Part shown: positions 1 to 46,760 of the stretch, piece by piece
Layout of the letters: the number at the start of each line of letters is the position of its first letter
Numbering within the stretch: position 1 is the first letter of the stretch
From: Crocinitomix sp.
GTDB lineage: Bacteria; Bacteroidota; Bacteroidia; Flavobacteriales_D; Crocinitomicaceae
Assembly: GCA_013138735.1 (NCBI GenBank)
Contig: WTCE01000150.1
Span: 1 to 46,760 of the forward strand
Length of the DNA stretch: 46,760 nucleotides
Direction: 5' to 3'
Notes under the pieces: generated by a model
What the model saw: the letters and a program-made list of their open reading frames with translations, nothing else
Told to the model about the DNA's origin: nothing
Databases searched by the model: none
Position numbers and translations under genes: made by a program

Positions 1-66
1 ACCATTAATTCCAGCTTCTTTTAAAATGCTGATTTTTTCTTCTTTGGTAAATTTCCTTCTTTTCAT
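1..66 (-). CDS. IS3-family transposase OrfA, N-terminal fragment cut by window edge
   Basis: The minus strand from 66 leftward reads MKRRKFTKEEKISILKEAG followed by ING. This is the typical start of the small helix-turn-helix protein (OrfA) of IS3-family insertion sequences, which helps the OrfB integrase bind the element ends. Only 22 codons are inside the window. A second in-frame ATG lies at 72, giving MTMKRRK, but the start at 66 fits the family better. The element end should lie between about 73 and 130. I could not delimit the inverted repeat because the partner end is outside the window. Confidence 0.75.
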   Translation of the reverse strand, partial: MKRRKFTKEEKISILKEAGING

Positions 67-111
67 TGTCATAAAGATTACAGTTTTTTTTGTATAATCT
101 TGTCCGACTAT

Positions 112-807
112 TTAGGGGGCGGAAACAATTGTAGCATTTTTAACTTTTGCTTTTCTATTGAACTTAACAATTGTTCTGTAACCGTAGTTGGTTGAATCAA
201 GGTAATTTATAACAGAATCCGAAAAATAGTAGCGAAAGGGAATTTTAATAAATAAGTATAACGTTTTACGGGAAGTTAAAGCTATCGTAAACTTAATCTC
301 AAGTTCTGGTTCCCTCTCAACTTCCTTCCAAAAGCTATATAATTTTTCAACTATTGTATCACCACGAACTGATTTCGAATAAGAAGCATAATATATTTCA
401 CTTATCGTCTTAGGTCCGAAGTCATCAGTATATTCCCAATTAAAGGCTGAATCTAATTCATTCCCATTGAATGAGGACTTGCTATAACAAATAGTATCCG
501 GTTGACATTTACTTCGTCTACATCTGTTATAATCTAGAACAGTTAATTGCGTAAAATTGCCGAGTGAATCTATGGTGTACTTATTAATTTGACCATGAGG
601 TATGTCACTATTATCCAAGAATTCATTGAGATCACCGTCAATATATTCAATTAGCCTTCCTTTTTTATCGAAAATACATTTGGCATTATATGAAAATGCA
701 ATTGATTTGATTCTTTGCGATTTAATTTCTTTTGCATCCTTGTTAAATTGTCCATAGGCATTCAAGTTAAGAAGTGTTAATGCTAATATGAAATTAAGTT
801 TAATCAC
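112..807 (-). CDS. Exported protein of unknown function, next to an IS element
   Basis: A 231-residue protein beginning with a signal peptide (residues 1-19, ending NAYG, then QFNKD). I do not recognise the family. Residues 35-160 contain repeated aromatic and charged stretches (for example DKKGRLIEYIDGD and NKYTIDSLGNFTQLT) reminiscent of beta-strand-rich proteins with YD/RHS-like 'DxxGxxT' turns, but this is weak. It also contains a CRRSKCQPDTIC cysteine cluster near residue 95-106. Its stop codon lies only 40 bp from the transposase gene at the left edge, so its last codons may come from the insertion and the native C-terminus may be lost. It is otherwise isolated: rpe follows on the same strand after a 124-bp gap holding short repeats. 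Confidence 0.6.
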   Translation of the reverse strand: MIKLNFILALTLLNLNAYGQFNKDAKEIKSQRIKSIAFSYNAKCIFDKKGRLIEYIDGDLNEFLDNSDIPHGQINKYTIDSLGNFTQLTVLDYNRCRRSKCQPDTICYSKSSFNGNELDSAFNWEYTDDFGPKTISEIYYASYSKSVRGDTIVEKLYSFWKEVEREPELEIKFTIALTSRKTLYLFIKIPFRYYFSDSVINYLDSTNYGYRTIVKFNRKAKVKNATIVSAP

Positions 808-867
808 ATTTAAATAACTTTCTTTCTATGGTGCGTTACAAAAGATTGATTACTGCATCCTATCCAT

Positions 868-916
868 CTAAGAGCGAGGGGAGTGAGCGGTCCAACTACT
901 AAGAGCGCAGCGGTCT
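868..916. repeat. Imperfect direct repeat in intergenic spacer
   Basis: Two related GC-richer units stand out from the AT-rich background: CTAAGAGCGAGGGGAGTGAG (868-887, continuing CGGTCC to 893) and CTAAGAGCGCAGCGGTCT (899-916). They share CTAAGAGCG at the start and AGCGGTC at the end. They look like a small dispersed intergenic repeat, but only this one pair is visible. Confidence 0.4.
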
Positions 917-931
917 AAGATCTAAAAAAGC

Positions 932-1579
932 TTATAACTTTTTCAAGTCCTCAATAGTAGCTGCAGGATTTTTAGATTTGAAAACGAAACTACCTGCAAC
1001 TAAGGCATCTGCCCCAGCTGCTACTAAACGTGCTCCAGTCTCTGTGTTTACGCCACCATCAATTTCAATTAAAGTAGGTGCACCTTTTTCAGTAATCAAC
1101 GCTTTTAGTTTCCGTGTTTTTTCGATCGCTGCTTCAATAAAACTTTGCCCACCGAATCCAGGATTAACAGACATAATTAAAACCAAATCTAAATCGTTAA
1201 TTACTTCTTCCAAAACATGAACGGGCGTGTGTGGATTCAATGCAACGCCTGCTTTCATTCCTTCAGCTTTGATTGCTTGGATTGTGCGGTGTAAATGTGT
1301 GCAAGCTTCATAATGAACCGTTAAATAATCCGCTCCAGCAGCTTTAAATGCTGAGATGTATTGATCAGGGTTAACAATCATTAAATGCACGTCTAATGGT
1401 TTGGTGGCATGTTTAGCAACCGCTTTAATAGATGGCAAACCAAAAGAAATATTTGGAACGAAACTACCGTCCATTACATCCACGTGGAACCAATCCGCCG
1501 TGCTATTATTAATCATTTCAACTTCGCTTTGTAAATTCGCGAAATCACTTGCTAGTAATGATGGTGATATTATTGGCAT
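932..1579 (-). CDS. rpe: Ribulose-phosphate 3-epimerase
   Basis: This enzyme interconverts ribulose 5-phosphate and xylulose 5-phosphate in the cytosolic pentose phosphate pathway. The 215-residue length is normal for this TIM-barrel family. Signature segments are all present: SPSLLASDF (S7 binds substrate), HVDVMDGSFVPN with H32, D34 and M36, DVHLMI with H65, SVNPGFGGQ near 137-145, and IDGGVN with D174. These are the metal-ligand and acid/base residues of the family. It is the last gene of a minus-strand run serC-serA-rpe. The 126-bp gap from serA contains a palindromic repeat, so co-transcription is possible but not certain. The ATG at 1577-1579 gives the conventional MPIISPSLLASDF start. 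Confidence 0.96.
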   Translation of the reverse strand: MPIISPSLLASDFANLQSEVEMINNSTADWFHVDVMDGSFVPNISFGLPSIKAVAKHATKPLDVHLMIVNPDQYISAFKAAGADYLTVHYEACTHLHRTIQAIKAEGMKAGVALNPHTPVHVLEEVINDLDLVLIMSVNPGFGGQSFIEAAIEKTRKLKALITEKGAPTLIEIDGGVNTETGARLVAAGADALVAGSFVFKSKNPAATIEDLKKL

Positions 1580-1666
1580 TATTTTGTGTTTAAATCGCTC
1601 TCCAACAGAGTCGGATCAAGTTTATATTAATTATTTCCTTTTTTTTCTAAAGACTCGCACGCAGTA

Positions 1667-1700
1667 CACTGAGGCTCTCGAAGTGTCGAAGTGCACTTCG
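1667..1700. repeat. Palindrome-containing intergenic repeat
   Basis: The stretch reads CACTGAGGCTCTCGAAGTG followed by TCGAAGTGCACTTCG. It contains the perfect 14-bp palindrome CGAAGTGCACTTCG at 1687-1700. Sequences of the form CACTGAGnCTnTCGAAGTG are common intergenic repeats in many Bacteroidota genomes (from memory). It lies within a few bases of the serA stop codon and could fold in the transcript between serA and rpe. No T-run follows, so I do not call it a terminator. Confidence 0.45.
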
Positions 1701-1705
1701 CACTC

Positions 1706-2665
1706 TTATTTCAGTAATTCAGCAATTTGTTCCGCTAATTCTAAACCAATTCTAGTTTGTGCTTCTGTTGTTGCAGCACCAATATGTGGCGTAGCTGCAA
1801 TGTTTTCATTCACCAATAAGTCTTTTCTTGGGTTAGGCTCGTTTTCAAAAACGTCTAAACCAGCTGCTCTAATTTTACCAGATTCCAACCCTCTTAATAG
1901 TGCATCTTCATCAATAACACCACCTCTTGCAGCATTAACAACGATTGCACCGTCCTTCATTTTCGAAATTAAGTCATCACCAATTACAGCTGCACCGTTA
2001 TTTTGCTTTGGCACATGCAATGAAATATAGTCTAATTCGCCAATAATGTCTACCAAGTTATTTGTTGGTGTGATGCTTACATTTAAATCACCAATACCAT
2101 TAATTGAAAGCGGAATTTGAACAGGATTAACCTGCATGTCAATTGCACGAACTTCCATACCAACACCTAAAGCATAAGATGCTAAGGCTTGACCAATTCG
2201 ACCAAAACCTACAATACCTATTGTTTTGCCACGTAATTCTTGACCTTTTCCGTATTTCTTTTTTAAGACTTTAAAATTAGTATCTCCAGATGCAGGCATT
2301 TGTTGATACGAATCATGTAATGAGCGAGAAAGCGCAAATAAGTTACCCATAACCATTTCAGCTACGGATTGTGAAGATGCACCCGGCGTATTGATCACGT
2401 GTAATCCTTTCGTACGCGCGTAATCCACATCAATATTATCCATTCCTACACCACCACGCCCAATCAATTTTAAACCTGGGCAAGCATCCACTACTTCCGC
2501 TCTAACGGTTGTTGCACTTCTTACCAATACACCAACATAATTCTCAGTGTTAATGGCGTCAATTAATTTGTCTTGGGGAACATTTACTGTGCTTACCTCA
2601 AATCCGCTTTTTTCTAAAGCTGCAACTCCTTCAGGAGAGATGCCGTCGTTTGCTAAAATCTTCAT
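1706..2665 (-). CDS. serA: D-3-phosphoglycerate dehydrogenase, short form without ACT domain
   Basis: This enzyme oxidises 3-phosphoglycerate to 3-phosphohydroxypyruvate with NAD+, the first step of serine biosynthesis. The 319-residue protein has the D-2-hydroxyacid dehydrogenase layout: a split catalytic domain (about 1-100 and 285-319) around a Rossmann domain with GFGRIG (153-158). Catalytic residues are R247 in NAARGG, a Glu near 276 in ENEPNP, and H294 in TPHIGA. It lacks the C-terminal ACT domain of the E. coli enzyme, so serine feedback through ACT is not expected. It sits 41 bp downstream of serC. An SD-like GGAGG lies about 20 bp before its ATG, which is unusual for this group. A related 2-hydroxyacid dehydrogenase cannot be excluded, but the serC neighbour supports the call. 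Confidence 0.92.
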   Translation of the reverse strand: MKILANDGISPEGVAALEKSGFEVSTVNVPQDKLIDAINTENYVGVLVRSATTVRAEVVDACPGLKLIGRGGVGMDNIDVDYARTKGLHVINTPGASSQSVAEMVMGNLFALSRSLHDSYQQMPASGDTNFKVLKKKYGKGQELRGKTIGIVGFGRIGQALASYALGVGMEVRAIDMQVNPVQIPLSINGIGDLNVSITPTNNLVDIIGELDYISLHVPKQNNGAAVIGDDLISKMKDGAIVVNAARGGVIDEDALLRGLESGKIRAAGLDVFENEPNPRKDLLVNENIAATPHIGAATTEAQTRIGLELAEQIAELLK

Positions 2666-2706
2666 GTTTTCTTTTTTATTCCTCCAACGTGTGAAGGAAG
2701 TTCATA

Positions 2707-3777
2707 TTATGCGTTTTGTTTTGCAAAATCACCCATTACTTGGGTTAATACTTTTACTGAATCAATTTCTAATGCATTGTACATTGAAGCTCTGAATCCA
2801 CCGACACTTCTATGTCCTTTTAAACCAACAATGCCCGCTTCATTCCATACTTTATTAAAAGCATCCGTTAGCGATTCGTCTTTTAAGATGAATGTAACAT
2901 TCATATTTGAACGATCTTCAAGTGCTGCTGTTCCTTCGAATAAAGGATTCGAATCAATTTCATTGTATAATAAATCTGCTTTCGCTTGATTTCTTTTTTC
3001 CATTTCTGCAACACCGCCATTTTTCTTTAAATGACGCAAGTTCAGCATAGATACATATATCGCAAATACCGGAGGTGTATTGAACATTGAATCTTTTTCA
3101 TGATGTGTATTCAAATCCAAATAAGTTGGAATACCTGCATGTGTTGATTGACCTAAAATGGATTCTTTCACAATGTATACTGCTGTGCCTGCAGGGCCTA
3201 AATTCTTTTGTGCTCCTGCATAAATAATATCAAAATCTGCAACATTGATTGTTCTTGAAAAAATATCCGAAGACATGTCACAAACAAGTGGAGAATTGGT
3301 TTTTGGGAACGACTTCATTTGCGTTCCGAAAATTGTATTATTCGAAGTTAAATGTAAAAAATCATAGCCGTCAGCCGCATATCCTTTAGGAATGTAGTTA
3401 AAATTATGATCTTTTGAACTGGCAACTTCAACAGCTTCTATTCCAGCATTTTTGCCTTCTTTCAACGCTTTGTTTGACCAAGCACCAGTATTAACATATC
3501 CCGCTTTTTTATGAGCTCCAGACATATTCATAGCTGTTATTAAAAAACCAAGACTAGCGCCACCTTGTAAAAATATTACGGTGTATCCATCAGGAACATT
3601 CAGCATTTCTTTTACTAAAGCCTGAGCTTCGGCCATAACCGCCACAAAATCTGGGCTACGGTGAGAAATTTCTAAAATGGATAATCCGTTAAAATTTAGG
3701 ACAGCTTTTGAAGCTTCTTCAAAAACTTCTTGTGGTAAGATGCATGGGCCTGCACCGAAATTAAGTTTTTTTGACAT
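2707..3777 (-). CDS. serC: Phosphoserine aminotransferase
   Basis: A PLP-dependent class V aminotransferase that converts 3-phosphohydroxypyruvate plus glutamate to phosphoserine, the second step of serine synthesis, and the analogous step in pyridoxal phosphate synthesis. The 356 residues match the family length. Visible features are the N-terminal NFGAGPCILP, EISHRSPDF with H39/R40 for substrate phosphate, QGGASLGF near 71-78, and AGAQKNLGPAG with the PLP-binding K191. The C-terminal GLKGHRSVGGFRAS segment also binds substrate in the family. It is first in the serC-serA-rpe run and is divergent from lgt across a 140-bp spacer. No phosphoserine phosphatase gene is in the window. Confidence 0.96.
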   Translation of the reverse strand: MSKKLNFGAGPCILPQEVFEEASKAVLNFNGLSILEISHRSPDFVAVMAEAQALVKEMLNVPDGYTVIFLQGGASLGFLITAMNMSGAHKKAGYVNTGAWSNKALKEGKNAGIEAVEVASSKDHNFNYIPKGYAADGYDFLHLTSNNTIFGTQMKSFPKTNSPLVCDMSSDIFSRTINVADFDIIYAGAQKNLGPAGTAVYIVKESILGQSTHAGIPTYLDLNTHHEKDSMFNTPPVFAIYVSMLNLRHLKKNGGVAEMEKRNQAKADLLYNEIDSNPLFEGTAALEDRSNMNVTFILKDESLTDAFNKVWNEAGIVGLKGHRSVGGFRASMYNALEIDSVKVLTQVMGDFAKQNA

Positions 3778-3917
3778 GTTTTTCTTTTTTCAGAATTGAT
3801 TACAAATGTCAGTCTTTTTAAGCGAAAAAAGGGCATAATTTTGAATAAATCATTAACGGTTTTTCAACAATTTATTATCGTCTAGAGATTATCCTTAATT
3901 TAGCAAAAAAAATTAGT

Positions 3918-4838
3918 GTGAATATATTAGAAATTGTCTGGAATTTTGAACCTCGTATTGTCCCATCTTGGAGCATGCCGGTGTGGTATGGTATTATGTG
4001 GGCGCTTGGATTTTTGGTGGGATACCGGATTATGGACCGCATGCTAAAGTTTGAAAAAGCGCCACAAGAATGGATGGACAAAGTTCTGATTTATTGCTTG
4101 TTGGGTGGTATATTAGGTGCACGTTTTGGACATGTGTTTTTCTATGATTGGGCTGACTATAAGGACAATCCAATTGATATTTTAAAAATTTGGGAAGGCG
4201 GACTCGCCAGTCACGGTGGTGCAATTGGAATTATTATTGCTGCTTATTTACTTTCCCGTTTTGTAACTAAGAAGTCTATTCTATATATTCTGGATCGTTT
4301 AGTAGTGCCAACTGCTTTAGCTGCCTTTTTTATTAGAATGGGTAATTTATTCAATCATGAAATTGTAGGAAAACCAACTGGAACAGATTTTGGATTTAAA
4401 TTTTTACGACACGATATTCATAGTTCAACAGCTGCAAGTTTAACAAAAACAGACTATTTGCATGACGCTTATGGGAAGATTGCAAATGATCCAAGTTTCG
4501 CTTATGTTTTGGAACAGGTGCCAAATAGATACCCTGCACAATTGTATGAAGCATTGTGTTATATCGTGATTTTTGGTGTGTTAATGTGGTTGTATTGGAG
4601 AACCAATGCTTCTTTATTAAAAGGATTTTTACTGGGCGCGTTTTTTGCCTTGCTCTTTAGTGCACGTTTTTTCATTGAATACTTGAAAGAAAGTCAAGGA
4701 GGATCGGATGATGCAGATTTAATAATGAATTATGGCATAAATATGGGGCAAATGCTAAGCTTGCCACTTGTTTTACTCGGTTTATTCTTGGTTCTCCGTA
4801 AATTGAATAAGTTCAAGACGGGTAAAATAGAAGTTTAG
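3918..4838 (+). CDS. lgt: Prolipoprotein diacylglyceryl transferase
   Basis: This inner-membrane enzyme transfers diacylglycerol from phosphatidylglycerol to the lipobox cysteine of prolipoproteins. The 306-residue protein has about seven hydrophobic segments and the family residues: R69 in LGARFGH, H99 in GLASHGGAIG, the signature R140-MGNLFNHEIVG, and R250 in SARFFIEYLKE. It starts at a GTG at 3918 directly in front of NILEIVW; an overlapping GTG at 3916 runs straight into a stop. An insertion of about 40 residues (156-200) follows the signature, as is usual in Bacteroidota Lgt (from memory). It is the only plus-strand gene in this part of the window, divergent from serC. Its substrates here include the lipoproteins at 14.1, 17.0 and 18.1 kb. 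Confidence 0.95.
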   Translation: MNILEIVWNFEPRIVPSWSMPVWYGIMWALGFLVGYRIMDRMLKFEKAPQEWMDKVLIYCLLGGILGARFGHVFFYDWADYKDNPIDILKIWEGGLASHGGAIGIIIAAYLLSRFVTKKSILYILDRLVVPTALAAFFIRMGNLFNHEIVGKPTGTDFGFKFLRHDIHSSTAASLTKTDYLHDAYGKIANDPSFAYVLEQVPNRYPAQLYEALCYIVIFGVLMWLYWRTNASLLKGFLLGAFFALLFSARFFIEYLKESQGGSDDADLIMNYGINMGQMLSLPLVLLGLFLVLRKLNKFKTGKIEV

Positions 4839-4848
4839 TGAAGCATTG

Positions 4849-5196
4849 CTAAGATTCCGGGTCCCAAATTTCATCTTCTGAATTAATAACATCATCTAAA
4901 AAGGCATCTGTAACATGATCGTCTTTTGGTTTTTGGTTGACTTTGCTCATTACCAAAAATATGATAGAGATTATCCAAGCACCAATCATCATGAAAGAAA
5001 AAGGATTTTGATAGGCCGTTAGACCGTAAAAATGATACTGTGCAGTGAAAATAATACCAACTGTAGCAAATGCCGTAAACCCTACACCAAACCAAAAAAA
5101 GGTATCGTTTTTTCTATTGTATGCTAAAATGCTGAAAAGTATTCCCGCCGTTACAATAATAAGAGCGAAAGGGGATAAAAAGAGTACACTAATCAT
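4849..5196 (-). CDS. Small three-pass membrane protein, unknown
   Basis: A 115-residue protein with three hydrophobic segments (about 4-24, 33-51 and 64-84) and an acidic, charged C-terminal tail (88-115, containing KPKDDHVTDAFLDDVINSEDEIW). I do not recognise a named family. The tail is probably cytoplasmic, but topology is not proven. It converges with lgt, whose stop is only 10 bp away. A TACTTTTG -7 element lies four bases before the ATG (5201-5208), suggesting its own promoter and a very short or absent 5' leader, so it need not belong to the upstream operon. Confidence 0.65.
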   Translation of the reverse strand: MISVLFLSPFALIIVTAGILFSILAYNRKNDTFFWFGVGFTAFATVGIIFTAQYHFYGLTAYQNPFSFMMIGAWIISIIFLVMSKVNQKPKDDHVTDAFLDDVINSEDEIWDPES

Positions 5197-5200
5197 GAAT

Positions 5201-5208
5201 CAAAAGTA
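5201..5208 (-). promoter_or_regulatory. -7 promoter element TACTTTTG, four bases before an ATG
   Basis: Reading the minus strand gives TACTTTTG-ATTC-ATG, a match to the Bacteroidota -7 consensus TAnnTTTG. Transcription would begin at or next to the start codon at 5196. I see no TTG at the expected -33 distance, which lowers confidence. Confidence 0.4.
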
Positions 5209-5249
5209 ACCTTTTCTATTGACTATGAAAATGAAACCGACAAGGACGA

Positions 5250-6875
5250 CTAATTTAAAGAAGCGTAATAAATGCTATAACGGCTAGGGTAGTACAAGTA
5301 AACAATTGTTTGACCATTGTTCAACGTATGCCAGCCCAAATCCCATTTAACAGAAGGATTAAAGACGTAGTCAATTTTTTCTAAACCATATTCTAATTTT
5401 TCACCAAAACTGTTCAGTTTGGCGTCCAAATTATCTGATTTTTGCTGCATGTTATCTAGTTTAGTCAATATCTTACTGTCCGCCGTGCGTTCATCTGCAA
5501 TTGTTACTTCTTCAACAATAACAGGTTCTAAAATAATTGAAGCACCGTTGGTGATTTCTCCCGTTGTAACATCCATTTCAGACAAAGTTCCTTGTTTATT
5601 TCGGTAGTTAATAAAGGTGATTTTATTGTCTTTTACACTTTGAAAAGGAAATGCTTTATAACGCTTGATTTGCTTTTCGAGCGCTAAACCTCTTAAATTA
5701 CGCACACCACCTTGCACCTCAATATTCATTGGTTCTTTCTCTAAAATATTTACAGTTGTCAGTTCACCACTTGCATTGGTTTCAAAAATAACAAAATCAA
5801 ATACAGATATCACATTGCGTTTATCACCTGATTCACCCAATAAAAGTTCTCCAGCAGTAACGCCTGAATTGCTTGAATAACTCTCTCCAATTAATTGAAA
5901 ACCGCCATCCGTTGGAAGGATTTTTTCAATTAATACTGTTTTTTTACCATTAAAGATGAAGTCTCCACGACCTGTGTTTTTTAATTCCGTTTTTAATTGA
6001 TCCCAGCTGTACTCACTTGTGTTTTTAACTGTTCCGTCAATATTTAAAATCCGAACGAAAATACCTTCTGTTTTTTCACTGTCAAAAATGGTGTTTTTCA
6101 TATTATAACCCGCCAAAATAATTTGATTGTTATGGGAGATTATTTCAGATGGAAAGAAAGAGCCGTTATCCGTTAACAAGTGTTTTCCTTTTAGGGTTAA
6201 TGCATTATCAAAAATGAATAACTCAAGGTCATATTTTTTCTCTTTCCATATTCTTGTTTCATAACTAATTACAATTCCTTTTTCTATAGGGCTTGCTGCA
6301 ATAAAACTACCAATCCCTTCCATGCGATACTTTCCAGTTTGAACTAATTCAGCATTATAACTTAAGACTTCACTTCCACGCTCAATAACAATAGTTTTGC
6401 CTTTATCATCTACTCCTAATACAGTATAATTACTCATAATAAACAATTGACCATCATCATTGGTTTCAATTCCAACTGCATTGCCACGGAAATCTAAGGC
6501 CTCTTTACGCGTAAATTCACCATATGCTAATTGTCTCTCTTGATTTAGACGAACGATCTGCACATTTTGTAATTGCTGATGTTCAAATACAAAAAAGGTA
6601 TTACCGTTTGAACTAGAAGCTCCAACAAACCTGCTTCCGCGTGTTGCTACAACTTCTAATTGACTTTGTGTATCGTCGAAATAAGAAACGAGATAAACAT
6701 CTTTATTATCAATTGTTCGATAATCAATTAATGAAAGACTTATGGCAGCATCACCCGTATTGTAAATGCCTACAACTTGACTCGCATTTAAGTATTCAAA
6801 TTCAGTTGGTTCTTGCGCCGTGCAAAGATTTACTGCCAATAACTGAATCGTTAGATATATAAGTATTTTTTTCAT
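5250..6875 (-). CDS. Large exported protein of unknown function (pair member 2)
   Basis: A 541-residue protein with a signal peptide (about 1-20, ending CTAQ). The body (25-440) is rich in short beta-strand-like repeats with Gly/Asn/Asp turns, in the style of a beta-propeller, for example DDKGKTIVIERGSEVLSYN and FDNALTLKGKHLLTDNG. Residues 465-500 (TKLDNMQQKSDNLDAKLNSF) form a probable coiled coil. There is no lipobox and no T9SS C-terminal domain, so it is most likely periplasmic. It starts 6 bp after the end of the preceding 510-residue protein and has a similar overall plan, so the two are probably co-transcribed and may act together. I cannot assign a function. Confidence 0.7.
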   Translation of the reverse strand: MKKILIYLTIQLLAVNLCTAQEPTEFEYLNASQVVGIYNTGDAAISLSLIDYRTIDNKDVYLVSYFDDTQSQLEVVATRGSRFVGASSSNGNTFFVFEHQQLQNVQIVRLNQERQLAYGEFTRKEALDFRGNAVGIETNDDGQLFIMSNYTVLGVDDKGKTIVIERGSEVLSYNAELVQTGKYRMEGIGSFIAASPIEKGIVISYETRIWKEKKYDLELFIFDNALTLKGKHLLTDNGSFFPSEIISHNNQIILAGYNMKNTIFDSEKTEGIFVRILNIDGTVKNTSEYSWDQLKTELKNTGRGDFIFNGKKTVLIEKILPTDGGFQLIGESYSSNSGVTAGELLLGESGDKRNVISVFDFVIFETNASGELTTVNILEKEPMNIEVQGGVRNLRGLALEKQIKRYKAFPFQSVKDNKITFINYRNKQGTLSEMDVTTGEITNGASIILEPVIVEEVTIADERTADSKILTKLDNMQQKSDNLDAKLNSFGEKLEYGLEKIDYVFNPSVKWDLGWHTLNNGQTIVYLYYPSRYSIYYASLN

Positions 6876-6881
6876 GATGAG

Positions 6882-8381
6882 TTATTTTATAACAGCAAAT
6901 TGAAGGTTAGCAGTTGGACTATGAAATCGGTATAATACAAGATGATCATTTGATTGAATGAATCCGCTCAATCCCATACCCGGAATTGGGCCAATACTAC
7001 TTGAACGTGCGAAACTTTGTACTGATCTACGTGGATTAAAGACATCATTTAATGGCCGTCCAAAATAAGTTCGTGTACTTACATTCTCCCAATTAACGTC
7101 AAACGGAATGGTGTTGAAATATTCATGATTTTGGCTAAATCCGCGGATCAAAATTTGATCTCCAGTTATACCTTGGTATCCAAACATGTTCTTTTCTTCT
7201 AATAAATCACAAAAGTCTGTGGCATCATAATATTTAATTCCTTTAACAGAAATGGCGCGTGCAGGTTTCCAAATTCGCTCGATATTTTCGGCTAGATTGT
7301 CCATGTCTAAAAGATATAAATCAAGCATGGTTAGTATTTTGGTAACGACAATGGTTGGTTGTGCTTGTGGCGAACTAGCTTTAACTGTTTCTGAACGTTC
7401 CGTTAAATAATAACTTTCAGCAATTAAAGTACTTCTGCCATTTACAGTTTGAATATCTACTACACGCAGTGACGGCGTAGGTTCACTTGTCATTCGGCCT
7501 CCACTAGTTCTATTTCCCCAAAGATCTTTCACGGTATCAAATTCTATGTTTTGATTACCAATTTCTTCTGCTGACTTGTTGAAATGTTTAATATTTAAAC
7601 CTATTGGTGTGGTCATGAACGGCGCCTCATTATACGTTCCGTAATCAGCAAAAACTAATAATTCATCTGCTGATTTAAAATGCATTTTATAAGGTGCATA
7701 ATGCTCAATCTCTTCTTTATTCAATTGTTGATCGCCAGTTTCATTTCCATTGGCATCAATAAATAAAATGTGATCATCAACACTTTTAATATTGTAGATA
7801 ATAGCTACATCACCGTTAGCGTTTACTGCAGAGTTGGTGTAGAAGTATTTACTTTTTTCAGGTATTTTCGAATAATTCCATTGGGATTCTAAGCTCAAGT
7901 TGAAACATTCAACCGAAACACCTTGCTTTTTGTTTTTCACACCCGCAACTAAATAAAACTTATCAGAACCAGCAGGTTGTAAATCAGTACCAAATACTTT
8001 AAGGTACTCAATTGTTTTTCTAGAAACTTCCTGTCCTTTATTATCAACAACGAGTAGTAAAATATCTTTGCTATAACTAAAACTGAAATAGAAAACTGTG
8101 TTTTCCCCAACACTAATACAATCCTCTAATTCAGGAAATTGCTTAAAAGGGATTTCTATTTTAGAAAGTTGTTTTCCTGTAATATCGAAAGTAGTTAAGG
8201 TTTTACTTAAAACCTTAGGGCTCTCCTGATGTATCGTGTAGGCAAGCGCATTACTATTTCCAATTTTCTCAATGAAATTATAGCGATAGGATTCATTTAC
8301 CTCAATTTGTCCAAAAACAAATGTCGATAGAAAAATCAAACTGCAAAACAGGAAAATTTTAGGGTGAATTAACTTTTTCAT
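6882..8381 (-). CDS. Large exported protein of unknown function (pair member 1)
   Basis: I place the start at the ATG at 8379-8381 (MKKLIHPKIFLFCSLIFLS). The reading frame could extend 11 codons further, but a -7 promoter element lies in that extension and the shorter form begins with a proper signal peptide ending FVFGQ. The mature protein of about 480 residues is beta-rich and propeller-like, with recurring 'VDNKGQEVS' and 'IDANGNETGDQ' turns that resemble its downstream neighbour. No lipobox and no T9SS sorting domain are visible. It lies 85 bp downstream of the PorP/SprF-like gene with a promoter in between, and 6 bp upstream of its probable partner. Function is unknown. Confidence 0.7.
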   Translation of the reverse strand: MKKLIHPKIFLFCSLIFLSTFVFGQIEVNESYRYNFIEKIGNSNALAYTIHQESPKVLSKTLTTFDITGKQLSKIEIPFKQFPELEDCISVGENTVFYFSFSYSKDILLLVVDNKGQEVSRKTIEYLKVFGTDLQPAGSDKFYLVAGVKNKKQGVSVECFNLSLESQWNYSKIPEKSKYFYTNSAVNANGDVAIIYNIKSVDDHILFIDANGNETGDQQLNKEEIEHYAPYKMHFKSADELLVFADYGTYNEAPFMTTPIGLNIKHFNKSAEEIGNQNIEFDTVKDLWGNRTSGGRMTSEPTPSLRVVDIQTVNGRSTLIAESYYLTERSETVKASSPQAQPTIVVTKILTMLDLYLLDMDNLAENIERIWKPARAISVKGIKYYDATDFCDLLEEKNMFGYQGITGDQILIRGFSQNHEYFNTIPFDVNWENVSTRTYFGRPLNDVFNPRRSVQSFARSSSIGPIPGMGLSGFIQSNDHLVLYRFHSPTANLQFAVIK

Positions 8382-8385
8382 GTCG

Positions 8386-8414
8386 CAAAGGTAACGGTTT
8401 ATCTCTCCTTGCAA
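8386..8414 (-). promoter_or_regulatory. Bacteroidota-type promoter of the exported-protein pair
   Basis: On the minus strand TTG (8412-8414), 18 bp, then TACCTTTG (8386-8393), then CGAC and the ATG at 8381. Both boxes match the -33/-7 consensus. The start codon falls where the transcript should begin, so the mRNA may be leaderless. This also settles the start codon, since the longer reading frame would begin upstream of the -7 box. Confidence 0.55.
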
Positions 8415-8466
8415 ATTTTAATCTGTTAATACTTTGTTATTAGTGCATTAGGATAGAAGTTCAGGT

Positions 8467-9363
8467 TTAGAATAAATTTATTTTGAAGCTTCTTTCTGGT
8501 GAGTTTTTAGTGTTGGAAAAATTATATTGCAGTATAAATTCTTGACTACTTTGAGTCGCTGTTGTTAAAGGACTGTCATTGATTCCTGTTACAGCCTTGA
8601 TGCTAAATCTATCAAATTGATAGCCTACGAAAATTGTTGCAAATGAGCGGGGCAAATAGGAGCCTCCAAACGCAACACGTTTAGTATTAAAGGAAGCTTG
8701 GAATATGAGCTGTTGGAATCCATCTTGATAAGCGTATCGCAAAACAGGCGTGAAGGAAAGCTCCTTATTTTTAAACGGGGTCAAATTATACCCAACGGAA
8801 CCGGAAAAGGAGGTTACTCTGTCAACTTCACCTGAGAAGCTTTGATAAATCAAAGGGGAATAGACAGCACCCATGAAAAATTTTTCACCGTAGAGTAATC
8901 CTCCAATTGTATAATTCAATTGAGTCGTTGTGTGTATAGAATCAACTGAATTAGATACTCCAAAAAAATCATTCACGTTAAGTTCTAAATGTTCAAATTC
9001 AATCCGAGCGCCCAATGAAAGGCATAATTTTTCTGAGATATTTTGCTGAAAGCTATAATTTAGATTGAATCCTGTTTGGTAGTTTTGATATAGTAAAACT
9101 TTGCTGTGCATAATTTCAGCGCCAATACCACCATGCAAAACATCAATTCGCTGATCATAGGAAACATAATTTTGAACGAAATTTGACGTAAAACCAAGGT
9201 TCGTAATTGCAATACCATAATTCAATCGTGGATTCGCATTGGTCCCCGTGAATGCGGGGTTGTTTAGGATCGGAAGTGCGTTCAGTGATCTGAAAGACTC
9301 ATCTTGACTAAAACTGAATTGGACACTAATAAAGGTTAAAATAAGAATGGAATATTTGATCAT
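8467..9363 (-). CDS. PorP/SprF-family type IX secretion membrane protein
   Basis: A 298-residue outer-membrane protein of the PorP/SprF family. It has a signal peptide (1-19, FSFSQ) followed by the family's conserved opening: LNALPILNNPAFTGTNANPR, close to the usual 'NPAYAG' motif. The rest consists of alternating aromatic/Gly beta-strands (for example GGIGAEIMHSKVLLYQNY and LSFTPVLRYAYQDGFQQ), and it ends INLF in a strand, as barrels do. Members help the T9SS attach or release substrates and are often encoded beside a type B sorting-domain protein. Here no such substrate is adjacent; the nearest type B protein is about 30 kb away. It is 59 bp downstream of the lipid kinase gene. Confidence 0.85.
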   Translation of the reverse strand: MIKYSILILTFISVQFSFSQDESFRSLNALPILNNPAFTGTNANPRLNYGIAITNLGFTSNFVQNYVSYDQRIDVLHGGIGAEIMHSKVLLYQNYQTGFNLNYSFQQNISEKLCLSLGARIEFEHLELNVNDFFGVSNSVDSIHTTTQLNYTIGGLLYGEKFFMGAVYSPLIYQSFSGEVDRVTSFSGSVGYNLTPFKNKELSFTPVLRYAYQDGFQQLIFQASFNTKRVAFGGSYLPRSFATIFVGYQFDRFSIKAVTGINDSPLTTATQSSQEFILQYNFSNTKNSPERSFKINLF

Positions 9364-9422
9364 AGGGGTTCGTTTATATTCAATAGCCTAAACAAAGTCA
9401 CGGATCAAAAGTTACAATTGCC

Positions 9423-10304
9423 TTATAAAAGCGTTAAACTTTTTGGTTGAATTTGGATTTTAAAATTGCCGTCTCCTCTTAAAGACTCGCCGTCTATATG
9501 ATATGAAACTGAATCACTTTCAGGAATTGTAATATTCAATTCCTCCTTAAACGCAACGCTTGAAAAATATTTTGAGGACTGAATTGATTTTGAAAAAAAC
9601 TTGCGTGAAACAGCAGGCGCTTTTAACCATCCAAAACGATCCAATAATACCAATTCAAAAATGCCATCCTGAATGTCTGAATTGGGTGAGATTGTAAAAC
9701 CATTACCAAATTGCGACGAATTAGCAATACTGCACATAACAGCTTCTTTCTCAATTTCAATGTCCTTACCTGTAATTTTAAAAGTAGGCGCTTGGTAGCG
9801 GTTATACTCTCTAATAACAAGGCGTGCATAACTAAAGAAGCCGCGTTTCCCGAAAGAATCAAATTTTTCAGCAACATGCGCATCAAAACCAAAGCCACAG
9901 GTACCTAAAAAAGGTTTGTCATTCACCAAACCTGTATCAATTGGAAAGGGGTTAAATTCAGCAATGCGTTGCAAAGCTCCTTTTACTTTTAATGGAATGT
10001 GTAAATGCCTTGCAAGGCCATTTCCAGATCCGCAGGGAATAATTCCTAAGGCGCATTTGTGACCAATTAAAGCACTGCCTATTTCATTTACAGAACCATC
10101 TCCACCAACAGCAATTATGGCATCATAGTTTTCTTTTTCAGTACTTGCGATTTCAGCACCATGCTTCCGTTTTTCAGTGTATTTGATGTCCCAGCTAAAC
10201 TTATCTGCAGATAAATAGGTGGCAATTAAAGGGGGAATGGTGTTTTTTTTACCCACTCCAGAAATGGGGTTAATGATGAACAATATTTTTTTGATAGTAA
10301 ACAC
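9423..10304 (-). CDS. Diacylglycerol kinase-family lipid kinase
   Basis: A 293-residue protein of the DAGK catalytic family (DgkB/YegS-like, also related to sphingosine kinases), which phosphorylates a lipid hydroxyl with ATP. It shows the family motifs: INPISGVGKKN near 11-21 for nucleotide binding, AVGGDGSVNEIGSAL near 65-79 (the GGDGT/S catalytic loop), and PCGSGNGLARHL near 90-101. The C-terminal beta-sandwich ends with YHIDGESLRGD, where 'DGE' is conserved. The start is a GTG at 10304, five bases after the upstream stop, so it is translationally close to the LtaS-like gene. The pairing suggests a role in recycling diacylglycerol released by the neighbouring headgroup transferase, which is an inference. 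Confidence 0.9.
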   Translation of the reverse strand: MFTIKKILFIINPISGVGKKNTIPPLIATYLSADKFSWDIKYTEKRKHGAEIASTEKENYDAIIAVGGDGSVNEIGSALIGHKCALGIIPCGSGNGLARHLHIPLKVKGALQRIAEFNPFPIDTGLVNDKPFLGTCGFGFDAHVAEKFDSFGKRGFFSYARLVIREYNRYQAPTFKITGKDIEIEKEAVMCSIANSSQFGNGFTISPNSDIQDGIFELVLLDRFGWLKAPAVSRKFFSKSIQSSKYFSSVAFKEELNITIPESDSVSYHIDGESLRGDGNFKIQIQPKSLTLL

Positions 10305-10309
10305 AACGC

Positions 10310-12202
10310 TTATTCAACTGTCATTTCATTATTGATTAAGGCATGATTGTAGGATTGAATCATTGCTTTTAGTTGTCTTTCCAAAGCTTTTGAAAGCGAC
10401 AAATCATTCATCAAATTTTTTGTTTGCAGTTGATCTTCTAAATTAAAGATACCTAATATTTGTTCATCTTGATATTGTAGCAGATAATGCGCATCCTTAT
10501 ATGATCCAAAATAAAGGAATTTATCGCCAATATAACTGGCACTAAACCCAGGACTATTTTCAAATATTGATTTACCAAAAGCAAAGAACGGATCTTTGTG
10601 TCCAATCACATTAAGCAATGTAGGCATGACATCTGCTTGGCTGACAATTTTATCTTCTCTACCGCGGAAGAATTGATTTGTAGGATGAAAGAAGACTAAA
10701 GGAATATGCATATTACCCATATCCTTAAAATAAATTGGAGTGCCAGAGGCCGGCGTATGGTCCGCTACAATTACGAATAAAGTATTGTTATACCAATCAG
10801 TTTGTTTTGCTTTTTCAAAAAAGGTAGACAAGGCATAATCTGCATAAGCAACTGAATTGTGCATTTCAGATGATCCATTTGTAAATGTATTTTTGTGTTT
10901 TTCTGGAATGGTATAGGGTGGATGCGAAGAGATGGTGAAAATAGTTGAAAAGAAAGGCCGTTTCATTTTCGAGATTTCATCAGCTGTCCAATCTAAAAAG
11001 GGTTCATCAAAAATCCCCCATGTACCATCAAAATCGGCATCATTATTATATTCAGATCGACCAAAATAATGATCAAAACCACTGACATCTGCAAATACAT
11101 CAAAATTCATTGATCCATTGGTAGCCCCGTGGAAAAATCCTGTTTCATATCCTTTTTTAGAAAGTATTTTAGGGATGGATTCAATTTGATTGGCGGCGTA
11201 GGAGGAGGTTAAATATTCAATCTCCATTAATTTAGGAATGGACGAAATTACGGAGGGCATAGCATCCATAGATTTTTTTCCGTTCGCATAGCAATTGGTA
11301 AACACCAAAGAGCTGTCAATTAGTTCATCTAAAAACGGTGTATTTCCTTTAGCTTCTCCATTAATGGATGCAATGTATTCTACTGAAAAGCTTTCCATTA
11401 ATAAAATCACAATATTGGGCTGTTCTAGAATAGGGGCGTCATCATATTGTCGAATTGGATTGTAGATCGCATTTAATTCATTCTGCTCAAAATACGTCTT
11501 CTCTTTCAATTCAATATTTCCCCAGGTTTTAATAATTGTAAAGGCGGAGTTTAGCACCAATTGAATGTTTTGATCAATGGTATAACTCGCCGCTTTTGGC
11601 GCAGCAATTGGTCTTACACCAAAGCCTCCACGACCAACGATTATGAAAAGGCCAACTGTAATAGGGAATAGTATGATTTGTCGCCACCAAGAAACGGAAT
11701 GACTGTCATCCTTTATTCGACTTATGCGACGGTAAAGCCAAATACCTAGAATTTGAAGTAAAACAAGGATCACTAATAAATACCAATAAGAACCAATAAA
11801 CGAAGGGATTTGCTGTTTCAAATCTTCTCCAAACCCAAGCATTTTAATTAAGGATGCCGTTGAACGGGAAGAGGTGTGTTTGAAATATTCAATATCAATT
11901 AAATTAATGAGTGCTGTCAAAAACAGAATGATATTAAAGACGATCAATAAAATCCATCTATACCAAGTTTTACCACGATATTTATTGGGAAACATTTCTA
12001 GCGCAACTAAGGGTAAAAACACAATCGCTACGGTAACAATGTCAAACCAAAATCCAGCTAAAAAGTCGGTAAAATAGACTACAGGAAAATGATCATTATT
12101 GAAAATTAGAAACAGCACGCGACAAATAGTATAAATCAATACCATTACGCCAGCTTTGAGCAGGAATTTCAAGAAATAGTTTGGCAGTAATTTCTTTAAC
12201 AA
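10310..12202 (-). CDS. LTA synthase-like membrane phosphotransferase/sulfatase-fold protein
   Basis: A 630-residue protein with about five N-terminal membrane segments (15-190) and an extracytoplasmic sulfatase-fold domain (about 262-560). LtaS-type residues are visible: metal-binding E270 in NIVILLMESFS, a probable nucleophile S311 in ANGKKSMDAMPS (where LtaS has Thr), TGFFHGATNGSMNFD near 354-368, and D481/H482 in VADHTPASGTP. Relatives move phosphoglycerol or phosphoethanolamine from phospholipid to glycans or lipids; in Bacteroidota the acceptor is generally unknown. The best start is a TTG at 12202. It is 32 bp after the M61 peptidase gene and 5 bp before the lipid kinase, forming a likely operon. 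The Ser-for-Thr nucleophile call rests on motif position only. Confidence 0.86.
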   Translation of the reverse strand: MLKKLLPNYFLKFLLKAGVMVLIYTICRVLFLIFNNDHFPVVYFTDFLAGFWFDIVTVAIVFLPLVALEMFPNKYRGKTWYRWILLIVFNIILFLTALINLIDIEYFKHTSSRSTASLIKMLGFGEDLKQQIPSFIGSYWYLLVILVLLQILGIWLYRRISRIKDDSHSVSWWRQIILFPITVGLFIIVGRGGFGVRPIAAPKAASYTIDQNIQLVLNSAFTIIKTWGNIELKEKTYFEQNELNAIYNPIRQYDDAPILEQPNIVILLMESFSVEYIASINGEAKGNTPFLDELIDSSLVFTNCYANGKKSMDAMPSVISSIPKLMEIEYLTSSYAANQIESIPKILSKKGYETGFFHGATNGSMNFDVFADVSGFDHYFGRSEYNNDADFDGTWGIFDEPFLDWTADEISKMKRPFFSTIFTISSHPPYTIPEKHKNTFTNGSSEMHNSVAYADYALSTFFEKAKQTDWYNNTLFVIVADHTPASGTPIYFKDMGNMHIPLVFFHPTNQFFRGREDKIVSQADVMPTLLNVIGHKDPFFAFGKSIFENSPGFSASYIGDKFLYFGSYKDAHYLLQYQDEQILGIFNLEDQLQTKNLMNDLSLSKALERQLKAMIQSYNHALINNEMTVE

Positions 12203-12234
12203 AGGTTTGGAGTTTACGCTGTTTTAACTATTAA

Positions 12235-14013
12235 TTATTTGATATCAACGCGCAGCCAATGGTTAAATTGTTTTTCGGTTGTTGCATCAAAATTCTTGGA
12301 GTAGATATATTGTAAACGCTGTTGTTCGCCCATTGTTATTTCGTAGGTCATTAAAATATTGTCTCGGGCAATTAGCAAGTCAAATTTATCACCCGCTAAT
12401 TTAGTCTGAACAAAATCACTAAAATCTCCTTTATCTACGCGGTATTCTTCAAAGGCTATAATTTCATCATTTACACTTAGTCCATATTGCTCAGCTGCAG
12501 ATCCTGCATAAACGGTTGTAATAATTAACTTTCCTCCAGAATTTTTAGTTTTAATTCCTAATGTTGGCGAAGGACTACTGTTCCCATCTCTAATATCTAA
12601 TCCAACTCCCTTAAAGAATTTTTTATAATTCACAATCTGCGTTCCATAAACGTATTTATCGAAAAACCAATCCATATCTTCATCTAAAAATGATTCTAAA
12701 GTAGCTTGAAATTCTTCCTCCGTATAACCAACATCACTTTTCTTATAAAAGTCGGCATACAGCATTTTTAAAAAGTCGTCTAAGGTTTTTTCGGCTTTGA
12801 ACTTATGAATGATGTACAAATCAAGCATTGCTGCTAAAATTTGACCTTTAGAATAATAAGAAATGGTAGTGTTTACACTGTTTTCGTTTGAACGGTATGC
12901 TTTAATCCAGGCATCAAAACTAGCATGCGCAACGGGTTGAACACGATTGCCCGGTTGATTTTCAACATAATTAATTGTGCTGAATAGTTTACCTAAATAC
13001 TCCTCTTGCGAATAAAACCCCGCACGGCGTAAGGCCAATTCATCATAATAAGAAGTGAAGCCTTCCATTACCCATAAAAGATCTGTATAGTTTTCGCAAT
13101 CATAATCAAATGGTCCTAATGTTTTAGGGCGCATTCTTTTTACATTCCATAAATGAAAATATTCATGGGCTACTAAACTGATGAAACCCAAATAGCCATC
13201 TTCGTCATAAGTCCAACGATTCACTTGCAGGGTGGTTGAGTTTTTATGCTCTAATCCACCGGAAGGCACTGTAATATTGTGAATGATAAATAAATACTCT
13301 TCATTCGGATTCTCACCCATAATGATGGTCTCGGCTTCAACAATTTTAGCCATATCTCGTTGCAAAGTTGGAATATCATAGTTTCCTTCGCCATACATTG
13401 CTACCGTATGGTCTACACCTGCAGCGTCAAAATGAAATTCTGATTGGTTTCCAATTTCAATCGGGCAATCTACCAAATGATCATAATTATCAAAGGAGTA
13501 TACATTGCCACCTTTAGATTTCATTGCAGTGGAAATTTTACTGAACGATTGGTGCGGTTTAATTGTCAATTGACCAGCAACATCTTTATTTTCCGCCAAG
13601 TACATAAACATGCTTGTTCCATTGACATAACCATGCGCATCATCTAAAAAACTAGTTCTTACAGAAAGTTCAAAGGCATAAACTTCATAGCTAATTTTAA
13701 CCGTTTTGATTTTTTTGGTTTCAATGCGCCATGAATTTTTAGTGACTTTTTCAATAGTTAAGGGATTACCAGAACCATCAACCGCCTTTACTTGATTCAC
13801 ACTTTTAGCGAATTCGCGAACCAGGTAAGACCCCGGCGCCCAAACCGGCATTTTTACTATTATGAATTTTTCTTTTAGATCAGAAATCTCCATGTCAACC
13901 TCAAAATAATGTGAATTGGGGTGTGACATACCTAGCGTATAATCTACATTTACGGCATAACTGCCTAACGAAAAATAGATGAACCCTAACAGTAAAAAAA
14001 TTGATTTCTTCAT
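12235..14013 (-). CDS. M61 family metallopeptidase with PDZ domain
   Basis: A secreted or periplasmic zinc aminopeptidase-like protein of the M61 (glycyl aminopeptidase) family. I choose the ATG at 14013, which gives a signal peptide MKKSIFLLLGFIYFSLGSYA; the frame extends 10 codons upstream through a promoter-like element. In this numbering the N-terminal M61 beta domain spans about 20-180, and the catalytic domain carries HEYFHLWN (283-290), with the third zinc ligand Glu in WVMEGFTSYYDE near 317. GGLEHKNS upstream of the helix is also conserved. Residues about 480-580 form a PDZ domain (GIKTKNSGGKLIITTVYAGS). About 592 residues is normal length. No membrane anchor or sorting domain is seen. 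It is first in the run leading to the LtaS-like and lipid kinase genes. Confidence 0.93.
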   Translation of the reverse strand: MKKSIFLLLGFIYFSLGSYAVNVDYTLGMSHPNSHYFEVDMEISDLKEKFIIVKMPVWAPGSYLVREFAKSVNQVKAVDGSGNPLTIEKVTKNSWRIETKKIKTVKISYEVYAFELSVRTSFLDDAHGYVNGTSMFMYLAENKDVAGQLTIKPHQSFSKISTAMKSKGGNVYSFDNYDHLVDCPIEIGNQSEFHFDAAGVDHTVAMYGEGNYDIPTLQRDMAKIVEAETIIMGENPNEEYLFIIHNITVPSGGLEHKNSTTLQVNRWTYDEDGYLGFISLVAHEYFHLWNVKRMRPKTLGPFDYDCENYTDLLWVMEGFTSYYDELALRRAGFYSQEEYLGKLFSTINYVENQPGNRVQPVAHASFDAWIKAYRSNENSVNTTISYYSKGQILAAMLDLYIIHKFKAEKTLDDFLKMLYADFYKKSDVGYTEEEFQATLESFLDEDMDWFFDKYVYGTQIVNYKKFFKGVGLDIRDGNSSPSPTLGIKTKNSGGKLIITTVYAGSAAEQYGLSVNDEIIAFEEYRVDKGDFSDFVQTKLAGDKFDLLIARDNILMTYEITMGEQQRLQYIYSKNFDATTEKQFNHWLRVDIK

Positions 14014-14030
14014 TTGTATTGATTTTGCTT

Positions 14031-14038
14031 CAAAAGTA
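14031..14038 (-). promoter_or_regulatory. -7 element TACTTTTG for the M61 peptidase gene
   Basis: The minus strand reads TACTTTTG 17 bases before the ATG at 14013, matching TAnnTTTG. No well-placed -33 TTG is seen. The short spacer to the divergent lipoprotein gene also holds a plus-strand -7 element, so the two promoters would be back to back. Confidence 0.35.
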
Positions 14039-14060
14039 CGCATTTGAATTAAATATTAAT

Positions 14061-14068
14061 TAGTTTTG
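14061..14068 (+). promoter_or_regulatory. -7 element TAGTTTTG for the coiled-coil lipoprotein operon
   Basis: TAGTTTTG matches TAnnTTTG and lies 23 bp before the ATG at 14092. A TTTG at 14043-14046 is upstream, but the 14-bp spacing is shorter than usual, so support is moderate. Confidence 0.35.
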
Positions 14069-14091
14069 TCTTAACACAAATTGTACCGAAA

Positions 14092-14952
14092 ATGAAACAT
14101 TTAATCTATTCCCTATTTATTGCAACGCTTTTCTTGGCTTGTAATACGTCTCCTGAAACAACAGACAGTGTAAATACTGGTGAAAGCGAAGAATTAGCAC
14201 GTTTACGTTCTGAACTGCGTGTAGCTGAGGATAAATTAGTTGAAAAGGATTCTGTATTGAACGAGTCGATCATGTTATTCAATGAGATTGAGGAAAACTT
14301 GGCGAAGATTAATTTGAAAGAGGATGAAATTCGATTCAGATCAAATGACATTGAGTTAGCGGAAGATGGAAAGCAATGGATTTTGCAAGAAATTGAAAGC
14401 ATCAACTATTTACGTGAGGAAAATCAGAAAAAAGTTGGTGAATTGAATAAACAATTGGCCAATAAAAATGTTGAGATCGCTGAATTAAAGACTTTAGTAT
14501 CCAATTTAATGAATAAAATTGAGGTGCAAGAAGAGGAAATTGAAATGCTACGGGTTGAATTATCAGACTTGGATAAGGAGTATGTTGAATTATTAGAGGC
14601 ATACCAAGAGCAGTCGCAAATTGCTGCAAGCACTATTCGTGAATTAAATACTGTTTATTATGCTTACGGTTCTGAAAAAGAATTGATAGAGAATGAGGTT
14701 ATTGTGAAAGAGGGACGTTTTTTAATGCGAACTACTCAATTGAGAGGCGATTTAAATGACGAGTATTTCACACAAGTTAATTTAACAAAAAAAGACAAAA
14801 TTGAGATTGTAGGTAAAAAGGTAAAGTTCATTACTGATCATCCTTCAAGTTCTTATGAGGTTATTTCTGAAGGACAAAATCATACGATTCAAATCAATGA
14901 TCCTAAAACATTTTGGAAAGTATCTAAATACTTAGTGGTTGTAGTTGACTAA
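14092..14952 (+). CDS. Coiled-coil lipoprotein, unknown function
   Basis: A 286-residue lipoprotein. The signal peptide MKHLIYSLFIATLFLAC gives a lipobox with acylated C17. Residues about 30-175 are almost entirely charged heptad-like helix (for example ELARLRSELRVAEDKLVEKD, and EVQEEEIEMLRVELSDLDKE-like stretches), a long coiled coil. The C-terminal 100 residues (VYYAYGSEKELIENEVIVKE onward) form a compact alpha/beta part ending in WKVSKYLVVVVD. The overall plan recalls Bacteroidota proteins in which a coiled coil precedes a small globular domain, but I cannot name it. Its stop is followed, in the same frame, by a TTG that opens the next membrane-protein gene, so these genes are probably one transcript. 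Confidence 0.75.
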   Translation: MKHLIYSLFIATLFLACNTSPETTDSVNTGESEELARLRSELRVAEDKLVEKDSVLNESIMLFNEIEENLAKINLKEDEIRFRSNDIELAEDGKQWILQEIESINYLREENQKKVGELNKQLANKNVEIAELKTLVSNLMNKIEVQEEEIEMLRVELSDLDKEYVELLEAYQEQSQIAASTIRELNTVYYAYGSEKELIENEVIVKEGRFLMRTTQLRGDLNDEYFTQVNLTKKDKIEIVGKKVKFITDHPSSSYEVISEGQNHTIQINDPKTFWKVSKYLVVVVD

Positions 14953-14964
14953 AAACCTGTCCAA

Positions 14965-15309
14965 TTGATATTACTTGTCCTCATAGCGTTCGTGGTACTT
15001 TTTCTTACGATATTTGGCTTGGGAATGTGGTTTGGTGCTGGGAAATTTGCGAACGATCATTCTGAGAAGTTAGGGACAAGTGTTGCGAGTGTTTTAATTC
15101 ATTTTATACTTGTTGTCATTATAATTCTTGCATTGCTTTATTTTACTGTTGGTATTGATGATTGTAGTGGCTTTTTATGCAAATTGGATATGCTTCTGGT
15201 TTTTCTTGTTAGTTCGAGCGTAATTTTCTTGACTTGGCCAGTGGTTTTACATCTTTATTTTAAAAAGAAGAAGAGCGATTATAAAAAGAATCCTTCAACT
15301 GACAGATGA
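14965..15309 (+). CDS. Small three-pass membrane protein (cluster member 1)
   Basis: A 114-residue protein with hydrophobic segments at about 2-24, 42-63 and 74-98 and a lysine-rich tail (100-114), which suggests that the tail faces the cytoplasm. The loop before the third segment contains DDCSGFLCKLD, two cysteines that also appear in cluster member 3. The apparent start is a TTG at 14965, in the same frame as and 12 bp after the lipoprotein stop; there is no convincing ribosome site, so the exact start is unsure. Its TGA overlaps the next ATG (ATGA). Family unknown. Confidence 0.55.
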   Translation: MILLVLIAFVVLFLTIFGLGMWFGAGKFANDHSEKLGTSVASVLIHFILVVIIILALLYFTVGIDDCSGFLCKLDMLLVFLVSSSVIFLTWPVVLHLYFKKKKSDYKKNPSTDR

Positions 15310-15671
15310 GTTTATCTACGGTAGATATTATTCTTATAGTTTTTACTTTATTTATTGCAATCTCTTGGTTGTGGATGGCGAATAAGCTATATCGACGCAG
15401 AGGTGCAGAAGGCTTATTGATTTTTTTTGTTTATTGCTTTTTAGCCGTTATTATAGTTGCTGTAATTTGGATGATCATTATTTTTCCAGTTTTTATGTTT
15501 GAAGATGGTCATTACCCCATTTTTGAAACCGCTTTGTTTTTTGTAATTATAATTAAGATCTTGGGTATATGGCCGTTTTTAGTAGATGCTTATATGAAGC
15601 GTAATCCTATTGAAACTGATGAGAATGAGGAGGTGATAGAGTCAGTAAGTAAAAGTGTGAACAAAGATTAA
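15306..15671 (+). CDS. Small three-pass membrane protein (cluster member 2)
   Basis: A 121-residue protein with hydrophobic segments at about 7-25, 36-58 and 70-92 and an acidic C-terminal tail (ETDENEEVIESVSKSVNKD). It begins with an ATG that overlaps the preceding stop by four bases, which points to translational coupling. A WLWMANKLYRRRGAEG loop after the first segment resembles the 'GRNYNKEGF' loop of member 3 in position. No family recognised. Next gene starts 8 bp downstream. Confidence 0.65.
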   Translation: MSLSTVDIILIVFTLFIAISWLWMANKLYRRRGAEGLLIFFVYCFLAVIIVAVIWMIIIFPVFMFEDGHYPIFETALFFVIIIKILGIWPFLVDAYMKRNPIETDENEEVIESVSKSVNKD

Positions 15672-15679
15672 GGGTTATT

Positions 15680-16039
15680 ATGGATGAGCTATTTGTACTT
15701 TTAATAGTAGGCGGTTTGCTAATTCCTTGGTTTTTTGCTGGGAGAAATTATAACAAAGAAGGGTTTCTACCACACTTTTTTGGGCATGTTGGATCTTGTT
15801 TGGTGCTCATAGTTGTTTATTGGGTATTTATCGTTTATCCGACTTTAAATTGTTGCAGTCTTTTTTGCGGAATAGGTGAGATTTTGCTGTTTATGATTCT
15901 AGGAGGGAGCAGCCTGTTTATATGGGGAATTATAATACTCGTTTATTCTAAGAAGCCTTATTTTAAGAAAAAAGACAGGCTTTATACTGCAAGGCCTAAG
16001 AAAACAGAGACAACGAAAGCCGAGGATGAGGAGTTTTAA
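15680..16039 (+). CDS. Small three-pass membrane protein (cluster member 3)
   Basis: A 119-residue protein with hydrophobic segments at about 4-19, 32-54 and 68-90 and a charged tail with KKKDRLYTARPKKTETTKAE. Between segments two and three lies NCCSLFCGIGEI, a cysteine-bearing loop matching DCSGFLCKLD of member 1. This shared plan suggests that the three proteins arose by duplication and have diverged strongly. It is the last gene of the lipoprotein/membrane-protein operon. Function unknown. Confidence 0.65.
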   Translation: MDELFVLLIVGGLLIPWFFAGRNYNKEGFLPHFFGHVGSCLVLIVVYWVFIVYPTLNCCSLFCGIGEILLFMILGGSSLFIWGIIILVYSKKPYFKKKDRLYTARPKKTETTKAEDEEF

Positions 16040-16094
16040 TTGGAAAAGGGTTCCTTGCGATAAATGTTCGGTATCTTTTTAACGGAAGAATAAG

Positions 16095-16117
16095 GTGCAG
16101 GATTACAAATCCTGCAC
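16095..16117. repeat. Perfect inverted repeat (10-bp arms, 3-base loop)
   Basis: GTGCAGGATT-ACA-AATCCTGCAC folds into a strong hairpin between the membrane-protein operon and the DUF4261 gene. It lacks a following T-run, so it is not a clear rho-independent terminator. Similar 'CAGGATT...AATCCTG' palindromes occur as scattered intergenic repeats in Bacteroidota (from memory), so it may be such an element or its remnant. Confidence 0.5.
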
Positions 16118-16161
16118 AGTCTAATGTCACAAGTATTTTTTACCTAGAATCACAAAGGACT

Positions 16162-16949
16162 ATGTTTAATATTTTTAAAAAGAATAAAAAATCAGTTAAA
16201 CCGACACTTAAAATGCCGAGAACAGTTCTTTGCATACCCGGAATTTGGAGTGATAGAAGCGAATTGGTTGTCGCAATTGTAGAAAACAATGAGAACGAAT
16301 TCATATTTGCTGGCAACATACTTTTAAACTTGAAGACAAAGGTTGGATATGAACTAGAGTTTTGTGATCGAGATGAACGAATGAAGGACTCATTAAGTTC
16401 GCTGGAAAGGTGAATCAAATCTCTGAAGAATTTTTAAACAAGATTGATGGGCATAAAAATGTTGTATATCTAATTGGTGAAACGGGAAATACAGAAAGCG
16501 CGAAAGCCATTGCTGAGGCTGGAAATGCTTTATTAAAGTCTGGAGGAACTGGGGTTAAAGTAGAATCGACAGGAAAAGCATTTACGAAAGAACATTGGTC
16601 TGGTCTTGTTACTGATTTTGAGGAATCAAACCTTTATCAAATGTATGTTCTTGATTCTATAATTGATGGGGAAGGAGCGACATATTCATGCGGCATGCAT
16701 AACTTAGGCTTAAAAGATAGTATCGTTTATAATGAGGCATTTCAAGAAGCCGCTAATCTTATTTCAATTTTTGGACATTACCAACTAATCGACAAACCAG
16801 AAATTGAACTTAATCAAACATTTAGTACGCATGCAGAAGCGCCATTTTTTGTGATTTCTGAAGAAAAAAACCAACCTAATAGTGGAGATGAGCTTTTTGA
16901 AAACCCCTTTGGTATATGGAAGCTGGAGCGGAAAACTAGCGGCAAATAA
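16162..16949 (+). pseudogene. DUF4261 protein gene interrupted by a one-base frameshift
   Basis: Two overlapping frames encode the two halves of one DUF4261-family protein. Frame 1 (16162-16413) gives MFNIFKKNKKSVKP, then the family opening RTVLCIPGIWSDRSELV and FAGNILLN. Frame 2 continues with KVNQISEEF, VVYLIGETGNTESAKAIAEA, GGTGVKVESTGKAF and the C-terminal GDELFENPFGIW. At 16395 the second frame already reads KFAGKVNQ, which is what the family has after 'RDERMKDS'. One base therefore seems to be missing after TCATT at 16390-16394, so frame 1 drifts into SSLER and stops at 16413. The GTG at 16410 is a fortuitous restart. The function of DUF4261 is unknown. A sequencing error cannot be excluded. 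Restored length would be about 263 residues. Confidence 0.8.
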
Positions 16950-17003
16950 CTCTATAAAGCGTAATTAACGCAGAATTAATCACTCACTTTAATTACAAAT
17001 TGG

Positions 17004-18107
17004 CTAAAAATGCGCTTCTAACCATTCAATCACATCTTGCCGAATAGCGGCTTTATTGCATCCACCGCCCGACCAACCGTGACCACAATTTTCATATTTC
17101 AACAATTTATGTTGTGCAGAAAAATCATTTAAAGCAGCAGGTGTCGTACCAAATTTAGCGTTTAATTCAACCAATAAAGAATCGCCATGTGCGTGTGGTA
17201 CCAAATCATCTGACATGCCGTGCATTAAAAGCACGGGTAAATTACGAACCAAATTATTAGCATAAGCCGGACTTAAAGTGTCAGAAAATGCTGCGTTTAC
17301 AGAGCCTACTTCCAATTCTGCTCCAACAAAAGAATTAATGCCCCAGCTTAAATCTGCAGATCCAGTTGTGCTCATATCACATCCTGCGGCGCCATCTCTT
17401 AGCGCAAAAAATGAGTTGACGGTAAAATTATTGTAGGGTGCCGAACTGGCGTTTGCTTTAAAAATTTCCTCGTCCATTAAAGTAGGTCCATAAAATGAAA
17501 TAACTGTCTTAAGCGCAGTATCTGTGCATTGCAAGGCATACATTAAAGCAATATGCGCTCCTGCACTTTCACCAATCAATGCAAAGTCATTTGGAGAAAT
17601 TACTAACATTGCGGCTTCAGTTTTGAGCTTGGCAATGGCCAAATCTAAATCTTCAACTATCAAATCCATATAGAAACTGGGATTACCAGAAAGCGATATA
17701 GCATCTTCGGTGTAGCATGCCAAACGATATTTCATTACTGCAACTGCATAACCTTCATTTAGTAGTTTGCTTGTTAAATCAATACCAAGTGGTCCAAACA
17801 AAATGACAGAATCTGCGGCCAAGGGACCTAAAACCCATGCGCCTCCATGCACCAATAAAACCGTTTTGGTGTTCTCATCATGTGTACCAGGGATGTATAA
17901 ATCGAAATGTTGTCGATCATCCGCTCCATAAGAAATGCGTTGAACGGTTGTGGGTAAACTGGGCTCGTATAAACACGAACCATCATCTTTATCTGCATTT
18001 TCATTGTAATTAATTGCGATTGGATCGGTACATCCTTTTTTCTTGCAGCTTACCACAGTAACTGCAATTAAAGCGATTAGGCTTGCGAATAGAATTGATT
18101 TTTTCAT
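17004..18107 (-). CDS. Lipoprotein alpha/beta-hydrolase (esterase/lipase), tandem copy 2
   Basis: A 367-residue predicted lipoprotein: lipobox ...VVSC with C21, then CKKKG. Immediately after the anchor is the motif CTDPIAINYN...DDGSC (26-45), a short cysteine-bracketed element seen in many secreted Bacteroidota proteins. The rest is an alpha/beta-hydrolase of the HSL/BD-FAE type: oxyanion motif HGGAW (87-91), nucleophile S181 in GESAGA, acid D300 or D301 in HGMSDDLVPH, and H343 in CGHGWSGGGC. The latter segment adds extra cysteines that could form disulfides. It should act on small esters at the cell surface or in the periplasm; the substrate is unknown. Its start is 10 bp downstream of its paralog's stop. 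Confidence 0.88.
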   Translation of the reverse strand: MKKSILFASLIALIAVTVVSCKKKGCTDPIAINYNENADKDDGSCLYEPSLPTTVQRISYGADDRQHFDLYIPGTHDENTKTVLLVHGGAWVLGPLAADSVILFGPLGIDLTSKLLNEGYAVAVMKYRLACYTEDAISLSGNPSFYMDLIVEDLDLAIAKLKTEAAMLVISPNDFALIGESAGAHIALMYALQCTDTALKTVISFYGPTLMDEEIFKANASSAPYNNFTVNSFFALRDGAAGCDMSTTGSADLSWGINSFVGAELEVGSVNAAFSDTLSPAYANNLVRNLPVLLMHGMSDDLVPHAHGDSLLVELNAKFGTTPAALNDFSAQHKLLKYENCGHGWSGGGCNKAAIRQDVIEWLEAHF

Positions 18108-18117
18108 AAGCTATTTA

Positions 18118-19224
18118 TTAGTGGGCGTTCATCCATTTTACAATGTCTGTCATGACTGTGTTTTTTTGACATCCTCCACCAATCCAACCATGACCGCAAT
18201 TAGCGTAGATCGTTTTTTTAATTGTTCCTGCGTAAATTCCGTCATCCGCAATAATTGCTGCTGGAAATTTACTCAAAAATGCCGAGTACATTAAATCTGC
18301 TTGTGAATATGGGACCAAAAGATCATTATCTCCATGCATTAAGAATAGGGGAGTAGCTTTCTCAATATTCGCAGGTGTAATAGGTGAAATATCTTGAAGA
18401 TAAGGATTCTCGGCATAGACTTTTACCGTATCATGATCTCCAAAACTGCGCAATTCTGTTAAAACGCTCAAATATTTATTGGTTTCTAAATTACAATCAT
18501 TCTCCGTTGTTCTAAAATAATTAATACCATCTACTAAAATTCCTGCGGGGTAAGTGCTATCCAATTCATGTAAGCCGATTTTCCATTCGCTATCATCTAA
18601 AGCAGTTGGGCCAAACATAGAAACCGCCGATACTAATTTGTCATTTGATTCAGATCGAATAGCGTATGATGTTACAATATGTCCACCAGCGCTTTCGCCA
18701 AGTAATTGAAAATGATCATTTCTAATCCCTAATTCAGCGGCATTGTCTTGTAAGTGCTCAATAGCTAAATCGATATCAATCATCATGTCATCAAAAAAAC
18801 GAGTTGAATTCCCCGTGCTTTCGTCAGGATCGGTCTGGTAACATGCCGTGCGATACTTCATAACTGCACAAGCATATCCCGCATTTAAAAGTGGATTTAG
18901 AATGTCCCATCCGTATCTTCCGTTAAAAGTGGTGACTTTGTCTGTTTCATTATAACCAACAACCCATCCACCACCGTGCACCATTACAATAACTTTTGTG
19001 TTTTCATCATGCATGGCAGGTAAATACAATTGCATTTGCTGAATGGCATCTGGGCCATAACTTAAGAGCTCATTGGATACTGCATAAGTGCAAGAACCGT
19101 CGTCTTGCTCGGCATTGGTATTATAGTTTACCGCAAAGGCATCTGTACATCCTTTTTTTTTGCAAGAAGAAAAAGTGAAAATTAATAGAAGTACGAAAGC
19201 ACCTAGTAATTGAGTCGATTTCAT
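18118..19224 (-). CDS. Lipoprotein alpha/beta-hydrolase (esterase/lipase), tandem copy 1
   Basis: A 368-residue paralog of the next gene, with the same plan. The lipoprotein signal ends FSSC (C21), followed by KKKGCTDAFAVNYN and DDGSC (41-45), then the hydrolase domain: HGGGW (83-87), S178 in GESAGG, D299 or D301 in HGDNDLLVP, and H345 in CGHGWIGGGC. The catalytic triad is complete in both copies, so neither looks dead. The pair probably arose by tandem duplication and shares a transcript; sequence divergence between them (different cap region, about 210-290) suggests different substrates. No promoter of the TAnnTTTG type is obvious upstream. Confidence 0.88.
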   Translation of the reverse strand: MKSTQLLGAFVLLLIFTFSSCKKKGCTDAFAVNYNTNAEQDDGSCTYAVSNELLSYGPDAIQQMQLYLPAMHDENTKVIVMVHGGGWVVGYNETDKVTTFNGRYGWDILNPLLNAGYACAVMKYRTACYQTDPDESTGNSTRFFDDMMIDIDLAIEHLQDNAAELGIRNDHFQLLGESAGGHIVTSYAIRSESNDKLVSAVSMFGPTALDDSEWKIGLHELDSTYPAGILVDGINYFRTTENDCNLETNKYLSVLTELRSFGDHDTVKVYAENPYLQDISPITPANIEKATPLFLMHGDNDLLVPYSQADLMYSAFLSKFPAAIIADDGIYAGTIKKTIYANCGHGWIGGGCQKNTVMTDIVKWMNAH

Positions 19225-19275
19225 AAATAGTTTAAATGATTACTATCCATATATCGAAGTTGAGTTTATATCCCC

Positions 19276-20292
19276 CTAGTCAATTGGTGAATTTATAGCC
19301 GTAGTGTCAGCATCACCGCCATTAATAATACTTATGACAAGAATTGCGATATAGGCAATATAGGTACCCAATAATAGCGTCCCTTTAAAACGACCAATTT
19401 TTCTACCAATAACCATTAATGGAAGCAAACCAACAGCAATTGCAATCATCCACCACATGTCTGAAGCAATAATTGCATCAGACACACCAATCGGATGTAC
19501 CATAGCAGTTAAACCAATTACGGCCATAATATTAAAAAGATTGGATCCAATCAAATTTCCAATTGAAATATCCGTTTCGCCTCTTAAAGCTGCCACACCA
19601 GAAGTGATCAATTCTGGAACAGAGGTTCCAAAAGCAACTACAGTGACCGCAATAATGCGCTCTTCCATTCCAAAATGCGTGGCAATATCAATTGCTCCAT
19701 GTACGAGCCAACCTGCTCCAAAAAACAATCCAACTAGTCCTATTAAAAGAAATACAACAGATATAGCGGGTTTGTCTTTAATTTTAGCAATATCATCATC
19801 TTCATCCTCTTCACTTTCAATTGCCGCGGCGGCTAATTGTTTTTTCGTTTTCTTTCTGGAATTACGAATCAGCCAATAAGTAAATACGGCTAGAATTACA
19901 AAAAGAATGATTCCTTCATAGCGTTGAATTTCGCCATCCCATGCAAAAATCGCGAATAGGGCAGTTGCGAGCATCATCATGGGCCAATCAATGCGTTTGC
20001 TATTTCGATCTACTACAATTGGTAGAATTAGAACTGTAACACCTAAAACTAAGGCAATGTTTGCAATGTTAGAACCTACAACATTTCCAATGGCAATTTC
20101 TGGATGCCCGCTCATGGCAGCATCTAAACATACGAGTAACTCAGGCGCTGAAGTTCCGAATGAAATAATTGTCATTCCAATAACTAAAGTTGAAATATGG
20201 AAACGTTTGGCAATACCAACCGCTCCACGAACTAAAAATTCGCCTGCTATAATAAGTGTAATTAAACCAAGTATTAGCCAGAAGTACATCAT
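19276..20292 (-). CDS. Calcium/sodium antiporter, CaxA/YrbG family
   Basis: A 338-residue integral membrane protein of the Ca2+:cation antiporter superfamily. It has the two internally repeated alpha motifs: GTSAPELLVCLDAA with GNVVGSNIAN in the first half, and GTSVPELITSGVAA with GNLIGSNLFN in the second. There are about ten hydrophobic segments, with a central acidic/charged loop (residues about 147-172, ESEEDEDDDIAKIKDK). It exchanges Na+ (or K+/H+) for Ca2+ across the inner membrane. Its ATG overlaps the tatA stop by four bases, so the two genes are translationally coupled, although the functional link is not obvious. Confidence 0.93.
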   Translation of the reverse strand: MMYFWLILGLITLIIAGEFLVRGAVGIAKRFHISTLVIGMTIISFGTSAPELLVCLDAAMSGHPEIAIGNVVGSNIANIALVLGVTVLILPIVVDRNSKRIDWPMMMLATALFAIFAWDGEIQRYEGIILFVILAVFTYWLIRNSRKKTKKQLAAAAIESEEDEDDDIAKIKDKPAISVVFLLIGLVGLFFGAGWLVHGAIDIATHFGMEERIIAVTVVAFGTSVPELITSGVAALRGETDISIGNLIGSNLFNIMAVIGLTAMVHPIGVSDAIIASDMWWMIAIAVGLLPLMVIGRKIGRFKGTLLLGTYIAYIAILVISIINGGDADTTAINSPID

Positions 20293-20705
20293 GCTTTATC
20301 TTCGTTTGTTGGTTTATCTGAAATTGGATTTTCAGAAATAGGCTTTTCAGTAATTGTTTTTTCAGAAATAGGTTTAGAGTTTTCCGGCGCCTCTAGCGTT
20401 GTTTCGGGATTATCTTTTCTAAAATCTTTGGGTGGGCTAGGCTCATTGATCATTTTATCAATATCTGCCAAGGGGTTTTTAAAATCTTTTAATGGATTCT
20501 CCAAGTTCAAGTCTTTACGCATTTCCAGTGTAGAGTTTTGAATATCGCGTTTGATCTCGTTCGAGGCGGTTTTTATTTCCCGCATCCCTTTTCCTAAAGT
20601 TTTTGCTATACTAGGAATGCTTTTTGACCCAAACAACATTAATACAGCCATTAATATGAAGATGACTTCGGTAGTACCAATGCTATTTAAAAAGAGTAAT
20701 GTCAT
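20289..20705 (-). CDS. tatA: Twin-arginine translocase subunit, TatA/TatE family
   Basis: A 138-residue TatA/B-type protein: a short periplasmic N-terminus, one membrane helix (about 11-26), the FG hinge (FGSKSIPSIAKTLGKGMREI), and an amphipathic helix. The cytoplasmic tail is longer than in E. coli TatA. It ends in a five-residue repeat (residues 111-135: KPISE KTITE KPISE NPISD KPTNE). TatA oligomers form the passage for folded proteins bearing RR signal peptides. A tatC gene is not in the window. It lies 59 bp after secDF, separated by a terminator, and overlaps the antiporter gene by four bases. TatB cannot be excluded from sequence alone. Confidence 0.9.
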   Translation of the reverse strand: MTLLFLNSIGTTEVIFILMAVLMLFGSKSIPSIAKTLGKGMREIKTASNEIKRDIQNSTLEMRKDLNLENPLKDFKNPLADIDKMINEPSPPKDFRKDNPETTLEAPENSKPISEKTITEKPISENPISDKPTNEDKA

Positions 20706-20711
20706 ATATTA

Positions 20712-20745
20712 AAAAAGCCTTCCACAAATTTACGGAAGGCTTTTT
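20712..20745 (-). terminator. Rho-independent terminator after secDF
   Basis: Arms AAAAAGCCTTCC (20712-20723) and GGAAGGCTTTTT (20734-20745) enclose a 10-base loop, with A/T runs on both sides. It lies 20 bp past the secDF stop and 7 bp before the tatA start, so tatA needs its own promoter or read-through. Confidence 0.85.
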
Positions 20746-20764
20746 ATATAATACTAGTTTACGT

Positions 20765-23700
20765 TTATTTTTTTTCTTCTTCTTTTTTCGTGAAGTCGAT
20801 AACTGCAGGAGTTGCAATGAATAGAGAAGAGTAGGTTCCTACTACAACACCAATCATTAATGCAAATACAAATCCTTTAATTGCAGCACCACCGAATAGG
20901 AAGATAACTAACAATACAATAAATGTCGATACGGAAGTATTTACCGTACGACCTAATGTAGAGTTCAATGCCATATTAATCACTTCTTTACGTTCTTTCT
21001 TAGGATACAATCCTAAATACTCACGGATTCTATCGAATACAACCACCGTATCATTTATGGAGTACCCGACGACGGTCAGTATGGCGGCTATAAAGGCTTG
21101 GTCAATCTCCATTGAGAATGGTAAGATTCCCCAAAATAATGAGAATAGTGATAATACAACCAGCACATCATGTGCCATTGCAATCAATGCTCCCAGTCCA
21201 AATTGCCATTTTCTAAATCGGAATAAGATGTAAAAGAAGATAATGAGTAAGGAGAAACCAATTGCGTAGAATGAATTTGATTTCAAATCTTTCGAAATGG
21301 TTGGCGCAATCATTTTTGATTCAATGATTTCGCTCTCACCGAATTCGGCAACGCCTTCTTCTACGAGTTTTTCAATCTTATCACTGATCTTAATAATTGA
21401 ATCGATATCAGAACTTTGATCCATTAAGTATTTAGTAGTTACCAATACGCGATAGTTATTATCTACCATTTTAACCCCTGGTGCATTCCCGTCAAATTGC
21501 GCAGTTAAATTTTTCTTAACTCCAGGAATATTTGCTACATCATCTGTAAATTCAATTTTGTATTGGCGTCCACCTGTGAAATCAACCCCATAATCTAATC
21601 CTCTTGAGAAGAAAGAGATCATACCAACAACAATAATAATACTTGATAAGATATAGAATTTCTTTCTGTTTTTAACAAATGGAACATTTGTTTTAGTAAA
21701 CCAGTTCTCTGTAATTCGTGTAGAGAAAGAAATTTTCTTGTCTTTATCAACAAATGCCATAATAATCAAACGTGTAATGATTACCGCTGCAAAGAAAGAG
21801 GTGAAGATACCAATGATTAATGTTGTTGCGAAACCTTTAATTGGTCCCGTTCCAAAAATCGCTAATACAACACCTGTTAATAATGTTGTGATGTTCGCAT
21901 CCAAAATAGCAGACAATGCTTTCGCATACCCTTCTTTAATAGATGTTTTTAAGCCTTTTTTATGACGTAATTCCTCACGAATACGTTCAAAGATCAGTAC
22001 GTTGGCATCCACCGACATACCTATCGTTAATACAATACCTGCAATACCAGGTAATGTTAAAATTGCTTTTAATGAAGCCAAGGCTCCAATTAAGAGGAAG
22101 ATATTTAAAACGAGTGCGGCATCTGCGACTAAACCAGCTTTATTATAATAGAATACCATGTATACTAGTACCAATAATAAGGCAAACAAGAATGACCAGA
22201 TTCCAGCGCTAATATTTGCTTCACCTAATGTTGGTCCAACAATAGATTCATCTACAATTTTTACTGGAGCTGGTAAAGCACCTGCATTTAATAAACCAGA
22301 TAAATCTTCCGCCTCTGCTAATGAAAAGTTTCCAGTAATAGAAGAACTTACATTCATTACTCCATTTACTACTGGAGCAGAGAATACTGCATCATCCATA
22401 GTAATGGCAACTTGTTTATTCAAGTTGTCAGTTGTCATTGCTTCCCACTTAGTGGCACCAATGTCATTCATTTGCATACTTACACCAAATTGACCGATAA
22501 TGTGATTGTCTACTGATGCATTTTTAATATCTCTACCGTCAACTCTTGGCCCGTTTAAAGGAACTTTGATAGCGTGTAAACCAACAACGCCAGATGGTTG
22601 TCCATCACTTACAATTTCTTTAGAATCCCACATGAAAACCAAATCTTGCGGTAAGTTTACGCGCATTACTGGGTGGTTTAATCTAAAAGTTAGTTTAGCA
22701 GTATCTGTTACGTTCGCATAACCAACAATAGATCCTTCTTGGTAACCACTAATTTCTCTGTTTTCATTAAACGTGAACGCTAAGTTCATAACAGATGAAA
22801 TCGGGTATTTCATTTCTCTTTCAGCAGCTGAAAGTAAAGAATCAGCAACCTCAGGTTCGCTATCTGTATCTCCTAATAAGGCATCATCTACAGCATCTCC
22901 TAATAACGGATCAACTACCGTAGTATCAGGATCAATTACTTTATTTAAAGTATCAATAGGAACTTCAAATAAAGTAGAACTTGTATCAACAGGCTCTACT
23001 GACTCCAATTGCTCACCAAATAATGCTTGACTTAATGCAGATTCACCTTGTAAAACGCCTCCAGCAATACCGTTTAATCTGTTCTCGTAAACTTCATAGA
23101 ACTCTAAGTTGGCAGTAGCTTGTAATCTTTTTCTAACAGATTCCTTATCACTAACCCCTGGTAGTTCAACAAAAATTCGGTGACTAGCACGTTGTTTTTG
23201 AATGGTTGGTTGTGCAACACCAAATTGGTTGACACGTTTTTCGATAATGATTTCAACACCATCTAAGGCTTTATCCGCCGTTTCCTTTAACCATGCCAAA
23301 ACCTCGTCATTTGAAGCACTAATAGCAACTTCATCTTGGTTACGCATGTGGAAGTATTTCGACATTAAAATGTCTCCATTTTGCTTTTCAAACTCTTCTG
23401 CAAAAATGTCCATGAAGTTTCCTTCACCTAAATTAGAACGCTTGCGCGCTTCATCATAAGGCTTTGTGAATTCTTGGCTTCGAGGGTTACCTGCTAAATC
23501 TGCAACTAATTCCGGGATTGAAATTTCCAATGTAGCACTCATTCCACCTTTAAGGTCAAGTCCTAAGTTGATTTCACTTTCTTTACACTCAGCGTAAGTA
23601 TATCCAGCAAAGTGCACTACTTCATGCATTTTACTTCTGATATATTCACCTGTGTATTGAATATTAAGAATATCAACGTGCTTTTCAGAAGCGAGGTAGA

Positions 23701-23881
23701 ATGTGTCTGCCCCTTCGGTAACAAATTCAACTTGTGCTCCGTTTAGGGAATCTATTTTTTCAATAGCGTATTTTTCTGCGTCCTTTTCTACACCATTAGT
23801 GGCATAAGTGAAGGAAAGCTGATAAAGACAGGCCAATGCTAAAGCGATAGTTATTGACCAAAAAAATCCTTTATTTCTCAT
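20765..23881 (-). CDS. secDF: Protein translocase subunit SecDF (fused)
   Basis: A 1038-residue fusion of SecD and SecF, the proton-driven inner-membrane partner of SecYEG that pulls exported proteins out on the periplasmic side. It comprises TM1 at about 8-26, a large first periplasmic domain (about 30-550, with LGLDLKGGMSATLEI at 106-120), then SecD TMs with D625 in GMSVDANVLIFERIREE. SecF begins about 740 with DYGVDFTGG (763-771) and, near the end, GYSINDTVVVFDRIRE. The D residues in these TM motifs carry protons in the family. Residues about 290-350 form an acidic, low-complexity insert (DTTVVDPLLGDAVDDALLGD). A well-formed promoter (23921-23951) and a terminator (20712-20745) suggest a single-gene transcript. 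Confidence 0.97.
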   Translation of the reverse strand: MRNKGFFWSITIALALACLYQLSFTYATNGVEKDAEKYAIEKIDSLNGAQVEFVTEGADTFYLASEKHVDILNIQYTGEYIRSKMHEVVHFAGYTYAECKESEINLGLDLKGGMSATLEISIPELVADLAGNPRSQEFTKPYDEARKRSNLGEGNFMDIFAEEFEKQNGDILMSKYFHMRNQDEVAISASNDEVLAWLKETADKALDGVEIIIEKRVNQFGVAQPTIQKQRASHRIFVELPGVSDKESVRKRLQATANLEFYEVYENRLNGIAGGVLQGESALSQALFGEQLESVEPVDTSSTLFEVPIDTLNKVIDPDTTVVDPLLGDAVDDALLGDTDSEPEVADSLLSAAEREMKYPISSVMNLAFTFNENREISGYQEGSIVGYANVTDTAKLTFRLNHPVMRVNLPQDLVFMWDSKEIVSDGQPSGVVGLHAIKVPLNGPRVDGRDIKNASVDNHIIGQFGVSMQMNDIGATKWEAMTTDNLNKQVAITMDDAVFSAPVVNGVMNVSSSITGNFSLAEAEDLSGLLNAGALPAPVKIVDESIVGPTLGEANISAGIWSFLFALLLVLVYMVFYYNKAGLVADAALVLNIFLLIGALASLKAILTLPGIAGIVLTIGMSVDANVLIFERIREELRHKKGLKTSIKEGYAKALSAILDANITTLLTGVVLAIFGTGPIKGFATTLIIGIFTSFFAAVIITRLIIMAFVDKDKKISFSTRITENWFTKTNVPFVKNRKKFYILSSIIIVVGMISFFSRGLDYGVDFTGGRQYKIEFTDDVANIPGVKKNLTAQFDGNAPGVKMVDNNYRVLVTTKYLMDQSSDIDSIIKISDKIEKLVEEGVAEFGESEIIESKMIAPTISKDLKSNSFYAIGFSLLIIFFYILFRFRKWQFGLGALIAMAHDVLVVLSLFSLFWGILPFSMEIDQAFIAAILTVVGYSINDTVVVFDRIREYLGLYPKKERKEVINMALNSTLGRTVNTSVSTFIVLLVIFLFGGAAIKGFVFALMIGVVVGTYSSLFIATPAVIDFTKKEEEKK

Positions 23882-23920
23882 TTAAAATGATAATTTATCT
23901 AATGTACAATTTTAAGCCTG

Positions 23921-23951
23921 CAAATATAGAATTTCAAATGTAAATAAGCAA
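23921..23951 (-). promoter_or_regulatory. Bacteroidota-type promoter of secDF
   Basis: On the minus strand TTG (23949-23951), a 20-bp spacer, then TATATTTG (23921-23928). Both boxes and the spacing fit the -33/-7 consensus. The ATG is 40 bp downstream at 23881. The same arrangement recurs upstream of the SecD duplicate. Confidence 0.7.
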
Positions 23952-24181
23952 CAGTATTGAAAGTTATTAATGGATAATTAAGAAAACTTCACAAATGCTA
24001 GGTTTTCGGCGGTGTGAAATGCAGTTTTAATTGGAAGATAGATGGATTTTGATAAAAGCGAAAATTTCACTATCACTATACCATTGCGATTACCCCATTT
24101 ACTATTGATAGTTACGGTGAAGCAAGTTGCGAGCTTTGCGTTTATAAGCTTTAAAAATTAGAGTTCCAGCCTCAGCTTGCT
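23952..24181. other. Spacer between secDF promoter and SecD-like gene
   Basis: The gene-free stretch here is 300 bp (23882-24181). Apart from the secDF promoter at its left end I see nothing coding: no long frame, no clear hairpin with a T-run, no tRNA-like cloverleaf. It may contain decayed remains of the lost C-terminal half of the duplicated secD, but I cannot recognise any SecD residues in it by eye. Confidence 0.4.
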
Positions 24182-25519
24182 TTATAATTTAATTATTTGC
24201 ACAATTTTTATTGGAGTAGGTAATGGACCCGCATTTATTAATGCTGCTAAACCTTTAGCTTCTACTGGGGTAAAGTTTCCTGTAATGGAAGTGCTCTCTT
24301 CCATAACCCAATTTACTACTGGTGCAGATAATACAGCGTTATCCATGATAATTGCAATTTGTTTATTCAAATTGTCAGTAGTCATTTTTTCCCATTGGAT
24401 GGCTCCAATTTCATCCATGATTAAATTGAGTCCATATTGACCAACGACATGAACATTTATAGTTGCTTTTTTAATAGCTCTATTGTCTACTCTTGGCCCG
24501 TTATAAGGAACCTTAATAGCGTGTAAGCCAAGAACCCCAGATGGTTGCCCATCAGTTTCAATTTCTTTTGAATCCCACATAAAGACTAAGTCACGTGGTA
24601 AGTTGTTTCGCATTAATACATGATTCAATCTAAAGTTGAGCAGGGCAGTATCTTGAATGTTCGCATAACCAACAATAGATCCTTCTTGATAATCAAAAAT
24701 TTCGCCAGACTCGTTGAACTGAAATGCTAGGTTCATTATGGACGAAATGGGATATTTTTTTTTTCGATCTTCAGCTAAGAGCAAACTATCAGCGGTTTCT
24801 CCTCTTGGATTATTTGATCGGAGTTCTTCTCCAAAAAGCGCTTCCCTCAATTGCGGTTCTCCCAGTAATATAGCGCCTGCAATTCCTTCTAGATTATTAT
24901 CATAAACTTCATAGAATCCAAGCTGAGCAACGGCAACTAAATTATTTCTTACTGCTTCACTATCGCTAAATCCGGGTAATTCAATAATAATTTGGTTGGT
25001 GGATGATTGTCTTAGCATCTTTGGTTTTGCCAAACCAAATTGGTTTGCTCGCCTTTCAAGAACCAGTATGACTTCATCAAAAGTGAGTGACTTTTTATTA
25101 TTTAACCAATCTAAAACTTCTGCATTTGAACTGCTCCTAGAAAGTTCATAGCCATTATGTCTATAGAAGTGGTTCGCCAACAAGGCACCTACGTTTTGTT
25201 TTTCAAATTCAGCCACAAACAAGTCAATGAAATTTCCTTCATCCATATGTGCGCGCTCAAGTGCCGCATCATAGGCCTTTTTGAATTCTTGATTTCTCGT
25301 ATCGTTAGCTAGTCCAGCAACAAATTCTGGAATCAAAACTTCTAATGTAACTCTTATTCCGTCTTTATGATCGCGTTCCGTGTTAACCACATTTGCTTCA
25401 TTCACATGTTTTTCAGGAGCATTGTCAATACTATTGTTAGCATAAGCGAAGGAAAGCTGACAAAGACAGAACAATACAAGAGCGATATTTTTTGATCCAA
25501 AAAGTGCTTTATTTCTCAT
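24182..25519 (-). CDS. Truncated SecD paralog: stand-alone first periplasmic domain
   Basis: A 445-residue exported protein homologous to residues 1-543 of the adjacent SecDF. I use the ATG at 25519 (MRNKALF), aligned with MRNKGFF of SecDF. It keeps the N-terminal hydrophobic segment, NQEF, DEGNFIDLFVAEFEKQN, RRANQFGLAKP, the EGSIVGYAN, FMWDSKEI, DGQPSGV and LHAIKVP blocks and the SITGNF region, then leaves the alignment after PIKIV and stops seven codons later. It lacks all the SecD transmembrane helices, the proton-carrying motifs and SecF. Internally about 55 residues around SecDF 45-110 are missing, including the LGLDLKGG motif, and the acidic insert is shortened. The long intact frame and its own promoter argue against a dead copy. 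It could be a periplasmic substrate-binding accessory or a decoy; function is unknown. Confidence 0.8.
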   Translation of the reverse strand: MRNKALFGSKNIALVLFCLCQLSFAYANNSIDNAPEKHVNEANVVNTERDHKDGIRVTLEVLIPEFVAGLANDTRNQEFKKAYDAALERAHMDEGNFIDLFVAEFEKQNVGALLANHFYRHNGYELSRSSSNAEVLDWLNNKKSLTFDEVILVLERRANQFGLAKPKMLRQSSTNQIIIELPGFSDSEAVRNNLVAVAQLGFYEVYDNNLEGIAGAILLGEPQLREALFGEELRSNNPRGETADSLLLAEDRKKKYPISSIMNLAFQFNESGEIFDYQEGSIVGYANIQDTALLNFRLNHVLMRNNLPRDLVFMWDSKEIETDGQPSGVLGLHAIKVPYNGPRVDNRAIKKATINVHVVGQYGLNLIMDEIGAIQWEKMTTDNLNKQIAIIMDNAVLSAPVVNWVMEESTSITGNFTPVEAKGLAALINAGPLPTPIKIVQIIKL

Positions 25520-25559
25520 TAAAAATGCGGATTTATACATTGTGTAAATTTTATGCTCT

Positions 25560-25590
25560 CAAATATAGAATTTCAGAGGTGTATAAACAA
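25560..25590 (-). promoter_or_regulatory. Promoter of the SecD paralog, duplicated from secDF
   Basis: On the minus strand TTG (25588-25590), 20 bp, then TATATTTG (25560-25567). The -7 box and the adjoining bases TGAAATTCTATATTTG are identical to those of the secDF promoter at 23921-23936, and the box spacing is the same. The promoter therefore seems to have been duplicated along with the gene and kept. Confidence 0.65.
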
Positions 25591-25697
25591 GACTTATATA
25601 AATCAGCTTAAAACATTACTCAATTTGGCTTTTGTACTATTCATATTCCGCCAAGATATATGTCGATTCGAATAATAAAAATGTCATGATTATTGTT

Positions 25698-25705
25698 TAT
25701 CTTTG
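25698..25705 (+). promoter_or_regulatory. -7 element TATCTTTG of the toxin-antitoxin operon
   Basis: TATCTTTG matches TAnnTTTG and lies 8 bp before the ATG at 25714, so the leader would be very short. The GGAATAAGG between them could serve as a ribosome site. No TTG is found at the -33 distance. An antitoxin would be expected to bind near here if the module is autoregulated. Confidence 0.4.
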
Positions 25706-25713
25706 GAATAAGG

Positions 25714-25971
25714 ATGACTACAATTGACATTAAAATAGCGAAAATAATCAAATCTCTTGGCGACACAGATGAGTCTACATTGGATCTAATTATTGGTGTT
25801 TTAGGTAATAGTTCAACAAAGAGTAAGGATGAAAATGCTATTTCTGTTCTACCTGAAGAGGTGTTAAAGGGAATAAAAAGAGGTCAGAATCAAATCAAGA
25901 AAGGTCAGTATACAACACATGAAGTTATGAAGGCTGAGTATAGAAAACAATACCCTAACGCTAATATTTAG
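25714..25971 (+). CDS. Antitoxin of a ParE/RelE-type module
   Basis: An 85-residue protein starting at the ATG at 25714 (MTTIDIKIAKIIKSL). The frame could extend 7 codons to a TTG at 25693, but that would overlap the -7 promoter box. The N-terminal half is helical; the C-terminal part (LPEEVLKGIKRGQNQIKKGQ, then YTTHEVMKAEYRKQYPN) has the form of the toxin-wrapping tail common in antitoxins paired with ParE-like toxins, in which 'I..g...i..G.......m' is typical. Its TAG stop overlaps the toxin GTG by one base, so expression is coupled. The DNA-binding fold is not clear from sequence. Confidence 0.8.
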   Translation: MTTIDIKIAKIIKSLGDTDESTLDLIIGVLGNSSTKSKDENAISVLPEEVLKGIKRGQNQIKKGQYTTHEVMKAEYRKQYPNANI

Positions 25972-26270
25972 TGAAGATTATTTGGTCAGATGAGGCAAAG
26001 GCCACGTTTGTTGACGTAATATCAGACATAGAAAAAAATTTCACAAAAAAAGAGTCAGGTGAATTTGTTCGGAAAAGCTTTGAGGTACTTAAAGTAATAG
26101 AGAAATTCCCAAAAATATATAAGAGAACCGATCTGAGAGGGATGAAAAATGTGCGTCAAGCTGTCATTCATCCGCATACCACACTTTTCTACGAATTGAA
26201 TAGACGAAGCATAGAACTTTTATTTTTTTGGTTTAATAAGGATGATCCTTCCAAGCTTGAAACTGACTAA
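25971..26270 (+). CDS. ParE/RelE-superfamily toxin
   Basis: A 99-residue protein with the ParE/RelE pattern: an N-terminal strand MKIIWSDEAKATFVDVISDI, helices rich in K/E, then the central KIYKRTDLRGMKNVRQAVI strands, HPHTTLFYELN, and the C-terminal ELLFFWFNKDDPSKL. The closing 'F.n..dP.K' is typical of ParE-like toxins. Such toxins inhibit gyrase or cleave mRNA on ribosomes; I cannot tell which here. Start is a GTG at 25971 overlapping the antitoxin stop. A terminator follows at 26306-26340. Confidence 0.85.
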   Translation: MKIIWSDEAKATFVDVISDIEKNFTKKESGEFVRKSFEVLKVIEKFPKIYKRTDLRGMKNVRQAVIHPHTTLFYELNRRSIELLFFWFNKDDPSKLETD

Positions 26271-26305
26271 AAACAACAAAGAGTTATTCCCAATCGTAGA
26301 ATAAA

Positions 26306-26340
26306 AAAACAGCCGCCTTACAAAGTAAAACGGCTGTTTT
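26306..26340. terminator. Bidirectional terminator between the toxin gene and gcvT
   Basis: Arms AAAACAGCCG (26306-26315) and CGGCTGTTTT (26331-26340) enclose a 15-base loop, with A-run and T-run flanks. The genes converge here, so one hairpin can serve both. Confidence 0.85.
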
Positions 26341-26359
26341 AAAATAATTCAAATTATTC

Positions 26360-27442
26360 TTATGCTTTATAAAAGGGTGGTTTAGATACCACGGCTTTTA
26401 TTTGCTTATTTCTTACTTCAATAAAAATTTCGGTCCCTAATGCTGCATTTTCTACAGTAACATAACCTAAACCAATTGCTTTATTGGTTGTGGGTGACAT
26501 TGTTCCAGAAGTTACGCGACCAATATTATTACCATCAGCATCATTAATCACATAATCGTGACGTGGAATACCTCGGTCAATCAATTCAAAACCTACTAGT
26601 TTTTTAGTTACACCCGCTACTTTCTGTGCTTTTAAGTTTTCAGAATTTGTAAATTCGTTCGTGAATTTAGTAATCCAGCCTAATCCAGCTTCAAGCGGAG
26701 AGGTAGTGTCATCAATATCGTTTCCATATAAACAGAAACCCATTTCTAAACGAAGCGTGTCTCTAGCTGCAAGACCAATTGGCTTGATGCCCTGTGCTGC
26801 ACCTGCTTCAAATACTTTATCCCAAACTGCTCCAGCATCTTCATTTTTGATATACAATTCAAATCCGCCTGAACCTGTATAACCAGTTGCAGAAACAATC
26901 ACGTCTGGTATACCAGCAAAAGTACCTTCGTCAAACGTGTAGTATTTCATTCCTTTTAAATCAATACTGGTTAATGATTGCAAGGCGTCTGCCGCTTTAG
27001 GCCCTTGTACTGCTAATAAAGAATAACCTTCTGATAAATCTTGCATTTCAACACCTAGGTCATTATGGTCTGAAATCCAGTTCCAATCTTTTTCAATATT
27101 GGATGCATTAACAACAATGAAAAATTCAGTTGCTGATTTTCTGTAAATGATTAAATCATCTACAATTCCACCGTCATTATTAGGCAAACAAGTATACTGT
27201 GCTTGATTGTCGACAATTTTAGAGGCATCATTAGAAGTTATTTTTTGGATGAGTTCTAAGGCGTTTTCTCCTTTTAAAAGAAACTCTCCCATATGCGAAA
27301 CATCAAAAACACCAACTCCTGTTCTTACAGTTTCATGTTCAGCTTTTACACCTTCGTATTGAACTGGCATGTTGTATCCAGCGAATGGGACCATTTTTGC
27401 TCCCAATGCAATATGTCTCTCTGATAATGCGGTATCTTTCAT
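26360..27442 (-). CDS. gcvT: Aminomethyltransferase, glycine cleavage system T protein
   Basis: This enzyme takes the aminomethyl group from the H protein and passes its carbon to tetrahydrofolate, releasing ammonia, as part of glycine cleavage in the cytosol. The 360-residue length is typical. Family features include [15 protein letters not shown] near 17-31, [11 protein letters not shown] near 43-53 with the conserved Asp, [23 protein letters not shown] near 185-199, [20 protein letters not shown] near 227-246, and RGIPRHDY. The other glycine cleavage genes are not in the window. A CAAATATA (minus-strand TATATTTG) at 27496-27503 is a likely -7 element. Confidence 0.96.
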
Positions 27443-27495
27443 GTAGTAATTTTTAGATTCTTTTAATTTCTATGTGCTCAATTATTTTTGGAAAA

Positions 27496-27503
27496 CAAAT
27501 ATA
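27496..27503 (-). promoter_or_regulatory. -7 element TATATTTG for gcvT
   Basis: On the minus strand TATATTTG lies 53 bp before the gcvT ATG and is identical to the secDF -7 box. Minus-strand TTG triplets lie 11 and 25 bp upstream rather than about 20, so the -33 box is uncertain. Confidence 0.45.
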
Positions 27504-27532
27504 AAGATAATAGACAAAAGATAAGGGACAAA

Positions 27533-27562
27533 AAAAGCGACCACAATAGAGTAGTCGCTTTT
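27533..27562 (-). terminator. Terminator after M4 peptidase copy 1
   Basis: Arms AAAAGCGAC (27533-27541) and GTCGCTTTT (27554-27562). On the minus strand the stem is followed by a T-run, 24 bp past the stop of the peptidase gene. The same AAAAGCGAC core is used in the terminator at 43454-43491. Confidence 0.8.
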
Positions 27563-27585
27563 AAAGTGTTTAATATGATTCTTCT

Positions 27586-30500
27586 TTACTGTTTCAATAC
27601 TTTTTTAACGGCCATCAAATTTTGATTTTCATCATAGAATTCAACAAAATAGGTACCTCTTGCTTGGAAATCATTCAAATCAAATGTGAATTTATTTGAA
27701 TTGAAGTTTACCGCTGCAATGTTTTTTCCAAGTACATCTTTAATCAAAATCGTTCCTTTTTCAACATGGCCAGTTGTTATTGTGATTAGCCCCTGAGATG
27801 GGTTAGGGTAGATGCTAATATTATAAACTTCGCTAGTTGGTAAACCTAAACAATCAACAACATTAATTGTAGCGGTATTATAATGACTGCACGTGCCGTC
27901 TACTGAATAAGTAATTGTCCAAGTGCCTTCTCCCATAAATGAAGGGTCAAAATCACCTGAAACAGGATCGATACAAGCGCCACAATCAGCTGTCCAAGTT
28001 CCGCCACTTTCTGACGCAGTAATAAGCATATGACCGCTCTGAATACAAAGGTCATCTATTGGATTTATAATTATGTCAGAAACAATAACATTGATGGCTA
28101 TGGTATTATAGTGGCTGCAAGTTCCTGGCACATCATAAGAAACAATCCATGTTCCTTCACCTGCAACGCTCGGGTCAAATTCACCCGTTGCTTCGTCAAT
28201 ACAACCCGCACAATCTGCCGACCATATTCCACCTTCTTCTGTCGCGGTTAAAACAATTGGATCATCACCTTCACAAATGTCTTCTGCAGGATTGATGAAA
28301 ATATCTGAGTCAACAACATCAAAGGTCATGGTATTATAATGGCTGCATGTTCCAGGAACACTATAACTAATTGTCCAAGTTCCTAGACCGGCTGCATCTG
28401 GGTCAAATTCACCAGTTGCTTCATCTATACAACCTACGCAGTCTGCAGACCAAGTTCCGCCTGCATCAGTCGCTGTCAATAAAAACGGATCATCTTGGAT
28501 GCATACTAAATCAACTGGATTAATATTAATGTCGGAATCTACCACATCAATCATTATCGTATTAAAATGACTGCAGGTTCCCTCCACAAAATAAATAATT
28601 TCCCAAGTACCTAAACCAGCTGCGTCAGGATCAAATTCACCTGTTGCTTCATCCAAACATGGCCCACAATCGGATGTCCATATTCCGCCTTCCTCACTAG
28701 CAACCAGAACAATAGGTTCATCTTGCACACAGATATAATCGATAGGATCAATAGTAATGTCTGATTCAGTATCAACAACTGCTGTAACAGCTACACGTTC
28801 GCTTGCACAATTATAGGGATGTACTTCCCAATTATAAAAGAAATAGTAAAAATCAGGTCCTGTGCTAGTTCCTGTAATTTCAACCGATTCTGCTATTGTA
28901 TATGGGTAGGTTGGTGCACCTGTATCATTTCTAAACAAGTCTGGTTCATCTCCAACAGCCGTTCCCAATTGCATATTTGTGCCAATTGGTATGTTTAGGT
29001 CTAATATTACTGTGCTTTCTCCTTCGGGAATGAAAACTGTGACAGTTTCAAGCACTGCACCGGTATTATCTCTTAGCTCAATTACACGATCACCGTCACT
29101 TCCAGCAACCACGTCAACCGATTCTAAAAAGGCTGGATAAGGATTGTCGAAAATAAGATGTTGATCTCCGTCATAATAATCACCAGTTCCAAAAGTAGTG
29201 TCAACTGCTCCTACATATTCTGGACTATCATATAAATCATCCTCAACATAATAAGTTGTTGTGGTTAATAAGGCAGGTGTTATATAGGTGTCTCCTTCAA
29301 AAAGTAATGATCCGCCAGAAGGTGCATCATACCATTTTAAGGTACCAAGACCAGTTGCTGTTAGCGTTGCCGTATAATCTACACAGTTTGTATCACCAAC
29401 TGCTATTGGATCGTCTGGATAAGACACGACAACATAGTCGATTTTAACTTCTGAATTATCGCCCACTAAATTAGTTGCAAGTAGCGTTACCGTGTATATT
29501 CCTGGAGCGGTATAGGTATGAACGGGATGTTGATCTGATGATGTTGCACCATCTCCAAAATCCCATGCCCATGCTATTGGAATATTGGTGGATAAATCTG
29601 TGAAGTACGAGGCGCCGCCACAATTGATTTCAGAATTTATAATGAAATCAGTTTCTGGCACATCATCAGGGGGATTACAAGCCCATGTAACTTCAAAGCC
29701 ATCTAGCTCTAACCCACCATCTGAATGAAAGAATAGTGTAATAGCATCACCGGTAGAGGTGATGTCACTTGGCGGAAATGTATTACAATAACGTCCAATG
29801 AACGGCGCTAATAAATCTTCGCCATCATAAACTTCTATATAATCATAACCGCATGATGCGCCTGGTCCTGGTTCAACGTCAAAGAAAGGGAATGATAAAT
29901 CTACCGAAACTGCACCAAGTGGAGCTATGGTAACCTGAGCATTTTCACCTGCTCCATAATCACTAAATTCACCGCCGCTATCAAAGATAGTTCCTTCACA
30001 TGCCGCTTGTGTACTCATTGTTCCTGAGGGAGGCAAGGTAACAACACATTCCGCATCCGGATCAATTTCTATAAAATCTACGTAAGTAATTTCATCATCT
30101 CCGCAAGCGCCACCATCAACTGTTAAGGTAACAGTGAACGTACCAGCTTCCAAATAAACATGTGTAGGGCTTTCCTCAGTGCTGGTTCCACCATCTCCAA
30201 AATCCCAATCATATGTAAAGGCATTAAAGCTTTCGTTGGTGAAGTTAACTTCGTATGGTACAAAACAACCAAAGTCATCAAAAGTTGAAAAATCGGCAAT
30301 TGTAGTTGGATCATAAACATCTCCTACACCAACGGCATACCAAGCATTGGCAGTTTCTTCCATTTCGATAGTACAGGCTCCAAAAATATCCTCAGCAGAA
30401 CGAATGGCGTAGAATCTAGCATCTGAATAATCTGAACTAGAGGTTAAATAAACCGTTAGATTTCTAAAGGCAATGGCGCTGGCATCATCAATGCCTAAAG

Positions 30501-31992
30501 CCGTTACATCATAAGCATCACCATTATCATTGGTTCCAGTTCCACCTTCGGTTAGTAAATAAAACCAGAAGTTTTGAACACCACTATTGGTATGAACTCC
30601 GCCACTATCACCACCACCTAAATCTGCCCAATAATCACCAAAATATGTATCTGGATCTCCTTTTGCGTTTGGATTGGCCATATTTCTAAAATGTGTACCA
30701 ATATCTTCTCCTAACAACCAATTATAATCATCTGGACGGGCATAACGTTCAATTGCCGCACCAAAAATATCACTAAATGATTCGTTTAATGCTCCTGACT
30801 CGGCGTAGTAAATTAACCCAGCGGTGAAAGTTGTAAGACCGTGAGCAACTTCATGCCCAGCAATATCAAGCGAGGTAAGTGGTGTTACTGATCCTCCGTT
30901 TCCATCTCCAAAAGTCATTCGGGTTCCATCCCAAAATGCATTAAAATAATTAGTACCGTAATGGACATAATTATTGAGTTGAAAGCCTGTATTGTCAATA
31001 CTGTTTCTACCGTGTACTTCTAATAAATAATCATAAGTCATTTCAGCACCCCAATGTGCATCTGTGGCGTATTCGTCTAATTGCGGATTTGCGTTATCCC
31101 AATCGTTATCAGCATCAATAAAATCAACTGCACCGCCATGGCTGGTTGCATTGTTCAAATCAAATGTACGAACACCATCTCCACGGCTACCGTCACGTAA
31201 ACGATATTCGCCTTCAAAACTGTCAGCGATAATTTCACGATCACCACTATAGGCCGTATGTGCCGTACCAGGTTCATCTGCATGGTGAATAATTTCGTTG
31301 TGGCGAATGACTTCTCCTGTATTGGCGTCTACATATATTTCGGCACGAGAAACAGGTGTATGCGCATATACATTGAATTTATATGCTAAGCGATAATCTT
31401 GTGCTTTAAACGTGTAATGGGCAGATGTGAATACCAATTCTCCTTTTGGATAATAGGTGGCAGATTGATCTCCAGATTCCCATTTCAGGTGCTCTTCTTC
31501 GCCTTCTAATTCCCATTTATAAGCAGATGCGTTTACGAATTGCAAGGCTTTGTCTAAAGCTGCAGCTTCTGATAGTCCTGCTGAAGTTGCAGGTGAAATT
31601 TCTTTATAAATTAATCCATTCAGTGAATAGATCTTATCTGCATTGGTATGTGCTATCCAAATAGCATCCTCTATAGGTTGGTCATTTAGGGTTTGCTGAT
31701 AGCGATAATGTACATGACCAAGCATGTCTGTTTCTTTTCGAAGTAAAGTGAACCCCATGTTTGGAGCAAAATCGAAATTTTTATCCATCCAAGGTTTGAA
31801 CTCATCAATTTCAATTTGTTGGCCTTCTCTAAATTGGATATAAGAGGGGAGCGTACTAAATTTAGACGCTCTAATCAATTCGGCGTTTGTAAATTGGTCT
31901 GCTGCTTGAGGTCCCGTACTTACCTTTTGAGCAAATAGCCCAAAAGGTAAGCATGCGAGAACAACAATAAGTTTGAAGGGAGACTGTATCAT
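27586..31992 (-). CDS. Secreted M4 metallopeptidase, copy 1 (PKD-CUB-PKD-Ig-like, four 76-residue repeats, T9SS type A)
   Basis: A 1468-residue secreted zinc endopeptidase. It comprises a signal peptide 1-21, an FTP-type propeptide (about 45-130), a second inhibitory region to about 232, and an M4 domain about 235-560. HEVAH at 380-384 and E404 in ESGALNESFSD are the zinc ligands and catalytic Glu; H467 in GGVHTNSGVQN corresponds to thermolysin H231. Then follow PKD (566-645, WDFGDG), CUB-like (655-772), PKD (779-858), an Ig-like 'KWYD...TTYYVE' region with a beta-rich insert (860-1075), four 76-residue repeats (1078-1380), and a type A sorting domain (1388-1468, ISIYPNPSQG). It is the last of four paralogous genes and probably secreted by the T9SS with the propeptide removed. 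The large C-terminus probably binds substrate or surface glycans (inferred). Confidence 0.93.
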   Translation of the reverse strand: MIQSPFKLIVVLACLPFGLFAQKVSTGPQAADQFTNAELIRASKFSTLPSYIQFREGQQIEIDEFKPWMDKNFDFAPNMGFTLLRKETDMLGHVHYRYQQTLNDQPIEDAIWIAHTNADKIYSLNGLIYKEISPATSAGLSEAAALDKALQFVNASAYKWELEGEEEHLKWESGDQSATYYPKGELVFTSAHYTFKAQDYRLAYKFNVYAHTPVSRAEIYVDANTGEVIRHNEIIHHADEPGTAHTAYSGDREIIADSFEGEYRLRDGSRGDGVRTFDLNNATSHGGAVDFIDADNDWDNANPQLDEYATDAHWGAEMTYDYLLEVHGRNSIDNTGFQLNNYVHYGTNYFNAFWDGTRMTFGDGNGGSVTPLTSLDIAGHEVAHGLTTFTAGLIYYAESGALNESFSDIFGAAIERYARPDDYNWLLGEDIGTHFRNMANPNAKGDPDTYFGDYWADLGGGDSGGVHTNSGVQNFWFYLLTEGGTGTNDNGDAYDVTALGIDDASAIAFRNLTVYLTSSSDYSDARFYAIRSAEDIFGACTIEMEETANAWYAVGVGDVYDPTTIADFSTFDDFGCFVPYEVNFTNESFNAFTYDWDFGDGGTSTEESPTHVYLEAGTFTVTLTVDGGACGDDEITYVDFIEIDPDAECVVTLPPSGTMSTQAACEGTIFDSGGEFSDYGAGENAQVTIAPLGAVSVDLSFPFFDVEPGPGASCGYDYIEVYDGEDLLAPFIGRYCNTFPPSDITSTGDAITLFFHSDGGLELDGFEVTWACNPPDDVPETDFIINSEINCGGASYFTDLSTNIPIAWAWDFGDGATSSDQHPVHTYTAPGIYTVTLLATNLVGDNSEVKIDYVVVSYPDDPIAVGDTNCVDYTATLTATGLGTLKWYDAPSGGSLLFEGDTYITPALLTTTTYYVEDDLYDSPEYVGAVDTTFGTGDYYDGDQHLIFDNPYPAFLESVDVVAGSDGDRVIELRDNTGAVLETVTVFIPEGESTVILDLNIPIGTNMQLGTAVGDEPDLFRNDTGAPTYPYTIAESVEITGTSTGPDFYYFFYNWEVHPYNCASERVAVTAVVDTESDITIDPIDYICVQDEPIVLVASEEGGIWTSDCGPCLDEATGEFDPDAAGLGTWEIIYFVEGTCSHFNTIMIDVVDSDININPVDLVCIQDDPFLLTATDAGGTWSADCVGCIDEATGEFDPDAAGLGTWTISYSVPGTCSHYNTMTFDVVDSDIFINPAEDICEGDDPIVLTATEEGGIWSADCAGCIDEATGEFDPSVAGEGTWIVSYDVPGTCSHYNTIAINVIVSDIIINPIDDLCIQSGHMLITASESGGTWTADCGACIDPVSGDFDPSFMGEGTWTITYSVDGTCSHYNTATINVVDCLGLPTSEVYNISIYPNPSQGLITITTGHVEKGTILIKDVLGKNIAAVNFNSNKFTFDLNDFQARGTYFVEFYDENQNLMAVKKVLKQ
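27853..28761 (-). repeat. Four tandem 228-bp coding repeats in M4 copy 1
   Basis: Residues 1078-1153, 1154-1229, 1230-1305 and 1306-1380 repeat one unit. Each carries INPxDxxC, a TA(S/T)ExGG(I/T)W block, (S/T)(A/S)DC..C(I/L)D, GEFDP, G.GTW and GTCSHYNT. Four conserved cysteines per unit suggest disulfide-locked small beta domains. Copy 2 carries a single unit at its equivalent place (residues 1081-1155), so the array expanded after the genes duplicated, or contracted in copy 2. Confidence 0.9.
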
Positions 31993-32039
31993 AATTCGTT
32001 TTTTTAAGGTACATGCAATTTAACCAAAAAAAACGAATT
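31993..32039. repeat. Perfect 13-bp inverted repeat at the start codon of M4 copy 1
   Basis: AATTCGTTTTTTT (31993-32005) and AAAAAAACGAATT (32027-32039) are exact inverse complements separated by 21 bp. The left arm abuts the ATG (31990-31992). In the mRNA it would place the start region against a hairpin. It fills most of the 65-bp gap between copies 2 and 1, and may also weakly terminate copy 2. Confidence 0.6.
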
Positions 32040-32057
32040 TACGAATAGCCCTATTTA

Positions 32058-35000
32058 TTAGTGTTTAACAACCTTTTTAACAGTCATTAAGTTATCATCC
32101 TGATCATAGAACTCTACAAAGTAAGTTCCGCGAGCCTGGAAATCATTCAAATCAACCGTAATTTTATTAGAGTTAAAGTTGAGCAGAGCAATTGTTTTGC
32201 CCAATACATCTTTAATTATAATTGTGCCTTGGTCTACATTACCAGTAGTGATGGTAACCAAGCCTTTAGTTGGATTAGGGTAGATGCTGATTTCGTATTT
32301 ATCCTCATCTGTTAAACCTAAACAATCAACAACATTTACAGTTATAGTATTTAAGAAGCTACATGTTCCGTCAATTGAATAAGTAATTTCAAAACTTCCT
32401 TCCCCTGATGAGGCTGGGTTAAATACACCCGTTTCGTCATCAATACAAGTTCCGCAATCTGCTGACCATGTTCCGCCACCTTCACTTGCATTCATTGTTA
32501 TAGGATCTCCTTGCAGACAAAGATCACCAACTGGAGTGATTTCCATGTCAGAATCTTCTAGTACTTCAGCAATTACTTCTATACGATCACTTGCACATGA
32601 ATAGGCATGAATTTCCCAATTGTAAAAATGATAGTAGTAATCAGGACCAGCACTACTGCTTAAAATAGTCACCGATTCTGCTAATTCAAAAGGATAAGCA
32701 GGAGTTCCAGTATTATTTCTAAATAAAGCGGGGCTACTTCCAACTTGAGTACCTAATTGTAGGCTTGTTCCAACGGGGAGAGGTAAATTAAGTACAACTG
32801 TACTTTCACCGTCAGGAATATTAACTGTTCTTGAGTCCAATACATCTCCAGTATTACTTCTCAATTCAATTGTTCTATTACCACTTCCATCAGCATCAAC
32901 ATCTACAGACCAAAGAACTACAGGTGTAGGGTTGTCAAATACAAGGTGTTGATCACCACTAAAATAACTTCCTCCACCAAAAGAACCGTCTTCTGGTCCT
33001 ACGAATAGGGGATCATCAAATAAATCATTTTCTACATAGTAAGATGTTGTCAAATCAAGTGGAGGAGTAGTATATGAAGGTCCCGTGAAAACTGGAATGC
33101 CACCTACAGGAACGTCATACCATTTTAATTCTCCATCACCGGTTGCTGTTAATGTCGCAACTTCTGTCGGGCAATTAGAATCTCCTTCAGCAGTAGGCGT
33201 TGTAGGGTAAGCAACTGTAATGTATCCTGTTTTAATTTCTGCATCAGCACCAACAAGATTTGAGGCTGTTAAGGTTACTGTATATGTTCCTTCTGCTGCA
33301 TAAACATGTGAAGGGTGTTGCTCATCAGATGTTTCACCATCTCCAAAATCCCAAGCCCATTCAGTTGGCGCATTGGTTGATAGATCAGTAAAGAAAACTT
33401 CACCTGTACAAGATGATTCTGAATTTACAGTAAAATCTGTTACGGGAGCTTCTACTGGCAAGTTACATGACCAAACGATTTCAAACCCGTCTCCTTGAAC
33501 GCCTCCATCTGAATGGAAAACGAGTGTTAAAGAAGGTCCTGTTGAGGTTAGATCAGTAGGTAAGTTATTGTTACAATAACGGTCGATTAACGGAGCAAAT
33601 TCATCCGGTCCGTCAAACACATCAAGGTAATCATAATCACATGTAACGCCTGGTCCTTCTTCTACATCAAATACAGGGAAAGATAAGTCTACGTTTAAAG
33701 CGCCAAAAGGTGAGATGGTTAACATTGCGTCTTCACCACTTGTATAATCACCATCAGGTCCACCACTGTCATATGCTGTACCTTCACAACCATTTTGAGT
33801 TGATGCTGTACCAGTTTCTGGAAAAATCACGATACAATCTGCATCAGGATTTACAGTGATATAATCTGTAAAGACAACTTCATCTGTTCCACAATCACCG
33901 CCATCAGCAAATAATGTTACTGTATAAACACCTTCCTCAGTATAAACGTGTACTGGGTTTTCTTCTGTACTTGTTTCTCCATCACCAAAATCCCATTCAT
34001 AAGTAATTGCGTTTGAACTTTCATTTGAAAAGTTAACGGTAAAAGGAATGGCACAACCTAATGAATCTGCTGTAAAGAAATCAGCCTCAGTTACTGGATT
34101 GTAAATATCTCCAACACCTACTGCATACCATGCATTCGCTGTTTGTTCAACCTCGAACGTACATACACCGTATAAATCAACTGCTGACTCGATCGCATAA
34201 AACCTTGCATCAGCAAAGTTAGAACTCGGCGTTAAATAAACCGTTAAATTTCTAAATGCAATAGCACTAGATGCTATGAAATCTACTCCAGAAACGTCAT
34301 AATCATCACCGTTATCATTTGTTCCAATTCCACCTTCAGTTAACAAGTAGTACCAAAAGTTTTGTACCCCACTGTTCGTGTGAACTCCGCCGCTATCTCC
34401 ACCACCTAAATCTGCCCAGAAATCACCAAAATATGTATCTGGGTCACCTTCTGCATTTGGATTTTCGATTGAACGAAGCGGTCCAGAAACTCCAATATCT
34501 TCTCCCAATGTCCAGTTCCAATCATCAGGACGACCAAAATTCTCGATAGCAGTTCCAAAAATATCACTAAACGATTCGTTTAACGCGCCAGATTCCATTG
34601 AGTAAATTAAACCCGCAGTATTAGATGTTAATCCGTGCGTTACTTCGTGTCCAGCTACATCTATTGAAGTTAGCGGAGTAAAGGCTACATTACCATCACC
34701 ATAAGTCATTCTACTACCATCCCAAAAGGCATTGTCATAAGCATCATCATAGTGCACGTAACTGTTTAATTGAAAACCGTCATTGTCAATACTATTTCTA
34801 CCGTGCTCTTCGAAATAATAATCATATGTCATTTCAGATCCCCAATGCGCATCTGTAGCAACCTCATCTTCTTCCGGGTTCACATTGTCCCAATCGTTGT
34901 CATCATCAATGAAATCAACCGCGTCACCATAAGAGGTTCCTTTGTTCATGTCAAATGTGCGGACACCATCTCCACGGCTTCCATCTCTTAAACGATATTC

Positions 35001-35789
35001 ACCACCAAAACTATCAGCAATAATTAATCTTTCAGCACTATAAGCTGTGTGGGCTGTACCTTCTTCGTCTGCATGACAAAGGATTGAATTTTCTCGTAGA
35101 ATTTCTCCTGTAATTGCATCCACATAAATATCTGCACGCGAAACTGGAGCGTGTCCATAAATATTGAATTTATAAGCCAAACGATAATCTTCAGCTTTGA
35201 AAGTCATATCTTTTGATACAAAAACAGCTTCTCCTTTTGGAAAATAAGTTGCGTCTGGATTTCTTGACTCCCATTTTAAGTGTCTTTCTTCTTCAGCTAG
35301 TTCCCATTTATAGACTTCAGCACCAACATGCTCTAACGCTTTAACTAAAGCAGCTTCCTCGTTTAAACTTGGAGAAGAAGCAATTGCAAACTTATCATAA
35401 ATCAATCCGTTTAAAGAATAGACTTTGTCATGGTTTGTATGTGCTATCCAAATTGCGTCTTCAACAGGTTGACCAAAATAGGTTTGTTGATAACGATAAT
35501 GAACATGACCTAAATTATCAACATCTTTTCTAATTTCTTTAAAAGCAATGTTGGGGTCGAATTTAAAATTCGATTTCATCCAAGCGTCTAACATATCAAT
35601 GTCAATTTGCTCAGATTTTCTGAATTTAATAAATGATGGAAGCGTGCTATAATTACTTTCGCGAACGACTTCTGCATTCCTATATTGAGAGCTCGCATCT
35701 GCTCCAGTTTGAATGCGTTGTGCACTCACGCCAAAAGGAACGTAGATTAAAGCCAAAAGGAATAAAAACTTATTGTAAGATATTTTCAT
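32058..35789 (-). CDS. Secreted M4 metallopeptidase, copy 2 (PKD-CUB-PKD-Ig-like, one 76-residue repeat, T9SS type A)
   Basis: A 1243-residue paralog of copy 1 with the same order of parts: signal peptide 1-23, propeptide about 45-230, M4 domain about 235-562 with HEVTH (381-385), E405 and H470, PKD (568-648), CUB-like (658-776), PKD (783-860), Ig-like region (862-1076), one 76-residue unit (1081-1155), and a type A sorting domain (1165-1243). The sorting domain is nearly identical to that of copy 1, sharing for example DLNDFQARGTYFVEFYD. The catalytic set is complete. A segment after the active-site helix differs (DIGVSGPLRSIENPN instead of DIGTHFRNMANPN). No clear promoter of the TAnnTTTG type lies immediately upstream. 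Confidence 0.93.
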   Translation of the reverse strand: MKISYNKFLFLLALIYVPFGVSAQRIQTGADASSQYRNAEVVRESNYSTLPSFIKFRKSEQIDIDMLDAWMKSNFKFDPNIAFKEIRKDVDNLGHVHYRYQQTYFGQPVEDAIWIAHTNHDKVYSLNGLIYDKFAIASSPSLNEEAALVKALEHVGAEVYKWELAEEERHLKWESRNPDATYFPKGEAVFVSKDMTFKAEDYRLAYKFNIYGHAPVSRADIYVDAITGEILRENSILCHADEEGTAHTAYSAERLIIADSFGGEYRLRDGSRGDGVRTFDMNKGTSYGDAVDFIDDDNDWDNVNPEEDEVATDAHWGSEMTYDYYFEEHGRNSIDNDGFQLNSYVHYDDAYDNAFWDGSRMTYGDGNVAFTPLTSIDVAGHEVTHGLTSNTAGLIYSMESGALNESFSDIFGTAIENFGRPDDWNWTLGEDIGVSGPLRSIENPNAEGDPDTYFGDFWADLGGGDSGGVHTNSGVQNFWYYLLTEGGIGTNDNGDDYDVSGVDFIASSAIAFRNLTVYLTPSSNFADARFYAIESAVDLYGVCTFEVEQTANAWYAVGVGDIYNPVTEADFFTADSLGCAIPFTVNFSNESSNAITYEWDFGDGETSTEENPVHVYTEEGVYTVTLFADGGDCGTDEVVFTDYITVNPDADCIVIFPETGTASTQNGCEGTAYDSGGPDGDYTSGEDAMLTISPFGALNVDLSFPVFDVEEGPGVTCDYDYLDVFDGPDEFAPLIDRYCNNNLPTDLTSTGPSLTLVFHSDGGVQGDGFEIVWSCNLPVEAPVTDFTVNSESSCTGEVFFTDLSTNAPTEWAWDFGDGETSDEQHPSHVYAAEGTYTVTLTASNLVGADAEIKTGYITVAYPTTPTAEGDSNCPTEVATLTATGDGELKWYDVPVGGIPVFTGPSYTTPPLDLTTSYYVENDLFDDPLFVGPEDGSFGGGSYFSGDQHLVFDNPTPVVLWSVDVDADGSGNRTIELRSNTGDVLDSRTVNIPDGESTVVLNLPLPVGTSLQLGTQVGSSPALFRNNTGTPAYPFELAESVTILSSSAGPDYYYHFYNWEIHAYSCASDRIEVIAEVLEDSDMEITPVGDLCLQGDPITMNASEGGGTWSADCGTCIDDETGVFNPASSGEGSFEITYSIDGTCSFLNTITVNVVDCLGLTDEDKYEISIYPNPTKGLVTITTGNVDQGTIIIKDVLGKTIALLNFNSNKITVDLNDFQARGTYFVEFYDQDDNLMTVKKVVKH

Positions 35790-36185
35790 GTTATAGTTTT
35801 TTTACGTTGCACAAGATACAGAAAAACGATTAGATTAAAAACCATTCATTTCTTGTATTTAGATGGGTTTATTTTTGTTTTTAAGAGAAAGGATTCCAAT
35901 AGTTCGATATAAAGAGGTTGAGATTTAATGAAATCGAAATTAAAATTTTATTCACTAAAATTATTAGGCGCTATTTTACTGAAGTGAAATTCACAGCTAA
36001 TTGTTTGATGTGACTGGTTTGTTGAGGGTTGGGCTGGTGTTGAAAGAGTATTGTCATATCTCTTGTCTCGTATCTAAGTATTAATAAGTGTTCAGTTTGG
36101 ACCGATAGATTTGAAATCTGAGAGTGCAATAATTCTCTAGGAAATTTTCACGCTCATTTGTTAGGCGCGCACAATTTAATTACAA
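35790..36185. other. Gene-free spacer between M4 copies 2 and 3
   Basis: The gap is 450 bp (35790-36239). Its right end holds the terminator of copy 3. The rest is AT-rich, with no open frame of note, no tRNA or known RNA motif, and no inverted-repeat ends of a mobile element that I can see. It is expected to hold the promoter of copy 2, but I found no convincing TTG/TAnnTTTG pair. Confidence 0.4.
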
Positions 36186-36218
36186 AAAAAAGGAAAGAGC
36201 ATTGCTCTTTCCTTTTTT
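36186..36218 (-). terminator. Terminator after M4 peptidase copy 3
   Basis: A 15-bp perfect stem: AAAAAAGGAAAGAGC (36186-36200), loop ATT, GCTCTTTCCTTTTTT (36204-36218). On the minus strand it ends in a T-run, 21 bp after the stop of copy 3. This separates copy 3 from copies 2 and 1 transcriptionally. Confidence 0.9.
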
Positions 36219-36239
36219 CATATCAATATTTTTAAAGGA

Positions 36240-38819
36240 TTAGTTAACCACAACCTTTTCTATTTTAATTGTTGCGCCTTTTTTATCTTTTATGTTGACC
36301 ATATAGATTCCGGTAGCGTTGTACTTAGGTAAGTTAATATGCGTTAAACTTTCTGTTATTGGTAACGTAATTATTTTGCGGCCCAATATATCTGAAATTT
36401 CAATTGTACCTTCAGTCAACGTTTTTGTATCAACTGTAAAAGCATTATGAGTTGGGTTAGGGTAGATGCTTATATTATTGCTTTGATCTTCTGAAATTCC
36501 AGTATCATCAACAATGGTGCATGACCATTCCATTTTAAACCCAGTGCCTTGTACTAATCCATCAGAATGGAATACCAAGGTGATTTCACCTCCGGTGGAA
36601 GTGATTGTAGTTGGAACATTCGAATTACAATACTTATCGATAAGCGGTGAGTCGTCATCTGGACCATCATAGATTCTTAACCAATCCCAAGCACATGTTG
36701 GATTGTCTTCAACGTCAAATTCTAAGAAGTTTATTTCTACAGAACCTGCGCCATCAGGAGCAATTGTTATTTCTGCATTTTCTCCTGCTCCATAGTTTTC
36801 AGCGGATCCGCCACTGTCAAATAAAACTCCTTGACAGGCAGTTATTAAATCTCCTGTTCCAGTTCCTGGGAAAATTACAGGACAATCTGTCTCTGTATCG
36901 ATAACGATAAAAGCCACTGCTGTAGTATCATCATCTCCGCAAGCAGCCCCGTCTACTGTAAGTGTGACATTGAAGTCTCCTTCAGTCGTGTACGTGTGTG
37001 AAGGATTAGGATCGGTGCTTGTACCGCCATCTCCAAAATCCCACATAAAGTCGATTCCATTGATACTTTCATTCTCAAAATCAACTGTAAATGGTAATTC
37101 ACAACCTTCGGTTTCAGGAGCGGTAAAACTGGCAAATACAAATGGTGAATATTCTGCACCAACACCTACTGCATACCAGGCATTAGTGGTTTGCTCAACT
37201 TCGAACGAACATGCGCCATATAAGTCAATAGCAGATTGGATCGCATAGAAACGTGCATCCTCGAATTGAGAACTCGGCGTTAAATAAACGGTTAAGTTTC
37301 TAAATGCAATTGCGCTAGCAGCATCAACACCTGCACTTACAACAGTATAATCATCTCCATTGTCATTTGTGCCTGTTCCACCTTCTGTTAAGAGATAAAA
37401 CCAATAGTTTTGAACGCCACTGTTAGTATGAACTCCGCCGCTATCCCATCCGTCAAGGTCGGCCCAAAAATCACCAAAATAAGTGTCAGGGTGTCCTTTG
37501 TCATTAGGATCTGCAATATTTCTGAATGCCTCTCCAATTTCTAAACCAATGAACCAGTCCCAGTCTTCTGGTCGTGCAAAACGCTCAATTGCCGTTCCAA
37601 AAATATCACTAAAAGATTCGTTTAATGCGCCAGATTCTGCTGAATAAATTAGATCAGCTGTATTGCTTGTAAGTCCGTGTGTTACTTCATGTCCTGCAAT
37701 ATCTAGTGTTGTAAGCGGTGTAACTCCTCCGCCATCTCCATCTCCATAAGTCATCCGACTTCCATCCCAAAAGGCATTATAAAAGTCAACACCATAATGT
37801 ACGTAACTGTTTAATTGGAAGCCAGCATTATCAATGCTGTTTCGGCTGTGGATGTCAAAAAAGTAATCGTACGTCATTTCAGATCCACAATGTGCATCTG
37901 TCGCGAATTCATCCAGTTCTGGATTGATATTGTTCCAATCGTTATCGGTATCAATAAAATCGGTAAATGAACCAAAGTCTGTTCCTTGATTCAGATCAAA
38001 AGTTCTAACTCCATCACCACGACTTCCGTCGCGTAAACGATATTCGCCATCAAAACTGTCAGCAATTATATCTTGGTCGCCGCTATATGCTGAGTGTGCT
38101 GTTCCGGGTTCGTCTGCATGATGAATGAGCATGTTTTCGCGAATTACTTCTCCTGAATTGGCATCTACATAAACTTCGGCACGGTAGAGTGGGGCGTGTG
38201 CATAAATATTAAATTTATAGGCAAGACGGTATGTCGCTGCGCTAAAATCAATTTCAGTTGGAATAAAAACCAACTCGCCTTTTGGAAAGTAGGTTGCTTC
38301 AGCGTCTTCTGACTCCCACTTTAAATGTTGCTCTTCTCCTGCTATTTCCCATTTGTATTCCGTGGCGCCAACATGCAATAGTGCATGCGTTAATGCGGTG
38401 TTTTCATCTAGACTGTTGGATGTAGGTGTGTTCAATTTGGAATAAATCATTCCATTTAACGAATACACTTTGCCGTCTTTTGTGTGGGCAATCCAAATAG
38501 CATCCTCAATTGATTTGCCAAAATAAGTTTGCTGATAACGATAGTGTGTATGACCGATATTGTCAATTTCTGTTCGGATTAATTTAAAACCCATATTGGA
38601 ATCAAATCGAATATTCGATACCATCCACGTTTTTAAAGTTGTAATAGTGATATTACTATCATCTTTAAATTTAATGAAAGAAGGAATGTCGGTCATTTGA
38701 TTGTCTCGAACGAATTCAATATCTGTCAAATTTGAGGCATTTTCTCTTTCAGGATGCATGTGTTGTGCAGATGCAATAATTGGAAATGAAATAAAAATTA
38801 GCGCGTACAGTAGTTTCAT
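36240..38819 (-). CDS. Secreted M4 metallopeptidase, copy 3 (PKD-CUB, T9SS type A)
   Basis: An 859-residue paralog with the simplest tail: signal peptide 1-18, propeptide about 45-230, M4 domain about 232-555 with HEVTH (377-381), E401 and H464, one PKD (562-641, WDFGDGG), CUB-like (655-768) and a type A sorting domain (781-859, ISIYPNPTHNAF). One oddity is DAHCGSEMTYDYF at 308-320, where the other copies have DAHWG. The Trp-to-Cys change is at the start of the helix that in thermolysin-like proteins lies close to the calcium and active-site region. The residue adds an unpaired cysteine. Its sorting domain is less like those of copies 1 and 2 than they are like each other. A strong terminator follows. 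Confidence 0.93.
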   Translation of the reverse strand: MKLLYALIFISFPIIASAQHMHPERENASNLTDIEFVRDNQMTDIPSFIKFKDDSNITITTLKTWMVSNIRFDSNMGFKLIRTEIDNIGHTHYRYQQTYFGKSIEDAIWIAHTKDGKVYSLNGMIYSKLNTPTSNSLDENTALTHALLHVGATEYKWEIAGEEQHLKWESEDAEATYFPKGELVFIPTEIDFSAATYRLAYKFNIYAHAPLYRAEVYVDANSGEVIRENMLIHHADEPGTAHSAYSGDQDIIADSFDGEYRLRDGSRGDGVRTFDLNQGTDFGSFTDFIDTDNDWNNINPELDEFATDAHCGSEMTYDYFFDIHSRNSIDNAGFQLNSYVHYGVDFYNAFWDGSRMTYGDGDGGGVTPLTTLDIAGHEVTHGLTSNTADLIYSAESGALNESFSDIFGTAIERFARPEDWDWFIGLEIGEAFRNIADPNDKGHPDTYFGDFWADLDGWDSGGVHTNSGVQNYWFYLLTEGGTGTNDNGDDYTVVSAGVDAASAIAFRNLTVYLTPSSQFEDARFYAIQSAIDLYGACSFEVEQTTNAWYAVGVGAEYSPFVFASFTAPETEGCELPFTVDFENESINGIDFMWDFGDGGTSTDPNPSHTYTTEGDFNVTLTVDGAACGDDDTTAVAFIVIDTETDCPVIFPGTGTGDLITACQGVLFDSGGSAENYGAGENAEITIAPDGAGSVEINFLEFDVEDNPTCAWDWLRIYDGPDDDSPLIDKYCNSNVPTTITSTGGEITLVFHSDGLVQGTGFKMEWSCTIVDDTGISEDQSNNISIYPNPTHNAFTVDTKTLTEGTIEISDILGRKIITLPITESLTHINLPKYNATGIYMVNIKDKKGATIKIEKVVVN

Positions 38820-39059
38820 GTGTTGTGTATTATTTGATTTACAATTTACAGATAAATTGTTGTTATTTTGAGGTTAAATAATAATAAATGACAGCTAAAC
38901 ATCTTTAAATTAAGGGATTGTTGAAATCCTAATTAGTAAATATCACTAGCTCGACTTTCTGTCAAGTATGATGATTTTGAGTTAATAGTTTGCCTTTGTA
39001 ATGAATACAAAAGCGTAGCAGTCATCCCCCAAATGGAGGGAGAGTGAATATACGGACCT

Positions 39060-42000
39060 TTATTTTATTACTGTCACGTGACCTTGCGCTTTGTGACGTT
39101 TATCTGTCATAGTCTCGCTGAAGTCTAATGACCAAATGTAAACACCTGATTCAACTAGACCATTACCGCCATATGTTCCATCCCAGCCATAAAATGCGTC
39201 AAATGTTTCAAATACAGTTTCGCCCCATCTGTTGTAAATAACAAGGTGGAAATCATAAGGATCATATCCTGATCTGAATGAAGGTGCAAATGTTTCATTA
39301 AACGTATCTCCGTCAGGAGTGAATGTATTCGGAATATAGTAGATTATCACATCATTTACAGTAACAATTTTCTGCGTAAAGTCTGAACATAATCCGTTTT
39401 GACTAAAAGCCTCTAATGTTATCGTATATGATCTCGGTACTTCAGGATAAGTGTGAGTAGGGTCTGTTGTGTTTGACAATGGAGAACTATCGCCAAATGT
39501 CCAAGTATAAGCATACCCATTTTCAGAGGTATTGGTTAATACCACAGTTGGATCAAATGTGTCGATTACATTCGGAGCACAATCAAACGAAGCAACTGGA
39601 GTTGCAGTAACTGTAACATAATCCGCAACGCTCATGGTGTCTTTACATCCGTAATCATTGGTAACAATTAATTCAATATCATATAATTGATCCGTATAAG
39701 TTTCGCTAAAACAAATGCGTGGATTTTCTTCGAAGGCAACGTCACCACTCTCAAGAACCCAATACCAATTTGAGATGCCAGCTGTTGCTGAAACTGAAAG
39801 ACTTGTAAATTCAATACAATCAGGACTACAAACCGCCGTTACATCAGATGTAAAGTTGGCTGTTGGCTTTTCAAATACATTTACTGGAATTGTAATTACG
39901 TCTTCACATCCAAAATCAGAAGTGATTGTTAATGTTGCGTCATAAGTTCCAGCAGTAGTATAATTTTTAATTGGGTCGGCAACTGCTCCGCCAGAACCGT
40001 CTCCAAAATCCCATGACCAGTCAGTAATTGCTCCACCTGAAATGGTCGATAAATCGTTAAACATTGTTGGATCTCCATTAACACAAACATCAAGTGCTGA
40101 GAAATTTGCTTCTGGGTTAGGATAAATTGTGATTGGAATAGTGACTACACCTTCACAACCATTGTCTGAAGTAGCGGTTAAAGTCACATCAAATGTACCG
40201 TCTGCGCCATATTCATAGATTGGACCGGCTCCCACTCCTGTTCCGCCATCACCAAATTCCCAATCTAGTGTTGCTATAAGTTCAGGTGCTAAAATGGTTG
40301 ATAAATCAGTAAATGTAGCGTCGGTTCCAAAACAGACGTTATCGAAAGAAAAATCTGCAGTAGGAACATCAAAACGGTTGATTGTATACGTTACTGAGCT
40401 CGCACATCCTTCTGCCGAAACCACATCCAATGTTACATCATAAGGTCCTGGTGCACCGTAAGTATGTGTTGGATCTTCTGAAATATCTGCAGGTGTACCA
40501 TCACCAAAATCCCAACTAAAGTCCGTCAACACCGCTCCATCTGGAGAGGTTGAAAGGTTGGTAAAAGCTGCGTCAATATTAACACATCCATCATCAAAAG
40601 AAAAATCGGCAACGGGGGATGGGTTAATTGTTATTGCTGTAGTGATTGAGTCTGCACATCCATTGTCTGAGGTGGCAACTAGTTTAACATCATATGTTCC
40701 GAAAGTCGCATAAGTATAGGTTGGATCAGTCAGTGGGGAAGTTCCCGCATCACCAAAATCCCATGCCCATGTCACAATTGCACCAACTGGAATGGTCGTT
40801 GCATCAGTAAATGCCGTAAGGTCACCTTCGCAAAGGTCAGCGACAGTAAAGTCAACAACAGGAGCGTCAAATACTTCAATGTCTAATAAAAATACATCTT
40901 CACATCCTAAGTCATTTGTCACTGTTAATTCAACAGGGTAAACACCTGTTCCAGCAAAAGTGTGTGTTGGATTCTCGTCAGGAGATGTCCCACCATCACC
41001 GAAATCCCAAGCCCAAGTGTCTAAAACACCAGCAGCTGTAGTTGAAGCATCTGTAAAGTCAACTTCTCCATCAGGAAAGCAGCCAGGTGTTGCAGTAAAA
41101 TCGCCATCAACTATTGTAACATATTCGGGGCCAACACCAACGGCATACCATGCATTTGTTGTTTCTTTTTCCTCTACTGAACATTCGCCAAATAAATCAA
41201 TTGCAGACTGAATTGCAAAGAATCGCGCATCTGGATGATCTGATCCGTCGGTTAAATAAACGGTTAAATTTCTGAAGGCAATAGCGCTTGAAGATTCAAA
41301 TCCGAGTGCACCAACTGTATAGGCATCTCCGTTATCATTTGTTCCTGCTCCGCCACTCACTAATAAATAATACCAAAAATTTTGAACACCACTATTGGTG
41401 TGAACTCCACCATTGTCTCCTCCAACAAGAGAAGCCCAGTTCGTTCCAAAATACGTGTCGGGATGACCAAATAAATTCGGATTTTCTAAAGATCTGAATG
41501 AAGCACCAATATCAGCACTTAATAACCAATCCCAATCGCCAGGACGGGCAAAGTTTTCAATTGCTGTACCAAAAATGTCACTGAAAGATTCGTTCAATGC
41601 ACCCGATTCACCATAGTAAATTAGGTTGGCTGTTAAATTTGTTAATCCGTGTGTAATTTCGTGTCCAGCAATATCAAGCGATACAAGCGGCGTATAGGGC
41701 GCACCATTACCGTCACCATAAGTCATCCGTGTTCCGTCCCAAAAAGCGTTGACGTAATTCACACCATAATGCACATAACTGTTTAATTGAAATCCGGCAT
41801 CATCAATACTATTTCGTCCGTGAATATCGTTGAAATAATCGTAAGTTCTTTCTGTACCCCAGTGGGCATCACCAGCATATTCATCCTGTTGCGGATTTAC
41901 ATTGTTCCAGGTATTGTCAGCATCAAGAAAGTCAACAGCTCCTCCATAACCATAAGCTTGATTGAGGTCAAAGGTGCGAATACCCAGTCCGCGAGAACCA

Positions 42001-42806
42001 TCTCTTAAACGAAATTGTGCACCAAAACTATCGCCAATAATTGGGCGAGAACCACTATAAACAGTTTCTGCTGTTCCTGGTGTGTCTGCATGGTGGAGAA
42101 TTCCGTCTTCTGCAATTACTTCACCCGTAATGGCGTCAACATATACATTTGCGCGATAAAGTGGAGCTTGTGCATAAATATCAAATTTATAAGCTAAGCG
42201 AAAATTATCGGCTCCAAACTTAAAGTTGCGTGCCACAAAAACTAATTCGCCCGTAGGGAAATAAGTTGCTTCTGGATCATCAGATTCCCATTTTAAATGA
42301 GCTTCTTCAGCTGGAATATCCCATTTATACTCGTCTGCACCAACAAAGGCTTTTGCTTTTTCTAAAGCAGCATATTCCGAAAGGTTCGCATATGCAGAGG
42401 ATGTCATGTTTTTGAAAATCATCCCGTTCATTGAACGGACAACATTATCTTTTGCATGAGAAAGCCAAATAGCAGATTCGATAGGAATGCCTTTATAGGT
42501 TTGTCTCATTCGTGTATGCGAGAATCCTAAATGGTCATTCTCGGTGCGAATAACTTCAAAATCAATATCAGAATTGAGTTCTAGGTTTTCAGTCATCCAA
42601 GCTTTCAAATTTCCAGTCGGAATTCGATCTGATTCTTTCATTCGAATAAAAGAAGGTAAATCAGAGTGTTTGCTTTCACGGACAAGTTCTGCGCCAGCGT
42701 ATAATTGCTCGGCTGCTTGGTCGGTATAAACTTTTTGACCAAAACCACTGATAACGGTCATCATGGCGACCATCAAAAGGCTAAGTTGTGGAGTTAAGTA
42801 TTTCAT
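39060..42806 (-). CDS. Secreted M4 metallopeptidase, copy 4 (multiple PKD, T9SS type B)
   Basis: A 1248-residue paralog whose catalytic half matches the others but whose tail is different. Signal peptide about 1-23, propeptide about 45-230, M4 domain about 235-562 with HEITH (382-386), E406 and H469 in GGDNGGVHTNSG. Residues 565-1150 hold about seven PKD-type domains (WDFGDG-like motifs near 600, 682, 765, 850, 932 and 1102, and one degenerate at about 1015, YWVLESGD). The C-terminus (1156-1248) is a type B 'gliding motility-associated' sorting domain: IPNTFTPDGDTFNETF, then YNRWGETVFE and GVYIWSL. No CUB and no 76-residue unit are present. It is the most upstream gene in the array and the most diverged in propeptide sequence (MRQTYKGIPIESAIWLSHA). 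It may be released or attached at the surface by a different route from copies 1-3. Confidence 0.93.
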   Translation of the reverse strand: MKYLTPQLSLLMVAMMTVISGFGQKVYTDQAAEQLYAGAELVRESKHSDLPSFIRMKESDRIPTGNLKAWMTENLELNSDIDFEVIRTENDHLGFSHTRMRQTYKGIPIESAIWLSHAKDNVVRSMNGMIFKNMTSSAYANLSEYAALEKAKAFVGADEYKWDIPAEEAHLKWESDDPEATYFPTGELVFVARNFKFGADNFRLAYKFDIYAQAPLYRANVYVDAITGEVIAEDGILHHADTPGTAETVYSGSRPIIGDSFGAQFRLRDGSRGLGIRTFDLNQAYGYGGAVDFLDADNTWNNVNPQQDEYAGDAHWGTERTYDYFNDIHGRNSIDDAGFQLNSYVHYGVNYVNAFWDGTRMTYGDGNGAPYTPLVSLDIAGHEITHGLTNLTANLIYYGESGALNESFSDIFGTAIENFARPGDWDWLLSADIGASFRSLENPNLFGHPDTYFGTNWASLVGGDNGGVHTNSGVQNFWYYLLVSGGAGTNDNGDAYTVGALGFESSSAIAFRNLTVYLTDGSDHPDARFFAIQSAIDLFGECSVEEKETTNAWYAVGVGPEYVTIVDGDFTATPGCFPDGEVDFTDASTTAAGVLDTWAWDFGDGGTSPDENPTHTFAGTGVYPVELTVTNDLGCEDVFLLDIEVFDAPVVDFTVADLCEGDLTAFTDATTIPVGAIVTWAWDFGDAGTSPLTDPTYTYATFGTYDVKLVATSDNGCADSITTAITINPSPVADFSFDDGCVNIDAAFTNLSTSPDGAVLTDFSWDFGDGTPADISEDPTHTYGAPGPYDVTLDVVSAEGCASSVTYTINRFDVPTADFSFDNVCFGTDATFTDLSTILAPELIATLDWEFGDGGTGVGAGPIYEYGADGTFDVTLTATSDNGCEGVVTIPITIYPNPEANFSALDVCVNGDPTMFNDLSTISGGAITDWSWDFGDGSGGAVADPIKNYTTAGTYDATLTITSDFGCEDVITIPVNVFEKPTANFTSDVTAVCSPDCIEFTSLSVSATAGISNWYWVLESGDVAFEENPRICFSETYTDQLYDIELIVTNDYGCKDTMSVADYVTVTATPVASFDCAPNVIDTFDPTVVLTNTSENGYAYTWTFGDSSPLSNTTDPTHTYPEVPRSYTITLEAFSQNGLCSDFTQKIVTVNDVIIYYIPNTFTPDGDTFNETFAPSFRSGYDPYDFHLVIYNRWGETVFETFDAFYGWDGTYGGNGLVESGVYIWSLDFSETMTDKRHKAQGHVTVIK

Positions 42807-42962
42807 GTTGTTTGCGTTTGTTTTGAGGATAAAATAACGTCGAACAAATGTACGGAAAAAAAGCGAATTACTGCTTAAGTATGAGGGGGTAAATAATGAA
42901 AAGTGAATTGTTAAAACTCACGTGTTGAACCAATTGCTAGGTAGAGGATGATGTAAGAAAGA

Positions 42963-43346
42963 TTAGTCGAATTCTAGGACTTCAACTAGCTCAAAATTAA
43001 GCCCATGGAATAGAAGTCTAAACTCGTCACCGGCCTCTTTCATGTCCTCGTCGTATTCTTCATAATACCATTTGACATGCAATTCTGTTTTAGAGTCAGT
43101 TTGGCTCAGGTCTCGAATCAGGTTTCGAATAACAAGTGTTGAACTTGTATTAAAATATTCCAATTTAAATTCAAGAATTGTTTTTGCTTGAGGTGATTCC
43201 ATGTATTTCTCGATCTCTTCATTCACGGGTGAATAAAAAGCGTACGGATCTTCCGGGATGGAAATCCCTGCAAGAAGGATGATTCCTTCTTCAAAGTTAA
43301 CCAGCACTCTTGGTGTTTTTAGTGTTGCTTTGATTTCTAATGACAT
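42963..43346 (-). CDS. SiaC-family (DUF1987) regulatory protein
   Basis: A 127-residue protein of the SiaC/DUF1987 family. The pattern includes TPRVLVNFEEGIILLAGISIPEDPYAFYSPV near the N-terminus and LEYFNTSSTLVIRNLIRDL in the middle, where 'FNTSS' holds the Ser/Thr phosphorylated in Pseudomonas SiaC. In that system a kinase (SiaB) and phosphatase (SiaA) switch SiaC, which then controls a diguanylate cyclase. No siaA, siaB or cyclase gene is in the window, so its partners here are unknown. It is separated from the sigma-factor operon by a terminator and a 167-bp spacer and is 156 bp upstream of M4 copy 4 on the same strand. Confidence 0.85.
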   Translation of the reverse strand: MSLEIKATLKTPRVLVNFEEGIILLAGISIPEDPYAFYSPVNEEIEKYMESPQAKTILEFKLEYFNTSSTLVIRNLIRDLSQTDSKTELHVKWYYEEYDEDMKEAGDEFRLLFHGLNFELVEVLEFD

Positions 43347-43453
43347 TTTTACAAGGCCTTTTGATCGTTAAAGGGGTTTTTCACGGAAGGCTAAATCTAA
43401 TAAATCTTCCTGTTACAACCTAATTTAAGAATTACAATTTATTAGTTTAACGC

Positions 43454-43491
43454 AAAAAAGCGACGTGGGGTTTCATCCAAGTCGCTTTTTT
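43454..43491 (-). terminator. Terminator of the ECF sigma operon
   Basis: Arms AAAAAAGCGAC (43454-43464) and GTCGCTTTTTT (43481-43491) enclose a 16-base loop, 22 bp past the stop of the sorting-domain protein. The stem core matches that of the terminator at 27533-27562. Confidence 0.88.
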
Positions 43492-43513
43492 TATTTTAGT
43501 AGAAGTAAATTCT

Positions 43514-44905
43514 CTATCGGATCATTATTAATTGTCCTTTATATTCTTCAATTTGACCGTTGCCGTTTTTTAACATTACACGCCAAATGTATGAACCGCC
43601 TGGTGCTACAGTATTGTCTGCTGCGCGTCCATCCCAAGGTTCGCTTGCACTTTGTGTCGTGTAAACTAAATTACCTGGTTGGTCATAAATCATCATAGTA
43701 AATTCTTTATCCATTAGTAATAGTGCTTTAGGAATAAAAGTCTCATTACTTCCATCACCATTCGGAGTGAATGCGTTTGGTGCAAATAAGTCATAATCAG
43801 AGTCCACGGTTATTTGCTCTTGCATTTGATTTTCACAACCATCATTATTAGTTGCAGAAAGTTCGACCGTATAAATTCCTTTATCTCTAAATGTATATTC
43901 AAATTCATTTTTGTCAGAAATCATTCGTCCATTTACTTTCCAAGCCCAGTCTTGACCTTCTTCAGTAAGGTTTATGAAATCAACCGTTGGAATTATTGCA
44001 TTGTCTTTTTCCCAAGAGAATTCAATATTCGGTAATCCGTTAATTGTAACTGATTCTTTTGATGTAGCCAATACTTTGTTTGTGCTTTTATCGCGGACAG
44101 TTAATATTACATTATAATTTCCAGCTGTTTCAAATAAGTGACTTGCTGAAGATTCAGAACTATATGCTCCATCCCCAAAATCCCATACATAAATGGCATT
44201 TCCTTTCACCACTTTAGGGTTGAATATGATTTTCTCACCAGCACATACTTCATCTTCACTTACTGAAAAATCAGCAGAGTATTTTAATTCAACAACATCC
44301 ACAGGATCATTATCCTCAGGAGTTTCAATCGTAGTTACGACCGCAATGCCGTCACCTTGATTATTGTTATTGTCTGGTTGGTCAACACTATCGTCTGATT
44401 CTTGCGTATTTCCATTATCGTTTACTAATGGGTTTGAAAGATCCGTATTATTTTCAGCGATATTAAGGTTTTCGTCAGTTGTATTGTTGTTTGCAATTTC
44501 GTTTTCTACTAAAGGAGTAGTTTCGTTCGTTGTTATTTTATCTACAGTTGTTTTATTATCATTTAAAACAATTGCTGAATTTGTGTCAATTTTAGATGCC
44601 GTTGGACGCTCAACAGGTGTTGAATCGTCAGATGGGATAAATGCAATAGCTCCTACTACTAAAGTAACAGCAGCGGCAGAACCGGCTATCCATTGGAATA
44701 ATGTAGAAGAAGAACCGATCTGATTTTTAATTGCAGACCATGCACTTGGGTTGTAAGGAGCTTCATGCCCTTTTACAGATTCCCTAAAAGCGTCCTCCAT
44801 AGGACTAAGTTGTGAGCTAATGTTATCCCAGATGCTTGCATCATAAGGAGCTTCATAACCCTCAACCGCTTCTTTTAATATTTTATCGATATTACTCATT
44901 TTCAT
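43514..44905 (-). CDS. One-pass membrane protein: anti-sigma-like N-terminus, PKD domains, T9SS type B sorting domain
   Basis: A 463-residue protein encoded directly after an ECF sigma factor, with a 14-bp overlap. Residues 1-66 are probably cytoplasmic and contain two copies of one short unit: EAVEGYEAPYDASIWDNI (12-29) and ESVKGHEAPYNPSAWSAI (42-59). A single membrane helix follows (about 70-90). Residues 100-205 are a low-complexity Asn/Thr/Asp linker. Residues 210-290 form a PKD domain (VWDFGDGAYSS) and 291-368 a second, degenerate one. Residues 372-463 are a type B sorting domain (FAPNAFTPNGDGSNETF, then YDQPGNLVY and YIWRV). Position and topology suggest an anti-sigma factor or membrane sensor. 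The sorting domain is odd on a protein held by an uncleaved membrane helix. The start could also be the ATG at 44899 (MSNIDK). Confidence 0.85.
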   Translation of the reverse strand: MKMSNIDKILKEAVEGYEAPYDASIWDNISSQLSPMEDAFRESVKGHEAPYNPSAWSAIKNQIGSSSTLFQWIAGSAAAVTLVVGAIAFIPSDDSTPVERPTASKIDTNSAIVLNDNKTTVDKITTNETTPLVENEIANNNTTDENLNIAENNTDLSNPLVNDNGNTQESDDSVDQPDNNNNQGDGIAVVTTIETPEDNDPVDVVELKYSADFSVSEDEVCAGEKIIFNPKVVKGNAIYVWDFGDGAYSSESSASHLFETAGNYNVILTVRDKSTNKVLATSKESVTINGLPNIEFSWEKDNAIIPTVDFINLTEEGQDWAWKVNGRMISDKNEFEYTFRDKGIYTVELSATNNDGCENQMQEQITVDSDYDLFAPNAFTPNGDGSNETFIPKALLLMDKEFTMMIYDQPGNLVYTTQSASEPWDGRAADNTVAPGGSYIWRVMLKNGNGQIEEYKGQLIMIR

Positions 44906-45521
44906 TTAAGTTTGCGAACTTCACAGTGAGTTGTGCTCGCAGTTTTTGTTTTGCCTTTGCTAGGTTTGATTTTGAAGTACCTTCACTAATTCCTAAATAA
45001 TCAGCAATTTCTTTGTGTGTAAATCCTTCAATAACGTACATGTTAAACACCATTTTATAAGCTGGAGACAATTCGCTAATTGCTTTAATTGCTGTTTCTG
45101 CCTTCAACTTTGAATAAAATTCGTCTTCTTCTGTCGAGAAAGGAACATCCTCCTCAACGTTTTGAACACGACTCTCATCTTCCATCAAAAAAGGATTACG
45201 TTTGTTTTTCCTAATTTGATCAATGGCAGTGTTAACCATTATACGTCTAATCCAACCTTCCAAAGAACCTTCAAAATTGTAAACATCAAGTTTTTTAAAT
45301 ACTTTAATAAAACCATTCTGAACCATGTCTTGTGCTTCGTCTGAGTCTTTGGCATAACGATAGCATATTGCCATCATCTTCCCGTAATATTTCTCAAAAA
45401 GTTTTTTTTGAAACTTACGTTTGCCGCGGATACATCCGTCAACTATTTCTTTTAGTTCTTCTTTGTTTTCCACTTTGCTTACTCTTTTAAAACGATACCT
45501 TTTGCGGAGGGTTGCCACCAA
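44892..45521 (-). CDS. ECF-type RNA polymerase sigma factor
   Basis: A 209-residue sigma-70 family extracytoplasmic-function factor. Region 2 shows FEKYYGKMMAICYRYAKDSD and EAQDMVQNGFIKVFKKLDVY, then EGWIRRIMVNTAIDQIRKNKR for -10 recognition. Region 4 (about 145-200) has LSPAYKMVFNMYVIEGFTHKEIADYLGISE and KSNLAKAKQKLR, the helix-turn-helix. The first 18 residues are basic, and a GTG further in (VSKVENKEEL) is an alternative start. It is divergent from mdh across a 132-bp spacer. The overlapping downstream gene encodes a membrane protein with a sensor-like plan, as in many ECF/anti-sigma pairs. Its regulon is not visible here; the promoters in the window are of the housekeeping type. Confidence 0.95.
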   Translation of the reverse strand: MVATLRKRYRFKRVSKVENKEELKEIVDGCIRGKRKFQKKLFEKYYGKMMAICYRYAKDSDEAQDMVQNGFIKVFKKLDVYNFEGSLEGWIRRIMVNTAIDQIRKNKRNPFLMEDESRVQNVEEDVPFSTEEDEFYSKLKAETAIKAISELSPAYKMVFNMYVIEGFTHKEIADYLGISEGTSKSNLAKAKQKLRAQLTVKFANLNENE

Positions 45522-45653
45522 GATAGAAAAAGTTTCAAATTCGAACCGAAAAGTTCAAAAAAATTGATGCTTTAAAGTGATATTATAGGCAAAACTTATT
45601 AATTTCGCACTCGATCAGAATAAAAACTATTTATTTAATATAATTTAAAGAAG

Positions 45654-46589
45654 ATGAAAGTTACCGTTGTAGGAGCTGGAAATGTTGGTTCAACTTGCGC
45701 TAATGTACTTGCTCATAATGAAATTGCAAATGAAATTGTTTTATTGGACATAAAAGAAGGTGTTGCTGAAGGCAAGGCTTTAGATATGTGGGAAACCTCT
45801 CCAGTGAACTTGTATGATTCTAGAATTACAGGATCAACAAATGACTATTCTAAGACGGCTGGATCTGAAGTAGTTGTAATTACTTCAGGAATTCCAAGAA
45901 AACCAGGAATGTCTAGAGATGATTTGATTGCAACAAATGCAGGTATTGTTAAATCGGTAACTGAAAATGTAATTGAACATTCACCTAATGCAAAAATCAT
46001 CATAGTTTCTAATCCTTTAGATGTTATGTGTTATACGGCATATTTGTCTGCAAAAGTTGACAAAAGTCGCGTAATGGGTATGGCTGGTGTATTAGATACG
46101 GCACGTTACAGATCTTTTTTAGCAATGGAATTGAATGTATCTCCTAAAGATATTCAAGCATTGTTAATGGGTGGACATGGTGATACAATGGTACCACTTC
46201 CGCGTTACACAACTGTTGGTGGAATTCCAGTAACTGAATTAATTTCGGAAGAGAAATTAAATGCGATCATTGAGCGTACTAAATTTGGTGGTGGAGAAAT
46301 CGTTAAATTATTAGGAACTTCTGCTTGGTATGCTCCAGGTGCTGCTGCTGCTCAAATGGTAGAGGCAATTGTGAAGGACCAAAAAAGAGTTTTACCAGTA
46401 TGTTCTTGGCTTGAAGGTGAGTATGGTCAAAATGGAATTTATTTAGGTGTTCCAGTAATCTTAGGTAAAAACGGAATTGAAAAAATATTAGAAGTAGAAC
46501 TAAATGAAGCTGAACAAGCTTTATTAGTTGAGTCTGCTGCAGCTGTAAGAAATGTTATGGGTGTTTTAGACGGAATGGACGTTCTATAG
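45654..46589 (+). CDS. mdh: Malate dehydrogenase
   Basis: A cytosolic NAD-dependent enzyme that interconverts malate and oxaloacetate in the TCA cycle. It is 311 residues and of the LDH-like bacterial MDH type. It has the Rossmann start MKVTVVGAGNVGSTCAN, GIPRKPGMSRDDL with Arg residues for substrate binding near 82-92, the VSNPLDVM segment, GVLDTARYRSF near 146-156, and the catalytic His in GGHGDTMVPL near 173-182. The GIPRKPGMSR loop (rather than a lactate-type Gln) supports malate over lactate as substrate. An A-rich stretch (TTTAAAGAAG) precedes the ATG. TAATTTCG at 45600-45607 is a weak -7 candidate. A strong terminator and a group II intron follow. Confidence 0.96.
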   Translation: MKVTVVGAGNVGSTCANVLAHNEIANEIVLLDIKEGVAEGKALDMWETSPVNLYDSRITGSTNDYSKTAGSEVVVITSGIPRKPGMSRDDLIATNAGIVKSVTENVIEHSPNAKIIIVSNPLDVMCYTAYLSAKVDKSRVMGMAGVLDTARYRSFLAMELNVSPKDIQALLMGGHGDTMVPLPRYTTVGGIPVTELISEEKLNAIIERTKFGGGEIVKLLGTSAWYAPGAAAAQMVEAIVKDQKRVLPVCSWLEGEYGQNGIYLGVPVILGKNGIEKILEVELNEAEQALLVESAAAVRNVMGVLDGMDVL

Positions 46590-46613
46590 AGCCTTCTTAA
46601 AATTGATATTAAG

Positions 46614-46642
46614 AGCGTCAGCCTAAGGCTGACGCTTTTTTT
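46614..46642 (+). terminator. Terminator of mdh
   Basis: A 10-bp perfect stem AGCGTCAGCC (46614-46623), loop TAA, GGCTGACGCT (46627-46636), followed by a T-run. It lies 24 bp after the mdh stop and directly before the group II intron start. Confidence 0.92.
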
Positions 46643-46645
46643 GTT

Positions 46646-46760
46646 GTGTGCCCAGCATGGGCAATGATTATAGGGTTCAAGTCCCGAGCACGCCTTTATA
46701 GCAGGAAGTGTTAGCCAATAGCAAGGGTGTCCTGCGTGAGCAGGAATCTGAAGGAAGCTC
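46646..46760 (+). mobile_element. Group II intron, 5' end (domain I), cut by window edge
   Basis: The segment begins GTGTG, the usual 5' end of a group II intron, and continues CCCAGCATGGGC (a hairpin GCCCA/TGGGC). It then has an AGGGTTCAAGTCCCGAGC block and AGCAAGGGTGTCCTGCGTGA leading into GCAGGAATCTGAAGGAAGC. The last part is a hairpin TCCTGC-GTGA-GCAGGA (46730-46745) with a GNRA tetraloop. The AAGGGTGTCC...GGAATCTGAAGGAAGC stretch recalls domain I of bacterial group II introns (from memory). The catalytic RNA core and the reverse transcriptase gene would lie to the right. Insertion immediately after the T-run of the mdh terminator is the habit of class C introns, but class is not proven. 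Confidence 0.65.

Follow-up and report, generated by a model that had tools for sequence, protein, structure and literature searches.

The window, as the whole 46,760-nucleotide stretch of Crocinitomix sp. DNA analyzed here is called, encodes on its reverse strand an ECF sigma factor followed by an overlapping gene for a candidate anti-sigma factor that ends in a type IX secretion system (T9SS) type B sorting domain. The sigma protein has regions 2 and 4, both over the Pfam cut-off, and nothing else, as is characteristic of ECF factors. An initial annotation had described the two open reading frames (ORFs), their 14 bp overlap, and the order of domains in the second product, and all of these were confirmed by ORF and Pfam/TIGR scans. 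Its extent for the sigma gene was borne out only as an ORF: the mechanical call (44892-45521, minus strand, 209 aa from TTG 45521) stands, but the TTG is the less likely start. Because a conserved promoter motif sits within this longer frame, upstream of codon 17, translation very probably begins at GTG 45473, the start that aligns with the sigma genes of relatives, leaving the first 16 codons of the ORF untranslated. The motif, GGCAACC-N15-CGTTT, has its sole match in the window at this position, and the sigma gene is predicted to be autoregulated through it. Since Met-3 of the anti-sigma candidate is nearly invariant in a 29-sequence alignment, the gene may start at the alternative position given below, in which case the overlap would be 8 bp instead of 14 bp.

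An inverted repeat 3' of the pair was read directly; it is absent from the list of the terminator scan, whose limit on loop size is smaller than the loop of this repeat. The siaC and M4 peptidase genes that follow are both kept downstream of the pair in seven other loci (L035, L036, L037, L039, L043, L045, L048). A porP/sprF gene directly downstream of a type B substrate gene is common, although not universal. No cognate porP/sprF lies directly downstream of the anti-sigma gene in the window, where siaC and the M4 peptidase gene are found instead.

Table 1. Coordinates of the sigma/anti-sigma pair, its parts, and other genes of interest in the window.
Feature	Position	Strand	Remarks
PorP/SprF gene	8467-9363		one of the genome's 22; far from the pair, without motif upstream
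M4 peptidase gene	39060-42806		PKD repeats and type B domain; after the pair and siaC
siaC gene	42963-43346		after the sigma/anti-sigma pair
Possible terminator	43454..43491	.	11-bp inverted repeat and T/A run, 3' of the anti-sigma gene; strand not assigned
Anti-sigma candidate gene	43514..44905	-	463 aa; possible alternative start 44899
T9SS type B sorting domain	43517..43783	-	residues 375-463; CHU_C and TIGR04131
Two PKD-type domains	43805..44269	-	residues about 213-367; Pfam, alignment, AlphaFold
Disordered Asn-rich tether	44270..44632	-	residues 92-212; pLDDT < 50 for 63-204
Single hydrophobic helix	44636..44692	-	residues 72-90; probably N-in, judged by charge
N-terminal unit 2	44714..44800	-	residues 36-64; Trp at 56
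N-terminal unit 1	44804..44896	-	residues 4-34; Trp at 26
ECF sigma factor gene	44892..45473	-	GTG start, 193 aa (revised)
ECF-type promoter motif of the sigma gene	45490..45516	-	GGCAACC-N15-CGTTT; present upstream in 29 of 30 loci

The anti-sigma candidate begins with two units of about 30 residues, and such units, with the consensus FE..K..LE..E.PYD...W......L, occur across 67 partners as one copy in 51, two in 12, and three to five in 4. AlphaFold, given the 29-sequence alignment, models the units as four low-confidence helices (pLDDT about 50) that are compatible with two helix-turn-helix-like units, places residues 63-204 below pLDDT 50, and builds residues 213-463 as mostly confident beta domains. 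Foldseek returned generic Ig-like matches to this model, the best (E = 3e-9) being a fragment of an Aureispira surface protein. PKD_4 matched two stretches; Cys221 and Cys357 in the PKD pair (43805-44269) are invariant in the alignment and could form a disulfide. The C-terminus scored 54.6 bits with CHU_C (cut-off 27) and 42.3 bits with TIGR04131 (cut-off 35), the domains that mark T9SS type B substrates. TIGR04131 matched 24 of the 29 anti-sigma sequences (E <= 1e-3), and an NGDG-like motif is present in 38 of the 67 partners, 11 of which are without any C-terminal sorting domain (CTD). CTDs have diverged in some members of the family, and a functional export signal has therefore not been retained by every partner.

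The N-terminal Sec signal peptide expected of type B substrates was not found in the window protein by hydropathy and alignment, which, rather than a trained predictor, were the basis of this judgement. Across the 67 partners, the first residue of the hydrophobic helix ranges from 39 to 181 (median 50), and charge is more positive before it than after it in 61. The helix thus placed looks like an uncleaved anchor and not a signal peptide, as the initial annotation had proposed; a cleaved signal peptide was considered and set aside on account of the position of the helix, the conserved 71-residue N-terminus, and the charge pattern.

Conservation of the pair and predicted targets of the sigma factor

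A search of 59 relatives placed the sigma gene immediately upstream of the partner in 30 of the 30 top loci, which are from the order, and this recurrence indicates that their adjacency is not a matter of chance. A divergent mdh gene lies beyond the sigma gene in 26 of these loci, within the stretch read. The sigma profile was also searched in 119 genomes of the class, and among the best 30 loci, 3 of which are from the window's own order, the sigma gene was again beside a partner in all 30, including families outside the order. The survey of relatives that the initial annotation had suggested thus recovered the pair in the order and in families beyond it, and the proposed union of a sigma factor and a membrane partner appears, from these comparisons, to be an old and conserved unit. 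Named carriers (45 loci) are mostly Crocinitomix, Crocinitomicaceae, and other Flavobacteriales, and include Crocinitomix catalasitica ATCC 23190 (locus L105). In a plasmid collection, 11 records matched and none covered 80% of the query. SprA is present in 58 of the 59 relatives and is therefore useless as a discriminator.

The pair was also detected in 13 genomes first classed as negatives. At all 13 of these loci, the gene next to the sigma gene encodes an N-terminal unit, one helix, and a linker, and a cargo-CTD model, built from 15 C-termini of predicted targets, matched the C-terminus of 10 of the 13 partners (L277 was masked; L286 and L288 were missed). In a tree of sigma factors from which rows L326 and L338 were left out, the window's sigma falls in a clade of 68 rows with moderate support (86/94). 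Since branching at the base of this clade is not resolved, the tree does not polarize the changes in partner head type described below.

The promoter motif was found upstream of the sigma gene in 29 of the 30 loci of the order. Of 28 resolved class loci, 19 have its strict form, 6 a looser form, and 3 none. Nine genomes of the genus gave 37 matches (9 of them sigma promoters) versus 28 for a reversed control, and a second motif scan gave 80 versus 44. Because so short a motif is only mildly above its reversed control, these counts say little and single targets are unsure. The placement of the matches is more informative: 93 of 113 lie between genes versus 4 of 27 for a control pattern of the same base composition (p = 6e-11). 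Among the matches listed, the genus contributed 28 of the 113 places, further genomes that carry the pair 45, and supposed negatives their first 40, with recognized promoters of already known pairs excluded; the 27 are those read of the 34 genus matches of the control pattern, in eight genomes. Supposed pair-negative genomes were tried as a control and rejected, as 13 of the 40 matches in them precede the same type of sigma factor with the same kind of partner, and these 13 loci were counted as positives. It should be noted that the categories "between genes", "downstream gene", and "hydrophobic N-terminus" were assigned by heuristic rules in a script and not by trained predictors.

The predicted targets are the 61 non-sigma genes whose start lies no more than 150 bp from a between-gene match. 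A hydrophobic N-terminus is present in 51 of these versus 40 of 93 background genes (p = 4e-7). At E <= 1e-3, the targets include 14 type B proteins (TIGR04131), 4 type A proteins (TIGR04183), one GldM, and one PorP/SprF. Genomes of the genus carry 33-78 TIGR04131 genes each, or roughly 1-2% of genes (gene number estimated), and a local model identified a type B domain in 2 of 93 genes of control regions; the proportion of 14 in 61 gives p of about 5e-14 against a background of 1.3% and about 3e-9 against 3%. The predicted targets thus appear to be rich in T9SS cargo. By eye, several were judged to recur across species, namely in L162 and L171 (a PKD protein), L166 and L170 (a protein with GEVED and type B domains), and L161 and L175 (a 115-residue exported protein). 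In addition, of the 32 named loci that extend 2.5 kb or more beyond the partner, 10 have a gene matching the cargo-CTD model no farther than 900 bp after it.

Of the 80 matches in the second scan, 30 were read; 20 are between genes and 17 of these have a nearby gene, 4 counted as sigma genes and 13 as others, 9 of the latter with a hydrophobic N-terminus, in a tally whose rules misplace three loci (the sigma gene of L374 is among the 13 others, that of L375 is counted as inside a frame, and the porP gene of L362 is placed within a frame of 122 codons at the end of a contig).

Other motif placements were also kept between genomes. In two species of the genus, G000 and G003, the motif lies upstream of a phosphoesterase-like gene and a lipoprotein-like gene of about 60 residues, both identified by eye (L146, L177, and L201; L157 and L168). 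Likewise, it is upstream of a cytosolic-looking protein of about 175 residues in three genomes (L232, L234, L236) and of a DUF5684-like protein in two (L287, L290), both paired between genomes by eye.

The window's own genome has only four matches not associated with sigma genes: one precedes a gene for a 1166-residue exported protein, one a lipoprotein-like gene of 60 residues, one a phosphoesterase-like gene at a distance of 177 bp, and one has no clear gene after it. None of the 22 PorP/SprF genes of this genome has the motif in front of it, and one motif look-alike lies inside a porP gene. The direct link of the sigma factor to type B export is weakest in the window's own genome.

Partner heads in other lineages

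Partners at the 27 class loci outside the order differ in what they carry at the far end. Sixteen have a type B-like head, 3 a fused PorP/SprF domain, and 8 are short and without a domain. In the fused group, PF11751 is over the cut-off in each of three genomes, all of one family, and the partners have four or five N-terminal units. Each is followed at once by a lipoprotein-like gene of about 215 residues (gap listed as -1, -4, and -1), the C-terminus of which matches the cargo-CTD model (E = 2.7e-11, 1.2e-12, and 1.3e-9).

The short partners (209-274 residues, 8 loci) carry a peptide such as TFGDMIDPKKGFIKKTNEDP, a copy of an internal PorP stretch of the same genome, for example TFGDMIDARRGFVFNTAETP. 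Copy and PorP share 9-13 of 20 residues in 7 of 7 pairs (L340 was excluded since its PorP is cut off before the loop), with BLOSUM scores of 48-67 versus 17-29 for the next unrelated stretch; the same score reached at most 38 for 29 CTD-type partners. A model of PorP shows a 14-strand barrel, with the copied stretch in the long loop that joins strands 5 and 6. The best structure matches of this model were FadL and chains of the T9SS translocon complexes 8gl6 and 6h3i, which we take to be PorV.

A PorP/SprF gene follows the short partner in 6 of the 8 loci (6 of 6 scanned), and all 6 of these adjoining genes have the motif or a near variant upstream. The other two genomes have an unlinked PorP/SprF gene with the motif 27 and 146 bp before the ORF. 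With a ninth short partner (L412) that has no adjoining porP gene, a porP gene under the motif was seen in 8 of 9 short-partner genomes. Within the sigma tree, the fused group forms one clade (two rows, the third being left out; support 100/100), as does the short group (eight rows; support 99/99), and both fall inside the 68-row clade of the window's sigma.

According to the available parts of two reports, type B CTDs bind PorP/SprF and require it for export (PMC9143113, PMC12618676). Partners in other lineages carry the receiver side of the type B interface, either whole or as a peptide. Because the changes of head stay on one interface, the far end of the anti-sigma factor is likely to work at the contact between type B cargo and PorP.

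Candidate mechanism and alternative readings

The reading that is judged probable is that the ECF sigma factor is autoregulated and that its partner is a trans-envelope anti-sigma factor resembling Dma, which monitors the export of type B proteins by the type IX system. It is favored since the swaps of head are hard to explain otherwise. The N-terminal unit or units would bind the sigma factor and hold it at the inner membrane, the single helix would anchor the protein, and the disordered tether would span the periplasm. At the far end, the protein would present one of the two partners in the contact of type B cargo with the PorP/SprF shuttle: the window's lineage has the cargo tag there, and other lineages have all or part of the shuttle. 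Engagement of the head by a free partner, or pulling by the translocon, could then cause a change that is passed down the tether and, in the direction assumed here, releases the sigma factor. Free sigma would transcribe its own operon, cargo genes, and, in some lineages, PorP shuttles; the loop would shut off because new product competes with the head for its partner. In this way, the cell may read how busy the outer-membrane export machine is before making more cargo.

A more specific version, put forward tentatively and with the balance of judgement somewhat against it, is that each head mimics the product of its sigma factor and competes with it for a shared partner, such that unmatched export partners are what is measured. 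Where the head is a cargo tag, the predicted targets are rich in cargo, and where it is a PorP copy, they include porP. If true, the regulator would meter the type IX system with the system's own sorting signal and would have switched between the two sides of one protein interface during evolution.

Three other explanations were weighed against a sensor of type B export. The PKD-CTD part could be a mere ectodomain (a sensor of ligands or envelope stress, or an anchor) of a Dma-like anti-sigma factor that controls exported proteins and does not read the T9SS. Other ECF partners of the same genome do end in barrel-like or other ectodomains, and the divergence of CTDs in part of the family also fits; but the alternative heads are PorP/SprF or a copy of PorP, the known receiver of type B CTDs in the available part of PMC12618676, and this explanation is considered unlikely, if still the most credible of the three. 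An alarm for jammed secretion has about half that credibility. Here, blocked export would free or expose the head, a protease would cut the tether, and the sigma factor would be released, which is the opposite sign. RseA provides a precedent for regulated proteolysis of single-pass anti-sigma anchors, to which a single-pass anchor with a long tether is suited, and gldM and a PorP/SprF gene are among the predicted targets. Yet most of the predicted targets are exported proteins that would worsen a jam, and among the first 25 of 32 families, quality control is represented by no more than two single-member families, a ClpS adaptor and a thioredoxin-like protein.

It is very improbable that the protein is a plain secreted type B substrate with an odd signal sequence and a sigma factor as a neighbor by coincidence. 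The TIGR04131 score over the cut-off would suit such a substrate, but the helix lies behind a Trp-containing unit in the 67 partners, and a sigma gene adjoins the partner at every locus read in the order, ex-negative, and class sets. The sensing role that the initial annotation gave to the sorting domain is retained as the leading reading, on the strength of the conserved pair, the anchor-like helix, the cargo-rich predicted targets, and the receptor-side heads elsewhere, while secretion stress as its sign has become less favored because the predicted targets are mainly exported proteins.

Relation to known systems and to other ECF partners

FlgM, which inhibits sigma-28, is an anti-sigma factor that is itself exported by the flagellar type III system and so gates the genes for late cargo. 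The likeness is of logic alone, an anti-sigma factor as client of an exporter, and no homology is claimed; FlgM is a small, soluble protein that is released from the cell. In layout, the closest relatives are the Dma proteins of Bacteroidota, which in the available part of their description share with the window protein a single transmembrane helix, a long disordered tether, an adjoining ECF sigma gene (Dma3 excepted), an N-terminal sigma-binding part, and a C-terminal part at the outer membrane, the last two being predictions only in the window protein. The Dma C-terminus is a beta-barrel, whereas the window protein has two PKD domains and CHU_C/TIGR04131 (PMC13088901); some related sigma factors have partners with a barrel-like or fused PorP/SprF head. 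Several N-terminal units and predicted targets rich in T9SS proteins are features of the present family that do not appear in the available account of Dma (PMC13088901), the main text of which has no mention of "T9SS" or "type IX". Because the barrel is absent, the window protein is not classified as Dma and is described as Dma-like by layout, set beside the published description.

Other systems share parts of the proposed circuit, as judged from the portions of the sources that were available. The F. psychrophilum pair THC0290_1774/1773 is comparable in its promoter, as SM6 promoters have a CGT -10 box, and in its target list, which includes gldN, porU, and the sigma/anti-sigma operon; its anti-sigma factor is not described there (PMC9723704). 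In the PorXY-SigP/PorA pathway of P. gingivalis, T9SS genes are controlled by an ECF sigma factor that has a CTD protein, PorA, upstream of it, but PorA is a surface protein described from Porphyromonas alone that acts on a two-component system, with no tethered anti-sigma factor (PMC7712824). SprB-SprF and PG1035-PorP involve the same two partner domains as proposed here, with the difference that their CTD is on exported cargo and here it is on a candidate regulator anchored in the inner membrane (PMC9143113, PMC12618676).

The initial annotation had called such a switch not yet described. For the combination, this holds within the open-licence literature, in which no anti-sigma factor with a T9SS sorting domain, shuttle fusion, or copied shuttle stretch was found and outside which most subscription journals lie. 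It does not hold for the parts, as the trans-envelope layout is in print for Dma, and T9SS genes are under ECF control in P. gingivalis (PMC7712824) and are proposed to be so in F. psychrophilum (PMC9723704). The pair bears on how the supply of T9SS cargo and shuttle is matched to export capacity in Bacteroidota, and a study of F. johnsoniae shuttles argues for stoichiometric production of type B cargo and shuttle (PMC12618676). If the proposal is true, the sensor end, be it a cargo tag, a whole shuttle, or a copied part of one, would answer this question directly and in a testable way, and a promoter motif, candidate targets, and Crocinitomix catalasitica ATCC 23190 as a cultured host are at hand.

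Several other ECF partners of the window genome end in barrel-like or other ectodomains, most assigned by eye; over the Pfam cut-off are a barrel in L091 and PorP/SprF in L071. Eight other ECF genes of this genome, whose partners are related or carry a CTD or barrel, showed no GGCAACC motif in their promoters, with a look-alike at L064. The model of the N-terminal unit gave weak matches to the partners in L072 (1e-4), L091 (8e-3), and L065 (0.013). The partner in L071 (1099-2811, G000:C79; also L385) combines a PorP/SprF domain (9e-30) with a helix at 76, is followed by a separate PorP gene with a GDQIDPRRGF stretch, and has a sigma gene without the GGCAACC promoter. A second anti-sigma candidate of the window genome (L072:1943-3061, G000:C185) consists of a helix, linker, PKD, and type B domain (TIGR04131, 37.4 bits). 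A 975-residue partner (L100:875-3799, G000:C155) has a cytochrome c segment and a C-terminal CHU_C, and another (L065:1232-3268, G000:C28) has one helix and a vWF_A/YfbK ectodomain. The partner in L064 (2047-3888, G000:C26), whose upstream region holds the motif look-alike, shows several N-terminal units by eye, and its end is barrel-like, with PF13505 below the cut-off.
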